Positions 1 to 64,000 of a DNA stretch of 64,000 nt are shown piece by piece. The translations under genes were made by a program, and so were the position numbers. The notes beneath the pieces are model-generated. The model did not search any database. It had not been told where the DNA came from and was given only the letters and a program-made list of their open reading frames with translations. The stretch lies in assembly GCF_000445065.1 (NCBI RefSeq), contig NZ_ATHO01000007.1:1-64000 (forward strand), given 5' to 3'. Every line of letters begins with the position of its first letter. Within the stretch, counting starts at the first letter, position 1. The DNA is from Sphingobium quisquiliarum P25 (GTDB taxonomy: Bacteria > Pseudomonadota > Alphaproteobacteria > Sphingomonadales > Sphingomonadaceae).

Positions 1-138
1 GGCGGCGGTCGCGTCCTGCACGCTGGCGGCGGCGGCGCGGGTCGCGACATCACCCGTAACGGGATTGGCGCGTTCGAATGTGGAGGCGGCGGCGCGCGAT
101 TCGCCACCGATAACCAAAAGGATTTCCGATGCAGGCAT
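1..138 (-). CDS. Aldehyde dehydrogenase, N-terminal fragment (runs off window)
   Basis: The 46 visible codons begin at the ATG at 138 and read through the window edge. The segment around NPVTGDVATRAAAAS resembles the N-terminus of salicylaldehyde/vanillin-type NAD(P)-dependent aldehyde dehydrogenases, where a strand-forming 'NPxTGE' motif precedes an Ala-rich helix. No catalytic residues are visible, so the substrate cannot be assigned. The gene is divergent from a MarR regulator, and a perfect palindrome lies between them. That arrangement fits aromatic-aldehyde catabolism under MarR control, but this is inference. Confidence 0.6.
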   Translation of the reverse strand, partial: MPASEILLVIGGESRAAASTFERANPVTGDVATRAAAASVQDATAA

Positions 139-156
139 GTCCTGGCTCCTTCATTA

Positions 157-175
157 TTGTTATGATCCATAACAA
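157..175. promoter_or_regulatory. Perfect palindromic operator between aldehyde dehydrogenase and marR
   Basis: TTGTTATG-ATC-CATAACAA is an exact inverted repeat with 8-bp arms and a 3-bp spacer. It lies 18 bp upstream of the aldehyde dehydrogenase start and 31 bp upstream of the MarR start. Size and symmetry match operators bound by MarR dimers. A weaker related palindrome (177-197) lies closer to marR and could be a second site. Confidence 0.7.
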
Positions 176-206
176 CATTGATCGCTATGAACAATAGCAT
201 TATGGC

Positions 207-674
207 ATGGATATGGACCAGCTTGTCAGCCCGAAAACCCTTCGCGATCCCGTCTCTTCGCGGCTGGGATATCTGCTGCGGCGGGCGTCTTCGGCGATGA
301 TGGCGGACCTGGGCAGCGCGCTGGCGGAGATCGGGCTGCGCCCGGTGGAAGGGACGATCCTGATCCTTGTCGGGGCCAATCCGGGCTGCATCCAGAGCGA
401 GCTTGGCCGCGTGCTGGGCATCAAGCGCGCCAATATGGTGCCGTTGATCACCGCGCTGGCGGCGAAGGGCTATATCGAAAAGTCGCCGGTCGACGGGCGT
501 TCGCTGGCGCTGACGCTGACGAAGATGGGCGAGGCGGCGCGGGCGGAGGCGGAGGCGGTGATGGACGCGCATGAGGGGCGGTTCGACACGCTGCTCGGCG
601 ACCGGGACAGGCAGGCGCTGCGGGACGCGCTGTCGGTGATCGCGGCGCACGCCGTGGACGATTTCGCGGGATAG
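207..674 (+). CDS. MarR family transcriptional regulator
   Basis: A 155-residue winged-helix regulator of normal MarR length. The N-terminal helices are followed by a winged HTH around residues 55-105 (LGRVLGIKRANMVPLI, then a wing containing SPVDGRSLALTLT) and a C-terminal dimerisation helix. It is divergent from an aldehyde dehydrogenase and has a perfect palindrome in its own 5' region, so autoregulation and repression of the dehydrogenase, relieved by an aromatic ligand, is the likely role. The start reads MDMDQL; the third codon is also an ATG. The effector is unknown. Confidence 0.85.
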   Translation: MDMDQLVSPKTLRDPVSSRLGYLLRRASSAMMADLGSALAEIGLRPVEGTILILVGANPGCIQSELGRVLGIKRANMVPLITALAAKGYIEKSPVDGRSLALTLTKMGEAARAEAEAVMDAHEGRFDTLLGDRDRQALRDALSVIAAHAVDDFAG

Positions 675-740
675 GCTGCGCCGCCCTCATCCTGACAGTG
701 TTTGTCTATCAAGAGCGGCCCGGCTCGGCTATGACGGGGC

Positions 741-1643
741 ATGCAGACGCGGCTTGTCGAATATTTTCTGGCCCTTGAGCGCGAAGGCCATTTCGCGCGG
801 GCGGCGGCTTCCTGCAATGTGTCGCAGCCCAGCCTGTCGGCCGGGATCGCCTCGCTTGAGGAGCAACTCGGCAAGCGGCTGATCCGGCGCGACCGCAAAT
901 TCGCGGGGTTGACGGCGGAGGGGGAGGCGATCCTTCCCTGGGCGCGGCAGCTTGTCGCCACGGCCGAAGCGATGGAGCAGGCGGCGGAGACCGCGCGCGG
1001 GCCGCTAAGGGGCGAATTGCGCCTTGGCTCCATACCCGCCGCCATGCCGGTGATCGGCAGCCTGGCCGAAGCGATGCTCAGCCGCCATCCCGGCCTCAAC
1101 ATTTCCGTTAGGGCGCTGACTTCCCGCCAGATCGAGCGCGACCTTGCGGCTTTCGAGCTGGATGCGGGCATCACCTATCTTGATTTCGAGCCGCCCGCCC
1201 ATGCGCTTTCCGTGGCGCTCTATGCCGAACGGACCATGCTGGTGAGCGCAGCCGGGGGCATCCCCATTCCCGATCCGCTCGATTGGGCGGATCTGGCGCA
1301 ACTGCCGCTCTGCCTTCTGCACCAGGGGATGCAGAACCGCCGCATATTGGATTCGCGGCTGGCCGAACGCGGTCTTGCCCTGCGGCCGCGCGTCACCGCC
1401 GACAGCTATATCGCGCTGCTGGGGCTGGTGCAGCATGGCAGGCTATGTTCCATCATCCCGGACAGCCACGCCGCTCTGCTGGAAGGGCTGGCATGGGCAA
1501 GGATGGTGCCGCTGCCCGATATGGACGAAGGCAGCAGGGTGGGCGTGGTTGTGCCGGACAGCGCGCCGCTCGGCCCGTTGGCGCAAGCGGTGCTGAACGT
1601 CGCGCGCGAATTGAGACTGCCGCCCGGTTTCGACCTGACGTGA
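741..1643 (+). CDS. LysR family regulator, likely FdsR-type activator of the fds operon
   Basis: A 300-residue LysR-type regulator. An N-terminal HTH (residues about 1-60, with FARAAASCNVSQPSLSAGI) is followed by a periplasmic-binding-like effector domain (about 90-295). The formate dehydrogenase operon starts 96 bp downstream on the same strand. In Cupriavidus necator a LysR protein (FdsR) sits at the head of fds and responds to formate, so the same role is inferred. A perfect 19-bp palindrome begins at its stop codon. A half-site (CTATCA, 706-711) lies upstream of its own start and could serve autoregulation. Confidence 0.85.
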   Translation: MQTRLVEYFLALEREGHFARAAASCNVSQPSLSAGIASLEEQLGKRLIRRDRKFAGLTAEGEAILPWARQLVATAEAMEQAAETARGPLRGELRLGSIPAAMPVIGSLAEAMLSRHPGLNISVRALTSRQIERDLAAFELDAGITYLDFEPPAHALSVALYAERTMLVSAAGGIPIPDPLDWADLAQLPLCLLHQGMQNRRILDSRLAERGLALRPRVTADSYIALLGLVQHGRLCSIIPDSHAALLEGLAWARMVPLPDMDEGSRVGVVVPDSAPLGPLAQAVLNVARELRLPPGFDLT

Positions 1644-1659
1644 TAGGATGATCCTATCA
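1641..1659. promoter_or_regulatory. Perfect palindrome upstream of fdsG (candidate LysR site)
   Basis: TGATAGGAT-G-ATCCTATCA is an exact palindrome with 9-bp arms and a single central base. It overlaps the lysR stop codon and lies 81 bp before fdsG. A further GATAG at 1662-1666 gives a third half-site in tandem, as LysR regulators often use recognition and activation sites. A TTGACC at 1678-1683 could be the -35 of the fds promoter; no good -10 is evident. Confidence 0.65.
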
Positions 1660-1739
1660 TTGATAGCTTAGATCGATTTGACCTGACTTGGCGAAGGCCG
1701 CACCATGGCCGCACGAAAAGGCCGGACAGGCAGGGTAGA

Positions 1740-2192
1740 ATGGAAGAATTCATCGGCGCATGGACAGCGCGCCACGGTAAGTCGCGTGACAGGCTGCTGC
1801 CATTGCTGCACGCGATTCAGGAAGAGGCCGGATATGTCGATGATGCCATCGTCCCGGCGATAGCGCAGGCGCTTAACCTGTCGCGCGCGGACGTGCATGG
1901 GGTCATCACCTTCTACCATGATTTCCGCAGGGCCGCGCCCGGCCGCCATGTCGTGAAGCTGTGCCGCGCGGAAAGCTGTCAGGCGCGCGGCGGGGCGGCG
2001 ATCGAGGAAGCGGCGGCCCGGCGGCTTGGCGTTCCCATGGGGGAAACGCGCGTCGATGGGCAGCTCAGCCTTGAGCCGGTTTACTGCCTTGGCCTTTGCG
2101 CGATCGGCCCGAATGCGCTGGTCGACGGACGCCCCGTGGCGCGGGTCGACGCGGCGGCGCTGGAGCGGATCGCGGCGGAGGTGGCGGCATGA
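1740..2192 (+). CDS. fdsG: NAD-dependent formate dehydrogenase gamma subunit
   Basis: A 150-residue NuoE-like thioredoxin-fold subunit carrying one [2Fe-2S] cluster. The four ligands are visible as C75-x4-C80 (CRAESC) and C116-x3-C120 (CLGLC). It belongs to the cytoplasmic molybdenum formate dehydrogenase that oxidises formate to CO2 with NAD+. Together with FdsB it forms the diaphorase module. Its stop overlaps the fdsB start as ATGA, so the two are translationally coupled. Confidence 0.92.
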   Translation: MEEFIGAWTARHGKSRDRLLPLLHAIQEEAGYVDDAIVPAIAQALNLSRADVHGVITFYHDFRRAAPGRHVVKLCRAESCQARGGAAIEEAAARRLGVPMGETRVDGQLSLEPVYCLGLCAIGPNALVDGRPVARVDAAALERIAAEVAA

Positions 2193-3778
2193 CGCGGGTG
2201 TTCATTAGCCGGGACATGGCCTCCATCGCCCTGGGCGCGGACGATGTCGCGCGCGCCTTTGTGCAGGCGGGGTGCGAGGTGGTGCGCACCGGATCGCGCG
2301 GGCTGTTCAGCATCGAGCCCCTGGTCGAGGTGGAGACGGACGAAGGGCGGATCGGCTACGGCCCGGTGGGGCCGCAGGATGTGGCGGCCGTGCTGGACGG
2401 CACCCATGGCGCGCGGCTGGGCAGGGTGGACGATCTGCCCTTCTTCGCCGGACAGCAGCGTTTCACCTTCGCCCGCTGCGGCGTCATCGATCCGCTGAGC
2501 CTTGCCGATTATGCGGCGCATGGCGGCTGGCGGGGCCTGGAAAAGGCGCGCGGCCAATCGCCGCAGATGGTGGTGGATGCGGTCAAGGCGTCGGGCTTGC
2601 GCGGGCGCGGCGGGGCTGGCTTTCCCACCGGCATCAAATGGCAGACCGTGCTGGACGCGTCCGCCGCCACCAAGTTCATCGTCTGCAACGCGGACGAAGG
2701 CGACAGCGGCACTTTCGCCGACCGCATGCTGATGGAAGGCGACCCCTTCTGCCTGATCGAGGGCATGGCGATCGCAGCCCATGCCGTGGGGGCGGGCCAT
2801 GGCTATATCTATATCCGGTCCGAATATCCCTTCTCCATCGCCGCCATGCGCGCGGCGATCGACGCGTCGGCGCACATCGTCGCACCCTTTACCCTGGAGG
2901 TGCGCGAAGGCGCGGGCGCCTATGTCTGCGGCGAGGAAACTGCGCTGCTCGACAGTATCGAGGGGAAGCGCGGACAGGTTCGCGCCAAGCCGCCCTTGCC
3001 CGCGTTGCAGGGGCTGTTCGGCCAGCCCACCGTCATCAACAATGTGCTGAGCCTGGCCGCCGTGCCCTTCATCCTGGCGGAGGGAGCGGAGGCGTATGCG
3101 GCCGTTGGTTTTGGCCGGTCGCGCGGGACCATGCCGGTGCAGCTTGCGGGCAATGTAAAACATGGCGGGCTGTACGAGATCGGCTTTGGCATTACGCTGG
3201 GCGAGCTTGTGAACGGCATCGGCGGCGGCACGGCGAGCGGACGGCCGGTGCGGGCGGTGCAGGTGGGTGGGCCGCTGGGCGCCTATTTCCCGCCCGGCAT
3301 GTTCCATCTGCCCTTCGACTATGAAGCCTTCGCGCAGGCGGGCGGGCTGATCGGCCACGCCGGGATCACCGTGTTCGACGACAGCGTGGACATGGCGCAT
3401 ATGGCGCGCTTCGCCATGGAATTCTGCGCGGCCGAAAGCTGCGGCAAATGCACCCCCTGCCGTATCGGATCGACGCGAGGGGTGGAGATCATGGACCGGA
3501 TCATCGCCGCACGTGTTCCCGCGCAGTCAGGCGCGGGAGGGCAGATTGCGCCTTCTCGCAATGGCGTGCTGGAAAAAGCCCTTTATTCCCGCGCGCCGGA
3601 CCGGATCGATGTGTCGGTCGAAGCACAGACCCGCCTGCTGCGCGATCTGGCCGACACGATGAAATATGGCTCGCTCTGCGCACTGGGGGGCTTCACCCCC
3701 TATCCGGTGCTGAGCGCGCTCGACCATTTTCCTGAGGATTTCGGCGCGCCCGCGCCCATTAAGGAGGCCGCGGAATGA
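2189..3778 (+). CDS. fdsB: NAD-dependent formate dehydrogenase beta subunit (NuoF-like)
   Basis: A 529-residue diaphorase subunit that binds FMN, NAD+ and one [4Fe-4S] cluster. The Gly-rich FMN/NAD region is seen as GRGGAGFPTG (about residue 140-150). Cluster ligands are C418, C421, C424 (ESCGKCTPC) and C497 (GSLCALG). The gap between C424 and C497 is 73 residues, against about 41 in E. coli NuoF from memory. This points to an in-frame insertion of roughly 30 residues that carries a DNA palindrome (see 3509-3606). The start is the ATG overlapping the fdsG stop; the frame is open further upstream, but that extension lies inside fdsG. Confidence 0.93.
   Translation: MTRVFISRDMASIALGADDVARAFVQAGCEVVRTGSRGLFSIEPLVEVETDEGRIGYGPVGPQDVAAVLDGTHGARLGRVDDLPFFAGQQRFTFARCGVIDPLSLADYAAHGGWRGLEKARGQSPQMVVDAVKASGLRGRGGAGFPTGIKWQTVLDASAATKFIVCNADEGDSGTFADRMLMEGDPFCLIEGMAIAAHAVGAGHGYIYIRSEYPFSIAAMRAAIDASAHIVAPFTLEVREGAGAYVCGEETALLDSIEGKRGQVRAKPPLPALQGLFGQPTVINNVLSLAAVPFILAEGAEAYAAVGFGRSRGTMPVQLAGNVKHGGLYEIGFGITLGELVNGIGGGTASGRPVRAVQVGGPLGAYFPPGMFHLPFDYEAFAQAGGLIGHAGITVFDDSVDMAHMARFAMEFCAAESCGKCTPCRIGSTRGVEIMDRIIAARVPAQSGAGGQIAPSRNGVLEKALYSRAPDRIDVSVEAQTRLLRDLADTMKYGSLCALGGFTPYPVLSALDHFPEDFGAPAPIKEAAE
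3509..3606 (+). repeat. Palindrome-bearing in-frame insertion within fdsB
   Basis: This stretch encodes the extra residues between the third and fourth cluster cysteines of FdsB. It holds a perfect hairpin, TCCCGCGC (3517-3524) and GCGCGGGA (3531-3538), and a 9-bp direct repeat TTCCCGCGC at 3516-3524 and 3586-3594. Palindromic intergenic repeats rich in CCCGCGC are, from memory, common in sphingomonads. A protein-coding insertion of such an element is the simplest reading, but boundaries and origin are inferred. Confidence 0.5.
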
Positions 3779-6621
3779 CCTTTGCCCGCGAAACCGACCA
3801 TGGCACCCCGCCAGCATTGTCGACCGGCAAAACGGTCACGCTCACCATCGACGGTCAGAGCGTCACCCTGCCCGAAGGCACCAGCATCATGCGCGCCGCA
3901 TCGCTGACCGGCGGGTCGATCCCTAAGCTGTGCGCGACCGACAGTCTGGAAAGCTTCGGGTCCTGCCGCCTCTGCCTGGTGGAGGTGGAGGGGCGCGCGG
4001 GCTATCCCGCATCCTGCACCACGCCGGTGGCCGATGGGATGGTGGTGCGCACCCAGACCGACCGGCTGAAGCAACTGCGGCGCGGGGTGATGGAACTCTA
4101 TATCTCCGACCATCCGCTCGACTGCCTCACCTGCGCGGCCAATGGCGATTGCGAATTGCAGGATCAGGCCGGGGCGGTCGGCCTGCGCGATGTGCGCTAC
4201 GGCTATGACGGCGCGACCAACATGGGGCAGCTCAAGGACCAGTCGAACCCCTATTTCGACTTCGATCCCAGCAAGTGCATCGTCTGTTCCCGCTGCGTGC
4301 GCGCCTGTGAGGAGGTGCAGGGCACCTTCGCGCTGACGATCGAGGGGAAGGGCTTCGATTCCAAGGTTTCCGCTTCGCAGGACGACAGCTTCCTTGGTTC
4401 CGAATGCGTGTCCTGCGGCGCGTGCGTGCAGGCGTGCCCGACCGCCTCGCTGATCGAAAAGAAGGTGGTCGAAACCGGAACGCCCGACCGCGCCGTCGTC
4501 ACCACCTGCGCCTATTGCGGCGTCGGCTGCACTTTCCGCGCGGAAATGCGCGGCGAAGAACTGGTGCGCATGGTGCCGTGGAAGGAAGGCAAGGCCAATC
4601 GCGGCCATAGCTGCGTCAAGGGCCGCTTCGCCTGGGGCTATGCCCGGCACCGCGACCGCATCCTCAATCCCATGATCCGCGCGTCGGTCAGCGAGCCGTG
4701 GCGCGAAGTGTCGTGGGGGGAAGCGATCGCCCATACCGCCAGCGAGTTCCGCCGCATCCAGGCGAAATATGGCACGCGCAGCATCGGCGGCATCACCTCC
4801 AGCCGCTGCACCAATGAGGAAACCTTCCTGGTCCAGAAGCTGATCCGCCAGGGGTTCGGCAACAATAATGTCGATACCTGCGCGCGCGTCTGCCACTCGC
4901 CGACCGGCTATGGGCTCAGCAAGACCTTTGGCACCTCTGCCGGGACGCAGGATTTCGACAGCGTGATGAAGGCCGACGTGATCCTGGTCATCGGCGCCAA
5001 TCCGACGGACGGGCATCCGGTCTTCGCCTCGCGCATGAAGAAGCGGCTTCGGCAGGGCGCGAAGCTGATCGTCATCGATCCCCGCCGCACCGACCTGGTG
5101 AAGTCGCCCCATGTCCAGGCGGAACATCATCTTCCCCTGCGCCCCGGCACCAATGTCGCCATGCTGACCGCGCTCGCCCATGTGGTCGTGACGGAAAAGC
5201 TGTATGACGAAGCGTTCATTCGCGCGCGGTGCGATTGGGACGAGTTTCAGGACTGGGCGGATTTCGTGTCGGAACCCGCCCGCTCCCCCGAAGCGATCGA
5301 GCCGCTGACCGGCGTCAGGGCGGATGAGGTGCGGGCCGCCGCGCGCCTTTACGCCACGGGCGGCAATGGCGCGATCTATTATGGCCTGGGCGTTACCGAA
5401 CATAGCCAGGGCAGCTCGACCGTCATGGCCATCGCGAACCTTGCCATGGCCACCGGCAATGTCGGGCGCGAAGGCGTGGGCGTGAACCCGCTGCGGGGCC
5501 AGAATAATGTGCAGGGCGCCTGCGACATGGGCAGTTTCCCGCATGAGTTCAGCGGATATCGCCATGTCTCGGACGATGCGACGCGGGGACTGTTCGAACG
5601 CGCCTGGGGCGTAAGGCTCGATCCCGAACCGGGCCTGCGCATTCCCAACATGCTCGACGCTGCGACCGATGGCCGTTTCAAGGGCATATTCATCCAGGGC
5701 GAGGACATCCTGCAATCCGACCCCAACACCCACCATGTCGCGGCGGGCCTTGCGGCGATGGAATGCGTGGTGGTGCAGGACCTGTTCCTCAACGAAACCG
5801 CCAACTATGCCCATATCTTCCTGCCCGGATCGACCTTTCTGGAAAAGGACGGCACTTTCACCAATGCCGAACGGCGCATCCAGATGGTGCGCAAGGTGAT
5901 GGCCCCGCTCAACGGCTATGCCGATTGGGAAATCGTGCAGTTGGTCGCCAACGCCATGGGGCTGAATTGGACCTATGATCATCCTTCGCAGATCATGGAC
6001 GAGATCGCGGCGCTGACGCCTACTTTCGCGGGCGTGAATTATGACCGGCTGGAGGCGGAAGGATCGCTGCAATGGCCCGCCAACGAAGCCGCGCCCGCCG
6101 GGACGCCGACCATGCACATAGACGGTTTCGTGCGGGGCAAGGGCAAGTTCGTCGTCACCGGCTATGTGCCGACTGATGAGAAGACGGGTCCGCGTTTCCC
6201 GCTGCTGCTGACCACGGGGCGCATCCTCAGCCAATATAATGTCGGCGCGCAGACGCGGCGGACGGGCAACACGGCCTGGCACCCGGAAGACCGGCTGGAA
6301 ATCCATCCCAGCGATGCGGAGAACCGGGGCCTGAAGGATGGTGACTGGGTGACGCTGCGCAGCCGGGCGGGGGAGACGACCTTGCGCGCGCTCATCACCG
6401 AACGGGTCGCGCCCGGCGTCGTCTATACGACCTTCCACCATCCCGAAACGCAGGCGAACGTCATCACCACGGACTTTTCCGACTGGGCGACCAACTGCCC
6501 GGAATATAAGGTGACGGCGGTGCAGGTCTCCGCCTCCAACGGTCCCAGCGAATGGCAGCAGGACTATGCGGCCCAGGCGCGCAACAGCAGGCGCATTGCG
6601 CCGCTGGAGGCGGCGGAATAG
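3775..6621 (+). CDS. fdsA: NAD-dependent formate dehydrogenase alpha subunit (catalytic, Mo-bis-MGD)
   Basis: A 948-residue catalytic subunit. In order: an N-terminal [2Fe-2S] ferredoxin domain (Cys around CRLCLVEVEG), a His/Cys [4Fe-4S] motif (DHPLDCLTCAANGDC), two ferredoxin-like [4Fe-4S] clusters (CIVCSRCVRAC and CVSCGACVQAC), a further cluster motif (CAYCGVGC), then the molybdopterin domains. The active-site Mo ligand is cysteine, C373 in CARVCHSPTGYGL, rather than selenocysteine. The C-terminal MopB binding domain includes LLTTGRILSQYN. Start and stop overlap fdsB as ATGA. The length is typical of FdsA. Confidence 0.95.
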   Translation: MTFARETDHGTPPALSTGKTVTLTIDGQSVTLPEGTSIMRAASLTGGSIPKLCATDSLESFGSCRLCLVEVEGRAGYPASCTTPVADGMVVRTQTDRLKQLRRGVMELYISDHPLDCLTCAANGDCELQDQAGAVGLRDVRYGYDGATNMGQLKDQSNPYFDFDPSKCIVCSRCVRACEEVQGTFALTIEGKGFDSKVSASQDDSFLGSECVSCGACVQACPTASLIEKKVVETGTPDRAVVTTCAYCGVGCTFRAEMRGEELVRMVPWKEGKANRGHSCVKGRFAWGYARHRDRILNPMIRASVSEPWREVSWGEAIAHTASEFRRIQAKYGTRSIGGITSSRCTNEETFLVQKLIRQGFGNNNVDTCARVCHSPTGYGLSKTFGTSAGTQDFDSVMKADVILVIGANPTDGHPVFASRMKKRLRQGAKLIVIDPRRTDLVKSPHVQAEHHLPLRPGTNVAMLTALAHVVVTEKLYDEAFIRARCDWDEFQDWADFVSEPARSPEAIEPLTGVRADEVRAAARLYATGGNGAIYYGLGVTEHSQGSSTVMAIANLAMATGNVGREGVGVNPLRGQNNVQGACDMGSFPHEFSGYRHVSDDATRGLFERAWGVRLDPEPGLRIPNMLDAATDGRFKGIFIQGEDILQSDPNTHHVAAGLAAMECVVVQDLFLNETANYAHIFLPGSTFLEKDGTFTNAERRIQMVRKVMAPLNGYADWEIVQLVANAMGLNWTYDHPSQIMDEIAALTPTFAGVNYDRLEAEGSLQWPANEAAPAGTPTMHIDGFVRGKGKFVVTGYVPTDEKTGPRFPLLLTTGRILSQYNVGAQTRRTGNTAWHPEDRLEIHPSDAENRGLKDGDWVTLRSRAGETTLRALITERVAPGVVYTTFHHPETQANVITTDFSDWATNCPEYKVTAVQVSASNGPSEWQQDYAAQARNSRRIAPLEAAE

Positions 6622-6631
6622 GATGGCGGGC

Positions 6632-6937
6632 ATGAGCGATGATATCGAGGTCATGTCCACGACCGGCAGGCTGATCTACATGGCGCACCAGATCGCCCTC
6701 AATCTGGCGACCATGGGCGAGGAGGGCGCGGTCACGGCGCTGACCGACCATCTGACCAGCTTCTGGGACCCGCGCATGAAGGAGCAGATCATCGCCATCG
6801 CCCGTGATGAGCCGGATCGCCTGTCCCCCCTTGTGGCGGCGGCGGTCGCCCGCATGGCGCAGGGAAGGGCCGCGCCGCACCCCGATGAGGACCAGTTCAA
6901 TTCCGTGAATGAGGTCGGGCATTGCGACGCTGGCTAA
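6632..6937 (+). CDS. fdsD: Formate dehydrogenase delta subunit
   Basis: A small protein (101 residues from this ATG) matching FdsD: an N-terminal segment like MSTTGRLIYMAHQIALN, then a helical body containing HLTSFWDPRMKEQI. FdsD copurifies with some FDH complexes and is required for activity; its exact role is unclear. It follows fdsA by 10 bp. An in-frame ATG at 6623 (MAG-MSDD) is an alternative start, only 1 bp after the fdsA stop. The choice of 6632 rests on the usual MS- start of the family and the AGGATGG at 6620-6626. Confidence 0.85.
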   Translation: MSDDIEVMSTTGRLIYMAHQIALNLATMGEEGAVTALTDHLTSFWDPRMKEQIIAIARDEPDRLSPLVAAAVARMAQGRAAPHPDEDQFNSVNEVGHCDAG

Positions 6938-7763
6938 GCGCTTCACGATGACGCCCCCTGATGATGAGAGCGGCGCGCCGCTTTCCCGCCTGTCCTTCGC
7001 GCGGCTGACGCCTGATGGCGGCACGGCGGTTGCTGGCCGCGCGCTCGCCGACGAGGTGCCGGTCGCGATCGAGTTCAACGGCATCGGCTATGCCGTGCTG
7101 ATGGCGACACCGGCCGATATCGACGACCTGATATTGGGATTCGCCCTGGCCGAGCGGCTGGCCGGGCCCGAAGATCCTCCCTTCGACGTGGATAGCCACC
7201 GCACGGATCGGGGCATCGTCGCCCGCGCCACCTTGCCCCAGACGCGGACCGCCGCCTTGCTCGACCGCGTGCGGCACCGCGCGTCGGAATCCTCCTGCGG
7301 CATTTGCGGCATCGAAAATCTGGAGCAGGCCATCCGCCCCTTGCCCAGGGTGATCGCCCCGGCTGCGGCGGGCCGCGCGGCCATATTCCGCGCCCTTGCC
7401 AACCTGACCGATCATCAGCCGCTCAATGCCGAAACCGGCGCCGCCCATGCCGCCGCATGGGTCACAGCGGACGGGACCATCCGTCTGGTGCGGGAGGATG
7501 TCGGGCGGCACAATGCCTTCGACAAGCTGGTGGGGGCGATGCGCCGCATGGATGCGGGGTGGGACGGCGGCTTTGCGCTGCTGTCATCACGCTGTTCCTA
7601 TGAACTGGTGGAAAAGGCGGTCCTGTCGCAATGCCCCCTGCTCGTGACGATCTCCGCCCCCACCCGTCTGGCGGTGGAACGTGCCGAAGCTGCGGGCCTT
7701 CCCCTTATCGTCCTGGCGCGCAGCGATGCGCTGCTGGCGCGGGGTCTGGCCAACGGCTTCTGA
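6909..7763 (+). CDS. fdhD: Formate dehydrogenase accessory sulfurtransferase FdhD
   Basis: Sulfurtransferase that passes sulfur from a cysteine desulfurase to the molybdenum cofactor, a step needed to activate formate dehydrogenase. The conserved CxxC is visible as SSCGICG (C130 and C133 by this start). Other family features are the DIDDLILGFALAE segment and VREDVGRHNAFDKLVG. The gene overlaps fdsD by 29 bp. An internal ATG at 6948 (MTPPDD) would remove the overlap and is a reasonable alternative start. It is the last gene of the fds operon, where its product is needed. Confidence 0.92.
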   Translation: MRSGIATLAKRFTMTPPDDESGAPLSRLSFARLTPDGGTAVAGRALADEVPVAIEFNGIGYAVLMATPADIDDLILGFALAERLAGPEDPPFDVDSHRTDRGIVARATLPQTRTAALLDRVRHRASESSCGICGIENLEQAIRPLPRVIAPAAAGRAAIFRALANLTDHQPLNAETGAAHAAAWVTADGTIRLVREDVGRHNAFDKLVGAMRRMDAGWDGGFALLSSRCSYELVEKAVLSQCPLLVTISAPTRLAVERAEAAGLPLIVLARSDALLARGLANGF

Positions 7764-7776
7764 CGGGGCGGAGAGG

Positions 7777-8874
7777 TCAGCGATCCACCGGCACGAGGCG
7801 CTGCAATCTGCGGCCCTGCACTTCCGCCACATAGATGACGCGCCGGCTGTCGCTGTCGATCAGGTGAGGTCCCTTGAACTCACCCGGACCTGTCCCGGCC
7901 TGGCCGATCGTGCCGATCACCCGCAGCCGTTTGCGGTCGATGACCACCATCATGCCGTTGCCCCAGTCGGCGGTGAACAGATAGCGTTGATCGGGATCGC
8001 GCGAAAAGGTGATGCCGGACACGGTCAGCGGGTTCGCCAGCCCCCGGTTGACCACGACCTCGCCCAGGAACTTGCCTGTCGCCGTGAAGGCCTGAATGCG
8101 CTGATGCCCGCGATCGGAGACATAGACCGTGCCGTCCCGCGCCCGCTCGACGCCGTGCACCCCTTCGAAATCCTTCGCCTCGCCCGATACCGGCATTTGC
8201 TTTTGCGGGGCCGGGGAAGGCGCCTGCTCTGGCGGCGGCGCGCCGTAAGCGCCCCACTGGCGCAGAAACGCCTTGTCCCGTTGCGACAGCACCACCAGCC
8301 TCTGATTGCCATAGCCGTCCGCGACATAGACTTCCCGTGCACGATCATCGACGAAGATGTCGCCCGGCGCATGGAAATTCCGCCGGTCGAAATTCCCCCT
8401 CGTCGCGCCGCGCCGTCCGATCTGGCGAAGGAAACGCCCGTCCCGGCTGAACACCAGGATCATGTCGTCCCCATGCCCGGCGCTGCGGTCATTGCCGCCG
8501 ATCCACACTTCGCCGTTCGCCGCAACCGCCAGGCTGTGCTCGCTCCCAGGCCATTCATATCCTTCCGCCGGGCCGCCAAAGCCGCGCAGATACCGTCCCT
8601 GTTCGTCGAATTCGGCGATCGGCGGCGCGACCTGGGCGGGATCGCGATCCTTTACCGTGCGGGGCCGGTGCAGCACCCACACATGATCCCGCCCGTCGAC
8701 CGCGACGGCCACAACCTCGCCCATGGTGAGACCGGCGGGAAGCTTCAGCCAATCGGTTTCATAGCGGAACTGCGGCATGGGCAAGGTCACGGGACCGGCG
8801 GAGGACGCCGCGACCGTCAAAGGCGCGGTCATTGCAAGCAACAGGATGGAAGGCAGCGAAAATCTGAACATCAC
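7777..8874 (-). CDS. Secreted NHL-repeat beta-propeller protein
   Basis: 365 residues with an N-terminal signal peptide (LPSILLLAMTAPLTVAASS) and repeated NHL-type blades. Examples are AVAVDGRDHVWVL, GDIFVDDRAREVYVADGYGNQRL, VYVSDRGHQRIQAF and YLFTADWGNGMMVVI. The fold is a six-bladed propeller resembling peptidyl-alpha-hydroxyglycine lyase-like and other extracytoplasmic NHL proteins. No catalytic assignment is possible. It is downstream of and co-oriented with a glycosidase-like gene (43-bp gap), so a shared envelope or polysaccharide-related role is plausible. It converges with fdhD. Confidence 0.8.
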   Translation of the reverse strand: MMFRFSLPSILLLAMTAPLTVAASSAGPVTLPMPQFRYETDWLKLPAGLTMGEVVAVAVDGRDHVWVLHRPRTVKDRDPAQVAPPIAEFDEQGRYLRGFGGPAEGYEWPGSEHSLAVAANGEVWIGGNDRSAGHGDDMILVFSRDGRFLRQIGRRGATRGNFDRRNFHAPGDIFVDDRAREVYVADGYGNQRLVVLSQRDKAFLRQWGAYGAPPPEQAPSPAPQKQMPVSGEAKDFEGVHGVERARDGTVYVSDRGHQRIQAFTATGKFLGEVVVNRGLANPLTVSGITFSRDPDQRYLFTADWGNGMMVVIDRKRLRVIGTIGQAGTGPGEFKGPHLIDSDSRRVIYVAEVQGRRLQRLVPVDR

Positions 8875-8917
8875 AATCTCACTTCTGCCAAGGGTTCCAA
8901 CAGAGCATCCGGGGCGG

Positions 8918-11116
8918 TTATTTCAATGTTCCGGCGGTCCAGGATCGCGCAATGTCCATGTCCTTCGCCGCGTCGGCGGTTAGCGCCGTCACATCGACCC
9001 AGCCGATCCGGCTGAAGAAGTTCGGAAGATATTGCGCGCTGTGCACCGCGGCATAATCCTTCCATGCGCTCAAAGCATTTTCCAGATGCTGGACGGCATC
9101 GGCCTTCTGCGCCACGTCACCAGAAGCATCGAACAGGGCGAGCGCACAGGCCCCACGGATCTTGGCGGCATAATAATGGCCCAGATGGCCCATCGCCGAA
9201 ATATCCCCGATCGTCTGCTGCAATTCCCGGCCCGCGTCCTGGCCCAGGCCTTGGCGCAATAAAGCGGCCAGCCGCAGCGCTTCTGCCGCCGCGCCGCCGA
9301 TCCCGTCCGCTGCATCGAGCGGGGAAGCCTTGCCGATCGGCTTGCCTTCAGCCATTCGCGCGCGCCATTCCCGGATGTTCAGCATATCGACATCGGGCGC
9401 GGTGTTGCCGATCATGAAGTCGGCCACCGTATAGAATTCGGTGCGCATCTTGCCGGGATTATATCCGCGCATCCCGAACAGGCTGTTGTGAACGCAGGCT
9501 TCCGGGAACCACATCATATCGATGTCACGCCAGAAAAAGCAGGTCGTGCGCGGGATGACCTGGGACGCCGCGCGCAACGCCGCGAACAATGTCGCGGCAT
9601 TGGCCTGCGGGAACCGATCGGCCAGCATGGCTTCGAACCGTGCATCGCTCAGCCGCGGGTCATAGGCGAGCCGCCCCCAGAGGGTGAAGGCATACCAGTG
9701 CTTTTGCAGCACAAGCGGACGGTGGCTGCCGATCGGCCTTCCAGCCGTGGCCCGGTCCAGAAAGTCGCGGCCCAGACAAAAACCGTCAGGACCCATGTAA
9801 AATCCCGCCAGCACGGCCGCTTCGGGCATATTCGCGATATATTCGCGCGCGAAATCAGGGTCGCCCCACCGGAAAGAGAAGATGTCATCGTTGCGGACCG
9901 TGATCCAGGATCGCTTGCCGTCCAGCGACTTGCGCGCCTCCCGCTCGAAGAAGCGCGGGCGGGGCGTCGAATACATATGGGCGATAGAATATTTGTGGCT
10001 GAAGGTGAAGGACTGCGGAAAGCCCGGATAGCCCGCCCATACCTGGTTGATAGTGTCGCCCTTCGTTTCGTGGAAACGATGGATCAGAGGAACCGTCCTG
10101 CCCGGCAAGGATTTCAGCGCATCCCTGACACCCTGGCCATAGGTGGCCCAGAGCCAGCGTTCATTCTGCTCCGCGTCCGACTGGCCGGGATAACCCATAT
10201 TCTCGCCAGCCGTGATGCCGATGCCGGCAAGCAGCGGATAGGTCTTGATCAATTCCCTAACGCTCGCCCGCATATAGGCGATCGTCGTCGGATTGGTCAG
10301 CTTGTCGGTGATGCCATATTTGCCGTCCGTCCCGTGGACGAACACATTCCAGGTGAAGATGTAGATTTCTATCCCGCGGCGCGCGGCCATATCCATGACA
10401 TCGCGCCAGAAGGCGATCTTCTGCTCGATCGGCATCGTCTTCACGACTTCATAATTGGCGAGGTAACGCGCGGGCGCCGCATTGCCGCGCGGATCGAAGA
10501 TATCGGGACCCAGCGGCTCCCGGCTGCGCCAGACATCGTTCAGCGCCACATCTGGAAATTCCGGCACCTTCACCATGGAGGGGAAGGGATGGAGATTCCA
10601 CAGCGTCAGGACATTGAACCTCTGCCGCGCCATCTCGTCGAAATAGGCCAGCCAGAAATCGCGCTCCCATATTTCGGGGATGTTGGCGCGATTGCTGTCG
10701 CCGCCGTCGCCATAGCTGGGCGTGCGCAGGTCGAGCGGAATGTTGAACTTGATCCCGCGCTTGGCGACATAGGGCTTGCGGACGCTGGCGTCGCGCAACA
10801 ATTCGCGCAACGCCTCCGGCCCGGTCCGAAGCGCTTCGGCGATATCCAGCCCGCCATACATCGCCCCGGCCGCGTCACCGGCAACGACGCGGATCTGCTC
10901 AGGCGATCCGCTCAGCCTGTAAGCCTGACCGCCCAGCGCCGGATCGATCCTATAGCTGATTGCGGGAGGATTGGGGGACGCACGGGTGATTTCGCGCTTC
11001 GCGAACGCGACCGGCGAGTCCGCTGGAGGCGCTTTCCCGGCGGCAAGACCCGGAACCAGAGGAGCAACCGCCCCCGCGAGCAGCAACTGGCGGCGGTCTA
11101 CGCGAAAAGCGTGCAT
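8918..11116 (-). CDS. Exported glycoside hydrolase-like protein (alpha-glucuronidase/hexosaminidase-like architecture)
   Basis: 732 residues. The N-terminus has a Tat-like leader (VDRRQLLLAGAVAPLVPGLAA). An alpha/beta domain of the type preceding GH20/GH67 barrels follows (about 45-115, with AGAMYGGLDIAEALR), then a TIM-barrel-like region (WERDFWLAYFDEMARQRFNVL, IYIFTWNVFVHG, GIGITAGENM) and a long helical C-terminus. Resemblance is to proteins of the alpha-glucuronidase superfamily; the substrate and catalytic acids are not assigned. The start at 11116 is chosen for the purine-rich Shine-Dalgarno AAGAAGGGGAAGAGG just before it. An upstream in-frame ATG at 11158 would spoil the leader. Confidence 0.65.
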   Translation of the reverse strand: MHAFRVDRRQLLLAGAVAPLVPGLAAGKAPPADSPVAFAKREITRASPNPPAISYRIDPALGGQAYRLSGSPEQIRVVAGDAAGAMYGGLDIAEALRTGPEALRELLRDASVRKPYVAKRGIKFNIPLDLRTPSYGDGGDSNRANIPEIWERDFWLAYFDEMARQRFNVLTLWNLHPFPSMVKVPEFPDVALNDVWRSREPLGPDIFDPRGNAAPARYLANYEVVKTMPIEQKIAFWRDVMDMAARRGIEIYIFTWNVFVHGTDGKYGITDKLTNPTTIAYMRASVRELIKTYPLLAGIGITAGENMGYPGQSDAEQNERWLWATYGQGVRDALKSLPGRTVPLIHRFHETKGDTINQVWAGYPGFPQSFTFSHKYSIAHMYSTPRPRFFEREARKSLDGKRSWITVRNDDIFSFRWGDPDFAREYIANMPEAAVLAGFYMGPDGFCLGRDFLDRATAGRPIGSHRPLVLQKHWYAFTLWGRLAYDPRLSDARFEAMLADRFPQANAATLFAALRAASQVIPRTTCFFWRDIDMMWFPEACVHNSLFGMRGYNPGKMRTEFYTVADFMIGNTAPDVDMLNIREWRARMAEGKPIGKASPLDAADGIGGAAAEALRLAALLRQGLGQDAGRELQQTIGDISAMGHLGHYYAAKIRGACALALFDASGDVAQKADAVQHLENALSAWKDYAAVHSAQYLPNFFSRIGWVDVTALTADAAKDMDIARSWTAGTLK

Positions 11117-11251
11117 CCTCTTCCCCTTCTTCTTAATATCGTGACAAAGCGTAGACAAATCTGCGCAATAATCAAATTCATGGTTGTGCAGGGCTGTTGT
11201 CTGGCCGGTCCGGTCCGGTTATCCAAGCCAGGTATAAGAAGGAGGGGACTG

Positions 11252-12310
11252 ATGGTTCGGAGCCGCCACAAGGGCAAAATGATCGCGGCCATGCTGCTTG
11301 CCGCACTTTGCACGTCCGCCAGTTCCGCTGCGGCGGATCAGGCCGCAAACGGCAAGGCCGGAGCCGGACTCAAGACGGGCAACCCTGAAGATCATCTTCC
11401 CGCGAATATCACGCGCCTCTCCTGGTTCGGGGAGCGCGCGTCCTGGTCGCCCGATGGCCGCAAGGTCGCCTTCATGTCCAAGAGTTTCGGGGACGCGTTC
11501 GAAATCGACGTGCGGACCGGCGAACTGCGCGTCCTCACCCCCTATCCGCATGCGGGCTATTTAAGGGCGCAATATCTGCCGAACGGCGACCTGTTCCTGA
11601 TCGGCGCGCGCAAGTTCGAGAATCCGATCAAGACGCGGTTCGAGGATCAGGAGATGTGGGTCCTCAGGAAGGACGGCAAGTCGAAGCCCATCCCGCTCGA
11701 CCACAAGATATTCGAAGGCGTCGCCATCTCGCGCCAGTCGATGAAGATCGCCTGGGCCAATTCGGCCCGCAACTATCCGGGCCAGATCGCGCCGAACGTT
11801 TCCATCGTCTATGTCGCCGACATCATCGAGGAAAATGGCGTGCCCAAACTCGCGAACAAGCGAGAGGTGCTGCGTTCCAACTCCGCGGACTGCGGCCTTG
11901 AGGTGCAGGATTTCCGCAATAACGACCAGGAACTGATCTACAGCTGCTATCGCCTGCCCTATGCGGATGTGATGGGCGTCGACCTGAAAAGCGGGAAAGT
12001 GACGACCTACCGGAAAATTCCGCAGGAATATAATGAAGCCGAAGGAATATTCCCTGACGGCCGCCATATCCTCGTGGAATCGAGCCGGGGCAAGGAAAAG
12101 CATTCCGACAAATATATCGATGTGTGGAAACTCAGGCTGGAGCCGGACGGGACCGACATGGTCCGGCTGACCCATTGGGGCGATTATGACGGTTACAAGG
12201 CGTCGAACCCCGTGGTCAGCCCGGATGGCAAGATGATCGTCTTCCAATCGGGGCGGCGCGATGACCTTCCCGGCGTGGGCCACGGATTGTTCCTGCTGCG
12301 GTTGCAATAG
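11252..12310 (+). CDS. Secreted TolB/PD40-type beta-propeller protein
   Basis: 352 residues with a signal peptide (MIAAMLLAALCTSASSAAA) and PD40-type blades, seen as RASWSPDGRKVAFMS, PNGDLFLIGARKF and PVVSPDGKMIVFQSG. Such propellers occur in TolB and in N-terminal domains of prolyl oligopeptidases; here no peptidase domain follows. The start is set by AGGAGGG at 11240-11246, six bases before the ATG. The reading frame is open far upstream, but that stretch is antisense to the glycosidase-like gene. Divergent from that gene across 135 bp, so the three genes 7777-12310 probably form one functional locus. Confidence 0.78.
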   Translation: MVRSRHKGKMIAAMLLAALCTSASSAAADQAANGKAGAGLKTGNPEDHLPANITRLSWFGERASWSPDGRKVAFMSKSFGDAFEIDVRTGELRVLTPYPHAGYLRAQYLPNGDLFLIGARKFENPIKTRFEDQEMWVLRKDGKSKPIPLDHKIFEGVAISRQSMKIAWANSARNYPGQIAPNVSIVYVADIIEENGVPKLANKREVLRSNSADCGLEVQDFRNNDQELIYSCYRLPYADVMGVDLKSGKVTTYRKIPQEYNEAEGIFPDGRHILVESSRGKEKHSDKYIDVWKLRLEPDGTDMVRLTHWGDYDGYKASNPVVSPDGKMIVFQSGRRDDLPGVGHGLFLLRLQ

Positions 12311-12375
12311 CAGGGATCGGGCTCATCGATCCGCTGGACCCGGTTTGACATAAGCGGCGTCCCGCGACATCATGG

Positions 12376-12547
12376 GGTGATGAAGGCTTGCCGCTGTCAT
12401 CACCGTTTTCGCCACCATGGGGGGCAGCTTCTCGCGGGCATATAGCCCCGGGTTCCGGTGCTTTTCGCCCTGAACTCGGGGCCGGACAGACTCGCGACAC
12501 GATGGCCTCCGCATGCCGGAGGCAGTTCATCCCGGAAAGCCAGACCC
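12376..12547 (+). promoter_or_regulatory. Structured repeat element, copy A: leader of rnk
   Basis: Three stems precede rnk: GGTGATG/CATCACC (12376-12404), a 10-bp stem CCCCGGGTTC/GAACTCGGGG (12446-12455 with 12472-12481, one G-U pair), and GCCTCCG/CGGAGGC (12505-12523). A conserved GCAGCTTCTCGCGGGCA block (12424-12440) sits before the main stem, and CCGGAAAGCCAG (12532-12543) ends 4 bp before the rnk ATG. The same parts recur in the same order and spacing at 14448-14615. A cis-acting RNA is the leading explanation. It is not a family I can name. Confidence 0.55.
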
Positions 12548-12961
12548 ATGACCAGCAAGAAGGCGAGCCGACGCCCGCCGATTCACATGATCGATTCAGA
12601 AGCCGATGCGATTACCGATCTGGCGATCGCCGCCGCCAAGCGCCTGCCGCAAGTTAGCGCCATGCTTCTGGAGGAGATAGGGCGCGCCACCATCCGCACC
12701 GCCGCCCAGATGCCGGACGATGTCGTGACCATGTATGCCACGGTGGATTTCATCGACGAGGGCGGCGAGAAGGAGCATAGCTATCAACTCGTCTATCCCG
12801 GCGACGCTGACATTTCGGCCGGGCGCATATCCATACTGACGCCGGTGGGCGCTGGCCTGATCGGGCTGAGGGAGGGGCAGTCCATTCTCTGGCCCGACCG
12901 GGACGGCCGCGAACGCGCGCTGAAAATCGTAAAGGTCGCGCGGGAGAGGGCGGCCAACTGA
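12548..12961 (+). CDS. rnk: Nucleoside diphosphate kinase regulator / GreA-like factor Rnk
   Basis: 137 residues. An N-terminal segment (RRPPIHMIDSEADAITDLA) is followed by a GreA/GreB C-terminal-like domain that includes SYQLVYPGDADISAGRISILTPVGAGLIGL. Rnk proteins bind RNA polymerase near the secondary channel and influence nucleoside diphosphate kinase levels. The start follows the conserved 3' motif of structured element A. A longer frame upstream would translate through that element and is rejected. Confidence 0.9.
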   Translation: MTSKKASRRPPIHMIDSEADAITDLAIAAAKRLPQVSAMLLEEIGRATIRTAAQMPDDVVTMYATVDFIDEGGEKEHSYQLVYPGDADISAGRISILTPVGAGLIGLREGQSILWPDRDGRERALKIVKVARERAAN

Positions 12962-13060
12962 CCGGCATGTCCCGGGATCAAGCAGGCGGTGGACAGCCCC
13001 GCTTGTTTGTCCCATTCTTCAAGGCTGCCCTGGCGGCATATTCTGATCCACGGAGTTCCC

Positions 13061-14356
13061 ATGTCCGAACAAAGGCCCAGACCCGAAACCCTTGCCGTTC
13101 ATGCCGGATGGCGGGCCGATCCGGCGACCGGATCGGTCGCGGTGCCGATCCATCAGACGACGTCCTACCAGTTCCGCGACGCGGAACATGCGGCGTCCCT
13201 CTTCGCGCTCCAGGAAATGGGCAACATCTATACCCGGATCATGAATCCGACGACGGATGTACTGGAAAAGCGCATCGCCGCGCTCGAAGGCGGAGCGGCG
13301 GCGCTGGCCGTCGCTTCAGGGCAGGCGGCTTCGGCCTATGCGGTGCAGAATCTGGCGCGGGCGGGGGACAATATCGTCAGTTCGACGGCGCTCTACGGCG
13401 GCACCTACAACCTCTTCGCCAACACGTTGAAGGATCAGGGGATCGAGGTGCGCTTCGTCGATCCTTCCGATCCTGAAAATTTCCGCCGTGCGACGGACGA
13501 CCGCACCCGCGCTTATTATGCGGAGACGCTGCCCAATCCGAAGCTGGAGGTGTTCCCGATCGCGGAGGTCGCCGCCATCGGCCGGGAAGCCGCCATTCCC
13601 CTGATCATGGACAATACGGCGGCCCCGCTGCTGTGCCGTCCGTTCGATCATGGCGCGGCGGTCGTCGTCTATTCCGCGACCAAATATCTGGGCGGGCATG
13701 GCACCTCCATCGGCGGATTGATCGTCGATGGCGGCAATTTCGACTGGGCGGCCGATCCTGTCCGGCAGCCGCTGCTCAACACGCCCGATCCCTCCTATCA
13801 CGGCGCGGTCTGGACGGAGGCGGCAAAGCCGCTTGGCCCGATTGCCTATATCTTGCGGGCGAGGGTGATCCTGCTGCGAGATCTGGGCGCGGCGATGTCG
13901 CCCTTCAACGCGTTCCAGCTGATCCAGGGGATTGAGACGGTGGCGCTGCGGATGGAACGGCACTGCGCCAATGCCGCCGGGGTGGCCAGCCATCTGGCGC
14001 AACACCCCGCGGTCACGAGGGTCATTCACCCGTCGCAGCAGGATGGCGAAGCCAGGACCCTGGCGGACCGATACCTGACCGGCGGGCATGGCGGGCTTGT
14101 CGGCTTCGAACTTGCAGGCGGGATAGAGGCCGGGCGGCGCTTCATCAATGCGTTGCAGCTATTCTACCATGTCGCCAATATCGGCGATGCGCGCAGTCTG
14201 GCGATCCATCCTTCCTCCACGACCCATTCGCAGTTGAACGAAGCGGAGCAGCGCGCGTCGGGCGTGTCGCCCGGCTATGTCCGCCTGTCCATCGGCATAG
14301 AGCATATCAGCGACATATTGGCCGATATCGACCAGGCGCTGGCGGCGGCGCACTGA
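13061..14356 (+). CDS. metY: O-acetylhomoserine (thiol)-lyase / aminocarboxypropyltransferase
   Basis: 431-residue PLP enzyme of the Cys/Met metabolism family. The probable PLP lysine is K208 in YSATKYLGGHG. The tyrosine of the neighbouring-subunit phosphate contact lies in GNIYTRIMNPT, and SSTTHSQL near the C-terminus is typical. It makes homocysteine from O-acetylhomoserine and sulfide. The start MSEQRPRPETLAVHAG fits family N-termini; a 24-codon upstream extension has no support. No SAM-type riboswitch was recognised in the 99-bp gap after rnk. Confidence 0.88.
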   Translation: MSEQRPRPETLAVHAGWRADPATGSVAVPIHQTTSYQFRDAEHAASLFALQEMGNIYTRIMNPTTDVLEKRIAALEGGAAALAVASGQAASAYAVQNLARAGDNIVSSTALYGGTYNLFANTLKDQGIEVRFVDPSDPENFRRATDDRTRAYYAETLPNPKLEVFPIAEVAAIGREAAIPLIMDNTAAPLLCRPFDHGAAVVVYSATKYLGGHGTSIGGLIVDGGNFDWAADPVRQPLLNTPDPSYHGAVWTEAAKPLGPIAYILRARVILLRDLGAAMSPFNAFQLIQGIETVALRMERHCANAAGVASHLAQHPAVTRVIHPSQQDGEARTLADRYLTGGHGGLVGFELAGGIEAGRRFINALQLFYHVANIGDARSLAIHPSSTTHSQLNEAEQRASGVSPGYVRLSIGIEHISDILADIDQALAAAH

Positions 14357-14447
14357 TCGGGCAGGGGGAATTTTCCGATCGCTGACAGGGGGGAGGCCCC
14401 CGGCCGCCGCGCGTTTGACTCCGGCGGGCGGGCTGTGCCATGGCGCT

Positions 14448-14615
14448 CATGATGCATTCACGCAGTGATCATGTGCGCTTCCGCTATCAAGGGGGACAGC
14501 TTCTCGCGGGCAACTAGCCCCGGGTTGCGGCGCTTCATGCCCCGGACCCGGGGTAGATCGAAAGTCTGCGGCGCGCCGTGCACGGGCGTGCTCCTTCCTT
14601 CCGAAAGCCAGCGCG
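14448..14615 (+). promoter_or_regulatory. Structured repeat element, copy B: upstream of a 25-codon ORF and gdhA
   Basis: Second copy of the element found before rnk. It has a 5' stem CATGAT/ATCATG (14448-14473), the conserved ACAGCTTCTCGCGGGCA block (14496-14512), the main stem CCCCGGGT/ACCCGGGG (14518-14525 with 14546-14553), a GC-rich third stem (about 14570-14591) and the 3' motif CCGAAAGCCAG (14601-14611). The main stem-loop is 36 nt in both copies. One position is G-C here and G-U in copy A, so pairing is kept despite sequence change. An ATG follows 4 bp after the 3' motif in both. This element fills most of the 396-bp gap between metY and gdhA; the part 14357-14447 holds only a short G/C hairpin (14388-14401). 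Confidence 0.55.
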
Positions 14616-16102
<1,487 letters not shown>

Positions 16103-16127
16103 CCCCAATCCCGGACGGCGTAACAGA

Positions 16128-16158
16128 CGCTGGCCATGCTCCCAAGGCATGGTCAGCG
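16128..16158. terminator. Bidirectional terminator-like hairpin between gdhA and nsrR
   Basis: A 12-bp stem (16128-16139 with 16147-16158, core GCTGGCCATGC/GCATGGTCAGC with one G-U pair) closes a 7-nt loop. It occupies the 57-bp gap between two converging genes, where a shared terminator is expected. There is no clear U-tract on either strand. Confidence 0.55.
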
Positions 16159-16159
16159 C

Positions 16160-16603
16160 CTAACCCGAAGCCACGGCAGCAGGCATGGGAAACAATGAGA
16201 AGCCATCCGGGGTCCGTTGCCTGGCCATGATGTCGGCCAGCGTATAGCCGTCCAGCACGCTCAAAAAGGCGGAGACCGCTTCCCTGAGCACGGCCGTCAT
16301 CCCGCAGGCGGGCGCGATGACGCAGCTGCCGCAATCGACCAGGTCGAACCCCTCCTCCGTATAGCGGACGAGCACGCCCACATTGATGTCCTCCGGCGCT
16401 TTCCCCAGCCGGATGCCGCCCCCGCGCCCCCGCACGCTTTCGATATAGCCCGCGCGGGCGAGGCCGTTCACCACCTTCATCAGGTGATTTTGGGATATGC
16501 CATAGGCTTGCGCCACCTCCGCGATGGAGGACAGGCGGCCGCTGTTCGCGCCGAGGTAGAGCAGCACGCGCATGGAATAATCCGTATACAGCGTCAGCTT
16601 CAT
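16160..16603 (-). CDS. nsrR: NO-sensing Rrf2 family repressor NsrR
   Basis: 147 residues. The winged HTH (about 20-65, SIAEVAQAYGISQNHLMKVVNGL) is followed by the Fe-S cluster cysteines C91, C94 and C100 in DCGSCVIAPACGM. This C-x2-C-x5-C pattern is that of NsrR. Nitrosylation of the cluster releases DNA. The divergent operon encodes a truncated haemoglobin, a DUF1971 (YeaR-like) protein and flavohaemoglobin, which are classical NsrR targets. Two palindromes lie in the shared promoter. Confidence 0.9.
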   Translation of the reverse strand: MKLTLYTDYSMRVLLYLGANSGRLSSIAEVAQAYGISQNHLMKVVNGLARAGYIESVRGRGGGIRLGKAPEDINVGVLVRYTEEGFDLVDCGSCVIAPACGMTAVLREAVSAFLSVLDGYTLADIMARQRTPDGFSLFPMPAAVASG

Positions 16604-16640
16604 TGGGCGGCTCCGGCGATCCTTGAAAATGGCATCCGAT

Positions 16641-16665
16641 AAATATGCAATTCTGTTGCATGTTT
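16641..16665. promoter_or_regulatory. Candidate NsrR operator 1
   Basis: Inverted repeat centred on ATGCAA-TTCTG-TTGCAT (16645-16661), flanked by AAA and TTT so that 9 of 10 positions in each arm are symmetric. AT-rich, with ATGCA/TGCAT half-sites like those of the NsrR consensus. It lies 37 bp upstream of the nsrR start and 50 bp before the haemoglobin gene. Confidence 0.6.
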
Positions 16666-16681
16666 CAAATCCGCCTTATAG

Positions 16682-16698
16682 ATGTATTTTCAATGCAT
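16682..16698. promoter_or_regulatory. Candidate NsrR operator 2
   Basis: ATGTATT-TTC-AATGCAT, an imperfect palindrome one base from symmetry. It resembles the AAGATGYATTT half-site used by NsrR in enterobacteria. Its centre is 37 bp from operator 1 and 16 bp ahead of the GTG start of the haemoglobin gene, a position suited to repression. Confidence 0.6.
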
Positions 16699-16714
16699 GA
16701 TTGGAGCTTGAGTC

Positions 16715-17140
16715 GTGAATGGCGTCTCGCACATCAGGGAATCGGATCTGGGGCCGCTCGTGGACGCCTTCTACGCCCGCGTCCGGGGCGACGCGGCGCT
16801 CGGTCCCATATTCAACGACGCCATTCATGACTGGCCGGACCATCTGAAGAAGCTGACCGCCTTCTGGTCGTCGGTGATGCTGGCGAGCGGGCGCTACAAG
16901 GGCCAGCCGGTCGCCGCGCACATGAAGCACAAGGCGCGGATCACGCCGGAACTGTTCGACCGCTGGCTGCTCCTGTGGAAGGAAACCACGGATGATCTGA
17001 TGACGCCCAAAGCCGCGGCAGCGCTTCAGGCCAAGGCGGCGCAGATCGCTGAAAGCCTTCAACTCGCCATGTTCTTCCGCCTGCCTTCGGGCGCGCCGCC
17101 TTTCCCTGTCCGCAAGGCGGAGGGCGCGCATCATGGCTGA
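16715..17140 (+). CDS. Group III truncated haemoglobin
   Basis: 141 residues of 2-on-2 globin type. Recognisable segments are LVDAFYARVRGDAALGPIF (A/B helices), WPDHLKKLTAFWSSVML, and HMKHKARITPELFDRWLLLW, whose His is the likely proximal haem ligand. The start is GTG, forced by an in-frame TGA at 16709-16711, with GGAG a few bases upstream. First gene of an NsrR-type operon; the last 8 bp overlap the next gene. Probable role: NO or peroxynitrite detoxification near the respiratory chain. Confidence 0.88.
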   Translation: MNGVSHIRESDLGPLVDAFYARVRGDAALGPIFNDAIHDWPDHLKKLTAFWSSVMLASGRYKGQPVAAHMKHKARITPELFDRWLLLWKETTDDLMTPKAAAALQAKAAQIAESLQLAMFFRLPSGAPPFPVRKAEGAHHG

Positions 17141-17408
17141 TGTCCTGCCCTACCGCTCGACGCCTGTGTTCGACGAAAGCTCGCTGCCCGCGGCGTTGCG
17201 CGCCCGGCACAGTACCAAGGCTGGCGTCTGGGGCGTGATCAAGGTTCTGGAGGGGCAGCTCCGGCTCAGCTACCTCGAACCGCCATCTGAATCGCTGCTG
17301 ACCCCGCAGCAGCCCGGCCTCGTGGAGCCCCAGCAACCCCATTTCGTGACCCCCATCGGGGCCATGAAGATGCAGGTCGATTTCTACGACCAGAATCCTT
17401 TCCCCTGA
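17133..17408 (+). CDS. DUF1971 (YeaR/TehB N-domain-like) cupin protein
   Basis: 91 residues. PYRSTPVFDESSLPAALR starts a small cupin-like fold, and HFVTPIGAMKMQVDFYDQNP closes it, as in E. coli YeaR and the tellurite-resistance TehB N-domain. YeaR is NO/NsrR-regulated in E. coli, which matches the operon here. The biochemical role is unknown. It overlaps the haemoglobin gene by 8 bp and precedes hmp by 40 bp. Confidence 0.82.
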   Translation: MADVLPYRSTPVFDESSLPAALRARHSTKAGVWGVIKVLEGQLRLSYLEPPSESLLTPQQPGLVEPQQPHFVTPIGAMKMQVDFYDQNPFP

Positions 17409-17448
17409 TTTCCAAGTTCCTGACGCATTTACAGTAGAGGAGATATCG

Positions 17449-18660
17449 ATGTCGCAACCCCTCAGCGAGCAGACCGTCGCGCTCGTCAAGGCCACAGTCC
17501 CGGCGCTGGAGGCCCACGGCCTCGACATCGTCCGTGAAATGTATTCGCGAATGTTTCAGGACCCTGAAATCCGCGACCTTTTCAACCAGTCGCATCATGG
17601 GGATGCCGGGTCCCAGCCGCGCGCGCTGACCGGGGCCATCCTCGCCTATGCCAGCAATATCGACAATCTGGGCGCGCTCGCCCCCGCTGTCGAGCGGATC
17701 GCGCAGAAGCATGTGGGCTTGCAGATCCTGCCCGAACATTATCCCCATGTGGCCAATGCGCTGCTCGGCGCGATCAAGGCGGTGCTGGGCGACGCCGCGA
17801 CCGACGAAATCCTCGCCGCCTGGGGTGAGGCCTACTGGTTCCTCGCCAACATCCTGATCGCCCGTGAACAGCGCATCTATACTGAACAGAAGGACGCGGA
17901 CGGCGGCTGGAACGGCTGGCGCGACTTCCGTGTGGAAGACGTCATCCGGGAAAGCAGCGTCATCAACTCCTTCATCCTTCGTCCGGCCGATGGTGGCCCG
18001 GTCATGGATCACAAGGCGGGACAATATCTGACCTTCTGGCTGCAAATTCCGGGGCATCCCCCCATCAAGCGTAACTATTCCATCTCGGCCGCCCCGAACG
18101 GCCAGACCTACCGCATCTCCGTGAAGCGTGAACCCCATGGGCTGGCGTCCGGCTGGCTTCATGAGGAAGTCAGGCCGGGAACCATCCTGAAAGTGGCCGC
18201 GCCCGCAGGCGAATTCTTCCTGGCGGATCATGTCGAGCGGCCCGTGGTGCTGCTGTCGGGCGGGGTCGGCCTGACGCCCATGGTGGCGATGCTCGAAGCG
18301 CTGGCGGAAAGCGGCGCGCTGGTGCCGGTGCATTATGTCCACGGCACGCACAATCGCGAAACCCATGCGATGCGCGATCATGTCCGGGCCGTCGCGGCGA
18401 GGGGCAAGGCGATCAAGGTGACGGACTTCCATCAAACCCCGCTCGCCGATGAGGTGGAAGGCCGCGACTATGACGCCGCCGGGATCATCACGGACGAATG
18501 GCTGGTCGCGAACACGCCGGTGGCGGAGGCCGACTATTATATCTGCGGCCCGCGCCCCTTCCTGCGCCATGCGGTATCGACTCTATCGCTGGCCGGGGTG
18601 CCTTCGGCCCGCATCCACTATGAGTTCTTCGGCCCGGCCGACGAACTTCTCGCCGCCTGA
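17449..18660 (+). CDS. hmp: NO-inducible flavohaemoprotein (nitric oxide dioxygenase)
   Basis: 403 residues, full length for Hmp. N-terminal globin (about 1-140; AQKHVGLQILPEHYPHVANALL contains the proximal His), then an FAD domain (about 150-260; KRNYSISAAP is the flavin-binding RxYS motif) and an NAD(P)H domain (VVLLSGGVGLTPMVAML, then YYICGPRPFLRH). It converts NO to nitrate with O2 and NADH. Third gene of the NsrR operon, preceded by GAGGAGAT. Confidence 0.95.
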   Translation: MSQPLSEQTVALVKATVPALEAHGLDIVREMYSRMFQDPEIRDLFNQSHHGDAGSQPRALTGAILAYASNIDNLGALAPAVERIAQKHVGLQILPEHYPHVANALLGAIKAVLGDAATDEILAAWGEAYWFLANILIAREQRIYTEQKDADGGWNGWRDFRVEDVIRESSVINSFILRPADGGPVMDHKAGQYLTFWLQIPGHPPIKRNYSISAAPNGQTYRISVKREPHGLASGWLHEEVRPGTILKVAAPAGEFFLADHVERPVVLLSGGVGLTPMVAMLEALAESGALVPVHYVHGTHNRETHAMRDHVRAVAARGKAIKVTDFHQTPLADEVEGRDYDAAGIITDEWLVANTPVAEADYYICGPRPFLRHAVSTLSLAGVPSARIHYEFFGPADELLAA

Positions 18661-18670
18661 GCGGGCCGCG

Positions 18671-19123
18671 ATGGACGGCATCACCATCGCCAGGGCGATC
18701 CACGTCCTCGCGGTCGTTCTGTGGATCGGGGGCGTGGCCTTCGTCACGCTCGTGCTGATGCCGTCCATCCGCAGGGGAAGCCCGCCCGATCAATGGCTGG
18801 CCACCTTCCACAGGTTCGAGGAGCGCTTTGCCGGGCAAGCGCGCCTGTGGGTGCTGATCGCGGGCGCCAGCGGCCTGTGGATGATCGACCGCGGCCAGAT
18901 GTGGAGCCGGTTTGCCGACCCGCATTTCTGGTGGATGCATGCGATGCTGGCCGTCTGGACCATCTTCGCGGCGATGCTGTTCCTGATCGAGCCGCTGGGC
19001 CTGCATCAGCGGCTGAAGCGGTCCGGCCGCCCGGCGACAGAATTCCGCCGCATGGAATGGATGCACCGCATCCTGCTGCTGCTGGCCGCCATCACCGTGC
19101 TTGGGGCGGTGGCGGGTAGGTGA
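18671..19123 (+). CDS. Four-helix integral membrane protein (CopD-like), last gene of the NO operon
   Basis: 150 residues with about four hydrophobic helices: AIHVLAVVLWIGGVAFVTLV, LWVLIAGASGLWMI, MHAMLAVWTIFAAMLFLI and MHRILLLLAAITVLGAV. Conserved His residues near membrane faces suggest haem or metal binding as in CopD-like membrane proteins. The start is 10 bp after hmp, so co-expression is likely. It may connect Hmp or globin chemistry to the membrane. The C-terminal 32 bp overlap the converging DUF488 gene. Confidence 0.7.
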   Translation: MDGITIARAIHVLAVVLWIGGVAFVTLVLMPSIRRGSPPDQWLATFHRFEERFAGQARLWVLIAGASGLWMIDRGQMWSRFADPHFWWMHAMLAVWTIFAAMLFLIEPLGLHQRLKRSGRPATEFRRMEWMHRILLLLAAITVLGAVAGR

Positions 19124-19637
19124 TCACCTCGCCCGCGACGCTGGCGGCGGGCGTCATCCGTGCCGGTTCGATGCGGCCGCGATCCATCAGGTGCAGCACG
19201 TTCCACCCCCCGGCGATCAGATAGTCGGCAATGATGCGCCGGTGGCACCGCCACCAGACCGCTTCCGAACACATGATGGCGCAGCATGTCTCACGGGCCA
19301 GTTGCTCAAGCTCGTGCAGCCCGGCCAGGAATTCGGGCGAAAGCGCATAGTCGGCATAGTTGTGGAAGCTCTGATTGTCCCAGAAGCCGTTCACATCGGC
19401 CGCCACCTGTTTCTGACGCCCACGCCGCCCGCCCAGCGCCTTGATGAACCTGTGCCTGATCTGCCAGCGGGACAGCGTTTCGGGCAGGCTGTCCAGATTA
19501 TAGTCCGGGTTCGTCCGCGACCGTGGAATGGTCCGCACATCGACGACGCATTGGACATTGCCGCCGCGCAGCATATCGACGAAGGTGTCGATCGGCCGGG
19601 TGGAATGACCGATGGTGTAGATGGTCCCGCCCGTCAT
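19092..19637 (-). CDS. DUF488 family protein
   Basis: 181 residues. TIYTIGHSTRPIDTFVDML at the N-terminus, VVDVRTIPRSRTNPDYN, and CSEAVWWRCHRRIIADYL are the hallmark blocks of DUF488, whose function is unknown. Conserved Cys and His near the last block suggest a catalytic or metal site. The ATG overlaps the stop of the upstream glycosylase gene, so it is the third member of a coupled trio. Confidence 0.85.
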   Translation of the reverse strand: MTGGTIYTIGHSTRPIDTFVDMLRGGNVQCVVDVRTIPRSRTNPDYNLDSLPETLSRWQIRHRFIKALGGRRGRQKQVAADVNGFWDNQSFHNYADYALSPEFLAGLHELEQLARETCCAIMCSEAVWWRCHRRIIADYLIAGGWNVLHLMDRGRIEPARMTPAASVAGEVITYPPPPQAR

Positions 19638-20236
19638 TCCAGCACGTCCTTCACGCGCCTGCGCAGTTCCGGCAGCACCTCCGCCTCGAACCATGCATTG
19701 TCGCGCATCCATATGCGCGACCGCCATGAAGGATGCGGCAGCGGGAAATAAGCGGGCAGATAGGCGTCGAAGTGCCGCACCCGGTCCGACATCCGGCCGG
19801 ACCCAAGCACATTGTCCTGCGCATATGTCCCGACCAGCAGGGTCAGTTCGATCTGCGGCATCTCCGCAAGCAGGGCGCTGCGCCACAGATGGGCGCATTC
19901 GGCGCGGGGAGGCTTGTCGCCGCCCGCGCCGCGCCCCGGATAGCAAAAGCCCATGGGCAGGATGGCGACCTGGCTCTCGTCGTAGAAGGTTTCCGGCGAA
20001 ATCCCCATCCATTCGCGCAGCCTGTCCCCCGAAGCGTCGGAAAAAGGGATGCCCGACGCATGCACTTTCGCGCCCGGCGCCTGGCTCGCGATCAGCAGCC
20101 TGGCGGAGCCCGAAAGCTGAACCACGGGGCGCGGCTCGCCGGGCAGCCTGCCAGCGCATGCGCGGCAAGCCCTAACCCCGGCAATCAGTTCATCCAACGC
20201 CGTCACGGCGTCATCCTCATGTCCGGCACGCGTCAT
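19634..20236 (-). CDS. Uracil-DNA glycosylase family protein
   Basis: 200 residues. IASQAPGAKVHASGIPFSD is the UDG-fold water-activating/uracil loop region, and LPHPSWRSR contains the C-terminal His-Pro-Ser loop. An N-terminal CRACAG may be part of a Cys cluster. It removes uracil or related bases from DNA if active; the subfamily is uncertain. The ATG overlaps the protease stop and its stop overlaps the DUF488 start. Confidence 0.8.
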   Translation of the reverse strand: MTRAGHEDDAVTALDELIAGVRACRACAGRLPGEPRPVVQLSGSARLLIASQAPGAKVHASGIPFSDASGDRLREWMGISPETFYDESQVAILPMGFCYPGRGAGGDKPPRAECAHLWRSALLAEMPQIELTLLVGTYAQDNVLGSGRMSDRVRHFDAYLPAYFPLPHPSWRSRIWMRDNAWFEAEVLPELRRRVKDVLE

Positions 20237-20865
20237 GCACCCGTCGCGGCTTTGGCGCCCTCGACGCGCGGGACCAAGATCAGCGTGCGGCCTTCCACCC
20301 GCCAGGAAGCGAGTTGGGACAGGAAGTTCATGCCCAGCACGTCGATGTTCCCGATCGCGGGCGAAATGGCGGCCTTCAGGTTGCGCGCCTCTATCCCGCC
20401 CAGCACGAACCGGCCGATCGTCCCCGTGTCGGCCGGAACCACGCCATTGGCGGTGCGCATGACGATGGGCAGCAGCCCGCTGCCGCGCTCGACCGAGGCG
20501 CGCTGCGCCGTCTCTTCGGACAGGGTGGTGACGGTCGCGCCGCTGTCGATCAGCATCCTGCGCTCCACGCCGTTGATTTCTGCCCGTGCCCAGAAATGCC
20601 CGTCCGGCGACATGCGGATGCGCACCTCCCTGCCGCTCACCTGCTGGCCATCGATGCCCAGTTGCGCCGTGATCCGCGCCAGAGTGGGATCGAACGGCGC
20701 CTGCTGCATCAACAGAAAGATGCAGAAGGTCAGCAGCGCAAAGGAAAACAGCGCCCGCAGCACCCGCCCGACATAGGGGATGTTGAAAAGCAGGATCAGC
20801 ACTATCGCGGCGCCAACGGCGTAGATCGCCATCTGCTGCCATTCGGGATTGATCGAAACAGGCAT
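20233..20865 (-). CDS. Membrane-anchored retropepsin-like aspartic protease
   Basis: 210 residues. Two hydrophobic helices at the N-terminus (about 12-55, IYAVGAAIVLILLFNI and FSFALLTFCIFLLM) precede a single retropepsin domain. The catalytic aspartate lies in MLIDSGATVTTLS, and NIDVLGMNFLSQL is the conserved later motif. This matches the clan AA family (TIGR02281) of single-domain aspartic proteases that must dimerise. The start MPVSINPEWQQM is preferred over longer in-frame extensions. First gene of the trio. Confidence 0.85.
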   Translation of the reverse strand: MPVSINPEWQQMAIYAVGAAIVLILLFNIPYVGRVLRALFSFALLTFCIFLLMQQAPFDPTLARITAQLGIDGQQVSGREVRIRMSPDGHFWARAEINGVERRMLIDSGATVTTLSEETAQRASVERGSGLLPIVMRTANGVVPADTGTIGRFVLGGIEARNLKAAISPAIGNIDVLGMNFLSQLASWRVEGRTLILVPRVEGAKAATGA

Positions 20866-21023
20866 GACAAGGGGTGAACCGTTAGCCGGGCGGTTCGATC
20901 CACCGCGGATATATGGCTTTGCCCTCGCCTCGCGGCTGACCAGCAGGCGACACCGGCAGGATATTTCCGGCGCGGCGCGCATTGTCTGCTGCAAGCCCCC
21001 CAACCCGCCCGAGGAGCAGAAGC

Positions 21024-23303
21024 ATGACCAAGCCCGAAGATGACACCGTGCATTATGACGGTCCCGCCGGTGGCTGGGGCTCGCTCAAGGGCATGGCGCG
21101 CATTTACGGCAAGGAACTGGATTCGCCCGCCGTGCTGGAAACGCTGCGGCGCCAGAACAAGCCCGGCGGCTTCATGTGCGTGTCCTGCGCCTGGACCAAG
21201 CCCGCCAAGCCGCACCCTTTCGAATTTTGCGAAAATGGCGCGAAGGCGACGCTGTGGGAACTCACCAGCCGTCGCTGCACCCCGGATTTCTTTGAGGAAC
21301 ACAGCGTCACGGACCTGAAGGGCTGGCGCGACCATGATCTGGAACAGCAGGGGCGGCTGACCCATCCCATGCGCTACGACCGCGCCAGCGACCGCTACCT
21401 GCCGGTGAGCTGGGCGGACGCGTTCCGGGAGATCGGGGCGGAACTGCGCGCGCTGGATCCGAAGGACACCGTCTTCTACACCTCCGGGCGCGCCAGCCTG
21501 GAGACCGCCTATCTCTACGCCCTGTTCGCGCGGCTCTATGGCCATAACAACCTGCCCGACAGTTCCAATATGTGCCACGAAACGACATCGGTCGGGCTCA
21601 AGAAGGTGACGGGCTCGCCGGTCGGCACCTGCGTGCTTAGCGACTTCGACACATGCGACGCCATTTTCTTCTTCGGCCAGAATACCGGCTCCAACAGCCC
21701 GCGCTTCCTTCACCCCTTGCAGGAAGCGGTGAAGCGCGGCTGCAAGATCGTGACCTTCAATCCGGTGCGCGAACCGGGCCTCCTCAAATTCGTCAACCCG
21801 CAAAGCCCGGCGGAGATGCTGACGTCCAGGGGAACGGAGATTTCCGACCTTTATTTCCAGGTCCGCCCCGGCGGGGACATCGCCGCCATCATGGGCCTGT
21901 GCAAGCATGTCAAGGCCCGCGACGCCGCCCTGTTCGCACGGGAAAAGCGCCACCTGATCGACACCGCCTTCATCGATCAGCATTGCCATGGCTTCGATGC
22001 TTTCACCGCCTGCCTCGACGCCACAGGCTGGGAAGAGATTGAAAGGGAATCGGGCCTCCCCCGCGCCGATCTGGAGGCGGCGGCGGACATCTATTGCGAT
22101 GCGGACAAGGTGATCGGCGTCTACGGCATGGGCGTGACGCAGCATGTCCACGGGTCGCAGACCATCGGCGCGCTGGTCAACCTGCTGCTGCTGCGCGGCA
22201 ATATCGGGCGGGAAGGGACGGGCATCTCGCCCGTGCGCGGCCATTCCAATGTGCAGGGCCAGCGCACGGTCGGTATCTCCGAAAAGCCCGAACTGGTGCC
22301 CAACGACCGGCTGAAGCAACTGTTCGGCTTCGACCCGCCGATGGAAAAGGGCATGAACACGGTCGAAGCCTGCGAAGCCATCATCGCGGGCAAGGTGAAG
22401 GCCTTCCTCAGCCTGGGCGGCAATTTCCTCCGCGCCATTCCTGAGCAGGAGAAGATGGAGGAGGCATGGACGAACATGCGCCTTACTGTCCAGATCGCGA
22501 CGAAGCTCAACCGCAGCCACCTGATCAATGGAGAGGTCGCCTATCTCCTCCCCTGCCTTGGCCGGTCGGAGGAGGACATGCAGGCCAGCGGCCCGCAGAC
22601 GGTGACGATGGAGGACAGCCTGTCCTGCATCCACGGATCGGTCGGCAAGCGCAAGCCCGCCAGCGAACATCTTATGTCCGAACTCGCGATCGTCGCTGGC
22701 ATCGCCAGGGAAACTCTGCCGCCCAATCCGAAGGTTCGGTGGGACGAATGGGTCGGCGACTATGCCAGGGTGCGCGACCTTATCGAGGCGAGCTATCCCG
22801 GCAAGTTCGACGATTTCAACGCCCGGATGTTCACCCCCGGCGGCTTCTACAAGGGCAACAAGGCGCGCGAGCGGATCTGGCAGACGGAAAGCGGAAAGGC
22901 GGAATTCACCGTCCCCACGACCCTGTCGGGCTGCGGGTTCGAAGATGCGCCGGGCCGTTACCGCCTCATCACCCTGCGTTCGAACGATCAGTTCAACACC
23001 ACCATCTACGGCTATTCGGACCGCCTGCGCGGGGTGGAGGGCACGCGCGACGTGCTGCTCATGAACCCGGAAGAGATCGCCCGCGCCGGGCTGTCGGCCG
23101 GACAGGTGGTCGCTCTGGTCAGCGATGCCGGCGACGGCGTGCACCGGCAGGTCGACGGCCTCACCGTCACCCCCTTTTCCCTGCCGGATGGATGCGTCGC
23201 GGCCTATTATCCCGAAATGAACCCGCTGGTGCCGCTGTCGCACCATGACAAGCTGTCGAAGACCCCCGCCGCCAAATCCGTGCCCGTGCGGATCGCCAGC
23301 TAA
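21024..23303 (+). CDS. FdhF/YdeP family molybdopterin oxidoreductase
   Basis: 759 residues. An N-terminal [4Fe-4S] region (CVSCAWTKPAK, then FCENGAKATLWELTSRRC) precedes a molybdopterin-binding body and a C-terminal MopB domain (ITLRSNDQFNTTIYGYSDRLRG). A cysteine, C184 in SSNMCHETTSVGL, sits where FDH has its metal ligand. YdeP is an acid-resistance-linked homologue in E. coli; the substrate is not established. FdhD encoded at 6909 could serve it as well. The start MTKPEDD is chosen for GAGGAG at 21011-21016. Confidence 0.88.
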   Translation: MTKPEDDTVHYDGPAGGWGSLKGMARIYGKELDSPAVLETLRRQNKPGGFMCVSCAWTKPAKPHPFEFCENGAKATLWELTSRRCTPDFFEEHSVTDLKGWRDHDLEQQGRLTHPMRYDRASDRYLPVSWADAFREIGAELRALDPKDTVFYTSGRASLETAYLYALFARLYGHNNLPDSSNMCHETTSVGLKKVTGSPVGTCVLSDFDTCDAIFFFGQNTGSNSPRFLHPLQEAVKRGCKIVTFNPVREPGLLKFVNPQSPAEMLTSRGTEISDLYFQVRPGGDIAAIMGLCKHVKARDAALFAREKRHLIDTAFIDQHCHGFDAFTACLDATGWEEIERESGLPRADLEAAADIYCDADKVIGVYGMGVTQHVHGSQTIGALVNLLLLRGNIGREGTGISPVRGHSNVQGQRTVGISEKPELVPNDRLKQLFGFDPPMEKGMNTVEACEAIIAGKVKAFLSLGGNFLRAIPEQEKMEEAWTNMRLTVQIATKLNRSHLINGEVAYLLPCLGRSEEDMQASGPQTVTMEDSLSCIHGSVGKRKPASEHLMSELAIVAGIARETLPPNPKVRWDEWVGDYARVRDLIEASYPGKFDDFNARMFTPGGFYKGNKARERIWQTESGKAEFTVPTTLSGCGFEDAPGRYRLITLRSNDQFNTTIYGYSDRLRGVEGTRDVLLMNPEEIARAGLSAGQVVALVSDAGDGVHRQVDGLTVTPFSLPDGCVAAYYPEMNPLVPLSHHDKLSKTPAAKSVPVRIAS

Positions 23304-23385
23304 TTCCCACCCTTCCAGAGCGTGATCGTCTTGTATCGAGGCATCCGCATTAAGGCTGCTTTTTCCGTTTTTCCGTCACCCCGGA

Positions 23386-25788
23386 TCACCCCCGGCCTTG
23401 GGGAAGCGCATAGGCGATCACCTCGTCCCCGACCGGCGTCTCCATGAAATGGTGGCCGCCTGCATAGATGACCAGATATTCGCGCCCGCCCGCCTCATAG
23501 ACCATCGGCGTCGCCTGCCCGCCAGCGGGCAGCTTGCGCTGCCACAGCGTCTTGCCGGTGGAAAGGTCGATGGCGCGGATCAGATTGTCGGTCGCCGCCG
23601 CGATGAAGATCAGGCCGCTCGCCGTGACCACCGCGCCGCCATTGTTCGGCGTGCCGATGGTGATGGGCAGCATGGACGGGATGCCGAAGGGTCCATTGGT
23701 CCGCGCCGTGCCGAACGGCCGGTCCCAGATCGTGCGCCCCGTATTCAGGTCGATGGCGCGGATGCCGCCATAGGGCGGCTGCTTGCACAGCATGCCGGTG
23801 AATTTCATCCGCCATCCGGCATTCACGTCGATCGCATAGGGCGTATGTGCCTGGGGATCGCCAGCGCCTTCCGCCCCGCCGATATTGCCGCGCGCCTGCT
23901 CGCGCGGCGCCCAGCCCAGCTTGTTGGCCTCCGCGCGCGGGACCAGACGGACATAGTTGGGCATGTCGTTATAATTGGCGACGATCACCCCGCGCCGCGG
24001 ATCGACCGCCACGCCGCCCCAGTCGGTGCCACCATTATATCCGGGATATTCGATCGACCGCCGCTTGCTTTCGGGCGGCGTGTAGAACCCCTTGTAGCTC
24101 GCCTGCCGGAACTGGATGCGGCAGATCATCTGGTCGATGGGGGACATACCCCACATATCCCGCTCGGTCAGCTCCGGCTTGCGCAGTGTGTGCCAGCGCG
24201 AAAAGATCTGGAAGGGGGACCGCTGGTCCGGCTCCACGCCTCCGCCCGGCGCGCGCATGACCCCCACCGGCGTCAGCGGCTTTCCGGTGCGCCGGTCGAG
24301 GATATAGATGTCCCCCTGCTTGCTCGGCAGCACCAGCGCGGGCGTGCCGCGATAGTCCACCAGCGTCGCCTGCGCGCCGAAATCATAATCCCACACATCC
24401 TTGCGCACCGCCTGGAACCGCCAGCGCGGCTTGCCCGTCCGCACGTCCAGCGCCACCAGAGAGGTTGCGTAGAAATTCTCTGGCGGGCGGCGCAGGCCGC
24501 TATAATAGTCGGCGGCGGCATTGCCCATGGGCAGGTAGACAAGGCCAAGCTGCTCGTCCCCGCTCGCCGCCGTCCACATATTGGGCGTGCCCCGTGCCCA
24601 TGTCTGTCCGGGCGGGGGATAGCCGTTCCAGTCCGGGTGCATCATGTCCCAGGCCCAGCGCAGCTTGCCCGTGACGGCATCGAACCCCCGGATCACGCCG
24701 GAAGGGGCCCAGCGGTCCTGCCCGTCCAGCACCTGATGCCCGGTCACGGCCACACCCTGCACGATGGTGGGCGGCGAATTGATGGACACATAGCCGGGCG
24801 GGGTCTGGCCCATGCCGATCTTCGTATCCACCTGTCCGTTCGATCCGAAATCCTGGCACGGCTTGCCGGTGCTCGCGTCTATCGCGAACAGGCGCGCGTC
24901 CAGCGTGCCCCAGATGATCCGCCTGGCGCAGGCCGTGGCCGGGGCGGCATCGGGCACGGCATAATAGCTGACCCCACGGCAGGCGGCGGTATAGGGAATG
25001 GCCGTGTCGGGCACGCGTGGATCGAAGCGCCAGCGCTGGCGGCCGGTCGCCGGGTCAAGGGCGATGACGATGCTCTTGGGCGTGCAGACATAGAGCATGT
25101 TGCCGATCTTCAGCGGCGTATTCTCAGCGCCATAGGTGCCCTTCGCGGCGCTGGAGGGCATGTCGCCTGTATGCGTCAGCCAGACCTGTTCCAGCGATGC
25201 GACATTGGCGGGCGTGATCTGCGTCAGGGGTGAAAAGCGCCGCGCGCTTTCCGATCCGCCATAGGCAGGCCAGTCGGTCCCCGCCTGCAACAAGGCGGGA
25301 TCGGCCATGACGCCGGACGCCGCGGGCAGGGCGGCCTGCACCTGCGGCTGGTTGATCCGGCCCAGCGTGAATCCGGTGACGGCCGTCAGCAGGATGACCG
25401 CCGCGATCGCGCCGCCCGCCAGCTTCCACCTGTCCGCGCGCACCGACATTAGCGGCATGACCAGCAGCACCGCGATCAGCAGGACCAGCGGCGCGATCAC
25501 GCGCGGCACCAGCGCCCAGCCGTTCGTCCCCACTTCCCAGAAGGCCCAGAGGATGGTCGCGGCCACGACAACGATATAGAGCCACGCCCCCAGCATCCGC
25601 CGCCGGTACAGCAGCCATCCCGACGCGATCATCGCGATGCCCGTGATCAGATAATAGGGCGACCCGCCAACGGTAGCGAGCCATGCCCCGCCCACGGTCA
25701 GGACCAGCCCGATCAACCCAATCACCCCTGCCAAGAGCTTCGTGGGCCAGCCCAGCGAAGACCCGTTGCGCACTGCCGTGTCCGCCAT
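23386..25788 (-). CDS. gcd: Membrane-bound PQQ-dependent glucose (quinate/shikimate-type) dehydrogenase
   Basis: 800 residues. About five transmembrane helices in residues 15-145, then a periplasmic eight-bladed quinoprotein domain starting near DWPAYGGSESARRFSPLTQI. PQQ-family blades include ATGRQRWRFDPRV, TGKLRWAWDM and TGKTLWQRKLPAGGQATPMVY at the C-terminus. It oxidises glucose to gluconolactone in the periplasm, passing electrons to ubiquinone. Last gene of the minus-strand series that starts with ectA, 28 bp after the mechanosensitive channel. No PQQ biosynthesis genes are in view. Confidence 0.9.
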   Translation of the reverse strand: MADTAVRNGSSLGWPTKLLAGVIGLIGLVLTVGGAWLATVGGSPYYLITGIAMIASGWLLYRRRMLGAWLYIVVVAATILWAFWEVGTNGWALVPRVIAPLVLLIAVLLVMPLMSVRADRWKLAGGAIAAVILLTAVTGFTLGRINQPQVQAALPAASGVMADPALLQAGTDWPAYGGSESARRFSPLTQITPANVASLEQVWLTHTGDMPSSAAKGTYGAENTPLKIGNMLYVCTPKSIVIALDPATGRQRWRFDPRVPDTAIPYTAACRGVSYYAVPDAAPATACARRIIWGTLDARLFAIDASTGKPCQDFGSNGQVDTKIGMGQTPPGYVSINSPPTIVQGVAVTGHQVLDGQDRWAPSGVIRGFDAVTGKLRWAWDMMHPDWNGYPPPGQTWARGTPNMWTAASGDEQLGLVYLPMGNAAADYYSGLRRPPENFYATSLVALDVRTGKPRWRFQAVRKDVWDYDFGAQATLVDYRGTPALVLPSKQGDIYILDRRTGKPLTPVGVMRAPGGGVEPDQRSPFQIFSRWHTLRKPELTERDMWGMSPIDQMICRIQFRQASYKGFYTPPESKRRSIEYPGYNGGTDWGGVAVDPRRGVIVANYNDMPNYVRLVPRAEANKLGWAPREQARGNIGGAEGAGDPQAHTPYAIDVNAGWRMKFTGMLCKQPPYGGIRAIDLNTGRTIWDRPFGTARTNGPFGIPSMLPITIGTPNNGGAVVTASGLIFIAAATDNLIRAIDLSTGKTLWQRKLPAGGQATPMVYEAGGREYLVIYAGGHHFMETPVGDEVIAYALPQGRG

Positions 25789-25816
25789 GTTTCACCTGTT
25801 TCTATTGGGATAACGG

Positions 25817-27109
25817 TCAAACGGCGGAGGGGGCCTGCTGTTCCCTCCTTTCGGGTTCGGGCGTTGCTGCCGCCAGCGCCGCCAGATCGGTTCCCGCCGG
25901 GCGCTGGAACAGCCGCAGCCCGAAATCGGGCAGGATCGCGATCAGATGGTCGAATATGTCCGCCTGAATGCCTTCATATTCCGCCCACACGGTGCTGCTG
26001 GCGAAGGCGTAGATTTCCAGCGGCAGGCCGTTCTCGCTGGGCGCAAGCTGGCGCACGAGCAGGGTCTTGTCGCGCGCGATATCGTCCCGCGATTGAAGAT
26101 AGGCCAGCACATAGGCGCGGAACGTGCCGATATTGGTCAGCCGCCTGCCATTGACCGTGCCGTCCGCGCCATGCGCGCCGTTCCATTGCTCGATCTCCTG
26201 CCGTTTGGCGTCCAGATAGGGCCGCAACACCGCGAAGCGCGCCATATGCTCCATGTCGCGCTCGTCCAGGAACCGCACGCTGTTCTGGTCGATCGTCAGC
26301 GATCGCATGATCCGCCGCCCGCCCGATTCCGACATGCCCCGCCAGTTGCGGAAGCTTTCCGAAATCAGCCGGTGCGTGGGAATGGTGGTGATCGTCTTGT
26401 CGAAATTCTGGATCTTCACCGTATGCAGCGCGATGTCGATGACGTCGCCGTTCGCGTCGAACTGCGGCATTTCGATCCAGTCGCCCACGCGCACCATGTC
26501 GTTGGACCCGATCTGGACGGATGCGACCAGCGACAGGATCGTATCCTTGAACACCAGCATCAGCACCGCCGCCATCGCCCCCAGGCCCGACAGCAGCAGC
26601 AGCGGCGACTGGTCCATCAGCGCGGCGATGATCAATATTGCCGCCGCGCCATAGACCAGCAGCTTGCCCAGCTGCACATAGCCCTTGATCGGCCGGTTGG
26701 CGGCGTTCGGGCGGCGCTGGTACAGGTCGTTGAGCAGCGTCAGGAACCCGCTGAGCGCGATTGCGTTGGTCAGGATGATGAAGGCGGTGCACAGGCTGCG
26801 GACGAAGGCGATGGCCTCGCCCGGCAGGTGCGGCACCGCGCCGATGCCCGCCTGGATCACCAGCGCAGGCACGATGTTCGACAGCCGCGCCACGATCGCG
26901 CCGATATGCTCCGCCTCGACATGGAAGGGCAGGTGCTTCAGCATCCGCAGCAGCAGCCGCAGCGCGATGCGCTTCGCTACCCAGTTCGCCACCCATGCGA
27001 ATGCGCCGAGCAGCAGCAGCGCCAGCCCGCTCTGCATCCACGGCTCGCGCACATAGGCGCGCGCCAGCATCGCTATGCCGCTGCCGGAAACGGGAAGGTT
27101 CGTGATCAC
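25817..27109 (-). CDS. MscS/YbdG-family mechanosensitive channel
   Basis: 430 residues with five or so hydrophobic segments, then the MscS pore and beta domain (LLLLSGLGAMAAVLMLVFKD, GDWIEMPQFDANGDVIDIAL). The long C-terminal region matches E. coli YbdG (MscM) rather than the short MscS. The start is GTG and overlaps the transporter stop. It releases solutes on hypo-osmotic shock. Its position next to a solute importer and the ectoine genes fits a hyper-/hypo-osmotic switch. Confidence 0.88.
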   Translation of the reverse strand: MITNLPVSGSGIAMLARAYVREPWMQSGLALLLLGAFAWVANWVAKRIALRLLLRMLKHLPFHVEAEHIGAIVARLSNIVPALVIQAGIGAVPHLPGEAIAFVRSLCTAFIILTNAIALSGFLTLLNDLYQRRPNAANRPIKGYVQLGKLLVYGAAAILIIAALMDQSPLLLLSGLGAMAAVLMLVFKDTILSLVASVQIGSNDMVRVGDWIEMPQFDANGDVIDIALHTVKIQNFDKTITTIPTHRLISESFRNWRGMSESGGRRIMRSLTIDQNSVRFLDERDMEHMARFAVLRPYLDAKRQEIEQWNGAHGADGTVNGRRLTNIGTFRAYVLAYLQSRDDIARDKTLLVRQLAPSENGLPLEIYAFASSTVWAEYEGIQADIFDHLIAILPDFGLRLFQRPAGTDLAALAAATPEPERREQQAPSAV

Positions 27110-28452
27110 GCCGGCTCCTTTGCAAAGGGATCGTCATGCAGCGAGCGCCCAGCGGTTTCCGGCATGAAGCGCAGCGCGACCAGGCCGACGCCGCAGGCCA
27201 GCATCATGTAGAATGCGGGCATCAGCTCATTGCCGGTCAGGCTGATCAGCCCGCTGCCGACCGCGGGGGCCGTCCCGCCGAAGATGGACGTCGACACATT
27301 ATAGGCGATGGCGAAGCCCGCGAAGCGCACCTGCGTCGGGAACAGCGCCGGAAAGGTCGCGGAAATCGTCGCAAGCTGCGGCACATAGAGCAGCCCCAGC
27401 AGCATGAATCCGGTGATCGCACCCGCCAGTCCTGTCCCCATCAGCCAGTAAAGCGGCACGGCGGCGGCGAGCAGCCCGATCAGCGACACGCGCCACATCG
27501 CCCTGCGGCCCAGCCTGTCCGACAGCGCGCCCGCCAGCGGCAGGAACAGCATCATCATCAGCATGCCGATGATCGGCACGATCAGCGCCTCGTCCGCCGA
27601 AAGCCCGATCCGCCGCCGCAAATAAGTCGGCATGTAGCTGAGCAGCGTATAGTTGACGACGTTGAGCGCGACGACCAGCCCGCCCACGACCAGCATCGGC
27701 CGCCAGTACCGCCGCATCATCGCGCCCAGGCGCGGCGCGGGCGGCCCCGCGTCATGCAGCGCAGCCGCCGCCTGGAACACCGGCGTATCCTCCATCTTCG
27801 AACGCAGATACATGCCGACAAGCCCCATGGGGGCCGCCACCAGAAAGGGGACGCGCCATCCCCATGCGTGCATCGCCGCGTCCCCCAGCATCAGCGAGAA
27901 GCCCAGCATCAGCGCCGCGCCCAGCGAAAATCCCGCCAGCGTCCCGAACTCCAGGAAGCTTCCGTAGAATCCGCGCCGCGCGTCGGGCGCATATTCCGCC
28001 ATGAAGGTCGCCGCCCCGCCATATTCGCCGCCGGTCGAAAACCCCTGCACCATGCGCAGCGTGATCAGCAACGCAGGCGCCCACAGGCCGATGCGCGCAT
28101 AATCGGGGATCAGCCCGACGCACAGAGTCGCGCCCGACATCAGCAGGATGGTCAGCGCCAGCACCGACTTGCGCCCCAGCCGGTCGCCCAGCGGCCCCCA
28201 AAACAGCCCGCCCAGCGGCCGCACCAGAAAGGATATGGCGAATGTCGCCAGCGCGAAAAGCACCGCATCCTCCATCTCGCCGGGGAAAAGCGCGGCGGAG
28301 ATATAGGTGACGCCATAGGCGTAGATGCCATAGTCGAACCATTCGGTCGCATTGCCCATGGCGGACGCGGCGATGGCGCGGCGCAGGACGGCCTGCTGCC
28401 CCGGCGCGGCTGGTGCCGACGCGGCGGCGGGACGGCTGGAAATCGCGGTCAT
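27106..28452 (-). CDS. MFS transporter of the ProP/metabolite:H+ symporter family
   Basis: 448 residues with 12 predicted helices. The N-terminal signature MGNATEWFDYGIYAYG and the loop GPLGDRLGRKSVL are typical of ProP/KgtP-like symporters; GGEYGGAATFMAEYAPDARRG is the conserved central loop. In this operon it is most likely a compatible-solute (ectoine, betaine or proline) importer, but substrate specificity is inferred from context only. The start overlaps a small ORF and the stop overlaps the channel gene. Confidence 0.85.
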   Translation of the reverse strand: MTAISSRPAAASAPAAPGQQAVLRRAIAASAMGNATEWFDYGIYAYGVTYISAALFPGEMEDAVLFALATFAISFLVRPLGGLFWGPLGDRLGRKSVLALTILLMSGATLCVGLIPDYARIGLWAPALLITLRMVQGFSTGGEYGGAATFMAEYAPDARRGFYGSFLEFGTLAGFSLGAALMLGFSLMLGDAAMHAWGWRVPFLVAAPMGLVGMYLRSKMEDTPVFQAAAALHDAGPPAPRLGAMMRRYWRPMLVVGGLVVALNVVNYTLLSYMPTYLRRRIGLSADEALIVPIIGMLMMMLFLPLAGALSDRLGRRAMWRVSLIGLLAAAVPLYWLMGTGLAGAITGFMLLGLLYVPQLATISATFPALFPTQVRFAGFAIAYNVSTSIFGGTAPAVGSGLISLTGNELMPAFYMMLACGVGLVALRFMPETAGRSLHDDPFAKEPA

Positions 28453-28583
28453 CTCGTCGATCCTCCGGCCATGCTCTCATCGGCCCTGTTGGGGTTCAGC
28501 AGGGCGGCCATGGGCGTGGTGCCCGCCATGAGCATGAAGATGGACAGCAAAAGGCTGCGGACAGGCTGGATGGCCAAGAACAT
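28449..28583 (-). CDS. 44-residue ORF resembling the first helix of an MFS transporter
   Basis: ATG at 28583, TGA at 28449-28451 overlapping the transporter ATG (ATGA). The peptide begins MFLAIQPVRSLLLSIFMLMA, one membrane helix, followed by a polar tail. The QPVRSLLLSIFML stretch looks like transmembrane segment 1 of unrelated MFS proteins. It lies 22 bp after ectD in the operon. It could be a small membrane protein coupled to the importer or a relic of a deleted transporter gene. Confidence 0.4.
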   Translation of the reverse strand: MFLAIQPVRSLLLSIFMLMAGTTPMAALLNPNRADESMAGGSTR

Positions 28584-28605
28584 GGTGACGAACCCGGCGC
28601 GCCGT

Positions 28606-29541
28606 TCAGGCGGCGCGCTGCTCCCGCGCGCTCTGTCCGGTCAATGGCCCGGACAGCGGAACGATCGGCTGCGGCTCTCCCCGCGCGGCGATGAACTCCG
28701 GGCGCGGCTTGTCGACGCCGAAGGGCGCGGCCAGCCGGTTGCGCACGGCATTATAGACCAGGAAGGCGTTGGCGCGGGGAAAGGGCGTGATATTGCCGTT
28801 CGACCCGTGCATGATGTTGCAATCGAAGATGACGACCGATCCCGGCTCGCCCACCGGCGCGACGATGCCATGTTCGTGCGCCAGCCCGGCCAGGCTGTCC
28901 TCGTCCGGCACGCCATATTCCTGCCGCTTCAACGACATGCGGTAATGGTCCTCTGGCGTTTCGCCCACGCAGGTCAGGAAGCGCCTGTGCGATCCGGGGA
29001 TCAGCATCAGCGGCCCGTTATGGGGCGTGTTTTCCGCGAGCAGGACGGACATGGACAGCGCCCGCATGCGCGGCATTCCGTCTTCGACATGCCATGTCTC
29101 GAAATCGCTGTGCCAGTAGAATTCCTTGCCCTTGAACCCCGGCTTGTAGTTGAGGCGCGACTGGTGGATGTATACCTCGTCCCCCAGAAGGAACCGCGCC
29201 ACCCCGGCCAGCCGCCCGTCGGCGGCCAGCCTTGCGATGACGGGGCTTTGCGCATGTATTTTGAAGATGGACCGGATTTCCCGGCTGCCCGGCTCGGTGA
29301 TCACCGTTTCCTCGTCCAGCGCGGCGGGATCGGCCAGCAGCTTTCGCGCCTCGCCTTGCAGGAAAGCGACTTCCTCGTCCGAAAACAGCTTTTCCAGCAC
29401 CAGATAGCCGTCGCGGTCGAACTGCGCGGCCTGATCCCTGCCGACCGGCGCGTCCTCGCTCCATTCGCCATGGACGACCGGATCGAGGCGCGGCAGGAAC
29501 TCCGCCACCCTGGCGTGGCGGGACGGGTAGATGTCTTGCAA
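28606..29541 (-). CDS. ectD: Ectoine hydroxylase
   Basis: 311 residues, PhyH-type Fe(II)/2-oxoglutarate dioxygenase. Iron ligands are seen in YWHSDFETWH (His-x-Asp) and in the later HGSNGN motif region (IMHGSNGN). QSRLNYKPGFKG is the ectoine/2-oxoglutarate pocket. It converts ectoine to 5-hydroxyectoine. It lies 22 bp after ectC in the order ectA-B-C-D. Confidence 0.95.
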   Translation of the reverse strand: MQDIYPSRHARVAEFLPRLDPVVHGEWSEDAPVGRDQAAQFDRDGYLVLEKLFSDEEVAFLQGEARKLLADPAALDEETVITEPGSREIRSIFKIHAQSPVIARLAADGRLAGVARFLLGDEVYIHQSRLNYKPGFKGKEFYWHSDFETWHVEDGMPRMRALSMSVLLAENTPHNGPLMLIPGSHRRFLTCVGETPEDHYRMSLKRQEYGVPDEDSLAGLAHEHGIVAPVGEPGSVVIFDCNIMHGSNGNITPFPRANAFLVYNAVRNRLAAPFGVDKPRPEFIAARGEPQPIVPLSGPLTGQSAREQRAA

Positions 29542-29563
29542 GGGACTTCCCCCTTTCGTCAGC

Positions 29564-29977
29564 TCAGTTGCTCAGCGCGGGCTCGCGGACCATGTCCGCC
29601 TCGGCCGGGTATGCGCCGCTTTCGTCATGCACTTCCTTGCCCGTCACCGGCGGGTTGAACACGCACGCGCACAATATGTCGGTCTGGGGCCGGACGATAT
29701 GCTTGTCATGGGCGTTGAGCGCATACATGACGCCGGACGCCAGCTGATGGGTGATGCCGGTGCCCAGATCCTCGATCGTGCCGTTGCCCTTCAGCACCAG
29801 CACCGCTTCCAGATGGTTCTGATAGTGCATGTGGATTTCCTCGCCCGCGTACATCGTGGTGACGTGGAAGGAAAAACCCATATTGTCGTCCTTCAGCAGC
29901 AACCGCGCGCTTTCCCACTGGGCGGACTTCACATTGCGGTCGGACTTGCGGATATCCTGTAATTTACGAACAATCAT
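29564..29977 (-). CDS. ectC: L-ectoine synthase
   Basis: 137 residues, cupin fold. [16 protein letters not shown] opens the protein; [18 protein letters not shown] and [11 protein letters not shown] carry the metal-binding and active-site residues. It cyclises N-gamma-acetyl-diaminobutyrate to ectoine. The start at 29977 has AAAGGA just upstream; a 20-codon extension has no family support. An 11-bp gap separates it from ectB. Confidence 0.95.
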
Positions 29978-29988
29978 GATCTTTTCCT

Positions 29989-31296
29989 TTATTCTGCGGC
30001 GACGCCATAGGGCACGGCCAGCGCTTCGCGGATGCATGTCTCCATGATATCCAGACCGGCCGAAAGATGGGCGTCGTCTATGATCAGCGGGGCGAGGACT
30101 TTGACGATCTCGTCATGCGCTCCGCTGGTTTCGATGATCAGGCCGCGATCGAAGCAGGCTGCGGTCACCGTCGCGGCGACCTCGCCCGATCCCACGTCGA
30201 TGCCGCGCATCATTCCCCGGCCGCGCGTGGTCAGCCCATGTTCGGCCGCCATCGCCTCCAGCCGCCGCTCGATCATCGCGCCCCGGCGGGCGATATCCTG
30301 CTGGAACCGGCCGTCGCTCCAGAAATGGCGCAGCGCGGCGGCCGCGGTGACGAAGGCGTGGTTGTTGCCGCGGAAGGTGCCGTTATGCTCGCCCGGCTCC
30401 CACTGGTCCAGTTCCGGGCGGAACAGGGTCAACGCGAAGGGCAGGCCCATGCCCGACAGCGACTTGGCCATGGTGACGATATCGGGCGTGAAGCCCATGC
30501 CTTCGAAGCTGAAGAAGCTACCGGTCCGGCCGCATCCCGCCTGGATGTCGTCGACGATCATCAGCGCGCTGTGGCGTCTGGCTATGGCGGCGATCCTGCG
30601 CAGCCATTCGGGCGACGCTGCGTTCAGGCCGCCTTCGCCCTGCACCGTTTCCACCAATATGGCGGCCGGGGCGTCCAGTCCGCTCGACGGGTCGGATAGG
30701 CGGCGCTCCAGCAATTCGGCGGTATCCACCTCCGGTCCGTGATAGCCGTCATAGGGTTCGTGCGCGACATGGCTCAACGGCACGCCCGCGCCGCCGCGCT
30801 TGGCCGCATTGCCGGTGCAGGCCAGAGCGCCCAGCGTCATGCCGTGGAAACCGTTGGTGAAGGCGATCACCATTTCCCGCCCCGTCACCTTGCGCGCCAG
30901 CTTGATCGCGGCCTCCACCGCGTTGGTGCCGGTCGGCCCGGTGAACATCGCGCGATAGTCCAGCCCGCGCGGTTTCAGGATCACGCTTTCCAGCGCGTCC
31001 AGGAAATCGGCCTTGGCGTCGGTATGTAGGTCAAGGCCATGGGCGATGCCGTCGGCCGCGATATAATCCAGCAGCGCCTGTTTCAGCACCGGATGATTAT
31101 GCCCGTAGTTGAGCGTGGAGCAGCCCGACAGGAAGTCGAGATAGCGCCCGCCCTGATTGTCGCGCATCCATATATTTTCCGCCTTGTTGAACTGGCGAGG
31201 CATGGACCGCGCATAGCTGCGCACGACGGATTCGCGCCGCTCGTAAATGGCGGTGTCGGGCATCTGTCCGGTGGGTTTGGGAAGGGTGGTCGTCAT
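29989..31296 (-). CDS. ectB: Diaminobutyrate-2-oxoglutarate transaminase
   Basis: 435 residues, class III PLP aminotransferase. [45 protein letters not shown] and the lysine in [14 protein letters not shown] are visible. It makes 2,4-diaminobutyrate from aspartate semialdehyde. The start MTTTLPKPT follows AAGGAG; its ATG overlaps the ectA stop. Confidence 0.95.
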
Positions 31297-32003
31297 GTCG
31301 CCAATTCTCCTTGGTCGATGGGCTGCGGCGCGGTGCGCGGCAGCGGGCCGATGCGCGCCAGCCATTCGGTGGCGTGGGCTCCGGCAAAATGAGTGTCCTG
31401 GTGGAAGAGGGGGCTCTTGCTCAGCGAGGCGCCCCACCGGCTCGCCAGCCCCTCGAACAGGGACCATGACGCGCGGTTGTCGTTAGTGACCGTGGTGATG
31501 AGGGCGGTGACGCCCTCGGCCGCCGGGCGCGCCAGCAGCGCCTCGATCATGCGCGCGGCCAGTCGCTGTCCCCTGGCTTCGGGGGCGACGGCGACCTGCC
31601 AGACGAAAAAGCTGTCCGGCTCCGAAGGCGGGCGGTAGCTCGATACCCAGCCGGTGATCGTCCCGGCCCGCTCCGCGATGATGCAGCTTTGCGCGAAATG
31701 CGTGCATTGCAGCAGGTTGCAATAGGCCGAATTGACGTCGAGCGGCGGGCAGCTTGCAATCAGGCGCGTGACCGAAGGTCCATCGTCAGCAGTGGGCAGG
31801 CGTAACTTTGTCTGCGCGGTCTGCGCGGGGGCGCTCCGGCCTTGGCGCGCGAACTTCCGTGGCGGCGAATATGCCGCATCGGATGGTGGATCAAAGATAA
31901 TTAATCTCCCGAAGTATTTTCTTCGTATTCTGATTAGCCCGTCAAAGGGCGCGGCGCGACATATACCGCATGTCGCTCTATTTTCAACCCTTGGCCGCTT
32001 CAT
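31293..32003 (-). CDS. ectA: Diaminobutyrate acetyltransferase (start uncertain)
   Basis: GNAT enzyme that makes N-gamma-acetyl-diaminobutyrate. The conserved core begins at KLRLPTADDGPSVTRLIASCPPL and includes NSAYCNLLQCTHF, VSSYRPP and the acetyl-CoA loop VAPEARGQRLAARMIEA. EctA normally starts close to that core, yet the frame has no ATG, GTG or TTG between the core and an ATG at 32003 about 64 codons earlier. Using 32003 leaves an atypical N-terminal extension. A non-canonical start, or a one-base deletion in the C run near 31830 that removes a nearby ATG (31880) from frame, are alternatives. Confidence 0.85.
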   Translation of the reverse strand: MKRPRVENRATCGICRAAPFDGLIRIRRKYFGRLIIFDPPSDAAYSPPRKFARQGRSAPAQTAQTKLRLPTADDGPSVTRLIASCPPLDVNSAYCNLLQCTHFAQSCIIAERAGTITGWVSSYRPPSEPDSFFVWQVAVAPEARGQRLAARMIEALLARPAAEGVTALITTVTNDNRASWSLFEGLASRWGASLSKSPLFHQDTHFAGAHATEWLARIGPLPRTAPQPIDQGELAT

Positions 32004-32020
32004 CTGGTCCTTTGGCCGAT

Positions 32021-32041
32021 GAAGCATTTCTCAATTGCTTC
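32021..32041. promoter_or_regulatory. Candidate operator between ectA and the MarR gene
   Basis: GAAGCATTT-CTC-AATTGCTTC, a 21-bp inverted repeat with one mismatch per arm. It lies between ectA and the divergent MarR-type gene, the place where EctR-type repressors bind in methylotrophs. Arm length and spacing suit a winged-helix dimer. Confidence 0.5.
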
Positions 32042-32096
32042 GCTCATCAAAGCATTTCCGATGGTGAAAAATGCGCGTCTTGCTTATGTTTCATTC

Positions 32097-32585
32097 ATGA
32101 GTTCCGACCTCGCGATCCTGACCCTGCGCGCCCTCCGCCGCGTCCTGCGGGCTACCGAAATCGGCAGCCGCCGCCTCGCCGCCACCACCGGCCTCACCCC
32201 CTCCCAATGGCTCGTCCTGCGCGAGATCGAAGCCCGCGATTCGGCCACACCCGGCATGATCGCCAGCGCGCTCAAATTCAGCCAGGCCACCATCACCGCG
32301 ATCGTCGACCGGCTTCAGGAGCTGGGCTTCGTCCAGCGCCAGCGCAGCGAAAGGGACAAGCGGCAGTTCATCCTGTCCTCCCTGCCGCCGGGCAAGACCG
32401 CGCTTGCCGAAGCGCCGGACCTGCTGCAAACCACCTTCACCGAACGCTTCGCAAAGCTGCCGCAATGGGAACAGGCGATGATCCTGGCCGCCGTCGAACG
32501 GCTGGCAACGCTGATGGACGCGCAGGACATAGACGCCGCGCCGCTGCTCGACAGCGGCCTCATCGACCGGTCGGAGCCTGCCTGA
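32097..32585 (+). CDS. MarR family regulator, probable EctR-type ectoine repressor
   Basis: 162 residues from MSSDLAILTLRALRRVL. The HTH region reads SATPGMIASALKFSQATITAIVDRLQ and the wing QRQRSERDKRQFIL. EctR regulators of halophilic methylotrophs are MarR proteins located divergently to ectABC, and this is exactly that arrangement. Osmotic sensing by the protein is unknown. Longer in-frame starts (32019, 32061) overlap the candidate operator and ectA and are less likely. Confidence 0.85.
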   Translation: MSSDLAILTLRALRRVLRATEIGSRRLAATTGLTPSQWLVLREIEARDSATPGMIASALKFSQATITAIVDRLQELGFVQRQRSERDKRQFILSSLPPGKTALAEAPDLLQTTFTERFAKLPQWEQAMILAAVERLATLMDAQDIDAAPLLDSGLIDRSEPA

Positions 32586-32648
32586 TCGTCGCCGCCGGCC
32601 GGAACCGCAACCCCGGCAAAGGGTTGGCGTCGGGGAGGGAGCATCGGC

Positions 32649-33368
32649 ATGAGCGACATTGGCTGGATACCCTATTGCGGCGCGGCGCCCGCGCCAGCGC
32701 AGCTATTGTCGCGCTGGAATGGCGATCCCTTCCTTATCCTGCTGCTGCTGGCCGCGGCGGCATGGGCATGGCGCTCCCATGTCCCTCGCGGTTGGGCACT
32801 GGCCGGTCTGCTCTGCGCCTTCCTGCTGTTCATATCTCCTTTCTGCGCGCTGACCTCCGCCCTCTTTTCCGCGCGCACCGTCCACCACATGCTGTTGATG
32901 CTGGTCCTCGCGCCGATCCTGTCGCTGTGGCCCGGCAAGGGCAGGGGCAGCCTCCTGCTGGGGACGCTCGTCCAGACCCTGGTGCTGTGGTTCTGGCATG
33001 CGCCCGCCGCCTATGCCGCCGCGCTGTCCCATGACGGCATCTACTGGCTCATGCAGGCAACGATCCTCGCCAGCGCCGTCCTCTTCTGGGCACGGCTGCG
33101 GCAGGCGAGCGCGATCCCGGCCACCGGGGCGCTGCTCTTTTCGATGATGCAGATGGGGCTTCTGGGCGCGCTGCTGACTTTCGCCCCGTCTGCCCTTTAT
33201 GCCCCGCATTGGCTTTCGACCCAGCCCTGGGGATTGTCGCCGCTGGAAGACCAGCAACTCGCCGGGCTGGTGATGTGGGTCCCGGCCGCAGGCGTCTATC
33301 TCGCCGCCGCGCTGCTCCGCATGAGCCGCCTGATCGCTCCTGACCCCGCGCCGCGAGCCATGGCGTGA
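32649..33368 (+). CDS. ctaG: Cytochrome c oxidase assembly protein, Caa3_CtaG type
   Basis: 239 residues with about seven transmembrane helices. VHHMLLMLVLAPILSLW and LWFWHAPAAYAAAL contain His residues characteristic of the CtaG/YoaB membrane family, which aids copper-site assembly in caa3 oxidases. First gene of the oxidase cluster; preceded by GGGAGGGAG. The stop overlaps the next gene as GTGA. Confidence 0.85.
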   Translation: MSDIGWIPYCGAAPAPAQLLSRWNGDPFLILLLLAAAAWAWRSHVPRGWALAGLLCAFLLFISPFCALTSALFSARTVHHMLLMLVLAPILSLWPGKGRGSLLLGTLVQTLVLWFWHAPAAYAAALSHDGIYWLMQATILASAVLFWARLRQASAIPATGALLFSMMQMGLLGALLTFAPSALYAPHWLSTQPWGLSPLEDQQLAGLVMWVPAAGVYLAAALLRMSRLIAPDPAPRAMA

Positions 33369-34024
33369 TCGAAGCGCTGCGCCGCTGGGCGGCGACCCAT
33401 ACGGAGCGGTCGCGCTATTCGCCGGTCGGCATCGCCTTCCACTGGATAATGGCCTTCCTCGTCATGGCTCAACTCGCGATCGGCTGGTATGCCAGCATCC
33501 TGCCGTCGGGCGGCGGCAAGCTGCTGACCTACCAGTTGCACAGCGCCGTGGGTTTGCCGATTCTGCTGCTCGCGATCGCGCGGTTGTTCTGGCGTCTGAT
33601 CATTCCGGGGCCGGTCAATGACGCGGACCGGGGCGGCTGGCAGACGCAGGCGGCCTATCTGACCCACTATCTCTTCTACCTCTGCTTCTTCGGCCTGCCG
33701 CTGACCGGCTGGGTCATGTGGTCGGCGCTCGGCGAACCCGCGCCGCTGCGCCTTGCCGGGTTCATCCCCTGGCCAGCGCTCCCCCTGCATGGCCTCGGCC
33801 CTGAGATGCAATATCGCCTGCTCGCCGTCGCGGAAGAGGGACATCACATCCTCGTCCTGCTGCTCGCCCTGCTCATCCCCCTTCATGTAGGGGCGGCCTT
33901 GAAGCATCATTTCTGGGATCGGCATGACGTGCTGCGCGGGATGCTGCCGGAGGTTCCCGATTGGGAGGATAGCCGGAAAGAGACGCAGCATAGTCCGAGA
34001 GAGTCCGGGCTTCCTCAGCAGTGA
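33365..34024 (+). CDS. Cytochrome b561-family membrane cytochrome
   Basis: 219 residues with four helices. RYSPVGIAFHWIMAFLVMAQ, YQLHSAVGLPILLLAIARL, YLTHYLFYLCFFGLPLTGW and HHILVLLLALLIPLHVGAALKHH carry four His suited to two b haems. The start is GTG overlapping ctaG. It probably transfers electrons between quinol and the cytochromes of this cluster. The last 152 bp overlap the 3' end of the converging dihaem cytochrome gene. Confidence 0.88.
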   Translation: MIEALRRWAATHTERSRYSPVGIAFHWIMAFLVMAQLAIGWYASILPSGGGKLLTYQLHSAVGLPILLLAIARLFWRLIIPGPVNDADRGGWQTQAAYLTHYLFYLCFFGLPLTGWVMWSALGEPAPLRLAGFIPWPALPLHGLGPEMQYRLLAVAEEGHHILVLLLALLIPLHVGAALKHHFWDRHDVLRGMLPEVPDWEDSRKETQHSPRESGLPQQ

Positions 34025-34625
34025 GCTTGAGGCTGATCTGCTGCATCACGTTCCGCGCATCACTCCGCCGCAGCGACAGCCGCCAGCGGTGCAACTGGTC
34101 CGCCAGATAGGCAGCCGGCTGTCCGGCGAGCGGCGGATTGCCGCTGCCCACCCCTTCGCCCGACAGGCCGTGGCAACTGGCGCATGACGGCAGGCCGCGC
34201 TCAGGATCGCCCTTGGTATACAGAAGGGGAGCAGCAGGCGAAGACATTTCCACCTTCGACCGATAGGGCAGGGCGGCATAATAGTCCGACACCAGCAGCC
34301 GCTGCCGCCGGGTCATCCGTTCGGCGATCGCCTGCATCTGCGGATGCTGCCGCCGCCCGTCCGCATAGGCGTCGAGCTGCGCCACCATATAGCCCGCGCC
34401 CAGCCCCGCCAGGCGAGGCACCGCCGTGCCGTCGCCCCCGCCATCTACGCCATGGCACGTCAGACAGGCGCCCTGCGCGCCCGCTCCGCCGCCGCTCAGC
34501 GCCACCAATTGTCCCGTCGACGCGAACTGCTCCAGTCCCCGGTTGTCATAGGAACCGCAGCCAGCCGTCATCGCCAGCAGCAGGACGGGGCGCAGGTCGG
34601 GACTCCGGCTGAAACATCGCATCAT
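33873..34625 (-). CDS. Dihaem c4-type cytochrome lipoprotein
   Basis: 250 residues. A short hydrophobic leader ends in MTAGC, a lipobox variant, so it is likely membrane-anchored in the periplasm. Two haem motifs, CLTCH and CASCH, with MQAIAERM and VMQQIS providing possible Met ligands, are as in cytochrome c4. It is transcribed against its neighbours within the oxidase cluster. The C-terminal tail (after about 34024) lies within the cytochrome b561 gene and is probably dispensable. The start MMRCFSRS is chosen at 34625; an 86-codon upstream extension has no support. Confidence 0.82.
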   Translation of the reverse strand: MMRCFSRSPDLRPVLLLAMTAGCGSYDNRGLEQFASTGQLVALSGGGAGAQGACLTCHGVDGGGDGTAVPRLAGLGAGYMVAQLDAYADGRRQHPQMQAIAERMTRRQRLLVSDYYAALPYRSKVEMSSPAAPLLYTKGDPERGLPSCASCHGLSGEGVGSGNPPLAGQPAAYLADQLHRWRLSLRRSDARNVMQQISLKLTAEEARTLSDYAASLSGYPPNREPPAASRAARHADPRNDASRPPLHEGG

Positions 34626-34694
34626 AATGGAACCGTGGCGATTGCGGGCGGTTCCATAGCAGTTCGCACGAAAGGGAAGGGGGCTGCGTCGTCT

Positions 34695-35051
34695 TTGCGT
34701 ATCGGCATTACGCTTATCCTGCTGCTCGGCGGCTGCAAGCCACCGCCGGAAGGGCGGGCGGCGATGCCCGGCGCGGATGTGCAGCGCGGACGCGCCCTCG
34801 TTCAACGGACAGGGTGCGCGGCATGCCATGTCATCCCCGGCATAAGGTGGCCGCAGGGACGGCTCGGTCCCGATCTGACGCATTTCGCGCGTCAGGGGAT
34901 GATCGCGGGACGCGTGCCCAACCGGCCGGACATGCTCGCCGCCTTCGTCCGCAATGCGCCCGCTCTAGTTTCCGGCACGACCATGCCCGCCATGCCGCTC
35001 AACGAGGGAGAGGCGCGTGACGTGGCTGCCTATCTTTACACGCTCGACTGA
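34695..35051 (+). CDS. Mono-haem cytochrome c lipoprotein of the oxidase cluster
   Basis: 118 residues from a TTG start. The leader (L)RIGITLILLLGGC ends in a good lipobox, LLGGC. Haem motif CAACH; GTTMPAMPLNEGEARDVAAYL holds the Met ligand. A GTG at 34635 in frame would give a longer leader but leaves only 9 bp between divergent genes. The TTG leaves 69 bp for promoters. It overlaps coxB by 35 bp. It likely delivers electrons to the oxidase. Confidence 0.75.
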   Translation: MRIGITLILLLGGCKPPPEGRAAMPGADVQRGRALVQRTGCAACHVIPGIRWPQGRLGPDLTHFARQGMIAGRVPNRPDMLAAFVRNAPALVSGTTMPAMPLNEGEARDVAAYLYTLD

Positions 35052-35994
35052 ACAGGCGCTGTCGGGCTGGCCGCCGCCGGTACTCGATCCCGCCGGTCCG
35101 TTCGCCTCGTCGATCACCACGCTGTCCTGGATCCTCTTCGCCATGGCTGGGGCCGTTCTCGCGCTGGTGCTGGCGGCGCTGTGGGTGGCGCTCGCCGGAT
35201 CGCAGCGGCTGCGGTCCCGCCTTGGCGGAACGCGCGTGGTCTGGCTTGCGGGGATTGCTCTGCCGGTGGTGGTGCTGACGGCGCTGCTCATCTACGGGCT
35301 CAGCCTCACCAGGACATTGCGGACCCCGCCGCAGCCGTCCGACATCCGCGTGCGCGTGACGGGCGAAATGTGGTGGTGGCGCGTCGCCTATCTCGATCGG
35401 GCGGGCGGCGTCGCGATGATGGACGCCAACGAAATTCACATACCAGTTGGCCGGACGGTCACTGTCGAGCTTGAATCCTCGGACATCATCCACAGCTTCT
35501 GGGTGCCGCGCCTGTCGGGCAAGATCGACATGGTGCCGGGCCGCCGCAACGTGCTGCGCATGCAGGCGGACGCGCCGGGCGTCTATGCGGGGCAGTGCGC
35601 GGAATATTGCGGCGGCGCTCATGCCCTGATGGGTTTCATGGTTGTCGCCCATGATCCCGACGATTACGCCCGTTTCATGGCCGCGCGGGCACGCCCGGCG
35701 CCTCAGCCCGGCGGTCAAGCCGCGCGGGGAGCCCAGCTTTTTCAGGACAGCGGTTGCGGCGCATGCCATCGCATCGCGGGCACGGAGGCCAACGGCCTCG
35801 CCGGACCTGATCTCAGCCATGTCGGTTCGCGCCGGACTCTGGGGGCGGGCATATTGCCCAACAACCGGGGCACGATGATCGGCTGGATCGGCGATCCTCA
35901 ATCGCTCAAGCCGGGCAACCGCATGCCTGCTTACTCCACGCTTCCGGGGCAGGACTTGACGGCCATCGCTGCCTATCTGGAGACGCGGCGGTGA
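35017..35994 (+). CDS. coxB: Cytochrome c oxidase subunit II with fused cytochrome c (caa3 type)
   Basis: 325 residues. Two transmembrane helices (about 28-60 and 75-95), then the CuA cupredoxin domain (WWWRVAYLD, DIIHSFWVPRL, GQCAEYCGGAHALMGF with C-x3-C-x3-H-x2-M), and a C-terminal cytochrome c domain (SGCGACHRIAG, with RMPAYSTL giving the Met). The fusion of haem c to subunit II defines caa3 oxidases. The start is GTG, 35 bp inside the preceding gene, and the stop overlaps coxA as GTGA. Confidence 0.92.
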   Translation: MTWLPIFTRSTEQALSGWPPPVLDPAGPFASSITTLSWILFAMAGAVLALVLAALWVALAGSQRLRSRLGGTRVVWLAGIALPVVVLTALLIYGLSLTRTLRTPPQPSDIRVRVTGEMWWWRVAYLDRAGGVAMMDANEIHIPVGRTVTVELESSDIIHSFWVPRLSGKIDMVPGRRNVLRMQADAPGVYAGQCAEYCGGAHALMGFMVVAHDPDDYARFMAARARPAPQPGGQAARGAQLFQDSGCGACHRIAGTEANGLAGPDLSHVGSRRTLGAGILPNNRGTMIGWIGDPQSLKPGNRMPAYSTLPGQDLTAIAAYLETRR

Positions 35995-38531
35995 GGTCGG
36001 AAACCGGCTTCGACCCGGCGCTTTACGAAAGATTCCCGACACGCGGAGAACGGCCCGAAGGCGAGCTGGAGGAACTGGAACGCGTCTGGCGCGCGCCAAG
36101 GGGCTGGCGGCTGCTCACCGTCGTCAACAACAATTATATCGGCGCGTTCTACGTGGGCGCGGCCTTCCTGTTCTTCCTGCTGGCGGGCGTGCTGGCGCTG
36201 TTCATGCGGGTGCAGCTTGCCTGGCCGCTGAACGGCATGCTGCCGCAGGAGACGTACAACCAGTTCTTCACCATGCACGGCACGGTGATGATGTTCCTCT
36301 TCGCGGTTCCGGCGGTGGAGGCGCTGGGCGTGCTGCTCCTGCCGCAGATGCTGGCGGCGCGGGATCTCCCGTTCCCGCGCCTCTCCGCTTATGCCTTCTG
36401 GGCCTATCTGGTCGGCGGGCTCGCCTTCTTCGCGTCGATCTTCGTTGGCCTCGCGCCCGATGGCGGCTGGTTCATGTATCCGCCTTATACAAGCATCAGC
36501 TACTCGCCGGGCATCAATGCCGACTTCTGGCTGCTCGGCATCGGCTTCATCGAGATTTCGGCGATTGCCGGAGCGATCGAGATCATCGTCGGCGTCCTGA
36601 GAACACGCGCGCCGGGGATGAGCCTCGACAGGATGCCGATCTTCGCCTGGGCCATGCTGGTCTTCGCGGCGATGATCATCATCGGCTTTCCCGCCGTGAT
36701 CCTGGGCACTTTGCTGCTGGAACTGGAACGGGCGCTGAACTGGCCCTTCTTCGATCCCACGCGCGGCGGCGATCCGATATTGTGGCAGCATCTCTTCTGG
36801 TTCTTCGGCCACCCGGAAGTCTATATCATCTTCCTTCCCGCCGCCGGGCTCGTCACCATGATGGCCAGCACGCTCGCCCGGACGCCTGTAGTCGGTTACC
36901 GCCTCATCGTGCTGGCGCTCGTCTCCACCGGCTTCATCAGCTTCGGGGTGTGGGCGCACCATATGTTCACGACCGGCATGCCGACCCTTTCCGTGGGCTT
37001 CTTTTCCGCCGCCAGCATGGCCGTCAGCGTGCCCGCGGGAATTCAGGTCTTTTCCTGGATCGCGACGCTGGCGAGCGGGCGGCCACGGATGAATACGCCG
37101 ACGCTTTTTCTGGTGGGCGGCATCATCATTTTCGTGATGGGCGGCCTTACCGGCGTGATGGTCGCGCTCGTCCCCTTCGATTATCAGGCGCATGACAGCT
37201 ATTTCATCGTCGCCCACCTCCATTATGTGCTCATCGGCGGCATGGTTTTCCCGTTGTTCGCGGCCTTCTATCACTGGGCGCCGATGATGAGCCGCCGTCC
37301 GCTTTCCGAAACGATGGGCAAATGGGTCTTCTGGCTGATGTTCGCCGGCATGCATCTGACGTTCCTGCCGATGCACCTGACCGGCCTCATGGGCATGCCG
37401 CGCCGGGTCTATACCTATCTGCCGGATCGCGAATGGGGCGCGACGAACCTTCTGTCCACGATTGGCGCTGGCATATTGGCGGCGGGCATCTGCCTTTTCC
37501 TCATCGATCTCGCTCGTAACTTCCGCTTCACCACCGATGACGATGCAGGCAACGTCTATGGCGGAAGCACGCTGGAATGGCTGCCCACCGGACTATATTC
37601 CTCGCGCAGCATCCCCGTGGTGCGCAGCCGCGATCCCCTGTGGGACGATCCCGCGCTGCCCAGGGATGTGGAGCAGGGCCGCTATTTCTTGCCGAACAGC
37701 GCCACCGGATTGCGCGAGACCATCATCACCAGCCCCATCCGTGCCGAGCCTGAATATCTCCAGATCATGCCGGGACCATCTTCATGGCCCCTCTTCGCGG
37801 CGCTGTTCACCGCCGGATTCTTCCTGCTGCTGACGGTGCAGGCCTATTGGCCCAGCGTGGTAAGCGGCATCGCCGCCATATTGTGCGTCCTGCGCTGGCT
37901 CTGGGAAACGGACCGCCCCGTGCCCGATCGCGAAGTGGATATCGGCGCGGGCATCATGGTGCCGACCTATGTCACCGGACCGCGCACCCATGGCTGGTGG
38001 GCGATGATGCTGTTGCTGACCGTCATTGGCATGATCTTCCTCATGGCCTGCTTCAGCTATCTATACCTCTACGGCATCCACCCGCGCTTCTGGGTTGCGC
38101 CGCCCGATGCCGCATGGCTTGTGCCGATCCTGCTGGGCAATGGCGCGGGCGTGGGACTCGCCTGGCTGGGCCGCCGCCTGCTGCGCCGTGAAAAGACGCG
38201 CCTCTGGACCCCCGGCGTCCTGCTGATGACCGGCGGCGGCGCACTCGTCGCGGCATTCGCGGCGGACATCTGGAGCTGGCGTCTTCACGGCCTGTCTCCC
38301 AGCGCGAGCGGGCAGGGCGCGACCGTCTATGCCTTCCTCTCGCTCCAGGGCATTCTCGCCGCGATCGTCTTCATCATGACCTGCTACATGGCCGCGCGGA
38401 ACAGCCGCGGCCTCATCAACCGTCCGGCGGACAACAGCTATGACCTGGTATTCCTCTTTGCCGTCTACACCGCCGCGCAGGGCGTGGTTTCAGCGCTGCT
38501 GACCCGGCTCTTTCCGGGAACCGCATTCTGA
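35991..38531 (+). CDS. coxA: Fused cytochrome c oxidase subunit I/III (caa3 type)
   Basis: 846 residues. The subunit I core (about 1-545) has the low-spin haem ligand in FFTMHGTVMMFLFA, the CuB/Tyr motif FFGHPEVYIIFLPAAG, WAHHMFTTGM, and VAHLHYVLIGGMVFP. Residues about 590-846 form seven or fewer helices of subunit III type (HGWWAMMLLLTVIGMIFLM). Fused I-III proteins occur in caa3 oxidases of bacteria. The reaction is O2 to water with proton pumping. GTG start overlapping coxB. The C-terminal half has only limited motif support. Confidence 0.93.
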   Translation: MRSETGFDPALYERFPTRGERPEGELEELERVWRAPRGWRLLTVVNNNYIGAFYVGAAFLFFLLAGVLALFMRVQLAWPLNGMLPQETYNQFFTMHGTVMMFLFAVPAVEALGVLLLPQMLAARDLPFPRLSAYAFWAYLVGGLAFFASIFVGLAPDGGWFMYPPYTSISYSPGINADFWLLGIGFIEISAIAGAIEIIVGVLRTRAPGMSLDRMPIFAWAMLVFAAMIIIGFPAVILGTLLLELERALNWPFFDPTRGGDPILWQHLFWFFGHPEVYIIFLPAAGLVTMMASTLARTPVVGYRLIVLALVSTGFISFGVWAHHMFTTGMPTLSVGFFSAASMAVSVPAGIQVFSWIATLASGRPRMNTPTLFLVGGIIIFVMGGLTGVMVALVPFDYQAHDSYFIVAHLHYVLIGGMVFPLFAAFYHWAPMMSRRPLSETMGKWVFWLMFAGMHLTFLPMHLTGLMGMPRRVYTYLPDREWGATNLLSTIGAGILAAGICLFLIDLARNFRFTTDDDAGNVYGGSTLEWLPTGLYSSRSIPVVRSRDPLWDDPALPRDVEQGRYFLPNSATGLRETIITSPIRAEPEYLQIMPGPSSWPLFAALFTAGFFLLLTVQAYWPSVVSGIAAILCVLRWLWETDRPVPDREVDIGAGIMVPTYVTGPRTHGWWAMMLLLTVIGMIFLMACFSYLYLYGIHPRFWVAPPDAAWLVPILLGNGAGVGLAWLGRRLLRREKTRLWTPGVLLMTGGGALVAAFAADIWSWRLHGLSPSASGQGATVYAFLSLQGILAAIVFIMTCYMAARNSRGLINRPADNSYDLVFLFAVYTAAQGVVSALLTRLFPGTAF

Positions 38532-38809
38532 TGAACTGGCGCCTGCTCCTCGGCGGCATGGCGATCTGGGCCCTGCACTTCTTCGCGCTCTACGGCATCG
38601 GCAGCATCTGGCATTCCGGCATGAACGCGCGGCTTCTGACCGGCCTCATGACCCTGCTGTGCCTTGCGGGAGAGGGATGGCTGCTCACCCGCATTTGGCG
38701 GCAAAGCGGCGATCATCTCGACGCATGGATGCGCCACCTGTCCCTCACCCTCATCGCCCTCGCGAGCCTGGCCATCCTCTGGCAAGCCTTCCCCGCGCTG
38801 CTAAGCTGA
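38531..38809 (+). CDS. Small three-helix membrane protein, end of oxidase cluster
   Basis: 92 residues. Hydrophobic segments near WRLLLGGMAIWALHFFALYG, LLTGLMTLLCLAGEGWL and LTLIALASLAILWQAFPALL. The ATG overlaps the coxA stop (TGATG). No family is recognised. Its coupling to coxA suggests a subunit-IV-like or assembly role in the oxidase. Confidence 0.65.
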   Translation: MNWRLLLGGMAIWALHFFALYGIGSIWHSGMNARLLTGLMTLLCLAGEGWLLTRIWRQSGDHLDAWMRHLSLTLIALASLAILWQAFPALLS

Positions 38810-38871
38810 ACCTTGAGGGAGTGCGCGGCGCATGCATCAGCACCGCGCCGGGCAGAACTGCGCGCAGCCGC

Positions 38872-39912
38872 CTACCGGCCCGTCTGCGCCGCATGAGCGC
38901 GATATTCGCCCTGCCGTTCCAGCATCCAGCCCGGATATTCCGCCGGCAGCGCGCTGGCGGCATCCAGCGCCGCCAGGTCTTCCGCCGACAGGCGGACGTC
39001 GATGGCGGCCAGATTGTCCGCCAGTTGGTCCGGCCGCTTGACGCCGATGATCACGCTGGTGACGGCCTGTTGATGCAGCAGCCACGCCAGTGCGATCTGT
39101 GCCACGCTGACGCCGTGACGTTCGGCGATCGGCCGCATCGCGTCGATCACCCCATAGCCCCGATCCCGGTCGACCGGCGGGAAGTCGAATGATGCGCGGC
39201 GGCCGCTCCCGGCCTTCTCATCGTCGCGGCTGTACTTGCCTGACAGGAAGCCACCAGCGAGCGGGCTCCAGACCATCAGGCCCAATCCTTCGGACTTGAG
39301 CAGCGGCACGATCTCGCGCTCCAGATCCCGCCCGGCCAGCGTATAATAGGCTTGCAGCGACAGGATCGGCGCCAGTCGGCGGGCTTCGGCGATGCCGATC
39401 GCCTTCATGATCTGCCATGCGGCCCAGTTGGACAGGCCGATATAGCGCACATGCCCATGCCGCACGAGCGTATCCAGCGCCTCCAGCGTCTCGACGATCG
39501 GCGTGGCGGGATCGAAGCCATGGATCTGGTAGAGATCGACATGGTCCAGTTGCAGCCGTTGCAGGCTGGCCTTGCATTGGTCGAGGATATGCTTGCGCGA
39601 CCCGCCGCGCGCGTTGGGACCTTCCCCCATGGGACCAAGCACCTTGGTCGCGATCACCAGATCGTCCCGCGAGAGGCCCAGATTACGTATCGACGTGCCC
39701 AGGATGCGCTCGCTTTCACCCGCGGCATAGACATTGGCGGTGTCGATGAAATTGACGCCCGCATCGACGGCCGCCTTCACCAGGGCGTCGGCCTCATCCT
39801 GCCTCAGCTGGCCGATCTGCCCCCACATATCGTTACTTCCGCCAAAGGTCATGGTGCCAAGGCAGAGTTCGGACACAAAGAGGCCACTGGGGCCAAGTTG
39901 ACGATAGCGCAT
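38872..39912 (-). CDS. Aldo/keto reductase
   Basis: 346 residues, TIM-barrel NADPH-dependent reductase. The N-terminal strand MRYRQLGPSGLFVSELCLGT, catalytic Asp/Tyr in FIDTANVYAAGESE, Lys region VIATKVLGPMG and the cofactor loop IIGVKRPDQLADNLAA are visible. Substrate unknown. The start at 39912 gives the usual MxYRxLGxSGL opening. Single gene, divergent from no obvious partner. Confidence 0.9.
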   Translation of the reverse strand: MRYRQLGPSGLFVSELCLGTMTFGGSNDMWGQIGQLRQDEADALVKAAVDAGVNFIDTANVYAAGESERILGTSIRNLGLSRDDLVIATKVLGPMGEGPNARGGSRKHILDQCKASLQRLQLDHVDLYQIHGFDPATPIVETLEALDTLVRHGHVRYIGLSNWAAWQIMKAIGIAEARRLAPILSLQAYYTLAGRDLEREIVPLLKSEGLGLMVWSPLAGGFLSGKYSRDDEKAGSGRRASFDFPPVDRDRGYGVIDAMRPIAERHGVSVAQIALAWLLHQQAVTSVIIGVKRPDQLADNLAAIDVRLSAEDLAALDAASALPAEYPGWMLERQGEYRAHAAQTGR

Positions 39913-40028
39913 CTGGGGGAATCCTTTCTTGCGATGGATGCCGCCCAGATAGGATGCGCCGGGCCGGGATGCCATGCCGGTGGCTGTTTTCTGCTGCCTT
40001 ATTTTTCAACCCGGCGGGCAGGAGGCCG

Positions 40029-41252
40029 CTACTTCTCCTTCGCCGCCTCGGCCGCCGCCAGCACCCTCAGGACATTGCCCGACCAGATTTTCTGGATGTC
40101 CGCCTCGCTATAGCCCGCCTTCAGGAGGGCCGCGGTGATCTTCGGCAGGTCGCGCACATCCTCCATGCCAGCAACGCCGCCGCCGCCGTCCCAGTCAAGG
40201 CCGATGCCGACATGATCCGGCCCCACCACTTTCAGCGCATGCATCATGTGCGCCATGAAATCGTCGAATGTCGCCCTGTCGGCTTCGGGATAGAGGCGAT
40301 CGATCTCCTGCCTTTTCGCCAGCAATTCGGCGCGCTTTTCGGGTGAGAGCTTCGCATCCTCCCGCATCTGCGCGAACAGGGCCGCCAACGCCTTCTGCCG
40401 TTCTGGATTGGGCTTGATCTCGCGCAGATAGGCTCCGTAGGCGTTCATCTGGATGACGCCGCCCTTCGCCGCGAGCGCCTTTAGATGATCATCGTCGATG
40501 TTGCGCGGATGGTCGTAGATCGCCTTGCAGCCGGAATGGGTGAGCAGAACCGGCGTCTTCGATAATGCAAGCAGGTCGTCGAGCACCTGATCGCTGCTGT
40601 GCGATGCGTCCGGCACGATGCCGAGCCGGTTCATCTCCCTAAGCAATTCCTTGCCCAGGGGACTTAGGCCGCCATAGCGCGGCTTCTTCGATGGATCGGT
40701 TGAACTGTCGGCAAACTGGTTATGGGCGAAATGGGCAAAGCCTGCGACCCGGACGCCCATGGCGTGGAAGGTCCTGAGCAGCGAAATATCCTCGCCCAGC
40801 GGATAGGCATTTTCCATCGACATATAGACGATGCGCTTGCCCGCCTTCGCGATCGGCGCGGCGTCCTTCGCCTCCAGCGCGAGCTGGAAGTTGGCGGGAT
40901 CGGCCGCAACCATCTCCCGGATGGACACGCCGCGAAGAAGGGCGAAGTCGCGCGCCTTCTGAAAACCCTCTTGCGTCAGCGGCCCCTGCGGCGTGTAGAT
41001 CGCCCAGAAGCCGCCATCGAGCCCGCCCTTCTTCATGCGCGGCAGGTCGACCTGCGTATAGTCGCTGTGAACCTCATGTCCTTCCTCGATCGACCAGCCC
41101 GGCAGGTCGAGCGAGGCAGGGGTATCGAGATGGCTGTCGAGCGTGATCAGCCGCTGGTGCAGTTGCGCGGCTGCCTTGGGCACTTCCTGCGCTTGCGCCG
41201 CGAGCGGGAGCAGCATCGTCAATGCCGCTCCCTTCCATGGTCCGAACCGCAT
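40029..41252 (-). CDS. Exported M19 family membrane dipeptidase
   Basis: 407 residues with a signal peptide (GAALTMLLPLAAQAQ). Zinc ligands of the renal-dipeptidase fold are seen in LDSHLDTPAS (HxD), MSMENAY (Glu), and the later DASHSSDQ and LTHSGCKAIY blocks; GIGLDWDGGGGV is the C-terminal metal region. It hydrolyses dipeptides in the periplasm. Its ATG overlaps the stop of the upstream TonB receptor by one base, so receptor and peptidase probably work on the same imported substrate. Confidence 0.9.
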   Translation of the reverse strand: MRFGPWKGAALTMLLPLAAQAQEVPKAAAQLHQRLITLDSHLDTPASLDLPGWSIEEGHEVHSDYTQVDLPRMKKGGLDGGFWAIYTPQGPLTQEGFQKARDFALLRGVSIREMVAADPANFQLALEAKDAAPIAKAGKRIVYMSMENAYPLGEDISLLRTFHAMGVRVAGFAHFAHNQFADSSTDPSKKPRYGGLSPLGKELLREMNRLGIVPDASHSSDQVLDDLLALSKTPVLLTHSGCKAIYDHPRNIDDDHLKALAAKGGVIQMNAYGAYLREIKPNPERQKALAALFAQMREDAKLSPEKRAELLAKRQEIDRLYPEADRATFDDFMAHMMHALKVVGPDHVGIGLDWDGGGGVAGMEDVRDLPKITAALLKAGYSEADIQKIWSGNVLRVLAAAEAAKEK

Positions 41253-43621
41253 CAGATCTCGCCCGAGATGGTGAACTGGAAAGTGCGCGGCGAAAGCGGC
41301 CGGAACGAGCCGTCGCCGGTGACGGAAGAGGAGATGTAGGAAAGCGTATCCTTGTCGAAGATATTGTCCACGTTGATCCGGGCCTTGATGCTCTTGACCG
41401 GGCCGAAGCTGAAGCCGTCGCCAATATCGGCATAGGCGCTGAAGACCGTGAAGCCCGGAATGCTGGAGCCTGGCGCGTTGGTGAAGGTCGACCAGCGGCG
41501 GCTGGTATATTTGCCCGAAATATTGGCGACCAGCCAGCTTGCCGGTTCCACCGTCACGCCCCCGCTGACGATCCACTTGGCGCTGTCGGGCAGGAACTTG
41601 CCCGCGATCGGAATGACGGTCGAAGCCAGGATGTCGTCCTTGAACTTGGCATTATTGTAGGTGACGTTGATGTTGCCATAGGCGAGCCCGTCCAGGAAAG
41701 CCGGTTTGTACGTTCCCGCAAACTCCACGCCATAGGCGCGCACCCGGCCGACATTCTGATAGAATGTTTCCGTCGCGGAGCCGCCGCCCTCAAGGAAGGT
41801 CGTGATCGACTGGATGCGGTTGGCGAACTTCGTGTAGAAAGCCGCCAGCGAAGCGTAAAGCTGGCCCTGATTGGTGCGGATGCCCAGTTCCATGTTCTTT
41901 GACCGTTCGGGCGCGGGCTGGGGCACCACCGCGGCCGAGCCAGGGCGCGTCACCGAATAGATGTCATCCATCCCCTTGGGCAGCGCCATATTCTCCGCAT
42001 AGGATGCGAAGACCTGCGTCCGCTCGTCCAGCTTGTAGAGCAGACCGGCCATCGGCAGGAACATATCCCTGTAATGGGCGGTGTTCGCCTGTGGCCCCCA
42101 GCCCGGAACCCCGATGCCGCCAACGACGCGGTAATAATCGTCGAAATCGCGATAGCCGCGCTGGACATAGTCCATCATCAGGCCTTTGAAGCCGATATCC
42201 AGGATCAGCCGCTCATCCGCCAGCTTGATTGTGTCCTTGAGGAAGAGCTGGAGGGTGTCGCGCTTTGACCGGTAATCGCGCCGCAGATAGACCAGTTCGT
42301 CGAGGTTCGGCTGGCCGTCAGGCGCGCCGTCCATGGTATTATAGCGCGCCTGGGTACGGTGATATTTGTCCGTCTCGGCCCAGATGCCCGCCTCCAGAGC
42401 ATTGTTGCCGGCCTCCCAATGCAGCTTGCCCGTGATGCCGTAGCGGTCGCCACCGACCCCCGAAAGGCCATATTGAACGCCCTTGGGCGCTACCACCGGA
42501 AGCCCCGTCTGGCTTTGGGGCGTGTAACGGCCAAGCGAGTTGGAATAGCTGTCCGGGGACACGCCATAACCATCCTTGTCTTCCCAGTAGATGGTCGATT
42601 CCGCCCAGACGCCGTCCGCTATGCCAGCATGGACGGTGGCGCCATACAGCTTGTCCTTCCGCACATTGATGGCAAGGTTGTAAACGGCGGTATAGGCGGC
42701 GTTGGAATAATAGACGCCGGGGGCCGTTGGAGCGAAACCCGGCGTCGTATTCGGCACATTTTCGATATAGGCGAAGTCGCGCCCGCACTGGCCGAGCGCA
42801 TTTCTGGCCGAGCATTGATATTGCGCGCGCGTGATTGTCGGCGAGTCATAGTCGAAAAAGTCGTTGGACACGAACTTGAACCGTGCCCAGCTATCGCCGC
42901 CCAGATCGGCATGGACCTGCGCCTCCCAATGTTCACGGTCTACCGATCCGGGGCCGCGCCACAGGTCGGAATCCAGCTTGGTGCGGCTGACATAGGCCTT
43001 GAACGGTCCGATGCGCCCGGTGCTGGCCCGGATGAAGGTGCGCTTCATGTCGAAATCGCCAAAACTCTGGGAGACGAACAGGCCCATCTCCTCCTGCGGA
43101 GCGATGCTGTTATACTGCACCACGGGACCGAGCGTGGAATAGCTGGGCAGGCTGACGTCGCCCGCGCCAACCGCGGCCTCGACCACGCCCAGATTTTCAT
43201 TGTCCACATAACGGAAGACGGGGCTACCGCCAAAGGCGTCGCTGCGGCCGGTGGGAATGCCGTCCACGACGAAGCCGATCTGGTCGAGATTGAAGGCGCG
43301 CGTCTGGACGCTGTTGCCGAACTCGTAAAGTCCCAGCGCGCCGTCCGTCTGCACATTGAATCCGGGCAGCTGCTCAAGCATCTTGAGCCCGGATATGCCC
43401 GATGGCGCGGACAGCAGCGCCTCACGCGTCACGGCCACGACATTGCTGATCTTGTCTTCGCCGATCGCTTCCGAAGATTGGGAAATGCGGCGGCCGGTAA
43501 CGGTGATGGTTTCGGCATCGCCGCCCTCCGGCGCCTGCGCCCAGGCGGCATTTGGCGAAACTGCGCCAGCACAGCAGGCAAGCAGCAAGGCGCTGCGGCG
43601 GAGGCGGAAAATATTGCGCAT
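41252..43621 (-). CDS. TonB-dependent outer-membrane receptor (coupled to dipeptidase)
   Basis: 789 residues: a signal peptide (ALLLACCAGAVSPNAAWAQ), a TonB-box-like ETITVTGRR, a plug domain with TRAFNLDQIGFVVDGIP, and a 22-strand barrel ending in TFQFTISGEI with terminal aromatic residues. It resembles the receptor at 45247 in the plug (NQLGF/DQIGF...DGIP). The ligand is not known. Coupled to a dipeptidase gene and divergent from a metallophosphoesterase gene. Confidence 0.9.
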   Translation of the reverse strand: MRNIFRLRRSALLLACCAGAVSPNAAWAQAPEGGDAETITVTGRRISQSSEAIGEDKISNVVAVTREALLSAPSGISGLKMLEQLPGFNVQTDGALGLYEFGNSVQTRAFNLDQIGFVVDGIPTGRSDAFGGSPVFRYVDNENLGVVEAAVGAGDVSLPSYSTLGPVVQYNSIAPQEEMGLFVSQSFGDFDMKRTFIRASTGRIGPFKAYVSRTKLDSDLWRGPGSVDREHWEAQVHADLGGDSWARFKFVSNDFFDYDSPTITRAQYQCSARNALGQCGRDFAYIENVPNTTPGFAPTAPGVYYSNAAYTAVYNLAINVRKDKLYGATVHAGIADGVWAESTIYWEDKDGYGVSPDSYSNSLGRYTPQSQTGLPVVAPKGVQYGLSGVGGDRYGITGKLHWEAGNNALEAGIWAETDKYHRTQARYNTMDGAPDGQPNLDELVYLRRDYRSKRDTLQLFLKDTIKLADERLILDIGFKGLMMDYVQRGYRDFDDYYRVVGGIGVPGWGPQANTAHYRDMFLPMAGLLYKLDERTQVFASYAENMALPKGMDDIYSVTRPGSAAVVPQPAPERSKNMELGIRTNQGQLYASLAAFYTKFANRIQSITTFLEGGGSATETFYQNVGRVRAYGVEFAGTYKPAFLDGLAYGNINVTYNNAKFKDDILASTVIPIAGKFLPDSAKWIVSGGVTVEPASWLVANISGKYTSRRWSTFTNAPGSSIPGFTVFSAYADIGDGFSFGPVKSIKARINVDNIFDKDTLSYISSSVTGDGSFRPLSPRTFQFTISGEI

Positions 43622-43762
43622 TGGTGGCTCCCCTTGTGCCCTTTTGGGCTGTCTGAGCCATTCAGACCGGGACTGCCGCCTTCGCGAGCAGGCCCGCCTC
43701 TTCCATGATTGACAGCGACGGTGAAGTCCGGCGCAAATTTATTGGTTGCCATATGCAACGAA

Positions 43763-43791
43763 GCGGGCGGGGAAATCCGCTATCCGCCCGC
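43763..43791. promoter_or_regulatory. Strong hairpin in the 329-bp divergent region
   Basis: GCGGGCGG (43763-43770) pairs with CCGCCCGC (43784-43791) around a 13-nt loop. A GTTGC at 43745-43749 can pair either with GCAAC at 43755-43759 or with GCAAC at 43792-43796, giving mutually exclusive folds. The region 43622-43950 between the receptor and the phosphoesterase holds this element plus the mini-ORF at 43928, and no other gene. Confidence 0.45.
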
Positions 43792-43927
43792 GCAACCGAT
43801 AAAGGCTGGCCAGCCGTCATTCTATTCACCATTGCTCAAGTCGCGGACGGGCTGCTCATAGGTGGCGGAAGTTGCGCGGTGCTTGTCATGGACTGGCAAC
43901 AGACGCCGCATAGGAGGCCTTTTCACC

Positions 43928-43954
43928 ATGGCGAGGGCTGACGAAAAGCTATGA
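43928..43954 (+). CDS. 8-codon leader ORF coupled to the metallophosphoesterase
   Basis: MARADEKL, preceded by a strong AGGAGG at 43912-43917 (10 bp spacing). Its TGA overlaps the ATG of the metallophosphoesterase (ATGA). The phosphoesterase itself lacks a good ribosome site, so ribosomes are probably delivered by this mini-ORF. Expression has not been shown. Confidence 0.35.
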   Translation: MARADEKL

Positions 43955-45093
43955 ACCGTCTTCGATTCACCATCAGTCTTTGCGCAGCCTTTCTGATGGC
44001 CGCGGCCCCCGCATGGGCCGAAAAATTCAATATCGCGGTGGTGCCGGATACGCAAAACTACTCCGATATCACCCTCCCTCAACCGCGCGGGGCCGATACC
44101 TTCACCCAGCAGATGCAATATCTGGTGGACAATCGCGACGACAGGAATCTGGTATTCGTCACCTTCGCCGGCGACATCGTTCAGCATGGCGATGGCCAGT
44201 TCCGCCAGAAGATGGAGGGCGCTCCATCCGGCAGCTTTGCCTATCATGACACCCGCGCCGAATGGGACATCGCCAATCGCGCCATTTCCATCCTCAGCCG
44301 GTCGGGCATTCCCTTTGGCATGGTGCCGGGTAATCATGACTATGACAATTTCAGCTGGTGGGAAGGGCCGAACAGTCCCGGAGCCAGCCGTCCCCTTTCC
44401 GGCGGGCGAACATGGGACTTCTATTTCGGTCCGCAGTCGCGCCATTTCGCGGGCAGGCCCTGGTATGGCGGCGCTTATAATCAGGGCCTCAACAGCTATC
44501 AGTTCTTCACCGGAGGCGGAAAGCGTTTCCTACACCTGTCGCTGGAAATGCAGCCTGCGCCGGACGTTCTCGCCTGGGCGCAAAGGGTGATCGACGCCAA
44601 TCCGCGCTTGCCCGTGATCGTTACCACGCATGAATGGCTCCATCCCGACAAGGTGGAACGTTCGAACGACCACCGGCATTATTTCGAAGGCAGCGATCAC
44701 TTGCCGCCCGATGAGGTCTGGGACCGTTTCATCCGCAAGAACGCCGCCATCTTCCTTGTCCTTTCCGGCCACAACTGGACTCCGGCCGATCAGGGCGTAT
44801 CGCGCGGCCAGAATTTGCGGATCGACCGCAATGATGCGGGCTATCCCGTCTATCAGGTGCTTCAGGATTATCAGGGAAACACGATCGGCCCGGATGGCGT
44901 GGCTGGCTCGGCCAATGGCGGGGCGGGCTGGATGCGCTTCATCGAGTTCGACACTGACCAGCGCAAGATATATTTCAGCACCTATTCGACGCTGCTCGGC
45001 CGCTATGCAGGGCGCAATGGCGAAGCGGCCTTTGGAACGCCCGCCCGCTATTCGGACTTCGAACTGGATTTCCCGCCGCAGCTATTGGACTAG
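43951..45093 (+). CDS. Secreted metallophosphoesterase
   Basis: 380 residues with a signal peptide (RFTISLCAAFLMAAAPAWA). The calcineurin-type metal motifs are present in order: VVPDTQNYS (D-x-x/H variant), FAGDIVQHGD (GD), VPGNHDYDN (GNHD), TTHEWLH (H) and LSGHNW (GH). It cleaves phosphomono- or diesters outside the cytoplasm. It lies between two TonB receptors and near a nucleotide phosphodiesterase, consistent with organic-phosphate scavenging. Confidence 0.88.
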   Translation: MNRLRFTISLCAAFLMAAAPAWAEKFNIAVVPDTQNYSDITLPQPRGADTFTQQMQYLVDNRDDRNLVFVTFAGDIVQHGDGQFRQKMEGAPSGSFAYHDTRAEWDIANRAISILSRSGIPFGMVPGNHDYDNFSWWEGPNSPGASRPLSGGRTWDFYFGPQSRHFAGRPWYGGAYNQGLNSYQFFTGGGKRFLHLSLEMQPAPDVLAWAQRVIDANPRLPVIVTTHEWLHPDKVERSNDHRHYFEGSDHLPPDEVWDRFIRKNAAIFLVLSGHNWTPADQGVSRGQNLRIDRNDAGYPVYQVLQDYQGNTIGPDGVAGSANGGAGWMRFIEFDTDQRKIYFSTYSTLLGRYAGRNGEAAFGTPARYSDFELDFPPQLLD

Positions 45094-45132
45094 GGGGCCT
45101 CCCCAGGCGTTGCGGATCGCCGCACCGGCCGG

Positions 45133-45172
45133 TTGTCGCATCCCTGTCATTCAGCCGTCCTCATCCCGTCAC
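45133..45172 (+). promoter_or_regulatory. Pho-box-like array of four 11-bp-spaced repeats
   Basis: TTGTCGC (45133-45139), CTGTCAT (45144-45150), CCGTCCT (45155-45161) and CCGTCAC (45166-45172) recur at exact 11-bp intervals, the helical spacing of PhoB half-sites (consensus CTGTCAT). The second matches fully. The array ends 74 bp before the TonB receptor start. PhoB control of the receptor and the phosphodiesterase behind it is inferred. Confidence 0.6.
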
Positions 45173-45246
45173 TTAACGCACATTGCAGTGCAACATCGCC
45201 CCGCTAGTCCGCCCCCGGCCAAATGGTCCAAAAGGGGGACTTGAAC

Positions 45247-47562
45247 ATGCGTATCACTACCGCTCTGCTGCTGGCGTCCACCGCCATCATCCTGCCCGCC
45301 GTACCCGCTTTCGCAGAGGAATTGCCATCTGCTGAAACAGACGCCACGGAAAGCGCGAACATCGTCGTGTTCGGCCGTGGCGAAACCCGGCAGGTGCAGG
45401 AAATCCAGTCGCAGGATATCGTGACCTTGACGCCGGGCACCAATCCCCTGAAAGCCATTGAGAAGCTTCCCAGCGTCAATTTTCAGTCCTCCGATCCCTT
45501 CGGCGCTTATGAATGGTCGCAGCGCGTAACCATCCGCAGCTTCAGCCAGAACCAGCTCGGCTTCACCTTCGACGGCATTCCGCTGGGCGACATGAGCTAT
45601 GGCAATCATAATGGGCTCCACATCACTCGCGCGATCAGCTCCGAAAATATCGGCAGCGTGCGCGTCAGCCAGGGCGCGGGTTCCATCGGCACGCAGGCGA
45701 CCAACGCGCTGGGCGGCACGGTGGAAACCTTCTCCGCCGATCCTGCCGATTACCTGACCAACGGCAATCTGGGCGCGCAGGGCAACCTGACCTATGGCAG
45801 CAACGAAACCTGGCGCGCCTTCGCCCGCCTGGCCTTGGGCACTCGCGACGGGATTCGCGGCTATGCCTCCTATGGTTATGGATCGACCGACAAGTTCCGG
45901 GGCGAAGGCGTGCAGGACCAGCATATGGGCAATGCAAAGGTCGTCATTCCCGTGGGCGATGTCACTGTCGATGGCTGGCTCAGCTATTCGGACCGGCGGG
46001 AGAATGATTATCAGGATATGTCGAAAGCCATGATCGCGCGCCTGGGCTGGGACTGGGACAACACATTCCCCGACTATGCCCGCGCGATCGACTATGCCAG
46101 CCGGTTGAATGACGTGGATTTGATCAGCAACAGCGGCGGCTCGCCTTTCCCCGATGGCCTTTTCGATTACAGCGGCGCTCCGGTGGCAGGCGGCCAGGTC
46201 TATCCCGGCAATGTCACCGGCCCGGACGACGCCTATTATGACGCCGCTGGCCTGCGCAAGGACTGGCTGGGCGCGATCGGTCTTTCAGCGCCGCTGGGCG
46301 AACAGGCCAGCCTGAAGATCAAGGGCTATTACCATCATAACAAGGGCATGGGTCTGTGGGCCACGCCTTACCAGCCCAGCCCGAACGGGGTTCCCATGTC
46401 GGTGCGCACCACCGAATATGAAATGGACCGCATCGGCGTGTTCGGCAGCGTCGACTTTGCGCTCGGCATCCAGAATTTCACCGTGGGCGGCTGGTATGAG
46501 AATAACCAGTTCAACCAGGCCCGCCGCTTCTATGCCTTCGCCAGCCGCACGGACCCCGGCCTTTCCTTCCGCGACTATCCGAAAAACCCTTTCGCGACCC
46601 AGTGGGAGTTCGACTTCACCACCGACACGATCCAGTATCACGTCCAGGATCGCATCGACCTGGGGATGGTGACGATCAACCTGGGGTGGAAGGGCTTCAA
46701 GGTCACGAACAAGGCCGAAGCCGTCGTTCAGGCAACTTTCCCCGAAGGCAAGATCAAGGTGGAAGATTGGTTCCAGCCCCATGCGGGCGTCGCCTTCGAA
46801 CTATCGCCGGAAGCCGAAGTCTTCGCCGGTTTCACGCAGGCGACCCGCGCCTTCGCCAGCGCCACGACCGCGGGCCCCTTTTCCACCAATCAGCTTGGCT
46901 TCGACGCCATTCGGGATGATTTGAAGCCGGAACAGTCGGACACCTACGAACTTGGCCTGCGCTACCACAATTCCGTGTTCAACGGCGTGATCGGCGCTTA
47001 TCTGGTGAACTTCCGCAATCGCCTCCTGTCCGTTCAGGTGGGCAGCCCGATCCAGGGCTTCGCGGCGGCGCTGCAAAATGTCGGCAAGGTCCGCTCCATT
47101 GGCGTCGAAGCGGCGGGCACGCTGCAACTGGGCGGCGGGTTCAGCCTGTTCGGTTCCTACAGCTATACCGACGCGACCTATCGCGACGATGTCGTGGACG
47201 CCAGCGGGGCGGTCGCGCCGATCGAGGGCAAGACCGTGGTCGACAGCCCCAGGCATCTTGCCCGTGGCGAAATCAATTATGAGCGGGATGGCGCTTTCGG
47301 CCGCATCGGCGTCAACTATATGTCCCGGCGCTACTACACCTACACCAACGATCAATCGGTCCCCGGCCGCGTGATCGTGGACGCGACCGTGGGCTATCGC
47401 TTCACCGACAGGCTGGAGTTGCAACTGAACGCCACCAACCTGCTCGACAAGCGCTATATCAGCACCGTGGGTTCGGGCGGTTTCAGCAACAGCGGCGACG
47501 GCCAGACGCTGCTGATCGGCGCGCCCTCGCAATTCTTTGCCACCATCAAGGCGGGGTTCTGA
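45247..47562 (+). CDS. TonB-dependent receptor, probable organic-phosphate uptake
   Basis: 771 residues. Signal peptide (LLLASTAIILPAVPAFAEE), TonB-box-like NIVVFGRGETRQ, plug with RSFSQNQLGFTFDGIPLGD, and a barrel ending FFATIKAGF. The start at 45247 follows AAAAGGGGG; a GTG-free upstream ATG at 45223 would give a poorer leader. A Pho-like array precedes it, and the phosphodiesterase gene starts 2 bp after its stop, so it probably imports products of phosphate esters. Confidence 0.9.
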   Translation: MRITTALLLASTAIILPAVPAFAEELPSAETDATESANIVVFGRGETRQVQEIQSQDIVTLTPGTNPLKAIEKLPSVNFQSSDPFGAYEWSQRVTIRSFSQNQLGFTFDGIPLGDMSYGNHNGLHITRAISSENIGSVRVSQGAGSIGTQATNALGGTVETFSADPADYLTNGNLGAQGNLTYGSNETWRAFARLALGTRDGIRGYASYGYGSTDKFRGEGVQDQHMGNAKVVIPVGDVTVDGWLSYSDRRENDYQDMSKAMIARLGWDWDNTFPDYARAIDYASRLNDVDLISNSGGSPFPDGLFDYSGAPVAGGQVYPGNVTGPDDAYYDAAGLRKDWLGAIGLSAPLGEQASLKIKGYYHHNKGMGLWATPYQPSPNGVPMSVRTTEYEMDRIGVFGSVDFALGIQNFTVGGWYENNQFNQARRFYAFASRTDPGLSFRDYPKNPFATQWEFDFTTDTIQYHVQDRIDLGMVTINLGWKGFKVTNKAEAVVQATFPEGKIKVEDWFQPHAGVAFELSPEAEVFAGFTQATRAFASATTAGPFSTNQLGFDAIRDDLKPEQSDTYELGLRYHNSVFNGVIGAYLVNFRNRLLSVQVGSPIQGFAAALQNVGKVRSIGVEAAGTLQLGGGFSLFGSYSYTDATYRDDVVDASGAVAPIEGKTVVDSPRHLARGEINYERDGAFGRIGVNYMSRRYYTYTNDQSVPGRVIVDATVGYRFTDRLELQLNATNLLDKRYISTVGSGGFSNSGDGQTLLIGAPSQFFATIKAGF

Positions 47563-47564
47563 CA

Positions 47565-48908
47565 ATGAAAAAGGCCGCGCCTTTCCTTTGCCTGCTCGCC
47601 GCCGCCTTGCCAGCAACGGCTTTGGCCGAGCCTGTCCTTCTGATCTCGGTCGACGGGCTTCGCCCCGGCGACGTGCTGGAGGCGGAAAAGCGCGGCCTTT
47701 CCATTCCCAACCTGCGCCGTTTCGTGAAGGAGGGCGCCTATGCCTCTGGCGTCACGGGCGTGCTGCCGACATTGACCTACCCCAGCCATACGACATTGAT
47801 CACGGGCACCGCGCCCGCGCGCCATGGCATCATCTCGAACAACAGCTTCGACCCGATGCAGATCAACCAGGGCGGCTGGTACTGGTACGCATCCGACATC
47901 AAGGTGCCGACCCTGTGGGAAGCCGCCGCGAAAGCCGGGCTCAGCACCGGCAACGTCCATTGGCCCGTCAGCGTCGCCGCCAAGGGCGTGACATGGAACC
48001 TGCCGCAAATCTGGCGCACGGGCCATACGGACGACGCCAAGCTGCTGGAGGCGCTCGCGACGCCGGGTCTAAAGGCGGAGATGGAGAAGGCGACCGGCGA
48101 GCCCTACGCCATGGGCATCGACGAAAGCCTGCCCGGAGATGAAAATCGCGGCCGCGCGGCCGTGGCCCTGATCGCGGCGCACAAGCCTGATTTCGTGACG
48201 GTCTATCTGACGGCGCTCGACCATGAGCAGCATCTGAAAGGGCCCGGCTCGCCGGAAGCGAAGGCGGTGCTGGAAAAGATCGATGCGATCGTCGGCCGGC
48301 TGGTCGCTGCCGAACAGCAGGCGCATCCCGGCGCCGTGATCGCGCTGGCGAGCGACCATGGCTTTGAAGCGACCCACAGCGCGCTCAACCTTTTCCGCCC
48401 CTTCATCGACGAAGGGCTGATCACGCTGGGCGCAGACGGCAAGATCGCGTCCTGGCGCGCCATGCCGTGGCTGTCCGGCGGGTCCGCCGCGATCATGCTG
48501 GCGCAGCCGCAGGATGAAGCGCTCGCCACCAAGGTCAAGGCATTGCTCGACAGGCTGGCCGCCGATCCGGCCAATGGGATTGCCAGCGTCGCCGACCGGC
48601 AGGCCGTTGCAAAGATGGGCGGCAATCCGCAGGCGGCCTTCTACGTCAATCTGCGCGCCGGTTATGTGACGGGGCTTTTTGCGGGCAAGGACGCGCCCAT
48701 TGTCGCTCCGGCCCCCGTCAAGGGCATGCACGGCTATTTTCCCGGCCCGCTCAACCTCCGCTCCTCTTTCATGCTGCTGGGCAAGGGCGTGGCGAAGGGA
48801 AGGGACTTGCGCGAAATCGACATGCGGGCGATCGCGCCTACGCTGGCGGACATATTGGGCATAGCCCTGCCTGACGCGGAACAGCCTGCCTTGAAGTGGA
48901 AGCAATAG
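47565..48908 (+). CDS. Ectonucleotide pyrophosphatase/phosphodiesterase (alkaline phosphatase superfamily)
   Basis: 447 residues, exported (signal LCLLAAALPATALAEP). Metal ligand D30 in LISVDGLRP, nucleophile T71 in LPTLTYPSHTTLITG, then LTALDHEQHL (D/H), ASDHGFEATHS (DH) and MHGYFPG (H). This is the NPP arrangement, acting on nucleotide or other phosphodiesters to feed phosphate and nucleosides. Start 2 bp after the receptor stop. Confidence 0.9.
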   Translation: MKKAAPFLCLLAAALPATALAEPVLLISVDGLRPGDVLEAEKRGLSIPNLRRFVKEGAYASGVTGVLPTLTYPSHTTLITGTAPARHGIISNNSFDPMQINQGGWYWYASDIKVPTLWEAAAKAGLSTGNVHWPVSVAAKGVTWNLPQIWRTGHTDDAKLLEALATPGLKAEMEKATGEPYAMGIDESLPGDENRGRAAVALIAAHKPDFVTVYLTALDHEQHLKGPGSPEAKAVLEKIDAIVGRLVAAEQQAHPGAVIALASDHGFEATHSALNLFRPFIDEGLITLGADGKIASWRAMPWLSGGSAAIMLAQPQDEALATKVKALLDRLAADPANGIASVADRQAVAKMGGNPQAAFYVNLRAGYVTGLFAGKDAPIVAPAPVKGMHGYFPGPLNLRSSFMLLGKGVAKGRDLREIDMRAIAPTLADILGIALPDAEQPALKWKQ

Positions 48909-48917
48909 AGGACGTCA

Positions 48918-49198
48918 TCAAGGTGAGGGGGTGACGAGCAGCGTCAGCCTCTCCTCGCTATTGGCCGCGATCTGGAGCGTGTAGCGGCCCGGATGTAGCG
49001 AGTAATCTACCATCTTGCGAATGCCCGAACAGTTGGGCCCATGCCCATGGGCGACGGACTCCGCCAGGATGCGAGCGGGGCGGGCAGTTCTGCCCCGGCC
49101 GCGCATTGGGGTTGCCCATGATCCATCTGCGCCATCGACGCCGTGGGAAACAGGGCCGCCACCACGGCGAGCGGCAACGGAGCGCGGCGGAATGACAT
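48918..49198 (-). pseudogene. Broken small secreted protein gene (frameshift with internal deletion)
   Basis: The intact start (ATG at 49198, MSFRRAPLPLAVVAALF, signal peptide, then MAQMDHGQPQC) runs in one frame to about 49075. The recognisable C-terminus (SVAHGHGPNCSGIRKMVDYS, then HPGRYTLQIAANS and LTLLVTPSP) continues in another frame to 48918. Intact relatives, recalled from sphingomonads next to TonB receptors and often misannotated, are about twice as long, so the middle is missing. The join is near 49065-49085. It sits divergently before the receptor at 49275. Confidence 0.7.
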
Positions 49199-49212
49199 TG
49201 CGGGCTTCCTTC

Positions 49213-49253
49213 TTCGACTCAAAGCTATATACGGCCGGATATATCGAGTCGAA
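49213..49253. promoter_or_regulatory. Long inverted repeat upstream of TonB receptor
   Basis: TTCGACTC (49213-49220) and GAGTCGAA (49246-49253) are exact complements. Between them, ATATA and TATAT flank a CGGCCG core. It lies between the pseudogene start and the receptor gene (49275), so it may be an operator for a dyad-binding regulator or a transcript hairpin. Confidence 0.45.
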
Positions 49254-49274
49254 CGACCGGGGGAAGGGGGTTTC

Positions 49275-51413
49275 ATGCGTTTCCATGTCGCCGCACTGCT
49301 ATTGGCAGGCAGCGTTTTCACCGCCCAGGCGCAGGCGGAAACGGCGCCGGAGGATGATCAGTCCGGCCGTTTCTCGCTGGGCCAGATCATCGTGACCGCG
49401 CCGCGTACCCAGGGGATCGAAATCGACGGCAGCACGCTTTCGTCCGACGCCATCCATATGTTCAGCCGAACCGCGCTTGAGGACGCCGTCAACCTTATGC
49501 CCGGCGTCGCGGCGGGGAACAGCGGCGGCACCCGCAATGAACGGCTTGTCTTCGTGCGCGGCTTCGATCGTTTTCAGGTTCCGCTGTCGATCGACGGCAT
49601 CCGCGTCTATCTGCCCGCCGACAACAGGCTGGACTATGGCCGCTTCCTGACCACCGACATAGCCGAGGTGCAGGTGGCCAAGGGCTATGCCTCCGTCCTC
49701 GACGGGCCGGGCGCGATGGGCGGCGCGATCAACCTCGTCACGCGCAAGCCCGCCAAGGCGATCGACATCGATGTGCGTGGCACGGTGAATTTCGACAATG
49801 ACGCCGATTATGCGGGCTATTCGACATCCGCCATGATCGGCATGCGCCAGGACAAATGGTATGCGCAGGCCAGCTATGCCCGCAGCTTCACCGACCATTG
49901 GGACCTGCCCAACGACTTCACGCCCCGCAACCGGACGCTGGAAGATGGCGGCGCGCGCGATTTTTCGCGCACGGAAGACTGGCGCGTCAACGCCAAGGCC
50001 GGCTTCACCCCCAACGCCACCGACGAATATGCGCTGAGCTATACCTATCAGGAAGGATCGAAGGGCGCGCCGCTGCACATCAGCGACACGGTGACGGCGC
50101 CGCGCTTCTGGGATTGGCCGGAATGGAACATCACCAGCGTCTATTTCCTTTCCACCACGGCTCTGGGCGATCGCGCGACGTTGAAGACGCGGGCCTATTA
50201 CAACCAGTTCGATTCCATCCTGCGATCCTTCAACGATCGCACGCTGACGACGCAAAGCCGCCCCTTCGCCTTCGACAGCCCTTATGAGGACAAGGCGTGG
50301 GGCGGATCGCTGCAACTGGATTTCCAGGCGAGCGACGCCGACACGCTGCGCCTTGCCTGGCATTACCGCCATGACCGGCACGTCGAATTCCAGACCAGCT
50401 TTTCCAACGCAGGCGCCGCCACCACCGAACCGCGCCAGACCCAGACGGAGGAGACATTTTCGGCCGCGCTGGAAAATGAGCTGAAGCTGAGCCCGGACCT
50501 CAGCTTCACGCTGGGCGGCAGCTTCGACTGGCGCAACCTGATCAAGGCGCAGGAATATGGCGCGCCGCTGGGCACGTCGGGCGCGTCCGTTCTTTACGAA
50601 TATCCGCGCCGGGATGCCGACACATGGAACCTTCAGGGCCGCTTCGACTGGCGGGCAAGCGAAGCGCTCAACCTGCATGCCAGCCTGTCGTCCCGCGCGC
50701 GTTTCCCCACCATTTTCGAACGGTTCAGCCAGCGCTTCAACACCGCCATTCCCAACCCCGCGCTGAAAGCCGAGCGGGCCACCAATGCGGAGATTGGCGG
50801 CAGTTGGGCGAGCGGCCCGGTCCGCGTGGAAGGCGCGCTATTCTATAGCTGGGTGCGCGATGCGATATTCAGCGTGCCCACGCCAGCCTATCCCTGCACC
50901 GCTTCGACGACGCCGCCCGCCGTGCCCCGGCCCGGCTGCGCGCTCACCAGCCTGTCACAAAGCCGCAATGCCGGCAAAGGCCATTATTACGGGGTGGAAT
51001 TGTCCGTATCCGCCACCGTCCTGCCGGGTCTGGACATCGGGGCGAACTATACCGGCATCAAGCGGGTGCTGGACTATGCCGCCAATCCGCTGTTCCGCCC
51101 CACCGGCGTCCCCACGCACAAGGGCTTTGTGTATCTGGACTGGTCGCCGGTCGAAAGGCTGCACATCATCCCCAGCGCCGACCTTGCTTCCAATCGCTGG
51201 ACATTGTTCACGGCAACGCCAGCGTCGCAGCCGCAACGCTATTACCGCACCGGCGCTTATGTGAACGCCGCCCTGCGCGTGGACTATGCGTTGACGGACA
51301 ATGTCGAGATCGGCGTGGGCGGGCGGAACCTGTTCGACGACTATTATACGTTGACCGATGGCTTTCCCGAACCGGGCCGGACATTATTCGCCAATTTGCG
51401 GGTGCGCTACTGA
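49275..51413 (+). CDS. TonB-dependent receptor (FecA/catecholate-type)
   Basis: 712 residues. Signal peptide (HVAALLLAGSVFTAQAQAE), TonB-box-like QIIVTAPRTQ, plug (FVRGFDRFQVPLSIDGIRVY, GAMGGAINLVTRKP), barrel ending TLFANLRVRY. Start chosen at 49275 with GGGAAGGGGG upstream. A cysteine pair around YPCTASTT and PGCALTS is a surface loop. The divergent pseudogene is of a type often found beside such receptors, and may have handled the same metal or ligand. Confidence 0.88.
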   Translation: MRFHVAALLLAGSVFTAQAQAETAPEDDQSGRFSLGQIIVTAPRTQGIEIDGSTLSSDAIHMFSRTALEDAVNLMPGVAAGNSGGTRNERLVFVRGFDRFQVPLSIDGIRVYLPADNRLDYGRFLTTDIAEVQVAKGYASVLDGPGAMGGAINLVTRKPAKAIDIDVRGTVNFDNDADYAGYSTSAMIGMRQDKWYAQASYARSFTDHWDLPNDFTPRNRTLEDGGARDFSRTEDWRVNAKAGFTPNATDEYALSYTYQEGSKGAPLHISDTVTAPRFWDWPEWNITSVYFLSTTALGDRATLKTRAYYNQFDSILRSFNDRTLTTQSRPFAFDSPYEDKAWGGSLQLDFQASDADTLRLAWHYRHDRHVEFQTSFSNAGAATTEPRQTQTEETFSAALENELKLSPDLSFTLGGSFDWRNLIKAQEYGAPLGTSGASVLYEYPRRDADTWNLQGRFDWRASEALNLHASLSSRARFPTIFERFSQRFNTAIPNPALKAERATNAEIGGSWASGPVRVEGALFYSWVRDAIFSVPTPAYPCTASTTPPAVPRPGCALTSLSQSRNAGKGHYYGVELSVSATVLPGLDIGANYTGIKRVLDYAANPLFRPTGVPTHKGFVYLDWSPVERLHIIPSADLASNRWTLFTATPASQPQRYYRTGAYVNAALRVDYALTDNVEIGVGGRNLFDDYYTLTDGFPEPGRTLFANLRVRY

Positions 51414-51580
51414 TAGTCATAGTCGCCCTGATGTTGCTGCGGGTGGCGCATTGTGACCTGACGGAGCATAAAAGCATAACGATCATCTCTTATCCGTAAC
51501 AAATCATTGCTGCAAAGGCTGGGTGGCGTCAGGCTGATTGACCGGCGCCGCCAACACTCCCACAGACCCCCTCATTCTAA

Positions 51581-51595
51581 TGCGACTAAGTCGCA
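51581..51595. promoter_or_regulatory. Fur-like palindrome upstream of TonB receptor
   Basis: TGCGACT-A-AGTCGCA is a perfect palindrome with 7-bp arms, 22 bp before the receptor ATG. TGCGA/TCGCA half-sites resemble alphaproteobacterial Fur-type boxes. Location over the expected promoter suggests iron repression. Confidence 0.5.
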
Positions 51596-51617
51596 CTATT
51601 ATCAGGGGGTCTGCTTC

Positions 51618-53753
51618 ATGTCCGTCACGCCATCCAGCACGCTATGCCGCTATCTGTCGCGCGCCAGCCTCATCGCCCTGGGCGTCACCATTGCTTTCCC
51701 GGCTTTGGGTGCTGATAGCGCTATGGCGGAGGCTGATGACCAGAGCGGCGGCGCGATCGTGGTCACGGCGGCGGGCTATGAGCAGGATATCATCGAAGCG
51801 CCCGCCAGCATCACCGTTGTCGGCCGCGAGGAGTTGCAGGAAAAGCGCTTCGGCAGCCTCGCCGAAGCCTTGCAGGATGTGCAGGGCGTCGATGTCGGCG
51901 GCGAAGCGGGCAAGACCGGCGGCCTCAACATCTCCATACGCGGCATGCCCAGCGACTATACGCTGGTCCTGATCGACGGCCGCCGCCAGAATGCGCCCGG
52001 CGGCGTGACGCCGAACGGCTTTGGCGAAACCTCCACCAGCTTCCTGCCGCCCTTTTCGGCGATCGACCGGATCGAGGTGGTGCGCGGGCCCATGTCCACC
52101 CTCTACGGATCGGACGCGATGGGCGGCGTCGTCAATATCATCACGCGCAAGGTCGGCAATCGCTGGGTCGGCACCGCGACCGCCGAAAGCACGATCCAGG
52201 GCGATGACCGCTTCGGCAATATCCAGTCGGTGAACGGCTTTGCCCAGGGGCCGCTGGTCCCTGACCTGATCGGCCTGACCCTGCGCGGCAGCGTCTTCCA
52301 CCGCGAGGCGTCCAGCATCGACATCCCCGGCGATCCGGCGCTCACGCTCGGCCGCAATCCGGTCAAGTCCGACATCTACACCTATGGCGGCCGGTTGAGC
52401 TTCACCCCCCATGCCGATCATGACCTGTGGATCGAATATGACCGCAACGAACAAAGCTATGACAATAGCGAAGGGCAGTTGGGCACGCTGGGTTCGGGCG
52501 GCTATGCGCCGCGGCAGCGCTTCAACCGCAGCAATTATGTGCTCGCGCATAGCTGGCGGCTCGGCTTCGGCCAGCTCGACACGACGCTGACCCGCAACGA
52601 AACGGAAACGATCGGCCGCCTGATCCCCAACGGCACGCCAGGCGCGGTCCCCGGCAGCCCCCGCACGCTGGAGGCGCGCAACGACATCATCGATTCCCGC
52701 TTCGCCGGGAAAGCAGGAGCGATCGCCTTCACCGTGGGCGGCCAATATTGGAAGGCGCGCATGGTCGAGGGCGTCGCGCCAGAGCCGTTCAAGTTCACGC
52801 AATGGGCCGGTTTCGCCGAAGCCACGCTGACCCTGGCGGAAGGGTTCAACGTCACCGGCGGCGCGCGCTACGACCATCATTCGACCTTCGGCGACAAATG
52901 GTCGCCGCGCGCCTATGCCGTGTGGAACATCACCGATGCGGTCACGCTGAAAGGCGGGGTCAGCCGGGGCTACAAGACCCCGCGCGTCGAACAGATTGCG
53001 GAAGGCATCATCGGTTTCGGCGGGCAGGGCCGCATCCCCCTGCTCGGAACGCCGGGGCTGAAGCCGGAAATCAGCACCAGCTATGAAGCCGGGCTCTATT
53101 ATGACGGCAACGGCTTTTTCAGCGGCAATGTGACGCTGTTCAACAACGACTTCACCGACAAGATCGCCAGCGGACCGGGCATCCCCAACTGCCGCTTTTC
53201 AGGCGCGCCGAACCGGCCCGGCTGCCTGGATGTCGGCCCATTCCCGACCGTCGACCTGTTCAGCCAGTCGATCAACATCGACAAGGCGCGCACCCGCGGC
53301 GTCGAGGTCGCGACCCGCTTTGTCTTCACGCCCAGCCTGTCGCTGTCGGCCAACTACACCTATACCGAAACCGAACAGTTGAGCGGCGCGGACGAAGGAT
53401 TGCCGCTGATCGGAATGCCGAAGCATATGCTGAACGGCAATCTTCGCTGGAAACTGGACGACAAGGCCAGCCTTTGGGCTCGCGCCGAAATCCGCTCCAG
53501 CCGTTATCGCGGCAACAATGCGCAGCAGGCGGCGGTCGGCGACTTCCGCAGCTATGAAGTTTTCCATCTGGGCGGCAATTACCAGATCACGCCCGCTTTC
53601 CGCCTGTCCGCGACGATATATAACATCCTCGACACGGACTATGCGGTCTATGTTCCCTATCAGACCAGCCCGTCCGCCACGGCCTATACGCCTGCCTATT
53701 CGATCAATCAGGAAGGCCGCCGCCTCTGGCTCTCCGCCACCGTGGATTTCTAA
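51618..53753 (+). CDS. TonB-dependent siderophore-type receptor
   Basis: 711 residues. Signal peptide (ASLIALGVTIAFPALGADS), TonB box (GAIVVTAAGYEQ), plug (SITVVGREELQEK, LNISIRGMPSDYTLVLIDGR, RGPMSTLYGSDAMGGVVNII) and barrel ending LWLSATVDF. The plug is close to FepA/BfrA-type catecholate siderophore receptors. The Fur-like palindrome before it supports iron transport. The start is the ATG at 51618 with AGGGGG upstream; earlier in-frame starts lack a leader. Confidence 0.9.
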   Translation: MSVTPSSTLCRYLSRASLIALGVTIAFPALGADSAMAEADDQSGGAIVVTAAGYEQDIIEAPASITVVGREELQEKRFGSLAEALQDVQGVDVGGEAGKTGGLNISIRGMPSDYTLVLIDGRRQNAPGGVTPNGFGETSTSFLPPFSAIDRIEVVRGPMSTLYGSDAMGGVVNIITRKVGNRWVGTATAESTIQGDDRFGNIQSVNGFAQGPLVPDLIGLTLRGSVFHREASSIDIPGDPALTLGRNPVKSDIYTYGGRLSFTPHADHDLWIEYDRNEQSYDNSEGQLGTLGSGGYAPRQRFNRSNYVLAHSWRLGFGQLDTTLTRNETETIGRLIPNGTPGAVPGSPRTLEARNDIIDSRFAGKAGAIAFTVGGQYWKARMVEGVAPEPFKFTQWAGFAEATLTLAEGFNVTGGARYDHHSTFGDKWSPRAYAVWNITDAVTLKGGVSRGYKTPRVEQIAEGIIGFGGQGRIPLLGTPGLKPEISTSYEAGLYYDGNGFFSGNVTLFNNDFTDKIASGPGIPNCRFSGAPNRPGCLDVGPFPTVDLFSQSINIDKARTRGVEVATRFVFTPSLSLSANYTYTETEQLSGADEGLPLIGMPKHMLNGNLRWKLDDKASLWARAEIRSSRYRGNNAQQAAVGDFRSYEVFHLGGNYQITPAFRLSATIYNILDTDYAVYVPYQTSPSATAYTPAYSINQEGRRLWLSATVDF

Positions 53754-53813
53754 CGGCGTACAGCCGCAGGCGTCCTGCACGGGGCAGGGGCTTGCGGCCG
53801 TGCAGGCGGAGCG

Positions 53814-54116
53814 TCAGCGTTTGCGCACGAACTCGGCCCTCAGAACGAGGCCCTTTATGCCTTCGTAGCGGCAGTCGATTTCCTGCGCGTCTCCAGTGAG
53901 GCGGATGGACTTGATCAGCGTGCCGCGCTTCAATGTCTGGCCCGCCCCCTTGACCTCCAGATCCTTGATCAGCGTGACCTGATCGCCATCGGCCAGCAGG
54001 TTGCCGACCGCATCGCGCACTTCGGGCTGCGAAGCGGCGGCTTGCCGGTCCGCCAGTTCGGACGCAGGCAGCCATTCGCCGCTGTCCTCGTCATACACAT
54101 AGTCCTCGTCAGCCAT
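53814..54116 (-). CDS. PhnA-like domain protein lacking the zinc ribbon
   Basis: 100 residues. The C-terminal PhnA/YjdM core is clear: DGDQVTLIKDLEVKGAGQTL, KSIRLTGDAQEIDCRYEGIKG and LRAEFVRKR. The usual N-terminal CxxC zinc ribbon is replaced by an acidic segment (DEDYVYDEDSGEW) with no cysteines. Despite the name, the family is not proven to act on phosphonates. The start at 54116 has GGGAGG 4-5 bp ahead; an ATG four codons earlier (54128) overlaps that site. Confidence 0.78.
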   Translation of the reverse strand: MADEDYVYDEDSGEWLPASELADRQAAASQPEVRDAVGNLLADGDQVTLIKDLEVKGAGQTLKRGTLIKSIRLTGDAQEIDCRYEGIKGLVLRAEFVRKR

Positions 54117-54182
54117 ATCGCCTCCCATGATGATGGGGTCCGGTACAACAGCGAAGCGATCCGGGCCAAGGGCAAAGCGTTT

Positions 54183-54205
54183 CCGCCGGGGGCTTTAACC
54201 GGCGG
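54183..54205. terminator. Terminator-like hairpin
   Basis: CCGCCGG/CCGGCGG with a 9-nt loop, flanked by TT and further pairing. It lies in the 178-bp gap downstream of the DUF2383 gene and upstream of the PhnA-like gene, both on the minus strand. No U-tract follows, so the function is uncertain. Confidence 0.35.
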
Positions 54206-54294
54206 CCGGAAGCCTGTGCCCGATGGCGAAGGCTTTCATTCGATCCTGCGTCAGGGGAGCCGTTATGCCGCACCGCCGTTGCGAAGCGGCGAAC

Positions 54295-54738
54295 TCATAG
54301 CGTGGCCAGCCCCTTGAGCCCGGTGTCTTCGGACGGAGGCGGCAGGCAGGACGCGACTTTCGCCAGCAGGGCGCCCATGGCCTGGGTGATTTCGGGATCG
54401 CGCATATGGCCGTGGATCATGTTCGCCAGTTCCTGATCTTCCTGCCGCACGTTCGACAGGGCGGCGTCGTCATTGCCGCCGGTCCATTGGTCGATCTTCA
54501 GGCGCAGATGATCGAGCAGGGTAAGTAGCGACCCGGAAGCCTCCATTTCATGTCCCGTGACGCCGATCTGCGCGAGCAGTTCGCGGGCCATGTGCATCCT
54601 GTCATGCGCGGTCTCCTCCAGCCGTGACTTGAGCGCGGGCTGGTCTGCCACCTTGGCCGCGCTGGCATAGAGTTCGGCCGTGTCGATCAGCCGGTCCCCC
54701 ACGGCCTGCATGACCGCATGATCAGCTGCATTCGCCAT
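54295..54738 (-). CDS. DUF2383 (PA2169-type) four-helix-bundle protein
   Basis: 147 residues, nearly all helical. LIDTAELYASAAKVADQPALKSRL, HDRMHMARELLAQIG and HLRLKIDQWTGGNDDAALSNVRQEDQEL match the ferritin-like four-helix family of PA2169. The function is unknown; it is often a stress-inducible gene. The start follows GGGAGCAGACT. Stands alone ahead of the divergent antiporter operon. Confidence 0.75.
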   Translation of the reverse strand: MANAADHAVMQAVGDRLIDTAELYASAAKVADQPALKSRLEETAHDRMHMARELLAQIGVTGHEMEASGSLLTLLDHLRLKIDQWTGGNDDAALSNVRQEDQELANMIHGHMRDPEITQAMGALLAKVASCLPPPSEDTGLKGLATL

Positions 54739-54897
54739 AGTCTGCTCCCGATAGATATTCCCCTGACCGGAACACGGCCCGTTGCGGAAGGGTTCCGCTA
54801 TCCGTTTGCGCCTGGGTGGAAAAGGCGTCTATGGCCCTGCTGGAGCGATCTTCTCGCCAAGCGGCTTGCCTTGAGCATCCAATCACCACCATAAGGT

Positions 54898-57870
54898 TTG
54901 TCATCCCCTGTCTACGCCATTGAAGATAATCTGATTTTGACCCCCGACCCGCGCCTCCTCCTGTTCGTTCTTGCCGCTCCTTATCTCGCCAGCCTTTGCG
55001 CTGCGTGGCTGCCGGTGCGGGCGCGCGCGACGGCGGCGGCGATGTCGGGGATGGTCGCGCTGGCCGGGCTCGTGGCGATCGCATTCTTCTATCCCGCCGT
55101 GGCCGGTGGCGGAACGGTGCGGCAGGAATATGAGTGGCTGCCGATCCTCGGCCTCAACCTGGTGGTTCGCCTGGATGGCCTGACGCTGCTGTTTTCGGGG
55201 ATGGTGCTGGCGATCGGCGCGCTGGTCAGCCTCTATGCCCGCTATTATATGTCGGCGGAAGATCCCGTCCCGCGCTTCTTCTCCTTCCTGCTGGCCTTCA
55301 TGGGATCGATGCTGGGCATCATCCTGTCCGGGAACCTGATCCAGATCGCGTTCTTCTGGGAACTGACCAGCCTGTTTTCCTTCCTGCTGATCGGCTACTG
55401 GCATCATAACCAGAGCGCCCGCGACGGCGCGCGCATGGCGTTGATCGTCACTGGCTTTGGCGGCGTGTGCCTGCTGGTGGGGCTGCTGCTGCTGGGCCGC
55501 ATGGCGGGCAGCTACGACCTGGACGTGGTGCTCGCGGCGGGTGAGAAGATCCGCGCCGACGCGCTGTACCTGCCCGCTCTCATCCTCATCCTGCTTGGCG
55601 CTTTTACCAAGAGCGCGCAGTTCCCGTTCCATTTCTGGCTGCCGCACGCCATGGCTGCGCCCACTCCCGTGTCGGCCTATCTCCATTCGGCCACCATGGT
55701 GAAGGCGGGCATCTTCCTGCTCATCCTGCTATGGCCCGTGCTGGCGGGCACCGGCGCCTGGTATCTGATCGTTACCACCACGGGCCTCGCCACCCTGCTG
55801 ATCGGGGCCTGGGCCGCGATATTCCAGCATGACCTCAAGGGGTTGCTGGCCTATTCCACCATCAGCCACCTTGGCCTCATCACGCTGCTGCTGGGCCTGG
55901 GCAGTCCGCTGGCGGCGGTCGCCGCGATATTCCACACGGTCAATCACGCGACGTTCAAGGCATCGCTGTTCATGGCGGCCGGGATCATCGATCATGAAAC
56001 CGGCACGCGCGATCTGCGCCGGTTGAGCGGCCTTGCACGCTACATGCCGGTGACGGCGACATTGGCGATGGTCGCGGCCGCGGCCATGGCGGGCGTCCCG
56101 CTGCTCAACGGCTTCCTTTCCAAGGAGATGTTCCTGGCCGAAGCGCTGGAGGGGCATAGCGGGACCATTATCGACCAGTTGCTGCCCTATCTCGCGACGC
56201 TGGCGAGCGCCTTTAGCGTGCTGTATTCCATAAGGTTCATCCATCAGACCTTTTTCGGCCCGGAACCTCGCGATCTGCCGCACCAGCCGAAGGAAGCGCC
56301 GCCATGGATGCGCCTGCCGATCGAGATATTGGTGCTGCTCTGCCTGCTGGTCGGCATCATTCCGGCGCTGACGATCGGACCGTTGCTGGCGGCGGCGGCC
56401 CGCGCGATGCTGGGCGCGGCCACCCCGGAATACAGCCTTGCCATCTGGCACGGCTTCAACGCGCCGTTGCTCATGAGCATGGCCGCCTTGCTGGGCGGAG
56501 CGATCATGTATCGCATCGCCGGTTCCCGATTGAATGCCATCGAACAGTCCCCCATCATCGGCCGGATCAAGGGACGGCGCGGTTTCGAAGCCACGCTGGC
56601 CACGATCATCGACGGCGCGCGCATGCTGCACAGGCTTCTGGGCACGTCGCGGTTGCAGGTGCAGTTGCGTCTGATCATCGGCACGGCGCTGGCGGGCGGC
56701 GCGATCCCTTTCCTGCTGCTCGGCTTCACATTGGGCGACAAGGCAACGACGCTGCTAGATCCCGTCTTCGCCGTGCTGTGGATGATAGGCGGCGCATGCG
56801 CGGCCGGGGCGGCCTGGCAGGCCAAGTTCCACCGGGTCGCGGCGCTCACATTGGCTGGCGTGGCGGGGCTTGCGGCCTGCATCAGCTTCGTCTGGCTGTC
56901 CGCGCCGGACCTGGGCCTCACCCAGTTGCTGGTGGAGATCGTCACCCTTGCCCTGCTGCTGCTCGGATTGCGCTGGCTGCCGATGCGGCGGACCGATATG
57001 TGGCAGGGCACGCCAAACCCCTGGTCCGTCAAACTGCGGCGGGGCGGCGACCTTGCCATCGCGCTTCTGGGAGGCGGGGGAATAGCCGCCGTCACCTATG
57101 CGATGATGACCCGCCCGCAACCGGACTCGATATCACGCGCCTTCATCGAAAAAGCCTACCCGGAGGGGGGCGGCACCAATGTGGTCAACGTCATCCTCGT
57201 GGACTTTCGCGGTTTCGACACGCTGGGGGAAATCACCGTCCTGTCGATCGTCGCGCTGACGATATTCACCCTGTTGCGCCGGTTCAGGCCCGCCCCCGAA
57301 AGCGTCGAACTGCCGCATCAGCAACGCCAGCAAAACGCCGCCGACAAAGCGCGCAGCGGCGCCGAGATGGGGGATACGGTCGCGCATTATCTCTTCATAC
57401 CGCGTGTCATCATGGAATGGTTGTTCCCCGTTGTCCTGACCTTCGGCCTCTATCTCGTCATGCGGGGCCATGACCTGCCGGGCGGCGGGTTCGCCGGGGG
57501 CGTCACCGTGTCGATCGCGATCCTGATCCTCTACATGGCCAGCGGGACGCGCTCGGTGGAGGCGCGGCTGAATGTCCGGCCTGTCCGCTGGATCAGCCTT
57601 GGCCTGCTTTGCGCCCTGCTGACGGGTCTCGCCTCGCTGCTGCTGGGCTATCCGTTCCTGACGAGCGAAGCGCGCTACGTGACCGTACCATTGATCGGCG
57701 CGATCCCCCTTGCCAGCGCCCTGATCTTCGATATCGGCGTCTTCGCCGTTGTCGTGGGCACGACCGTGCTGATCCTTATCGCGCTGGCGCACCAATCGAT
57801 CCGGTCGCCCCGGACGCGCAAGCCCGACGACCTTCCGCCCCGCCCGGCAGTCAGGCAGGGGGAAGGCTGA
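54898..57870 (+). CDS. mrpA: Na+/H+ (or K+/H+) antiporter subunit A fused to B
   Basis: 990 residues. The NuoL-like A part has GAFTKSAQFPFHFWLPHAMA, SAYLHSATMVKAGIFL and FNHATFK-like VNHATFKASLFM with key membrane lysines and glutamates. The C-terminal MnhB-like part begins near GDTVAHYLFIPRVIMEWLFP and includes MRGHDLPGGGFAGGV. A-B fusion is typical of the alphaproteobacterial Pha-type operon. The start is uncertain: TTG at 54898, or TTG at 54937 (MTPDPRLL), both weak. First gene of six with overlapping junctions. Pumps cations out in exchange for protons. Confidence 0.92.
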   Translation: MSSPVYAIEDNLILTPDPRLLLFVLAAPYLASLCAAWLPVRARATAAAMSGMVALAGLVAIAFFYPAVAGGGTVRQEYEWLPILGLNLVVRLDGLTLLFSGMVLAIGALVSLYARYYMSAEDPVPRFFSFLLAFMGSMLGIILSGNLIQIAFFWELTSLFSFLLIGYWHHNQSARDGARMALIVTGFGGVCLLVGLLLLGRMAGSYDLDVVLAAGEKIRADALYLPALILILLGAFTKSAQFPFHFWLPHAMAAPTPVSAYLHSATMVKAGIFLLILLWPVLAGTGAWYLIVTTTGLATLLIGAWAAIFQHDLKGLLAYSTISHLGLITLLLGLGSPLAAVAAIFHTVNHATFKASLFMAAGIIDHETGTRDLRRLSGLARYMPVTATLAMVAAAAMAGVPLLNGFLSKEMFLAEALEGHSGTIIDQLLPYLATLASAFSVLYSIRFIHQTFFGPEPRDLPHQPKEAPPWMRLPIEILVLLCLLVGIIPALTIGPLLAAAARAMLGAATPEYSLAIWHGFNAPLLMSMAALLGGAIMYRIAGSRLNAIEQSPIIGRIKGRRGFEATLATIIDGARMLHRLLGTSRLQVQLRLIIGTALAGGAIPFLLLGFTLGDKATTLLDPVFAVLWMIGGACAAGAAWQAKFHRVAALTLAGVAGLAACISFVWLSAPDLGLTQLLVEIVTLALLLLGLRWLPMRRTDMWQGTPNPWSVKLRRGGDLAIALLGGGGIAAVTYAMMTRPQPDSISRAFIEKAYPEGGGTNVVNVILVDFRGFDTLGEITVLSIVALTIFTLLRRFRPAPESVELPHQQRQQNAADKARSGAEMGDTVAHYLFIPRVIMEWLFPVVLTFGLYLVMRGHDLPGGGFAGGVTVSIAILILYMASGTRSVEARLNVRPVRWISLGLLCALLTGLASLLLGYPFLTSEARYVTVPLIGAIPLASALIFDIGVFAVVVGTTVLILIALAHQSIRSPRTRKPDDLPPRPAVRQGEG

Positions 57871-58214
57871 TGGAGATCGTCCTTGCGCTCGCCATCGGCA
57901 CGTTGACGGCATCCGGCCTCTGGCTGCTGTTCCGTCCGCGAACGTTCCAGGTCATCCTTGGCCTTTCCCTGCTGGCCTATGCGGTCAATCTGTTCATCCT
58001 GGCCGCCGGGCGCATCCGCACGGACGCGCCGCCGGTCGTCGCGCGCGATGCGGCAAGCGACCCCGCTCTCTATGCCGACCCCTTGCCGCAGGCGCTGGTG
58101 CTGACCGCCATCGTCATCTCCTTCGCGACGACGGCGCTGCTGCTGGTCGTTTTGCTGGCCTCGCGCGGGCTGACCGGCACTGACCATGTCGATGGCGAGG
58201 ATGGCGACCAGTGA
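57870..58214 (+). CDS. mrpC: Antiporter subunit C
   Basis: 114 residues, NuoK-like with three helices (LALAIGTLTASGLWLLF, QVILGLSLLAYAVNLFIL, LVLTAIVISFATTALLLVVL). The Glu-rich end is polar. The ATG overlaps the mrpA stop (TGATG). The short variant after AB fusion is normal for Pha systems. Confidence 0.92.
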   Translation: MEIVLALAIGTLTASGLWLLFRPRTFQVILGLSLLAYAVNLFILAAGRIRTDAPPVVARDAASDPALYADPLPQALVLTAIVISFATTALLLVVLLASRGLTGTDHVDGEDGDQ

Positions 58215-59842
58215 CCGGGTGGGCGCATCATCTCATCATCCTGCCGATCCTGCTGCCGCTGCTGGCCAGCGCGGTCATGCTTGCCTTTGACGAGCGGCGG
58301 CGCACGCTCAAGCGGCTGCTCAGCTTCCTGACCATGGTGGCGCTGGTCGCGGTTTCGACGGCATTGCTCTGGCGCGTCGCGGGCGGTTCCCCGGATTCTC
58401 CCTCAGGCTCCTATGCCTATCTGCTGGGCAACTGGCCCGCGCCATTCGGCATCGTGCTGGTGATCGACCGGCTGTCGGCAATGATGCTGCTGCTGACCAA
58501 CGTCCTGGGTCTGACCACTCTCCTCTACGCGCTGGCGCGCTGGGACAGGTCGGGGCCGCGTTTCCATCCGCTGTTCCTGCTGTTGCTGATGGGCGTGAAC
58601 GGCGCGTTCCTGACCGGCGACATCTTCAACCTCTTCGTCTTCTTCGAAGTGCTGCTTGCCGCCTCCTACGGCCTTATCCTGCACGGGTCGGGGACGGAGC
58701 GGACCAGCGCCAGCCTGCATTACATCACCATCAACATCGCCGCGTCGCTGCTGTTCCTGACCGGCATAGCGATCATCTACAGCGTGACCGGCACGCTCAA
58801 CATCGCCGACCTTGCGTTGCGCATACCGGCCATCGCCCGCGCGGACCTGGCCTTGTTCGAAAGCGGCGCGGCCGTGCTGGGCGTCGCCTTCCTCATCAAG
58901 GCCGGCATCTGGCCGCTCAGCTTCTGGCTGCCCAGAACCTACGCCGCCGCCGCGCCGCCCGTCGCCGCGATGTTCGCGATCATGAGCAAGGTGGGGATCT
59001 ACGTCATCCTGCGCCTGTCGTCCGCACTGCTGGGGGCTGACGCGGGGGGCGCGGCGGGGTTCGCCGACGAATGGCTGCGCTTCGCTGGCCTCGCGACCAT
59101 GGCTTTTGGCATCATCGGCATCCTGTCCGTCAGGCAGCTGACCGGCATAGCGGGCTATTATGTGCTGGTGTCGTCCGGCATCCTGCTCACCTCGATCGGG
59201 ATCGGCGGACAGGCGCTGATCGCGGCAACGCTTTTCTATCTGGTCAGTTCGACGCTGGCCGTCGGCGCGCTCTACCTGATCATAGAACCCGTGGAGCGCA
59301 ACGCGGATGAGGAGGACATGATCGCCGGGATCGCCGAACCGGTGTTCGACGATGAATATGTCGGCGCGCCGGAAGGGGAGGAAAGCGAAATCGGCGTGGT
59401 GATCCCCGGCACCATCGCGATCCTGGGCGGCGGGTTCATATTCTGCGCGCTGCTGCTGTCCGGCCTGCCGCCCCTGTCCGGCTTCATCGCCAAGTTCGCC
59501 ATCATCGACGCCCTCTTCCGCCATGACAGGATCAGCGGCCTGGACGTGGCGTTGATTGCGCTCATGATCCTGTCGGGGCTCGCGGCCATGGTCGCGATGA
59601 CGCGCGCGGGCATCGACCTCCTGTGGACGCCGGGCGAGGATTCGCCATCGCGGCTGAGCATCATCGAGGTCGGGCCGATCGGACTGCTGCTGGCGGTATG
59701 CGTCGGCCTGATGGTGATGGCGGGCCCGGCGATGCGTTATTTCGATCAGACGGCCGCCGCCCTGGCCGACCCGGCCATCTATATCGAAGCTGTCCTTTCA
59801 GCGCCGCGCGCGGGCGCCGATGCGGGAGCGGCGGCGCGATGA
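58211..59842 (+). CDS. mrpD: Antiporter subunit D
   Basis: 543 residues, NuoM/N-like. FEVLLAASYGLILHGSG, FLIKAGIWPLSFWLPRTYA and MFAIMSKVGIYVILRLSS are the conserved membrane motifs, with the lysine and glutamate residues for proton movement. GTG start overlapping mrpC. A short acidic loop (NADEEDMIAGI) interrupts the C-terminal half. Confidence 0.93.
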   Translation: MTGWAHHLIILPILLPLLASAVMLAFDERRRTLKRLLSFLTMVALVAVSTALLWRVAGGSPDSPSGSYAYLLGNWPAPFGIVLVIDRLSAMMLLLTNVLGLTTLLYALARWDRSGPRFHPLFLLLLMGVNGAFLTGDIFNLFVFFEVLLAASYGLILHGSGTERTSASLHYITINIAASLLFLTGIAIIYSVTGTLNIADLALRIPAIARADLALFESGAAVLGVAFLIKAGIWPLSFWLPRTYAAAAPPVAAMFAIMSKVGIYVILRLSSALLGADAGGAAGFADEWLRFAGLATMAFGIIGILSVRQLTGIAGYYVLVSSGILLTSIGIGGQALIAATLFYLVSSTLAVGALYLIIEPVERNADEEDMIAGIAEPVFDDEYVGAPEGEESEIGVVIPGTIAILGGGFIFCALLLSGLPPLSGFIAKFAIIDALFRHDRISGLDVALIALMILSGLAAMVAMTRAGIDLLWTPGEDSPSRLSIIEVGPIGLLLAVCVGLMVMAGPAMRYFDQTAAALADPAIYIEAVLSAPRAGADAGAAAR

Positions 59843-60321
59843 GGAGGCTTTTTCCCTTTCCGCTCCTCGCCTTCTCCCTCTTCGTGATGTGGGTGCTGCT
59901 GACCGGCTTTTCGCCCGGCCATGTGCTGGTGGCGGCCGCCGTGGCGCTGCTTCTGCCGCGCGTGATGCTGCCGCTGGGCTGGGAGAGACCGAAAATCCGC
60001 TTTTGCCGCGCGATGCTGACGCTCGCGCGGATCGTCATTGCCGATATCATCCGGTCGAACATAGCGGTGGGCAAGATCGTGCTGATGCGCAGGCCGGATC
60101 GCAAGTCGGGTTTCATCCAGCTGCCGGTCGCGCTGCGCGATCCCTATGCGCTGGCGGTGCTGGCGATCATCCTGACGGCCACGCCCGGCACCTTGTGGGT
60201 GCAGCATGATCCACGGCGCAACGTCATCCTCATCCATGTGCTCGACCTGATCGACGAACAGCAATGGATCGACCTCATCAAGCACCGCTACGAAAGGCTG
60301 CTGCTGGAGATATTCGAATGA
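59839..60321 (+). CDS. mrpE: Antiporter subunit E
   Basis: 160 residues. Two to three N-terminal helices (PLLAFSLFVMWVLLTGF, VLVAAAVALLLPRVML) and a conserved cytosolic part, GTLWVQHDPRRNVILIHVLD. The ATG overlaps the mrpD stop. Structural subunit of the Mrp complex. Confidence 0.92.
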   Translation: MRRLFPFPLLAFSLFVMWVLLTGFSPGHVLVAAAVALLLPRVMLPLGWERPKIRFCRAMLTLARIVIADIIRSNIAVGKIVLMRRPDRKSGFIQLPVALRDPYALAVLAIILTATPGTLWVQHDPRRNVILIHVLDLIDEQQWIDLIKHRYERLLLEIFE

Positions 60322-60599
60322 GCGCGCTGGCCCTGGCCTATGTCATCACCCTGTCGCAGATCCTGCTGGGACTGGCGATGGGCTGCGCCTGCTTTCGCGT
60401 TCTGCGCGGCCCCCGCGCGCAGGACCGGGTGCTGGGTCTGGACACGCTCTATGTCAGCGCCATGCTGCTTCTGGTCACATATGGCGTGCAGACCGGCCGC
60501 ACCCTCTATTTCGAAGGGGCGCTCGTCATAGGCTTGCTGGGCTTCACCAGCACGGTCGCGCTGGCCAAATTCATGATGCGCGGGGAGGTGATCGAATGA
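60318..60599 (+). CDS. mrpF: Antiporter subunit F
   Basis: 93 residues with three helices. RVLRGPRAQDRVLGLDTLYV is the family signature (RxLRGPxxxDRVxxxD). Overlaps mrpE and mrpG by 4 bp each. Confidence 0.92.
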   Translation: MSALALAYVITLSQILLGLAMGCACFRVLRGPRAQDRVLGLDTLYVSAMLLLVTYGVQTGRTLYFEGALVIGLLGFTSTVALAKFMMRGEVIE

Positions 60600-60943
60600 T
60601 CCAGGCGCCGGACCTGCCCGGCTGGGCGGCGATCATCGTGGGCCTGCTGCTCTTTGCCGGAGCGGCCTTCACGCTGGTTGGGACATTGGGATTGATCCGC
60701 CTCAAGACATTTTACGACCGCGTTCATGCGCCGACGCTTGGGGCATCGCTGGGCACGGTGCTCGTCGCGACCGCATCCATGATCTGCTTCACGGTGTTGC
60801 AGACCCGGCCCGTCATTCATGAACTGCTGATCATCCTGTTCGTGACGCTGACGACGCCCGTGACGCTGATCCTGCTGGCGCGCGCGGCCCTGTACAGGGA
60901 CCGAAGCGAGGGCGCGGCCCATGTGCCCGCGGACGACGAGTGA
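60596..60943 (+). CDS. mrpG: Antiporter subunit G
   Basis: 115 residues with three helices. LVGTLGLIRLKTFYDRVHAP and TLGASLGTVLVATASMI are the MnhG motifs; a polar tail follows. Last gene of the operon, 17 bp from the converging iclR gene. Confidence 0.92.
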   Translation: MIQAPDLPGWAAIIVGLLLFAGAAFTLVGTLGLIRLKTFYDRVHAPTLGASLGTVLVATASMICFTVLQTRPVIHELLIILFVTLTTPVTLILLARAALYRDRSEGAAHVPADDE

Positions 60944-60960
60944 TCGGGCGCATGGGGCGC

Positions 60961-61713
60961 TTAGTTCTTCAGGAGCGTCGTAGTCTTGCGTAGAATTTCG
61001 ATGATCTTTCCCTCAACCTCATCGTCGTAACGCGACGTTGGGACGGCGACGCTGATGGCATAGGTCACCGCGCTATCGGATGGCACCGCCATGCCGATCG
61101 CCGATATGCCCCGGCTATATTCATCGCGAGTCCTGGCGAACCCGCCGGAGCGCACGCGCGCCAGTTCCTCTTCAATATCCCGGCGGTCGCAGCGCGTGTT
61201 GGGCGTGTAGCTCAACCGCTCGCTTTCCGTGAAGTAGCTTTCCAACTGGTCGGGCGGCATCGCGGCGAGCAGGGCCTTGCCAGCCGAGATGCAATGCAAT
61301 GGGGTGCGCGTGCCCACGTCGATCGAATAGCGCAGGTTTTGGGAGGAGGTTTCCGTGATCACGGCCTCCGCCTCCCATCCCGTCAGCATGAACAGCGATG
61401 TGGTCTCGTTCAACTGCCCGCATATGGCTTTCACCAGCGGGGCGGCGCGGTCGGCAAGGCTTTGCCCTTCGGCAGGCTCGCGCAGCCGGTCGAGCCGCGC
61501 GCCCGCGAAATAGAGCCGCCCTTCCCGGTTCAGATAAGCGCGGTCCGTCAGCGTCGAAAGCAGATAGGAAAGGCTGCTTTCCGGGATGGACAGCGCTGCT
61601 GAAATCTCGACCGCGGATATGCCGGTCCTGTAAGCGACGACCAGTTCCAGAATATCGAGAGTCCGCAAGGCGGACTTGACCTTGGATTGGATATTCGTCT
61701 GCGCTGTCATCAT
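60961..61713 (-). CDS. IclR family transcriptional regulator
   Basis: 250 residues. N-terminal winged HTH (about 15-75; GISAVEISAALSIPESSLSYLLSTL) and a GAF-like effector domain (VGTRTPLHCISAGKALLAAM, YSRGISAIGMAVP). IclR proteins usually control catabolic operons; no such operon is adjacent, so the target is unknown. The 263 bp upstream (61714-61976) contain a 12-bp direct repeat CTGCTCGCAAAC at 61778-61789 and 61875-61886 and no gene that I can support. Confidence 0.88.
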   Translation of the reverse strand: MMTAQTNIQSKVKSALRTLDILELVVAYRTGISAVEISAALSIPESSLSYLLSTLTDRAYLNREGRLYFAGARLDRLREPAEGQSLADRAAPLVKAICGQLNETTSLFMLTGWEAEAVITETSSQNLRYSIDVGTRTPLHCISAGKALLAAMPPDQLESYFTESERLSYTPNTRCDRRDIEEELARVRSGGFARTRDEYSRGISAIGMAVPSDSAVTYAISVAVPTSRYDDEVEGKIIEILRKTTTLLKN

Positions 61714-61976
61714 GTTCCGTTCAAAACGTCAGGGCCCCGCGCTCGCTAAGTGTAGGCGATTGCAAAGATACTGGCCTCTGCTCGCAAACAGCGCGGATTT
61801 CTGCTCAGATTTGCTGACAGCAGGTGGGCCATGCTGCTCACGCTATGCGACAATGTGCTCGCCATCATCCGCGCCTGCTCGCAAACGGAGAAGGCCTGTT
61901 CTCGCTTTCTGCCAATAGCGAGGAGTGCCGGTGAGCGGTCTGGCAGCGATCGTTCCCGCCGGGTTTGCCGTAAGCA

Positions 61977-62546
61977 TCAGCGCTCCCACTTCCTCAGGCT
62001 AGCAACGGATTGATCGTATAATGCCTGGAGCGAGCCGACCTGATTGTCTCGGAAGTGAATCGTCAGCACGAGATTGTCATACGGCAGATTGGCCGTGCAG
62101 AGCCCCGGCCGCGAGCCTCCGCCCATGGCGGAGCAACTCGCCAGCGATGGAGGACGCTTCTGACCTGCTTCGGCTGGCAACTGGTATGTCCAGAAAACAC
62201 CATCACTTACCTTGCGCAGTGTTCGGCCGCGCCATGAAAGCGGGCGACTTGCGCAGACAGTCGAGTTGACAAGCGCCTCTGTTCCCGCTGCGCGGGCACA
62301 CATCCGCTTCTTGCTTGCCACGCCCACCAAGTTTCGCTCCGGCAAGCTTGCGCTCGGATTTAGGTAGAACGAGAACCCGTCGCTGGGATCGAGCGCTGGT
62401 AGAAAGAACGGCTTATCATTGTCGGATATGTCGTTGGCTCTCGGGATGTCGAAGACTCGTCCCTCCAACCTCCTCTCGGCCGAGGCCGAGCACGCGCTGA
62501 GCAAGCTGACGATCGATAAAGAAGCTGCGGTAAGATGCCTGTTCAT
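61977..62546 (-). CDS. Hypothetical lipoprotein with four periplasmic cysteines
   Basis: 189 residues. Leader LTAASLSIVSLLSAC with lipobox LLSAC, lipid cysteine C19. Four further cysteines (RMCARA, TVCASR, ASCSAM, GLCTAN) may form two disulfides. No family is recognised. It is located beside the transposable element and may be accessory DNA. Confidence 0.6.
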   Translation of the reverse strand: MNRHLTAASLSIVSLLSACSASAERRLEGRVFDIPRANDISDNDKPFFLPALDPSDGFSFYLNPSASLPERNLVGVASKKRMCARAAGTEALVNSTVCASRPLSWRGRTLRKVSDGVFWTYQLPAEAGQKRPPSLASCSAMGGGSRPGLCTANLPYDNLVLTIHFRDNQVGSLQALYDQSVASLRKWER

Positions 62547-62646
62547 GCCGGCAGGCTATGAGAGAAGCGCAACGTCCACAATCGGTGGCACAGACGACAT
62601 GCGTTGCGTCCGCGTGCGGGAGATACCAAGGCGAGGACAGCCAGTA

Positions 62647-63624
62647 TCATATCGGCACACCGGCTTCGCGGAGCCGCTCGGTCAGGTCGCGGGTGTGTTC
62701 GGCGTCCAGCGTTCCGGCGAGGAACGCGCGTATGTCGGACGGCCGGGTGTTGAGCTGGCTGGCGAGCGCGCCCGCATCGTAACCGTTGCGCGTCAGCGTG
62801 GGTTCGAGGTCGTCAATCGCCCGCGACAGCACCTGCTCGACGATCTCGGCCGTGACGGGCTTGGCAGCGAAGCGGAAGCCCTGCTCGAAGGCGAGTGTCA
62901 GGTGCATCTCGATCTGGAGCGGGGTGCGCAGGCGCTCGGCGATGAGGTCGATCGCGTCCTCGTTCATCAAGTCGGCAACCTTGACCCCCTCGGCCGCACA
63001 GGCGCCGAGCAGCCAGGCAACATAGTCGCGGCGTTCGGCGCCGATGCCCTCATAGTCGAAGGTGGTCGTGCGGTAGCCGATCTCTTCCATTTGCGGGCGG
63101 CGCAGGTCGTTGCGTAGCCGAGGATGGCCGACCAGAAGGACCGACAGCAGCACGCCGGCATCAGCCACCACCTCCATCAACCGCTTGAGGCCGGTCAGCG
63201 TCTTGTGGTGCAGGTCATGCGCCTCGTCGACCACCAGTACGACCGGGCGCTTGCCCTTGCGCATGATGTCGCGCAGGTCGCGCTCGCGGCGCTCGGCCTG
63301 CTTGGGAATCTTCACCTGGGCACGGTCACCGGGCGAGAGATCGTAGAACAGCGCCTCGATCAGCGAGGGCAACGAGGTGCGGCGCTTGTCGACCGCAAGC
63401 GACTTGGCGACGGCGACCTTGCCCGCCCGGGCCAGCTCGTCCTCGATGCGGCGCAGCAGGTGCGTCTTGCCCGATCCGACCAGGCCGGAGACGACGATCA
63501 ACCTGCCGGTCTGCACGGCCGCACAGACCTCGCGCACGAGGTTGCGCTGATGCTCTGTCTCGAAGTTGCCGACGCCTTGGAACGGGCGGGCGAGCCCGTA
63601 GCTGGATTGAACGTCGGCGAGCAT
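62647..63624 (-). CDS. Transposition AAA ATPase (ExeA/TniB-like)
   Basis: 325 residues. Walker A GLVGSGKT (residues 47-54), Walker B VVLVVDEAHDLHH, sensor region SVLLVGHPRLRNDL, then a helical C-terminus. This is the ATPase that accompanies a DDE transposase in two-gene elements (IstB/TniB/ExeA-like). Its ATG overlaps the stop of the transposase gene (TGATG), so the pair is translationally coupled. It probably selects targets for integration. Confidence 0.85.
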   Translation of the reverse strand: MLADVQSSYGLARPFQGVGNFETEHQRNLVREVCAAVQTGRLIVVSGLVGSGKTHLLRRIEDELARAGKVAVAKSLAVDKRRTSLPSLIEALFYDLSPGDRAQVKIPKQAERRERDLRDIMRKGKRPVVLVVDEAHDLHHKTLTGLKRLMEVVADAGVLLSVLLVGHPRLRNDLRRPQMEEIGYRTTTFDYEGIGAERRDYVAWLLGACAAEGVKVADLMNEDAIDLIAERLRTPLQIEMHLTLAFEQGFRFAAKPVTAEIVEQVLSRAIDDLEPTLTRNGYDAGALASQLNTRPSDIRAFLAGTLDAEHTRDLTERLREAGVPI

Positions 63625-64000
63625 CAGCTTGTCCCCCGTCTTGACTGGAACCGCTCTCGGATGCGGTCAGCGATGATGGTCTTGTCGAGCGTTTCGCCCA
63701 GCAGCGCGTCGATGAAGGCGCGGTCTGCCTCAGGCAGCGAGCCGAGCGGTCGCCGGAGCTGGTCGACGATGGCGTGGCGCGCCGCGAGCCCGGTCGGGTA
63801 TGCCGTCTCGACCGCCGGCTCCGGAAAAGGTGTTTGCCGCACCGCGAGCCCTGCGGTGGAGGGCGGCAGCGACGGCAGCGGCCGGTCGCCGCCCGTCACG
63901 GTCGCGCGGGGCAGCCCCAGCTGGTCAGCGAGCCGGACCACCTTGTCGAGCCGCTCCTCGGCGCGGCTCTTCTGATACTTGCGATAGCGGTAGAGCGGCA
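63624..64000 (-). CDS. Transposase C-terminal fragment (runs off window)
   Basis: The frame is open to the window edge, 125 codons seen. It reads LYRYRKYQKSRAEERLDKVV at the visible start and FIDALLGETLDKTIIADRIRERF near the end. No DDE residues are in view; identity rests on the arrangement with the AAA ATPase gene. The proline-rich linker GDRPLPSLPPSTAG is loop-like. A GTG at 63941 is internal and is not the true start. Confidence 0.65.
   Translation of the reverse strand, partial: PLYRYRKYQKSRAEERLDKVVRLADQLGLPRATVTGGDRPLPSLPPSTAGLAVRQTPFPEPAVETAYPTGLAARHAIVDQLRRPLGSLPEADRAFIDALLGETLDKTIIADRIRERFQSRRGTS

Follow-up and report, generated by a model that had tools for sequence, protein, structure and literature searches.

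The trpL, hisL and ilvL leaders are leader-peptide attenuators, and TnaC and SecM are regulatory nascent-chain arrest peptides. The rnk gene is GreA-like, and its physiological role is poorly understood. In enterobacteria, rnk is preceded by a cis-acting leader with a hairpin (Rfam RF01771, rnk_leader), and greA/rnk leaders have been predicted to be attenuators (Naville and Gautheret, 2010; excerpt of PMC2965389). The cysS uORFC-8-2 of Rhodobacterales is of the leader-peptide attenuator type, and the odc1 system (uORF-25-1) of alphaproteobacteria has an 11-aa upstream open reading frame (uORF) whose start lies shortly ahead of the main start codon, with RNA structure mostly upstream (both from an excerpt of PMC8632094). 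RAPP-type arrest peptides have also been described (excerpt of PMC12992588). In the open-licence PMC literature, a search found no paper describing the leader analyzed here.

The element analyzed here occurs twice in the window, a 64,000-nt stretch of DNA from Sphingobium quisquiliarum P25, and is probably a cis-acting leader-peptide regulator of rnk, consisting of a hairpin and a uORF that is predicted to be leaderless, and probably operating via ribosome pausing. It resembles RF01771 as a cis leader with a hairpin upstream of a homologous rnk gene (Rnk of the window is 34% identical to Escherichia coli Rnk over 122 aa). However, the RF01771 model (gathering cut-off 50 bits) has no match in the window, in positions 12300–14800 at E<=10, or in eight relatives' loci, whereas the E. 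coli rnk_leader, as positive control, scores 124.9. The E. coli stem is followed by a T-rich tract (by eye). The Sphingobium leader has no U-tract; its leader peptide is under selection, and its promoter runs directly into the start codon of that peptide.

With the leader-peptide attenuators (trpL, hisL, ilvL and cysS uORFC-8-2) the element shares a short ORF followed by a hairpin before the regulated gene, but its conserved motif is mixed, without tandem codons for a single amino acid, and its target is not biosynthetic. With the arrest peptides (TnaC, SecM and the RAPP type) it shares selection in the C-terminal half, by the stop codon and the structure; its consensus lacks RAPP, its target is rnk rather than protein-localization genes, and its arrest of ribosomes is putative. 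The odc1 system, which includes a Sphingomonas example, likewise combines a conserved short peptide with an RNA hairpin, but the rnk-leader uORF is predicted to be leaderless and its hairpin lies downstream of the uORF.

Two Leaders in the Window and Their Linkage to rnk

The genes and gene remnants at the two sites are as follows.

12534..12539, + strand: GGAAAG, likely rnk Shine-Dalgarno sequence (purine-rich peak at −13 to −9 in 79 nonredundant relatives)
12548..12961, + strand: rnk, nucleoside diphosphate kinase regulator family, 137 aa (NF004396, 128.1 bits, cut-off 109)
14616..14629, + strand: remnant of a lost second rnk, just under five codons (homology to intact relatives ends there)
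14753..16102, + strand: gdhA, NADP-specific glutamate dehydrogenase (NF006929, 762.9 bits, cut-off 536)

Rnk of the window carries the GreA_GreB C-terminal domain (PF01272). The first-pass annotation had placed the two copies at 12376–12547 (copy A) and 14448–14615 (copy B); both are present there, and an ungapped alignment of 104 nt gives 73% identity (12378–12481 versus 14450–14553). The parts that it had listed as shared, namely the block CAGCTTCTCGCGGGCA, the CCCCGGGT hairpin, and the motif GAAAGCCAG with an ATG 4 nt on, are found in both copies. The likeness of the copies is not due to chance, because copy B matches copy A with E 9.4e-13 in a search within their own genome and homologues in relatives reach E values down to 1.1e-33; no third strong copy was found in that genome by similarity search. 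The window has no match to an Rfam family at the gathering cut-off, in agreement with the annotation, which named no family for the element, and neither do the leader loci of eight relatives; at E<=10, only chance-like matches far under the cut-offs appear.

Placement upstream of rnk, the check proposed with the annotation, is consistent in a model search of 94 Sphingobium genomes. At E<=3e-8, Rnk lies downstream on the same strand in 60/67 leaders, and a leader lies upstream of 60/61 Rnk matches (58–158 nt, measured between the end of the model match and the beginning of that to Rnk), so that, as is characteristic of leader peptides, the element is tied to one downstream gene. Leader and Rnk occur together in 51 of the 94 genomes and are both missing from 43, with no discordant genome. 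The sole Rnk match that lacks a leader is a partial one, covering model positions 66–130 with 76 bits, below the cut-off. The main hairpin also covaries (see below), and the reading as a structured RNA put forward in the first-pass annotation has held up in that the element is a cis-acting RNA leader.

Exceptions to the rnk linkage include leaders directly before gdhA, among them copy B, behind which gdhA is now the first intact gene. In a blastn comparison with rnk–gdhA loci of relatives, the copy B region is 82.5% identical to a relative (L053) over 63 nt, ending at 14629. Copy B thus belongs, as leader, to an rnk paralogue that has lost its coding sequence in this genome; the element does stand before gdhA as had been noted, but it is not an independent gdhA element, since the remnant of the rnk paralogue follows it.

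One genome (G030) yielded seven equal-scoring 34-bit matches to the first leader model (R1), which were interpreted as random matches within a repeated gene: in the two whose uORF start was inspected (L120, L121), a stop interrupts the frame at codon 2, and Rnk is absent (surroundings inspected for L121). Nine weak matches of the genus search (L122–L127, L129, L131 and L132; 21–25 bits) were likewise set aside as lacking Rnk. One of these weak matches, L126, is a leader of the RAGRLITGI type.

The Upstream Open Reading Frame and Its Predicted Start

Each copy contains a short ORF preceded by promoter-like boxes.

12345..12350, + strand: copy A −35 box TTGACA, 35 nt upstream of the uORF ATG
12368..12373, + strand: copy A −10 box CATCAT, separated by 6 nt from the uORF ATG (information peaks in relatives; start site predicted)
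12380..12445, + strand: copy A uORF, predicted leaderless, MKACRCHHRFRHHGGQLLAGI and stop (ORF, selection and promoter spacing in relatives)
14415..14420, + strand: copy B −35 box TTGACT, 37 nt upstream of the ATG at 14452 and 34 nt upstream of the in-frame one at 14449
14452..14517, + strand: copy B uORF, MHSRSDHVRFRYQGGQLLAGN and stop (second in-frame ATG at 14449)

The conserved block CAGCTTCTCGCGGGCA codes for protein: it spans codons 16–20 plus the first base of codon 21 in a 21-codon uORF, whose end reads QLLAG-x-stop. Its presence had been recognized in the first-pass annotation, which missed that it is a short ORF selected as protein. The uORF is intact in 125/126 matches of at least 40 bits (118 by script, seven read by eye), and its length is exactly 21 codons in 78/118. 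For the calculation of pN/pS, only 21-codon uORFs from matches of at least 40 bits were used (77 distinct, 54 after removal of near-duplicates), and length in this set is therefore fixed by the selection of sequences. Over codons 9–20, pN/pS is 0.42, compared with 1.51 and 1.74 for the other two frames of the same uORFs, and codons 2–8 vary freely (0.92). Judged from these substitution ratios, the C-terminus of the uORF is under purifying selection, and the combination of a conserved C-terminal and a free N-terminal part is the pattern of arrest peptides.

The consensus of the C-terminal half is RFRHHGGQLLAGx, in which at most two consecutive residues are alike and no amino acid is specified by a run of codons. 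The third positions of codons 9 and 15 vary freely and the first and second do not; Gly codon 15 takes all four third bases (1.98 bits). Codons 17–20 are constrained beyond their amino acids (CTT/CTC, GCG, GGC), and part of the block is therefore also constrained as nucleic acid. The uORF thus bears the protein-level selection typical of a leader-peptide cis regulator, and it is on this selection that its predicted translation rests.

Among 95 nonredundant upstream sequences, 87 have a TTGAC that begins at −36 or −35 relative to the uORF; in the same set, information in the −10 region peaks at −12, −11 and −7, and no purine-rich run is present at Shine-Dalgarno distance before the uORF. Because this promoter-like spacing puts +1 at the start codon, as in leaderless mRNAs, transcription is predicted to start at the A of the uORF ATG.

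Hairpins, Proposed Mechanism and Alternatives

Downstream of the uORF, the following structures are distinguished.

12445..12482, + strand: copy A main hairpin GCCCCGGGTTC...GAACTCGGGGC (covariation; shares its first base with the end of the TAG stop)
12505..12523, + strand: copy A second hairpin GCCTCCGCATGCCGGAGGC (sequence, fold and folding tendency in relatives; sequence not conserved)
14517..14554, + strand: copy B main hairpin GCCCCGGGTT...GGACCCGGGGT (sequence, fold and covariation)

The TAG stop of the uORF abuts the main hairpin (CCCCGGG...CCCGGGG). Hairpin arms from one sequence pair at 586/612 positions, compared with 531.1 ± 4.3 for swapped arms (68 of 73 nonredundant hairpins; L101, L109, L113, L165 and L168 were dropped because anchor or hairpin did not fit). 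In a 21-sequence alignment, three pairs are changed on both sides, a number reached by 75/500 shuffles; the count of further pair types is reached by 22/500, and the other covariation measures were not reached, although shuffles and arm swaps alike ignore the relatedness of the sequences. The G-U pair of copy A that is G-C in copy B is real (alignment pair 75/105), and the selection on RNA structure proposed from it is borne out for the main stem by covariation across relatives. The 5′ stem that had also been proposed as a shared structure is rejected: the 21-sequence consensus, which begins at the uORF ATG and so lacks the first 4 nt of this stem, shows no base pairing in columns 1–31, and the region is the freely varying uORF start. 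The third stem, said to stay paired, has a mild folding tendency (mean z −1.04, n=83, compared with −0.23 for rnk-gene pieces of the same length) and no further support. For this measurement and for the U-tract count given below, 105 of 118 leaders were entered (83 nonredundant), those without a close Rnk or with a weak stem being excluded.

Under the proposed mechanism, each copy would be the 5′ leader of an rnk gene acting in cis. Transcription would begin at the A of the ATG, and a ribosome would start on the 21-codon ORF without a Shine-Dalgarno sequence. With the motif Gly being decoded, it would stand 5–6 nt from the base of the GC-rich hairpin between uORF and rnk; in the named loci described below that yielded a stem, this distance, free to vary from 0 to 15 nt, is 5 or 6 nt in 63/66. 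A ribosome held up at this point, possibly by its nascent peptide, by slow codons or because it terminates slowly at UAG, would occupy the 5′ arm and prevent the hairpin from forming; once it has left, or if it never started, the hairpin would close, and the amount of rnk mRNA made or translated would change. We infer ribosome pausing, the signal sensed and the direction of the effect; that an open hairpin raises rnk is a guess.

A classical attenuator, in which the hairpin would be an intrinsic terminator and uORF translation would decide termination as in the enterobacterial rnk leader, is possible but unlikely. The E. coli rnk_leader of Rfam sits just upstream of rnk, greA/rnk ranks seventh among families with predicted attenuators (excerpt of PMC2965389), and a T-rich stretch follows the stem in some other alphaproteobacteria (e.g., gcgttttc in L233). 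In the Sphingobium-type set, however, there is no U-tract after the main hairpin, the next 8 nt containing a mean of 1.63 T (four T in 4/83), which leaves an intrinsic terminator unsupported as a general explanation for these leaders; the uORF also lacks runs of one regulatory codon, and RF01771 matches neither the window nor the eight other leader loci.

It is improbable that the element is a purely structured RNA before rnk, such as a riboswitch or a protein-binding site, with the ORF as a by-product. Such an RNA would account for the covarying main hairpin, the nucleotide-level constraint on codons 17–20, the stable folding of the leader in its entirety (z −2.64 and −2.52) and a consensus fold that also pairs parts of the uORF (columns 32–36 with 58–62 and 44–47 with 54–57), but not for the free third positions at codons 9 and 15, the pN/pS above 1.5 in the other frames or the retention of ORF length. 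Still more doubtful is a small trans-acting protein whose place before rnk reflects co-expression only: leader peptides can act in trans, as for peTrpL (excerpt of PMC7298713), and the C-terminus is conserved, but the N-terminal half is unselected, the motif mostly lies 5–6 nt from the hairpin, and the cis link would not be needed. A dispersed palindromic repeat or mobile element standing before two genes by chance, the alternative offered with the annotation on the strength of two copies and a hairpin, is hardly credible and is refuted by the same-strand position close upstream of rnk in 60/67 cases, the absence of matches at E<=3e-8 from all 43 rnk-less genomes and of a third strong copy from the own genome, and the lack of scattered intergenic copies in both orientations in that genome and the 94 Sphingobium genomes.

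Related Leaders in Alphaproteobacteria and Their Possible Meaning

Leaders of the kind proposed to regulate rnk by a peptide are found beyond the genus. In the family, 76/397 genomes have one at E<=1e-3, a number that includes five weak-only genomes (E 3.8e-4 to 7.6e-4); of these five, the three that were checked (L180–L182) show no leader, and the other two (L183, L184) are partial. Outside the family, two leaders are followed by Rnk (L209, L210), one is without Rnk (L212) and one runs off its contig (L211).

In Rnk-anchored strict tests, 17/27 class loci have the leader, compared with 7/628 control windows, these loci having partly been seen before the test was fixed. Of the named genome loci, found by the Rnk protein alone and including Methylobacterium and Caulobacter, 64/80 pass the strict test and 74/80 the loose one (some are of the same species as genomes in earlier sets), compared with 8/1,990 control windows for the strict test. 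The controls were drawn from all 84 loci, which comprise these 80 and four viral ones (one strict, one loose); the loose match of L256 was judged spurious. Six of the 27 class loci and six of the 80 named loci fail the loose test; the test requires ATG, and leaders started by GTG therefore fail. The motif drifts in several other families (HPIAE, LPIAD). Comparison of these loci indicates that many alphaproteobacterial relatives share the leader arrangement before rnk.

A similar peptide, SIRAQRAGRLIAGI and stop, precedes an S4-domain rRNA pseudouridine synthase, and another, RFRDHAGQLAARx and stop, precedes a small membrane-like protein. The RAGRLIAG-type model (R2) has three strong matches in 94 genomes, two of them before the synthase; in the third (L188) the frame is broken and the stop lost (by eye), and weaker matches include rnk leaders and ordinary coding sequence. 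Tentatively, there may be an alphaproteobacterial family of leaderless regulatory peptides with the core (R/H)-(G/A/S)-G-(Q/R/N)-L-x-A-G that serves as a ribosome-state sensor and determines how much Rnk is made, Rnk being related to the Gre factors, which bind RNA polymerase. Since the same type of peptide stands before the pseudouridine synthase and the membrane-like protein, such a family would couple ribosome state to transcription and ribosome-modification genes.

None of the 94 Sphingobium genomes has leader or rnk alone, which suggests control of rnk output through the translation of a very short peptide. The obscure rnk gene thereby becomes a testable question, namely what the ribosome senses at the leader, for which the element is a ready-made leaderless reporter. 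The similar peptide found before the pseudouridine synthase hints at an entire class of regulatory peptides that has escaped annotation, because their ORFs are mostly of 16–25 codons and lack a Shine-Dalgarno sequence.

The leader copies of the window and their reading frame

The two copies of a structured element that the first-pass annotation had placed in the window, copy A before rnk and copy B before gdhA, are real and are found at the given positions, with 73% identity over 104 ungapped nt. The gene after copy A encodes a 137-aa protein that is assigned to Rnk by NCBIfam NF004396 (128.1 bits; cut-off 109) and carries a GreA/GreB C-terminal domain by domain search, and a family search identified the gene preceded by copy B as gdhA. 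Copy B lies just after the following gene:

13061–14356, O-acetylhomoserine sulfhydrylase-like gene

The region behind gdhA (16160–18660) holds, named by eye, an Rrf2-type regulator on the minus strand, a small globin-like ORF and a flavohaemoglobin-like ORF, which together look like a nitric-oxide response cluster.

Each copy contains an upstream ORF (uORF), with the peptide MKACRCHHRFRHHGGQLLAGI-stop in copy A and MHSRSDHVRFRYQGGQLLAGN-stop in copy B. The two window copies were aligned with 19 sequences from relatives. In every one but one of these 21, the CAG of the conserved block follows an ATG at a distance of 45 nt; the exception is locus L033, where a whole-codon insertion makes the distance 48 nt. 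In most, the frame of the block continues as QLLAG-x-stop. The block described in the first-pass annotation is indeed conserved, but as the coding end of this uORF: pN/pS is 0.42 for codons 9–20 and 0.92 for codons 2–8 (54 nonredundant 21-codon uORFs), and 1.51 and 1.74 in the two other reading frames. At Gly codon 15 the first two bases hardly vary, and the third is almost random (1.98 bits). The stop codon is TAG in 52 of the 54, and TAG ends 9 of the 34 long ORFs of the window (TGA 22, TAA 3). A scripted check found the uORF intact in 118 of 126 matches of 40 bits or more, and inspection by eye added seven, six with substitutions in the motif and one (L162) with another ATG in frame. At L048 (genome G008), the leader stop is changed from TAG to TGG and the uORF has grown to 44 codons, with Rnk still downstream. 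Leu codons 17 and 18 are mostly CTT and CTC, although the long ORFs of the window use CTG most often for Leu; this may reflect a single tRNA species or constraint at the nucleotide level.

Of 95 nonredundant upstream regions, 87 have TTGAC beginning 36 or 35 nt before the uORF ATG; further peaks lie at −12, −11 and −7, and no purine-rich run occurs at Shine–Dalgarno distance. With ordinary sigma-70 spacing, transcription would be predicted to start at the A of the ATG or next to it, and the uORF is, as judged by promoter spacing, leaderless. A Caulobacter study counted 375 leaderless mRNAs, with translation comparable to that of other mRNAs (PMC4117421), which makes a leaderless uORF plausible physiology.

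The first base of the hairpin stem is the final base of the uORF stop codon. In 68 nonredundant sequences, 586 of 612 positions are paired when both arms of hairpin 1 come from one sequence, against 531.1 ± 4.3 when arms are swapped between sequences. If only the outer 4 bp are used to fix the register (n = 67), the inner five bp are paired at 301 of 335 positions, against 260.1 ± 4.1. The covariation score in the 21-sequence alignment is 0.212 (shuffles 0.158 ± 0.014; slid versions at most 0.097), the swap and shuffle controls ignoring the relatedness of the sequences. In the same alignment three pairs are changed on both sides, but 75 of 500 shuffles have at least as many; for the number of further pair types, 22 of 500 shuffles equal or exceed the real alignment. 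The first hairpin is not followed by a U-tract. A second hairpin, near rnk, shows a slight excess of folding stability over shuffled sequence: its mean z is −1.04, and 46 of 83 cases fall below −1 (control −0.23, 17 of 83).

Linkage to rnk in Sphingobium and beyond

A covariance search of the kind proposed in the first-pass annotation covered 94 Sphingobium genomes with the model R1, and the Rnk family was searched separately in the same genomes. It bore out placement upstream of rnk: 60 of the 67 leaders that reach E ≤ 3e-8 are followed by Rnk, and a leader lies upstream, on the same strand, of 60 of 61 Rnk matches (58–158 nt, match to match), the exception being a partial match below the cut-off of the family. 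Both are present in 51 genomes and neither in 43. Of the seven leaders without Rnk, four precede gdhA (copy B, G007, G105, G097), two are related leaders ahead of a small gene (G091, G009), and that of G116 is of the RAGRLIAG type.

Among 397 genomes from the family, 76, in 33 of 96 genera, have an R1 match at E ≤ 1e-3, five of these 76 by weak matches alone. At E ≤ 1e-4 it matches 18 of 246 genomes in the order sample, all in the window's own family, and 6 of 289 in the class sample, four in other families. Outside the family the leader precedes Rnk at L209 and L210, and is intact at L211, where the contig ends 151 nt on.

Loci were also selected by Rnk. The strict test required a promoter-like −35, an ORF of 14–40 codons and a stem of at least 7 bp beginning 5–6 nt past a Gly codon. 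Of 27 class loci above the cut-off of the family (25 outside the window's family; a second G672 match left out), which had been inspected before the test was fixed, 17 passed it (7 of 628 control windows, 1 of 540 shuffles) and 21 passed a loose version (25 of 628, 10 of 540). In five of the six failing both, a further GreA-like match precedes the locus on the same strand; the sixth is L231. In a set not so inspected, the best 80 among named genome loci listed by Rnk protein search alone, 64 passed the strict and 74 the loose test (8 and 53 of 1,990 control windows). Strict passes include Novosphingobium, Sphingopyxis, Methylobacterium, Caulobacter and MAGs labelled Caulobacteraceae and Phenylobacterium; Plastoroseomonas and a Hyphomicrobium MAG passed the loose test. 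The leader peptide is identical between Methylobacterium DB0501 and a Brevundimonas MAG, a warning of mixed bins. On L325, an IMG/VR contig with rnk, the leader peptide has exactly the sequence seen in Sphingobium jiangsuense (L252); the contig is more likely bacterial than viral DNA.

Orphan leaders and other target genes

The gene order leader, second rnk, gdhA occurs in relatives (L026, L028, L029, L038, L040, L041). One such locus, L053, shares with the window a 63-nt stretch at 82.5% identity that spans the second hairpin and the first rnk codons and ends at window position 14629; copy B is an orphan leader. A leader directly precedes gdhA also in G007, G105, G097 and, in another genus, G255, and a decayed rnk start is readable by eye in G007. 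All five have an intact uORF (window 14415–14760; L054, L064, L067, L077), these leaders being kept after loss of the second rnk. Another intact leader, MLRFAVFCRALCRSGNLIAGL-stop, lies outside the window's family:

L212 (G672), 1501–1613, plus strand, leader with no Rnk behind it

An ORF read by eye as S-adenosylmethionine decarboxylase follows this leader and follows Rnk in L210, so L212 may be another orphan.

In three genomes a related leader, e.g., SIRAQRAGRLIAGI-stop, precedes a gene for an S4-domain pseudouridine synthase; the L119 protein matched PF00849, PF01479 and TIGR00093, and those of L126 and L179 resemble it by eye. Each has a 19-codon uORF ending RAGRLIAGI-stop or RAGRLITGI-stop, with a hairpin at the stop:

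L119, 6484–6582, minus strand
L126, 1504–1598, minus strand
L179, 1479–1571, minus strand

Cross-recognition of the two leader types is weak (R1 on G116, E = 1.8e-8; R2, the model of RAGRLIAG-type leaders, on rnk leaders, E = 6.8e-5 and above). Leaders of the RFRDHAGQLAARx-stop type precede proteins of 89–101 aa (L116, L153, L158), those of L153 and L158 having no Pfam or NCBIfam match. MYAP..RFRHHAGQLAARx-stop leaders occur in L115–L117, L153 and L158, several per locus in L115–L117, some before Rnk and some before 89–101-aa proteins with a hydrophobic C-terminus.

Ribosome position and probable mode of action

Predicted attenuators before greA/rnk genes are reported, among the results of PMC2965389, as frequent in other groups. 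E. coli rnk carries the Rfam rnk_leader; this family has no match in the window or eight relatives, and no description of the present leader was found in the literature searched. In the E. coli K-12 rnk leader (L329, 2530–2580, minus strand), a short GTG-started frame, MSNSQYHHVS-stop, ends by eye right before a terminator-like stem, and is possibly a leader peptide too.

When the distance from a Gly codon to the stem was left free (0–15 nt, the motif Gly preferred among several), a stem of at least 7 bp was obtained in 66 of the best 80 loci among those listed, at 5 nt in 51, 6 in 12, 7 in 2 and 11 in 1. This spacing is kept where the stop sits 5–19 codons further, within the hairpin region (GQLLAG followed by HPPRT-stop; DLAAG followed by FQPRVCAARQPSPGTSLSH-stop), which argues that the relevant ribosome position is the one at the motif and not the one at the stop. 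A leader peptide under selection, predicted to be leaderless, with an abutting hairpin and tied to rnk, is well supported by these comparisons, and the leader likely acts through ribosome pausing that controls the hairpin.
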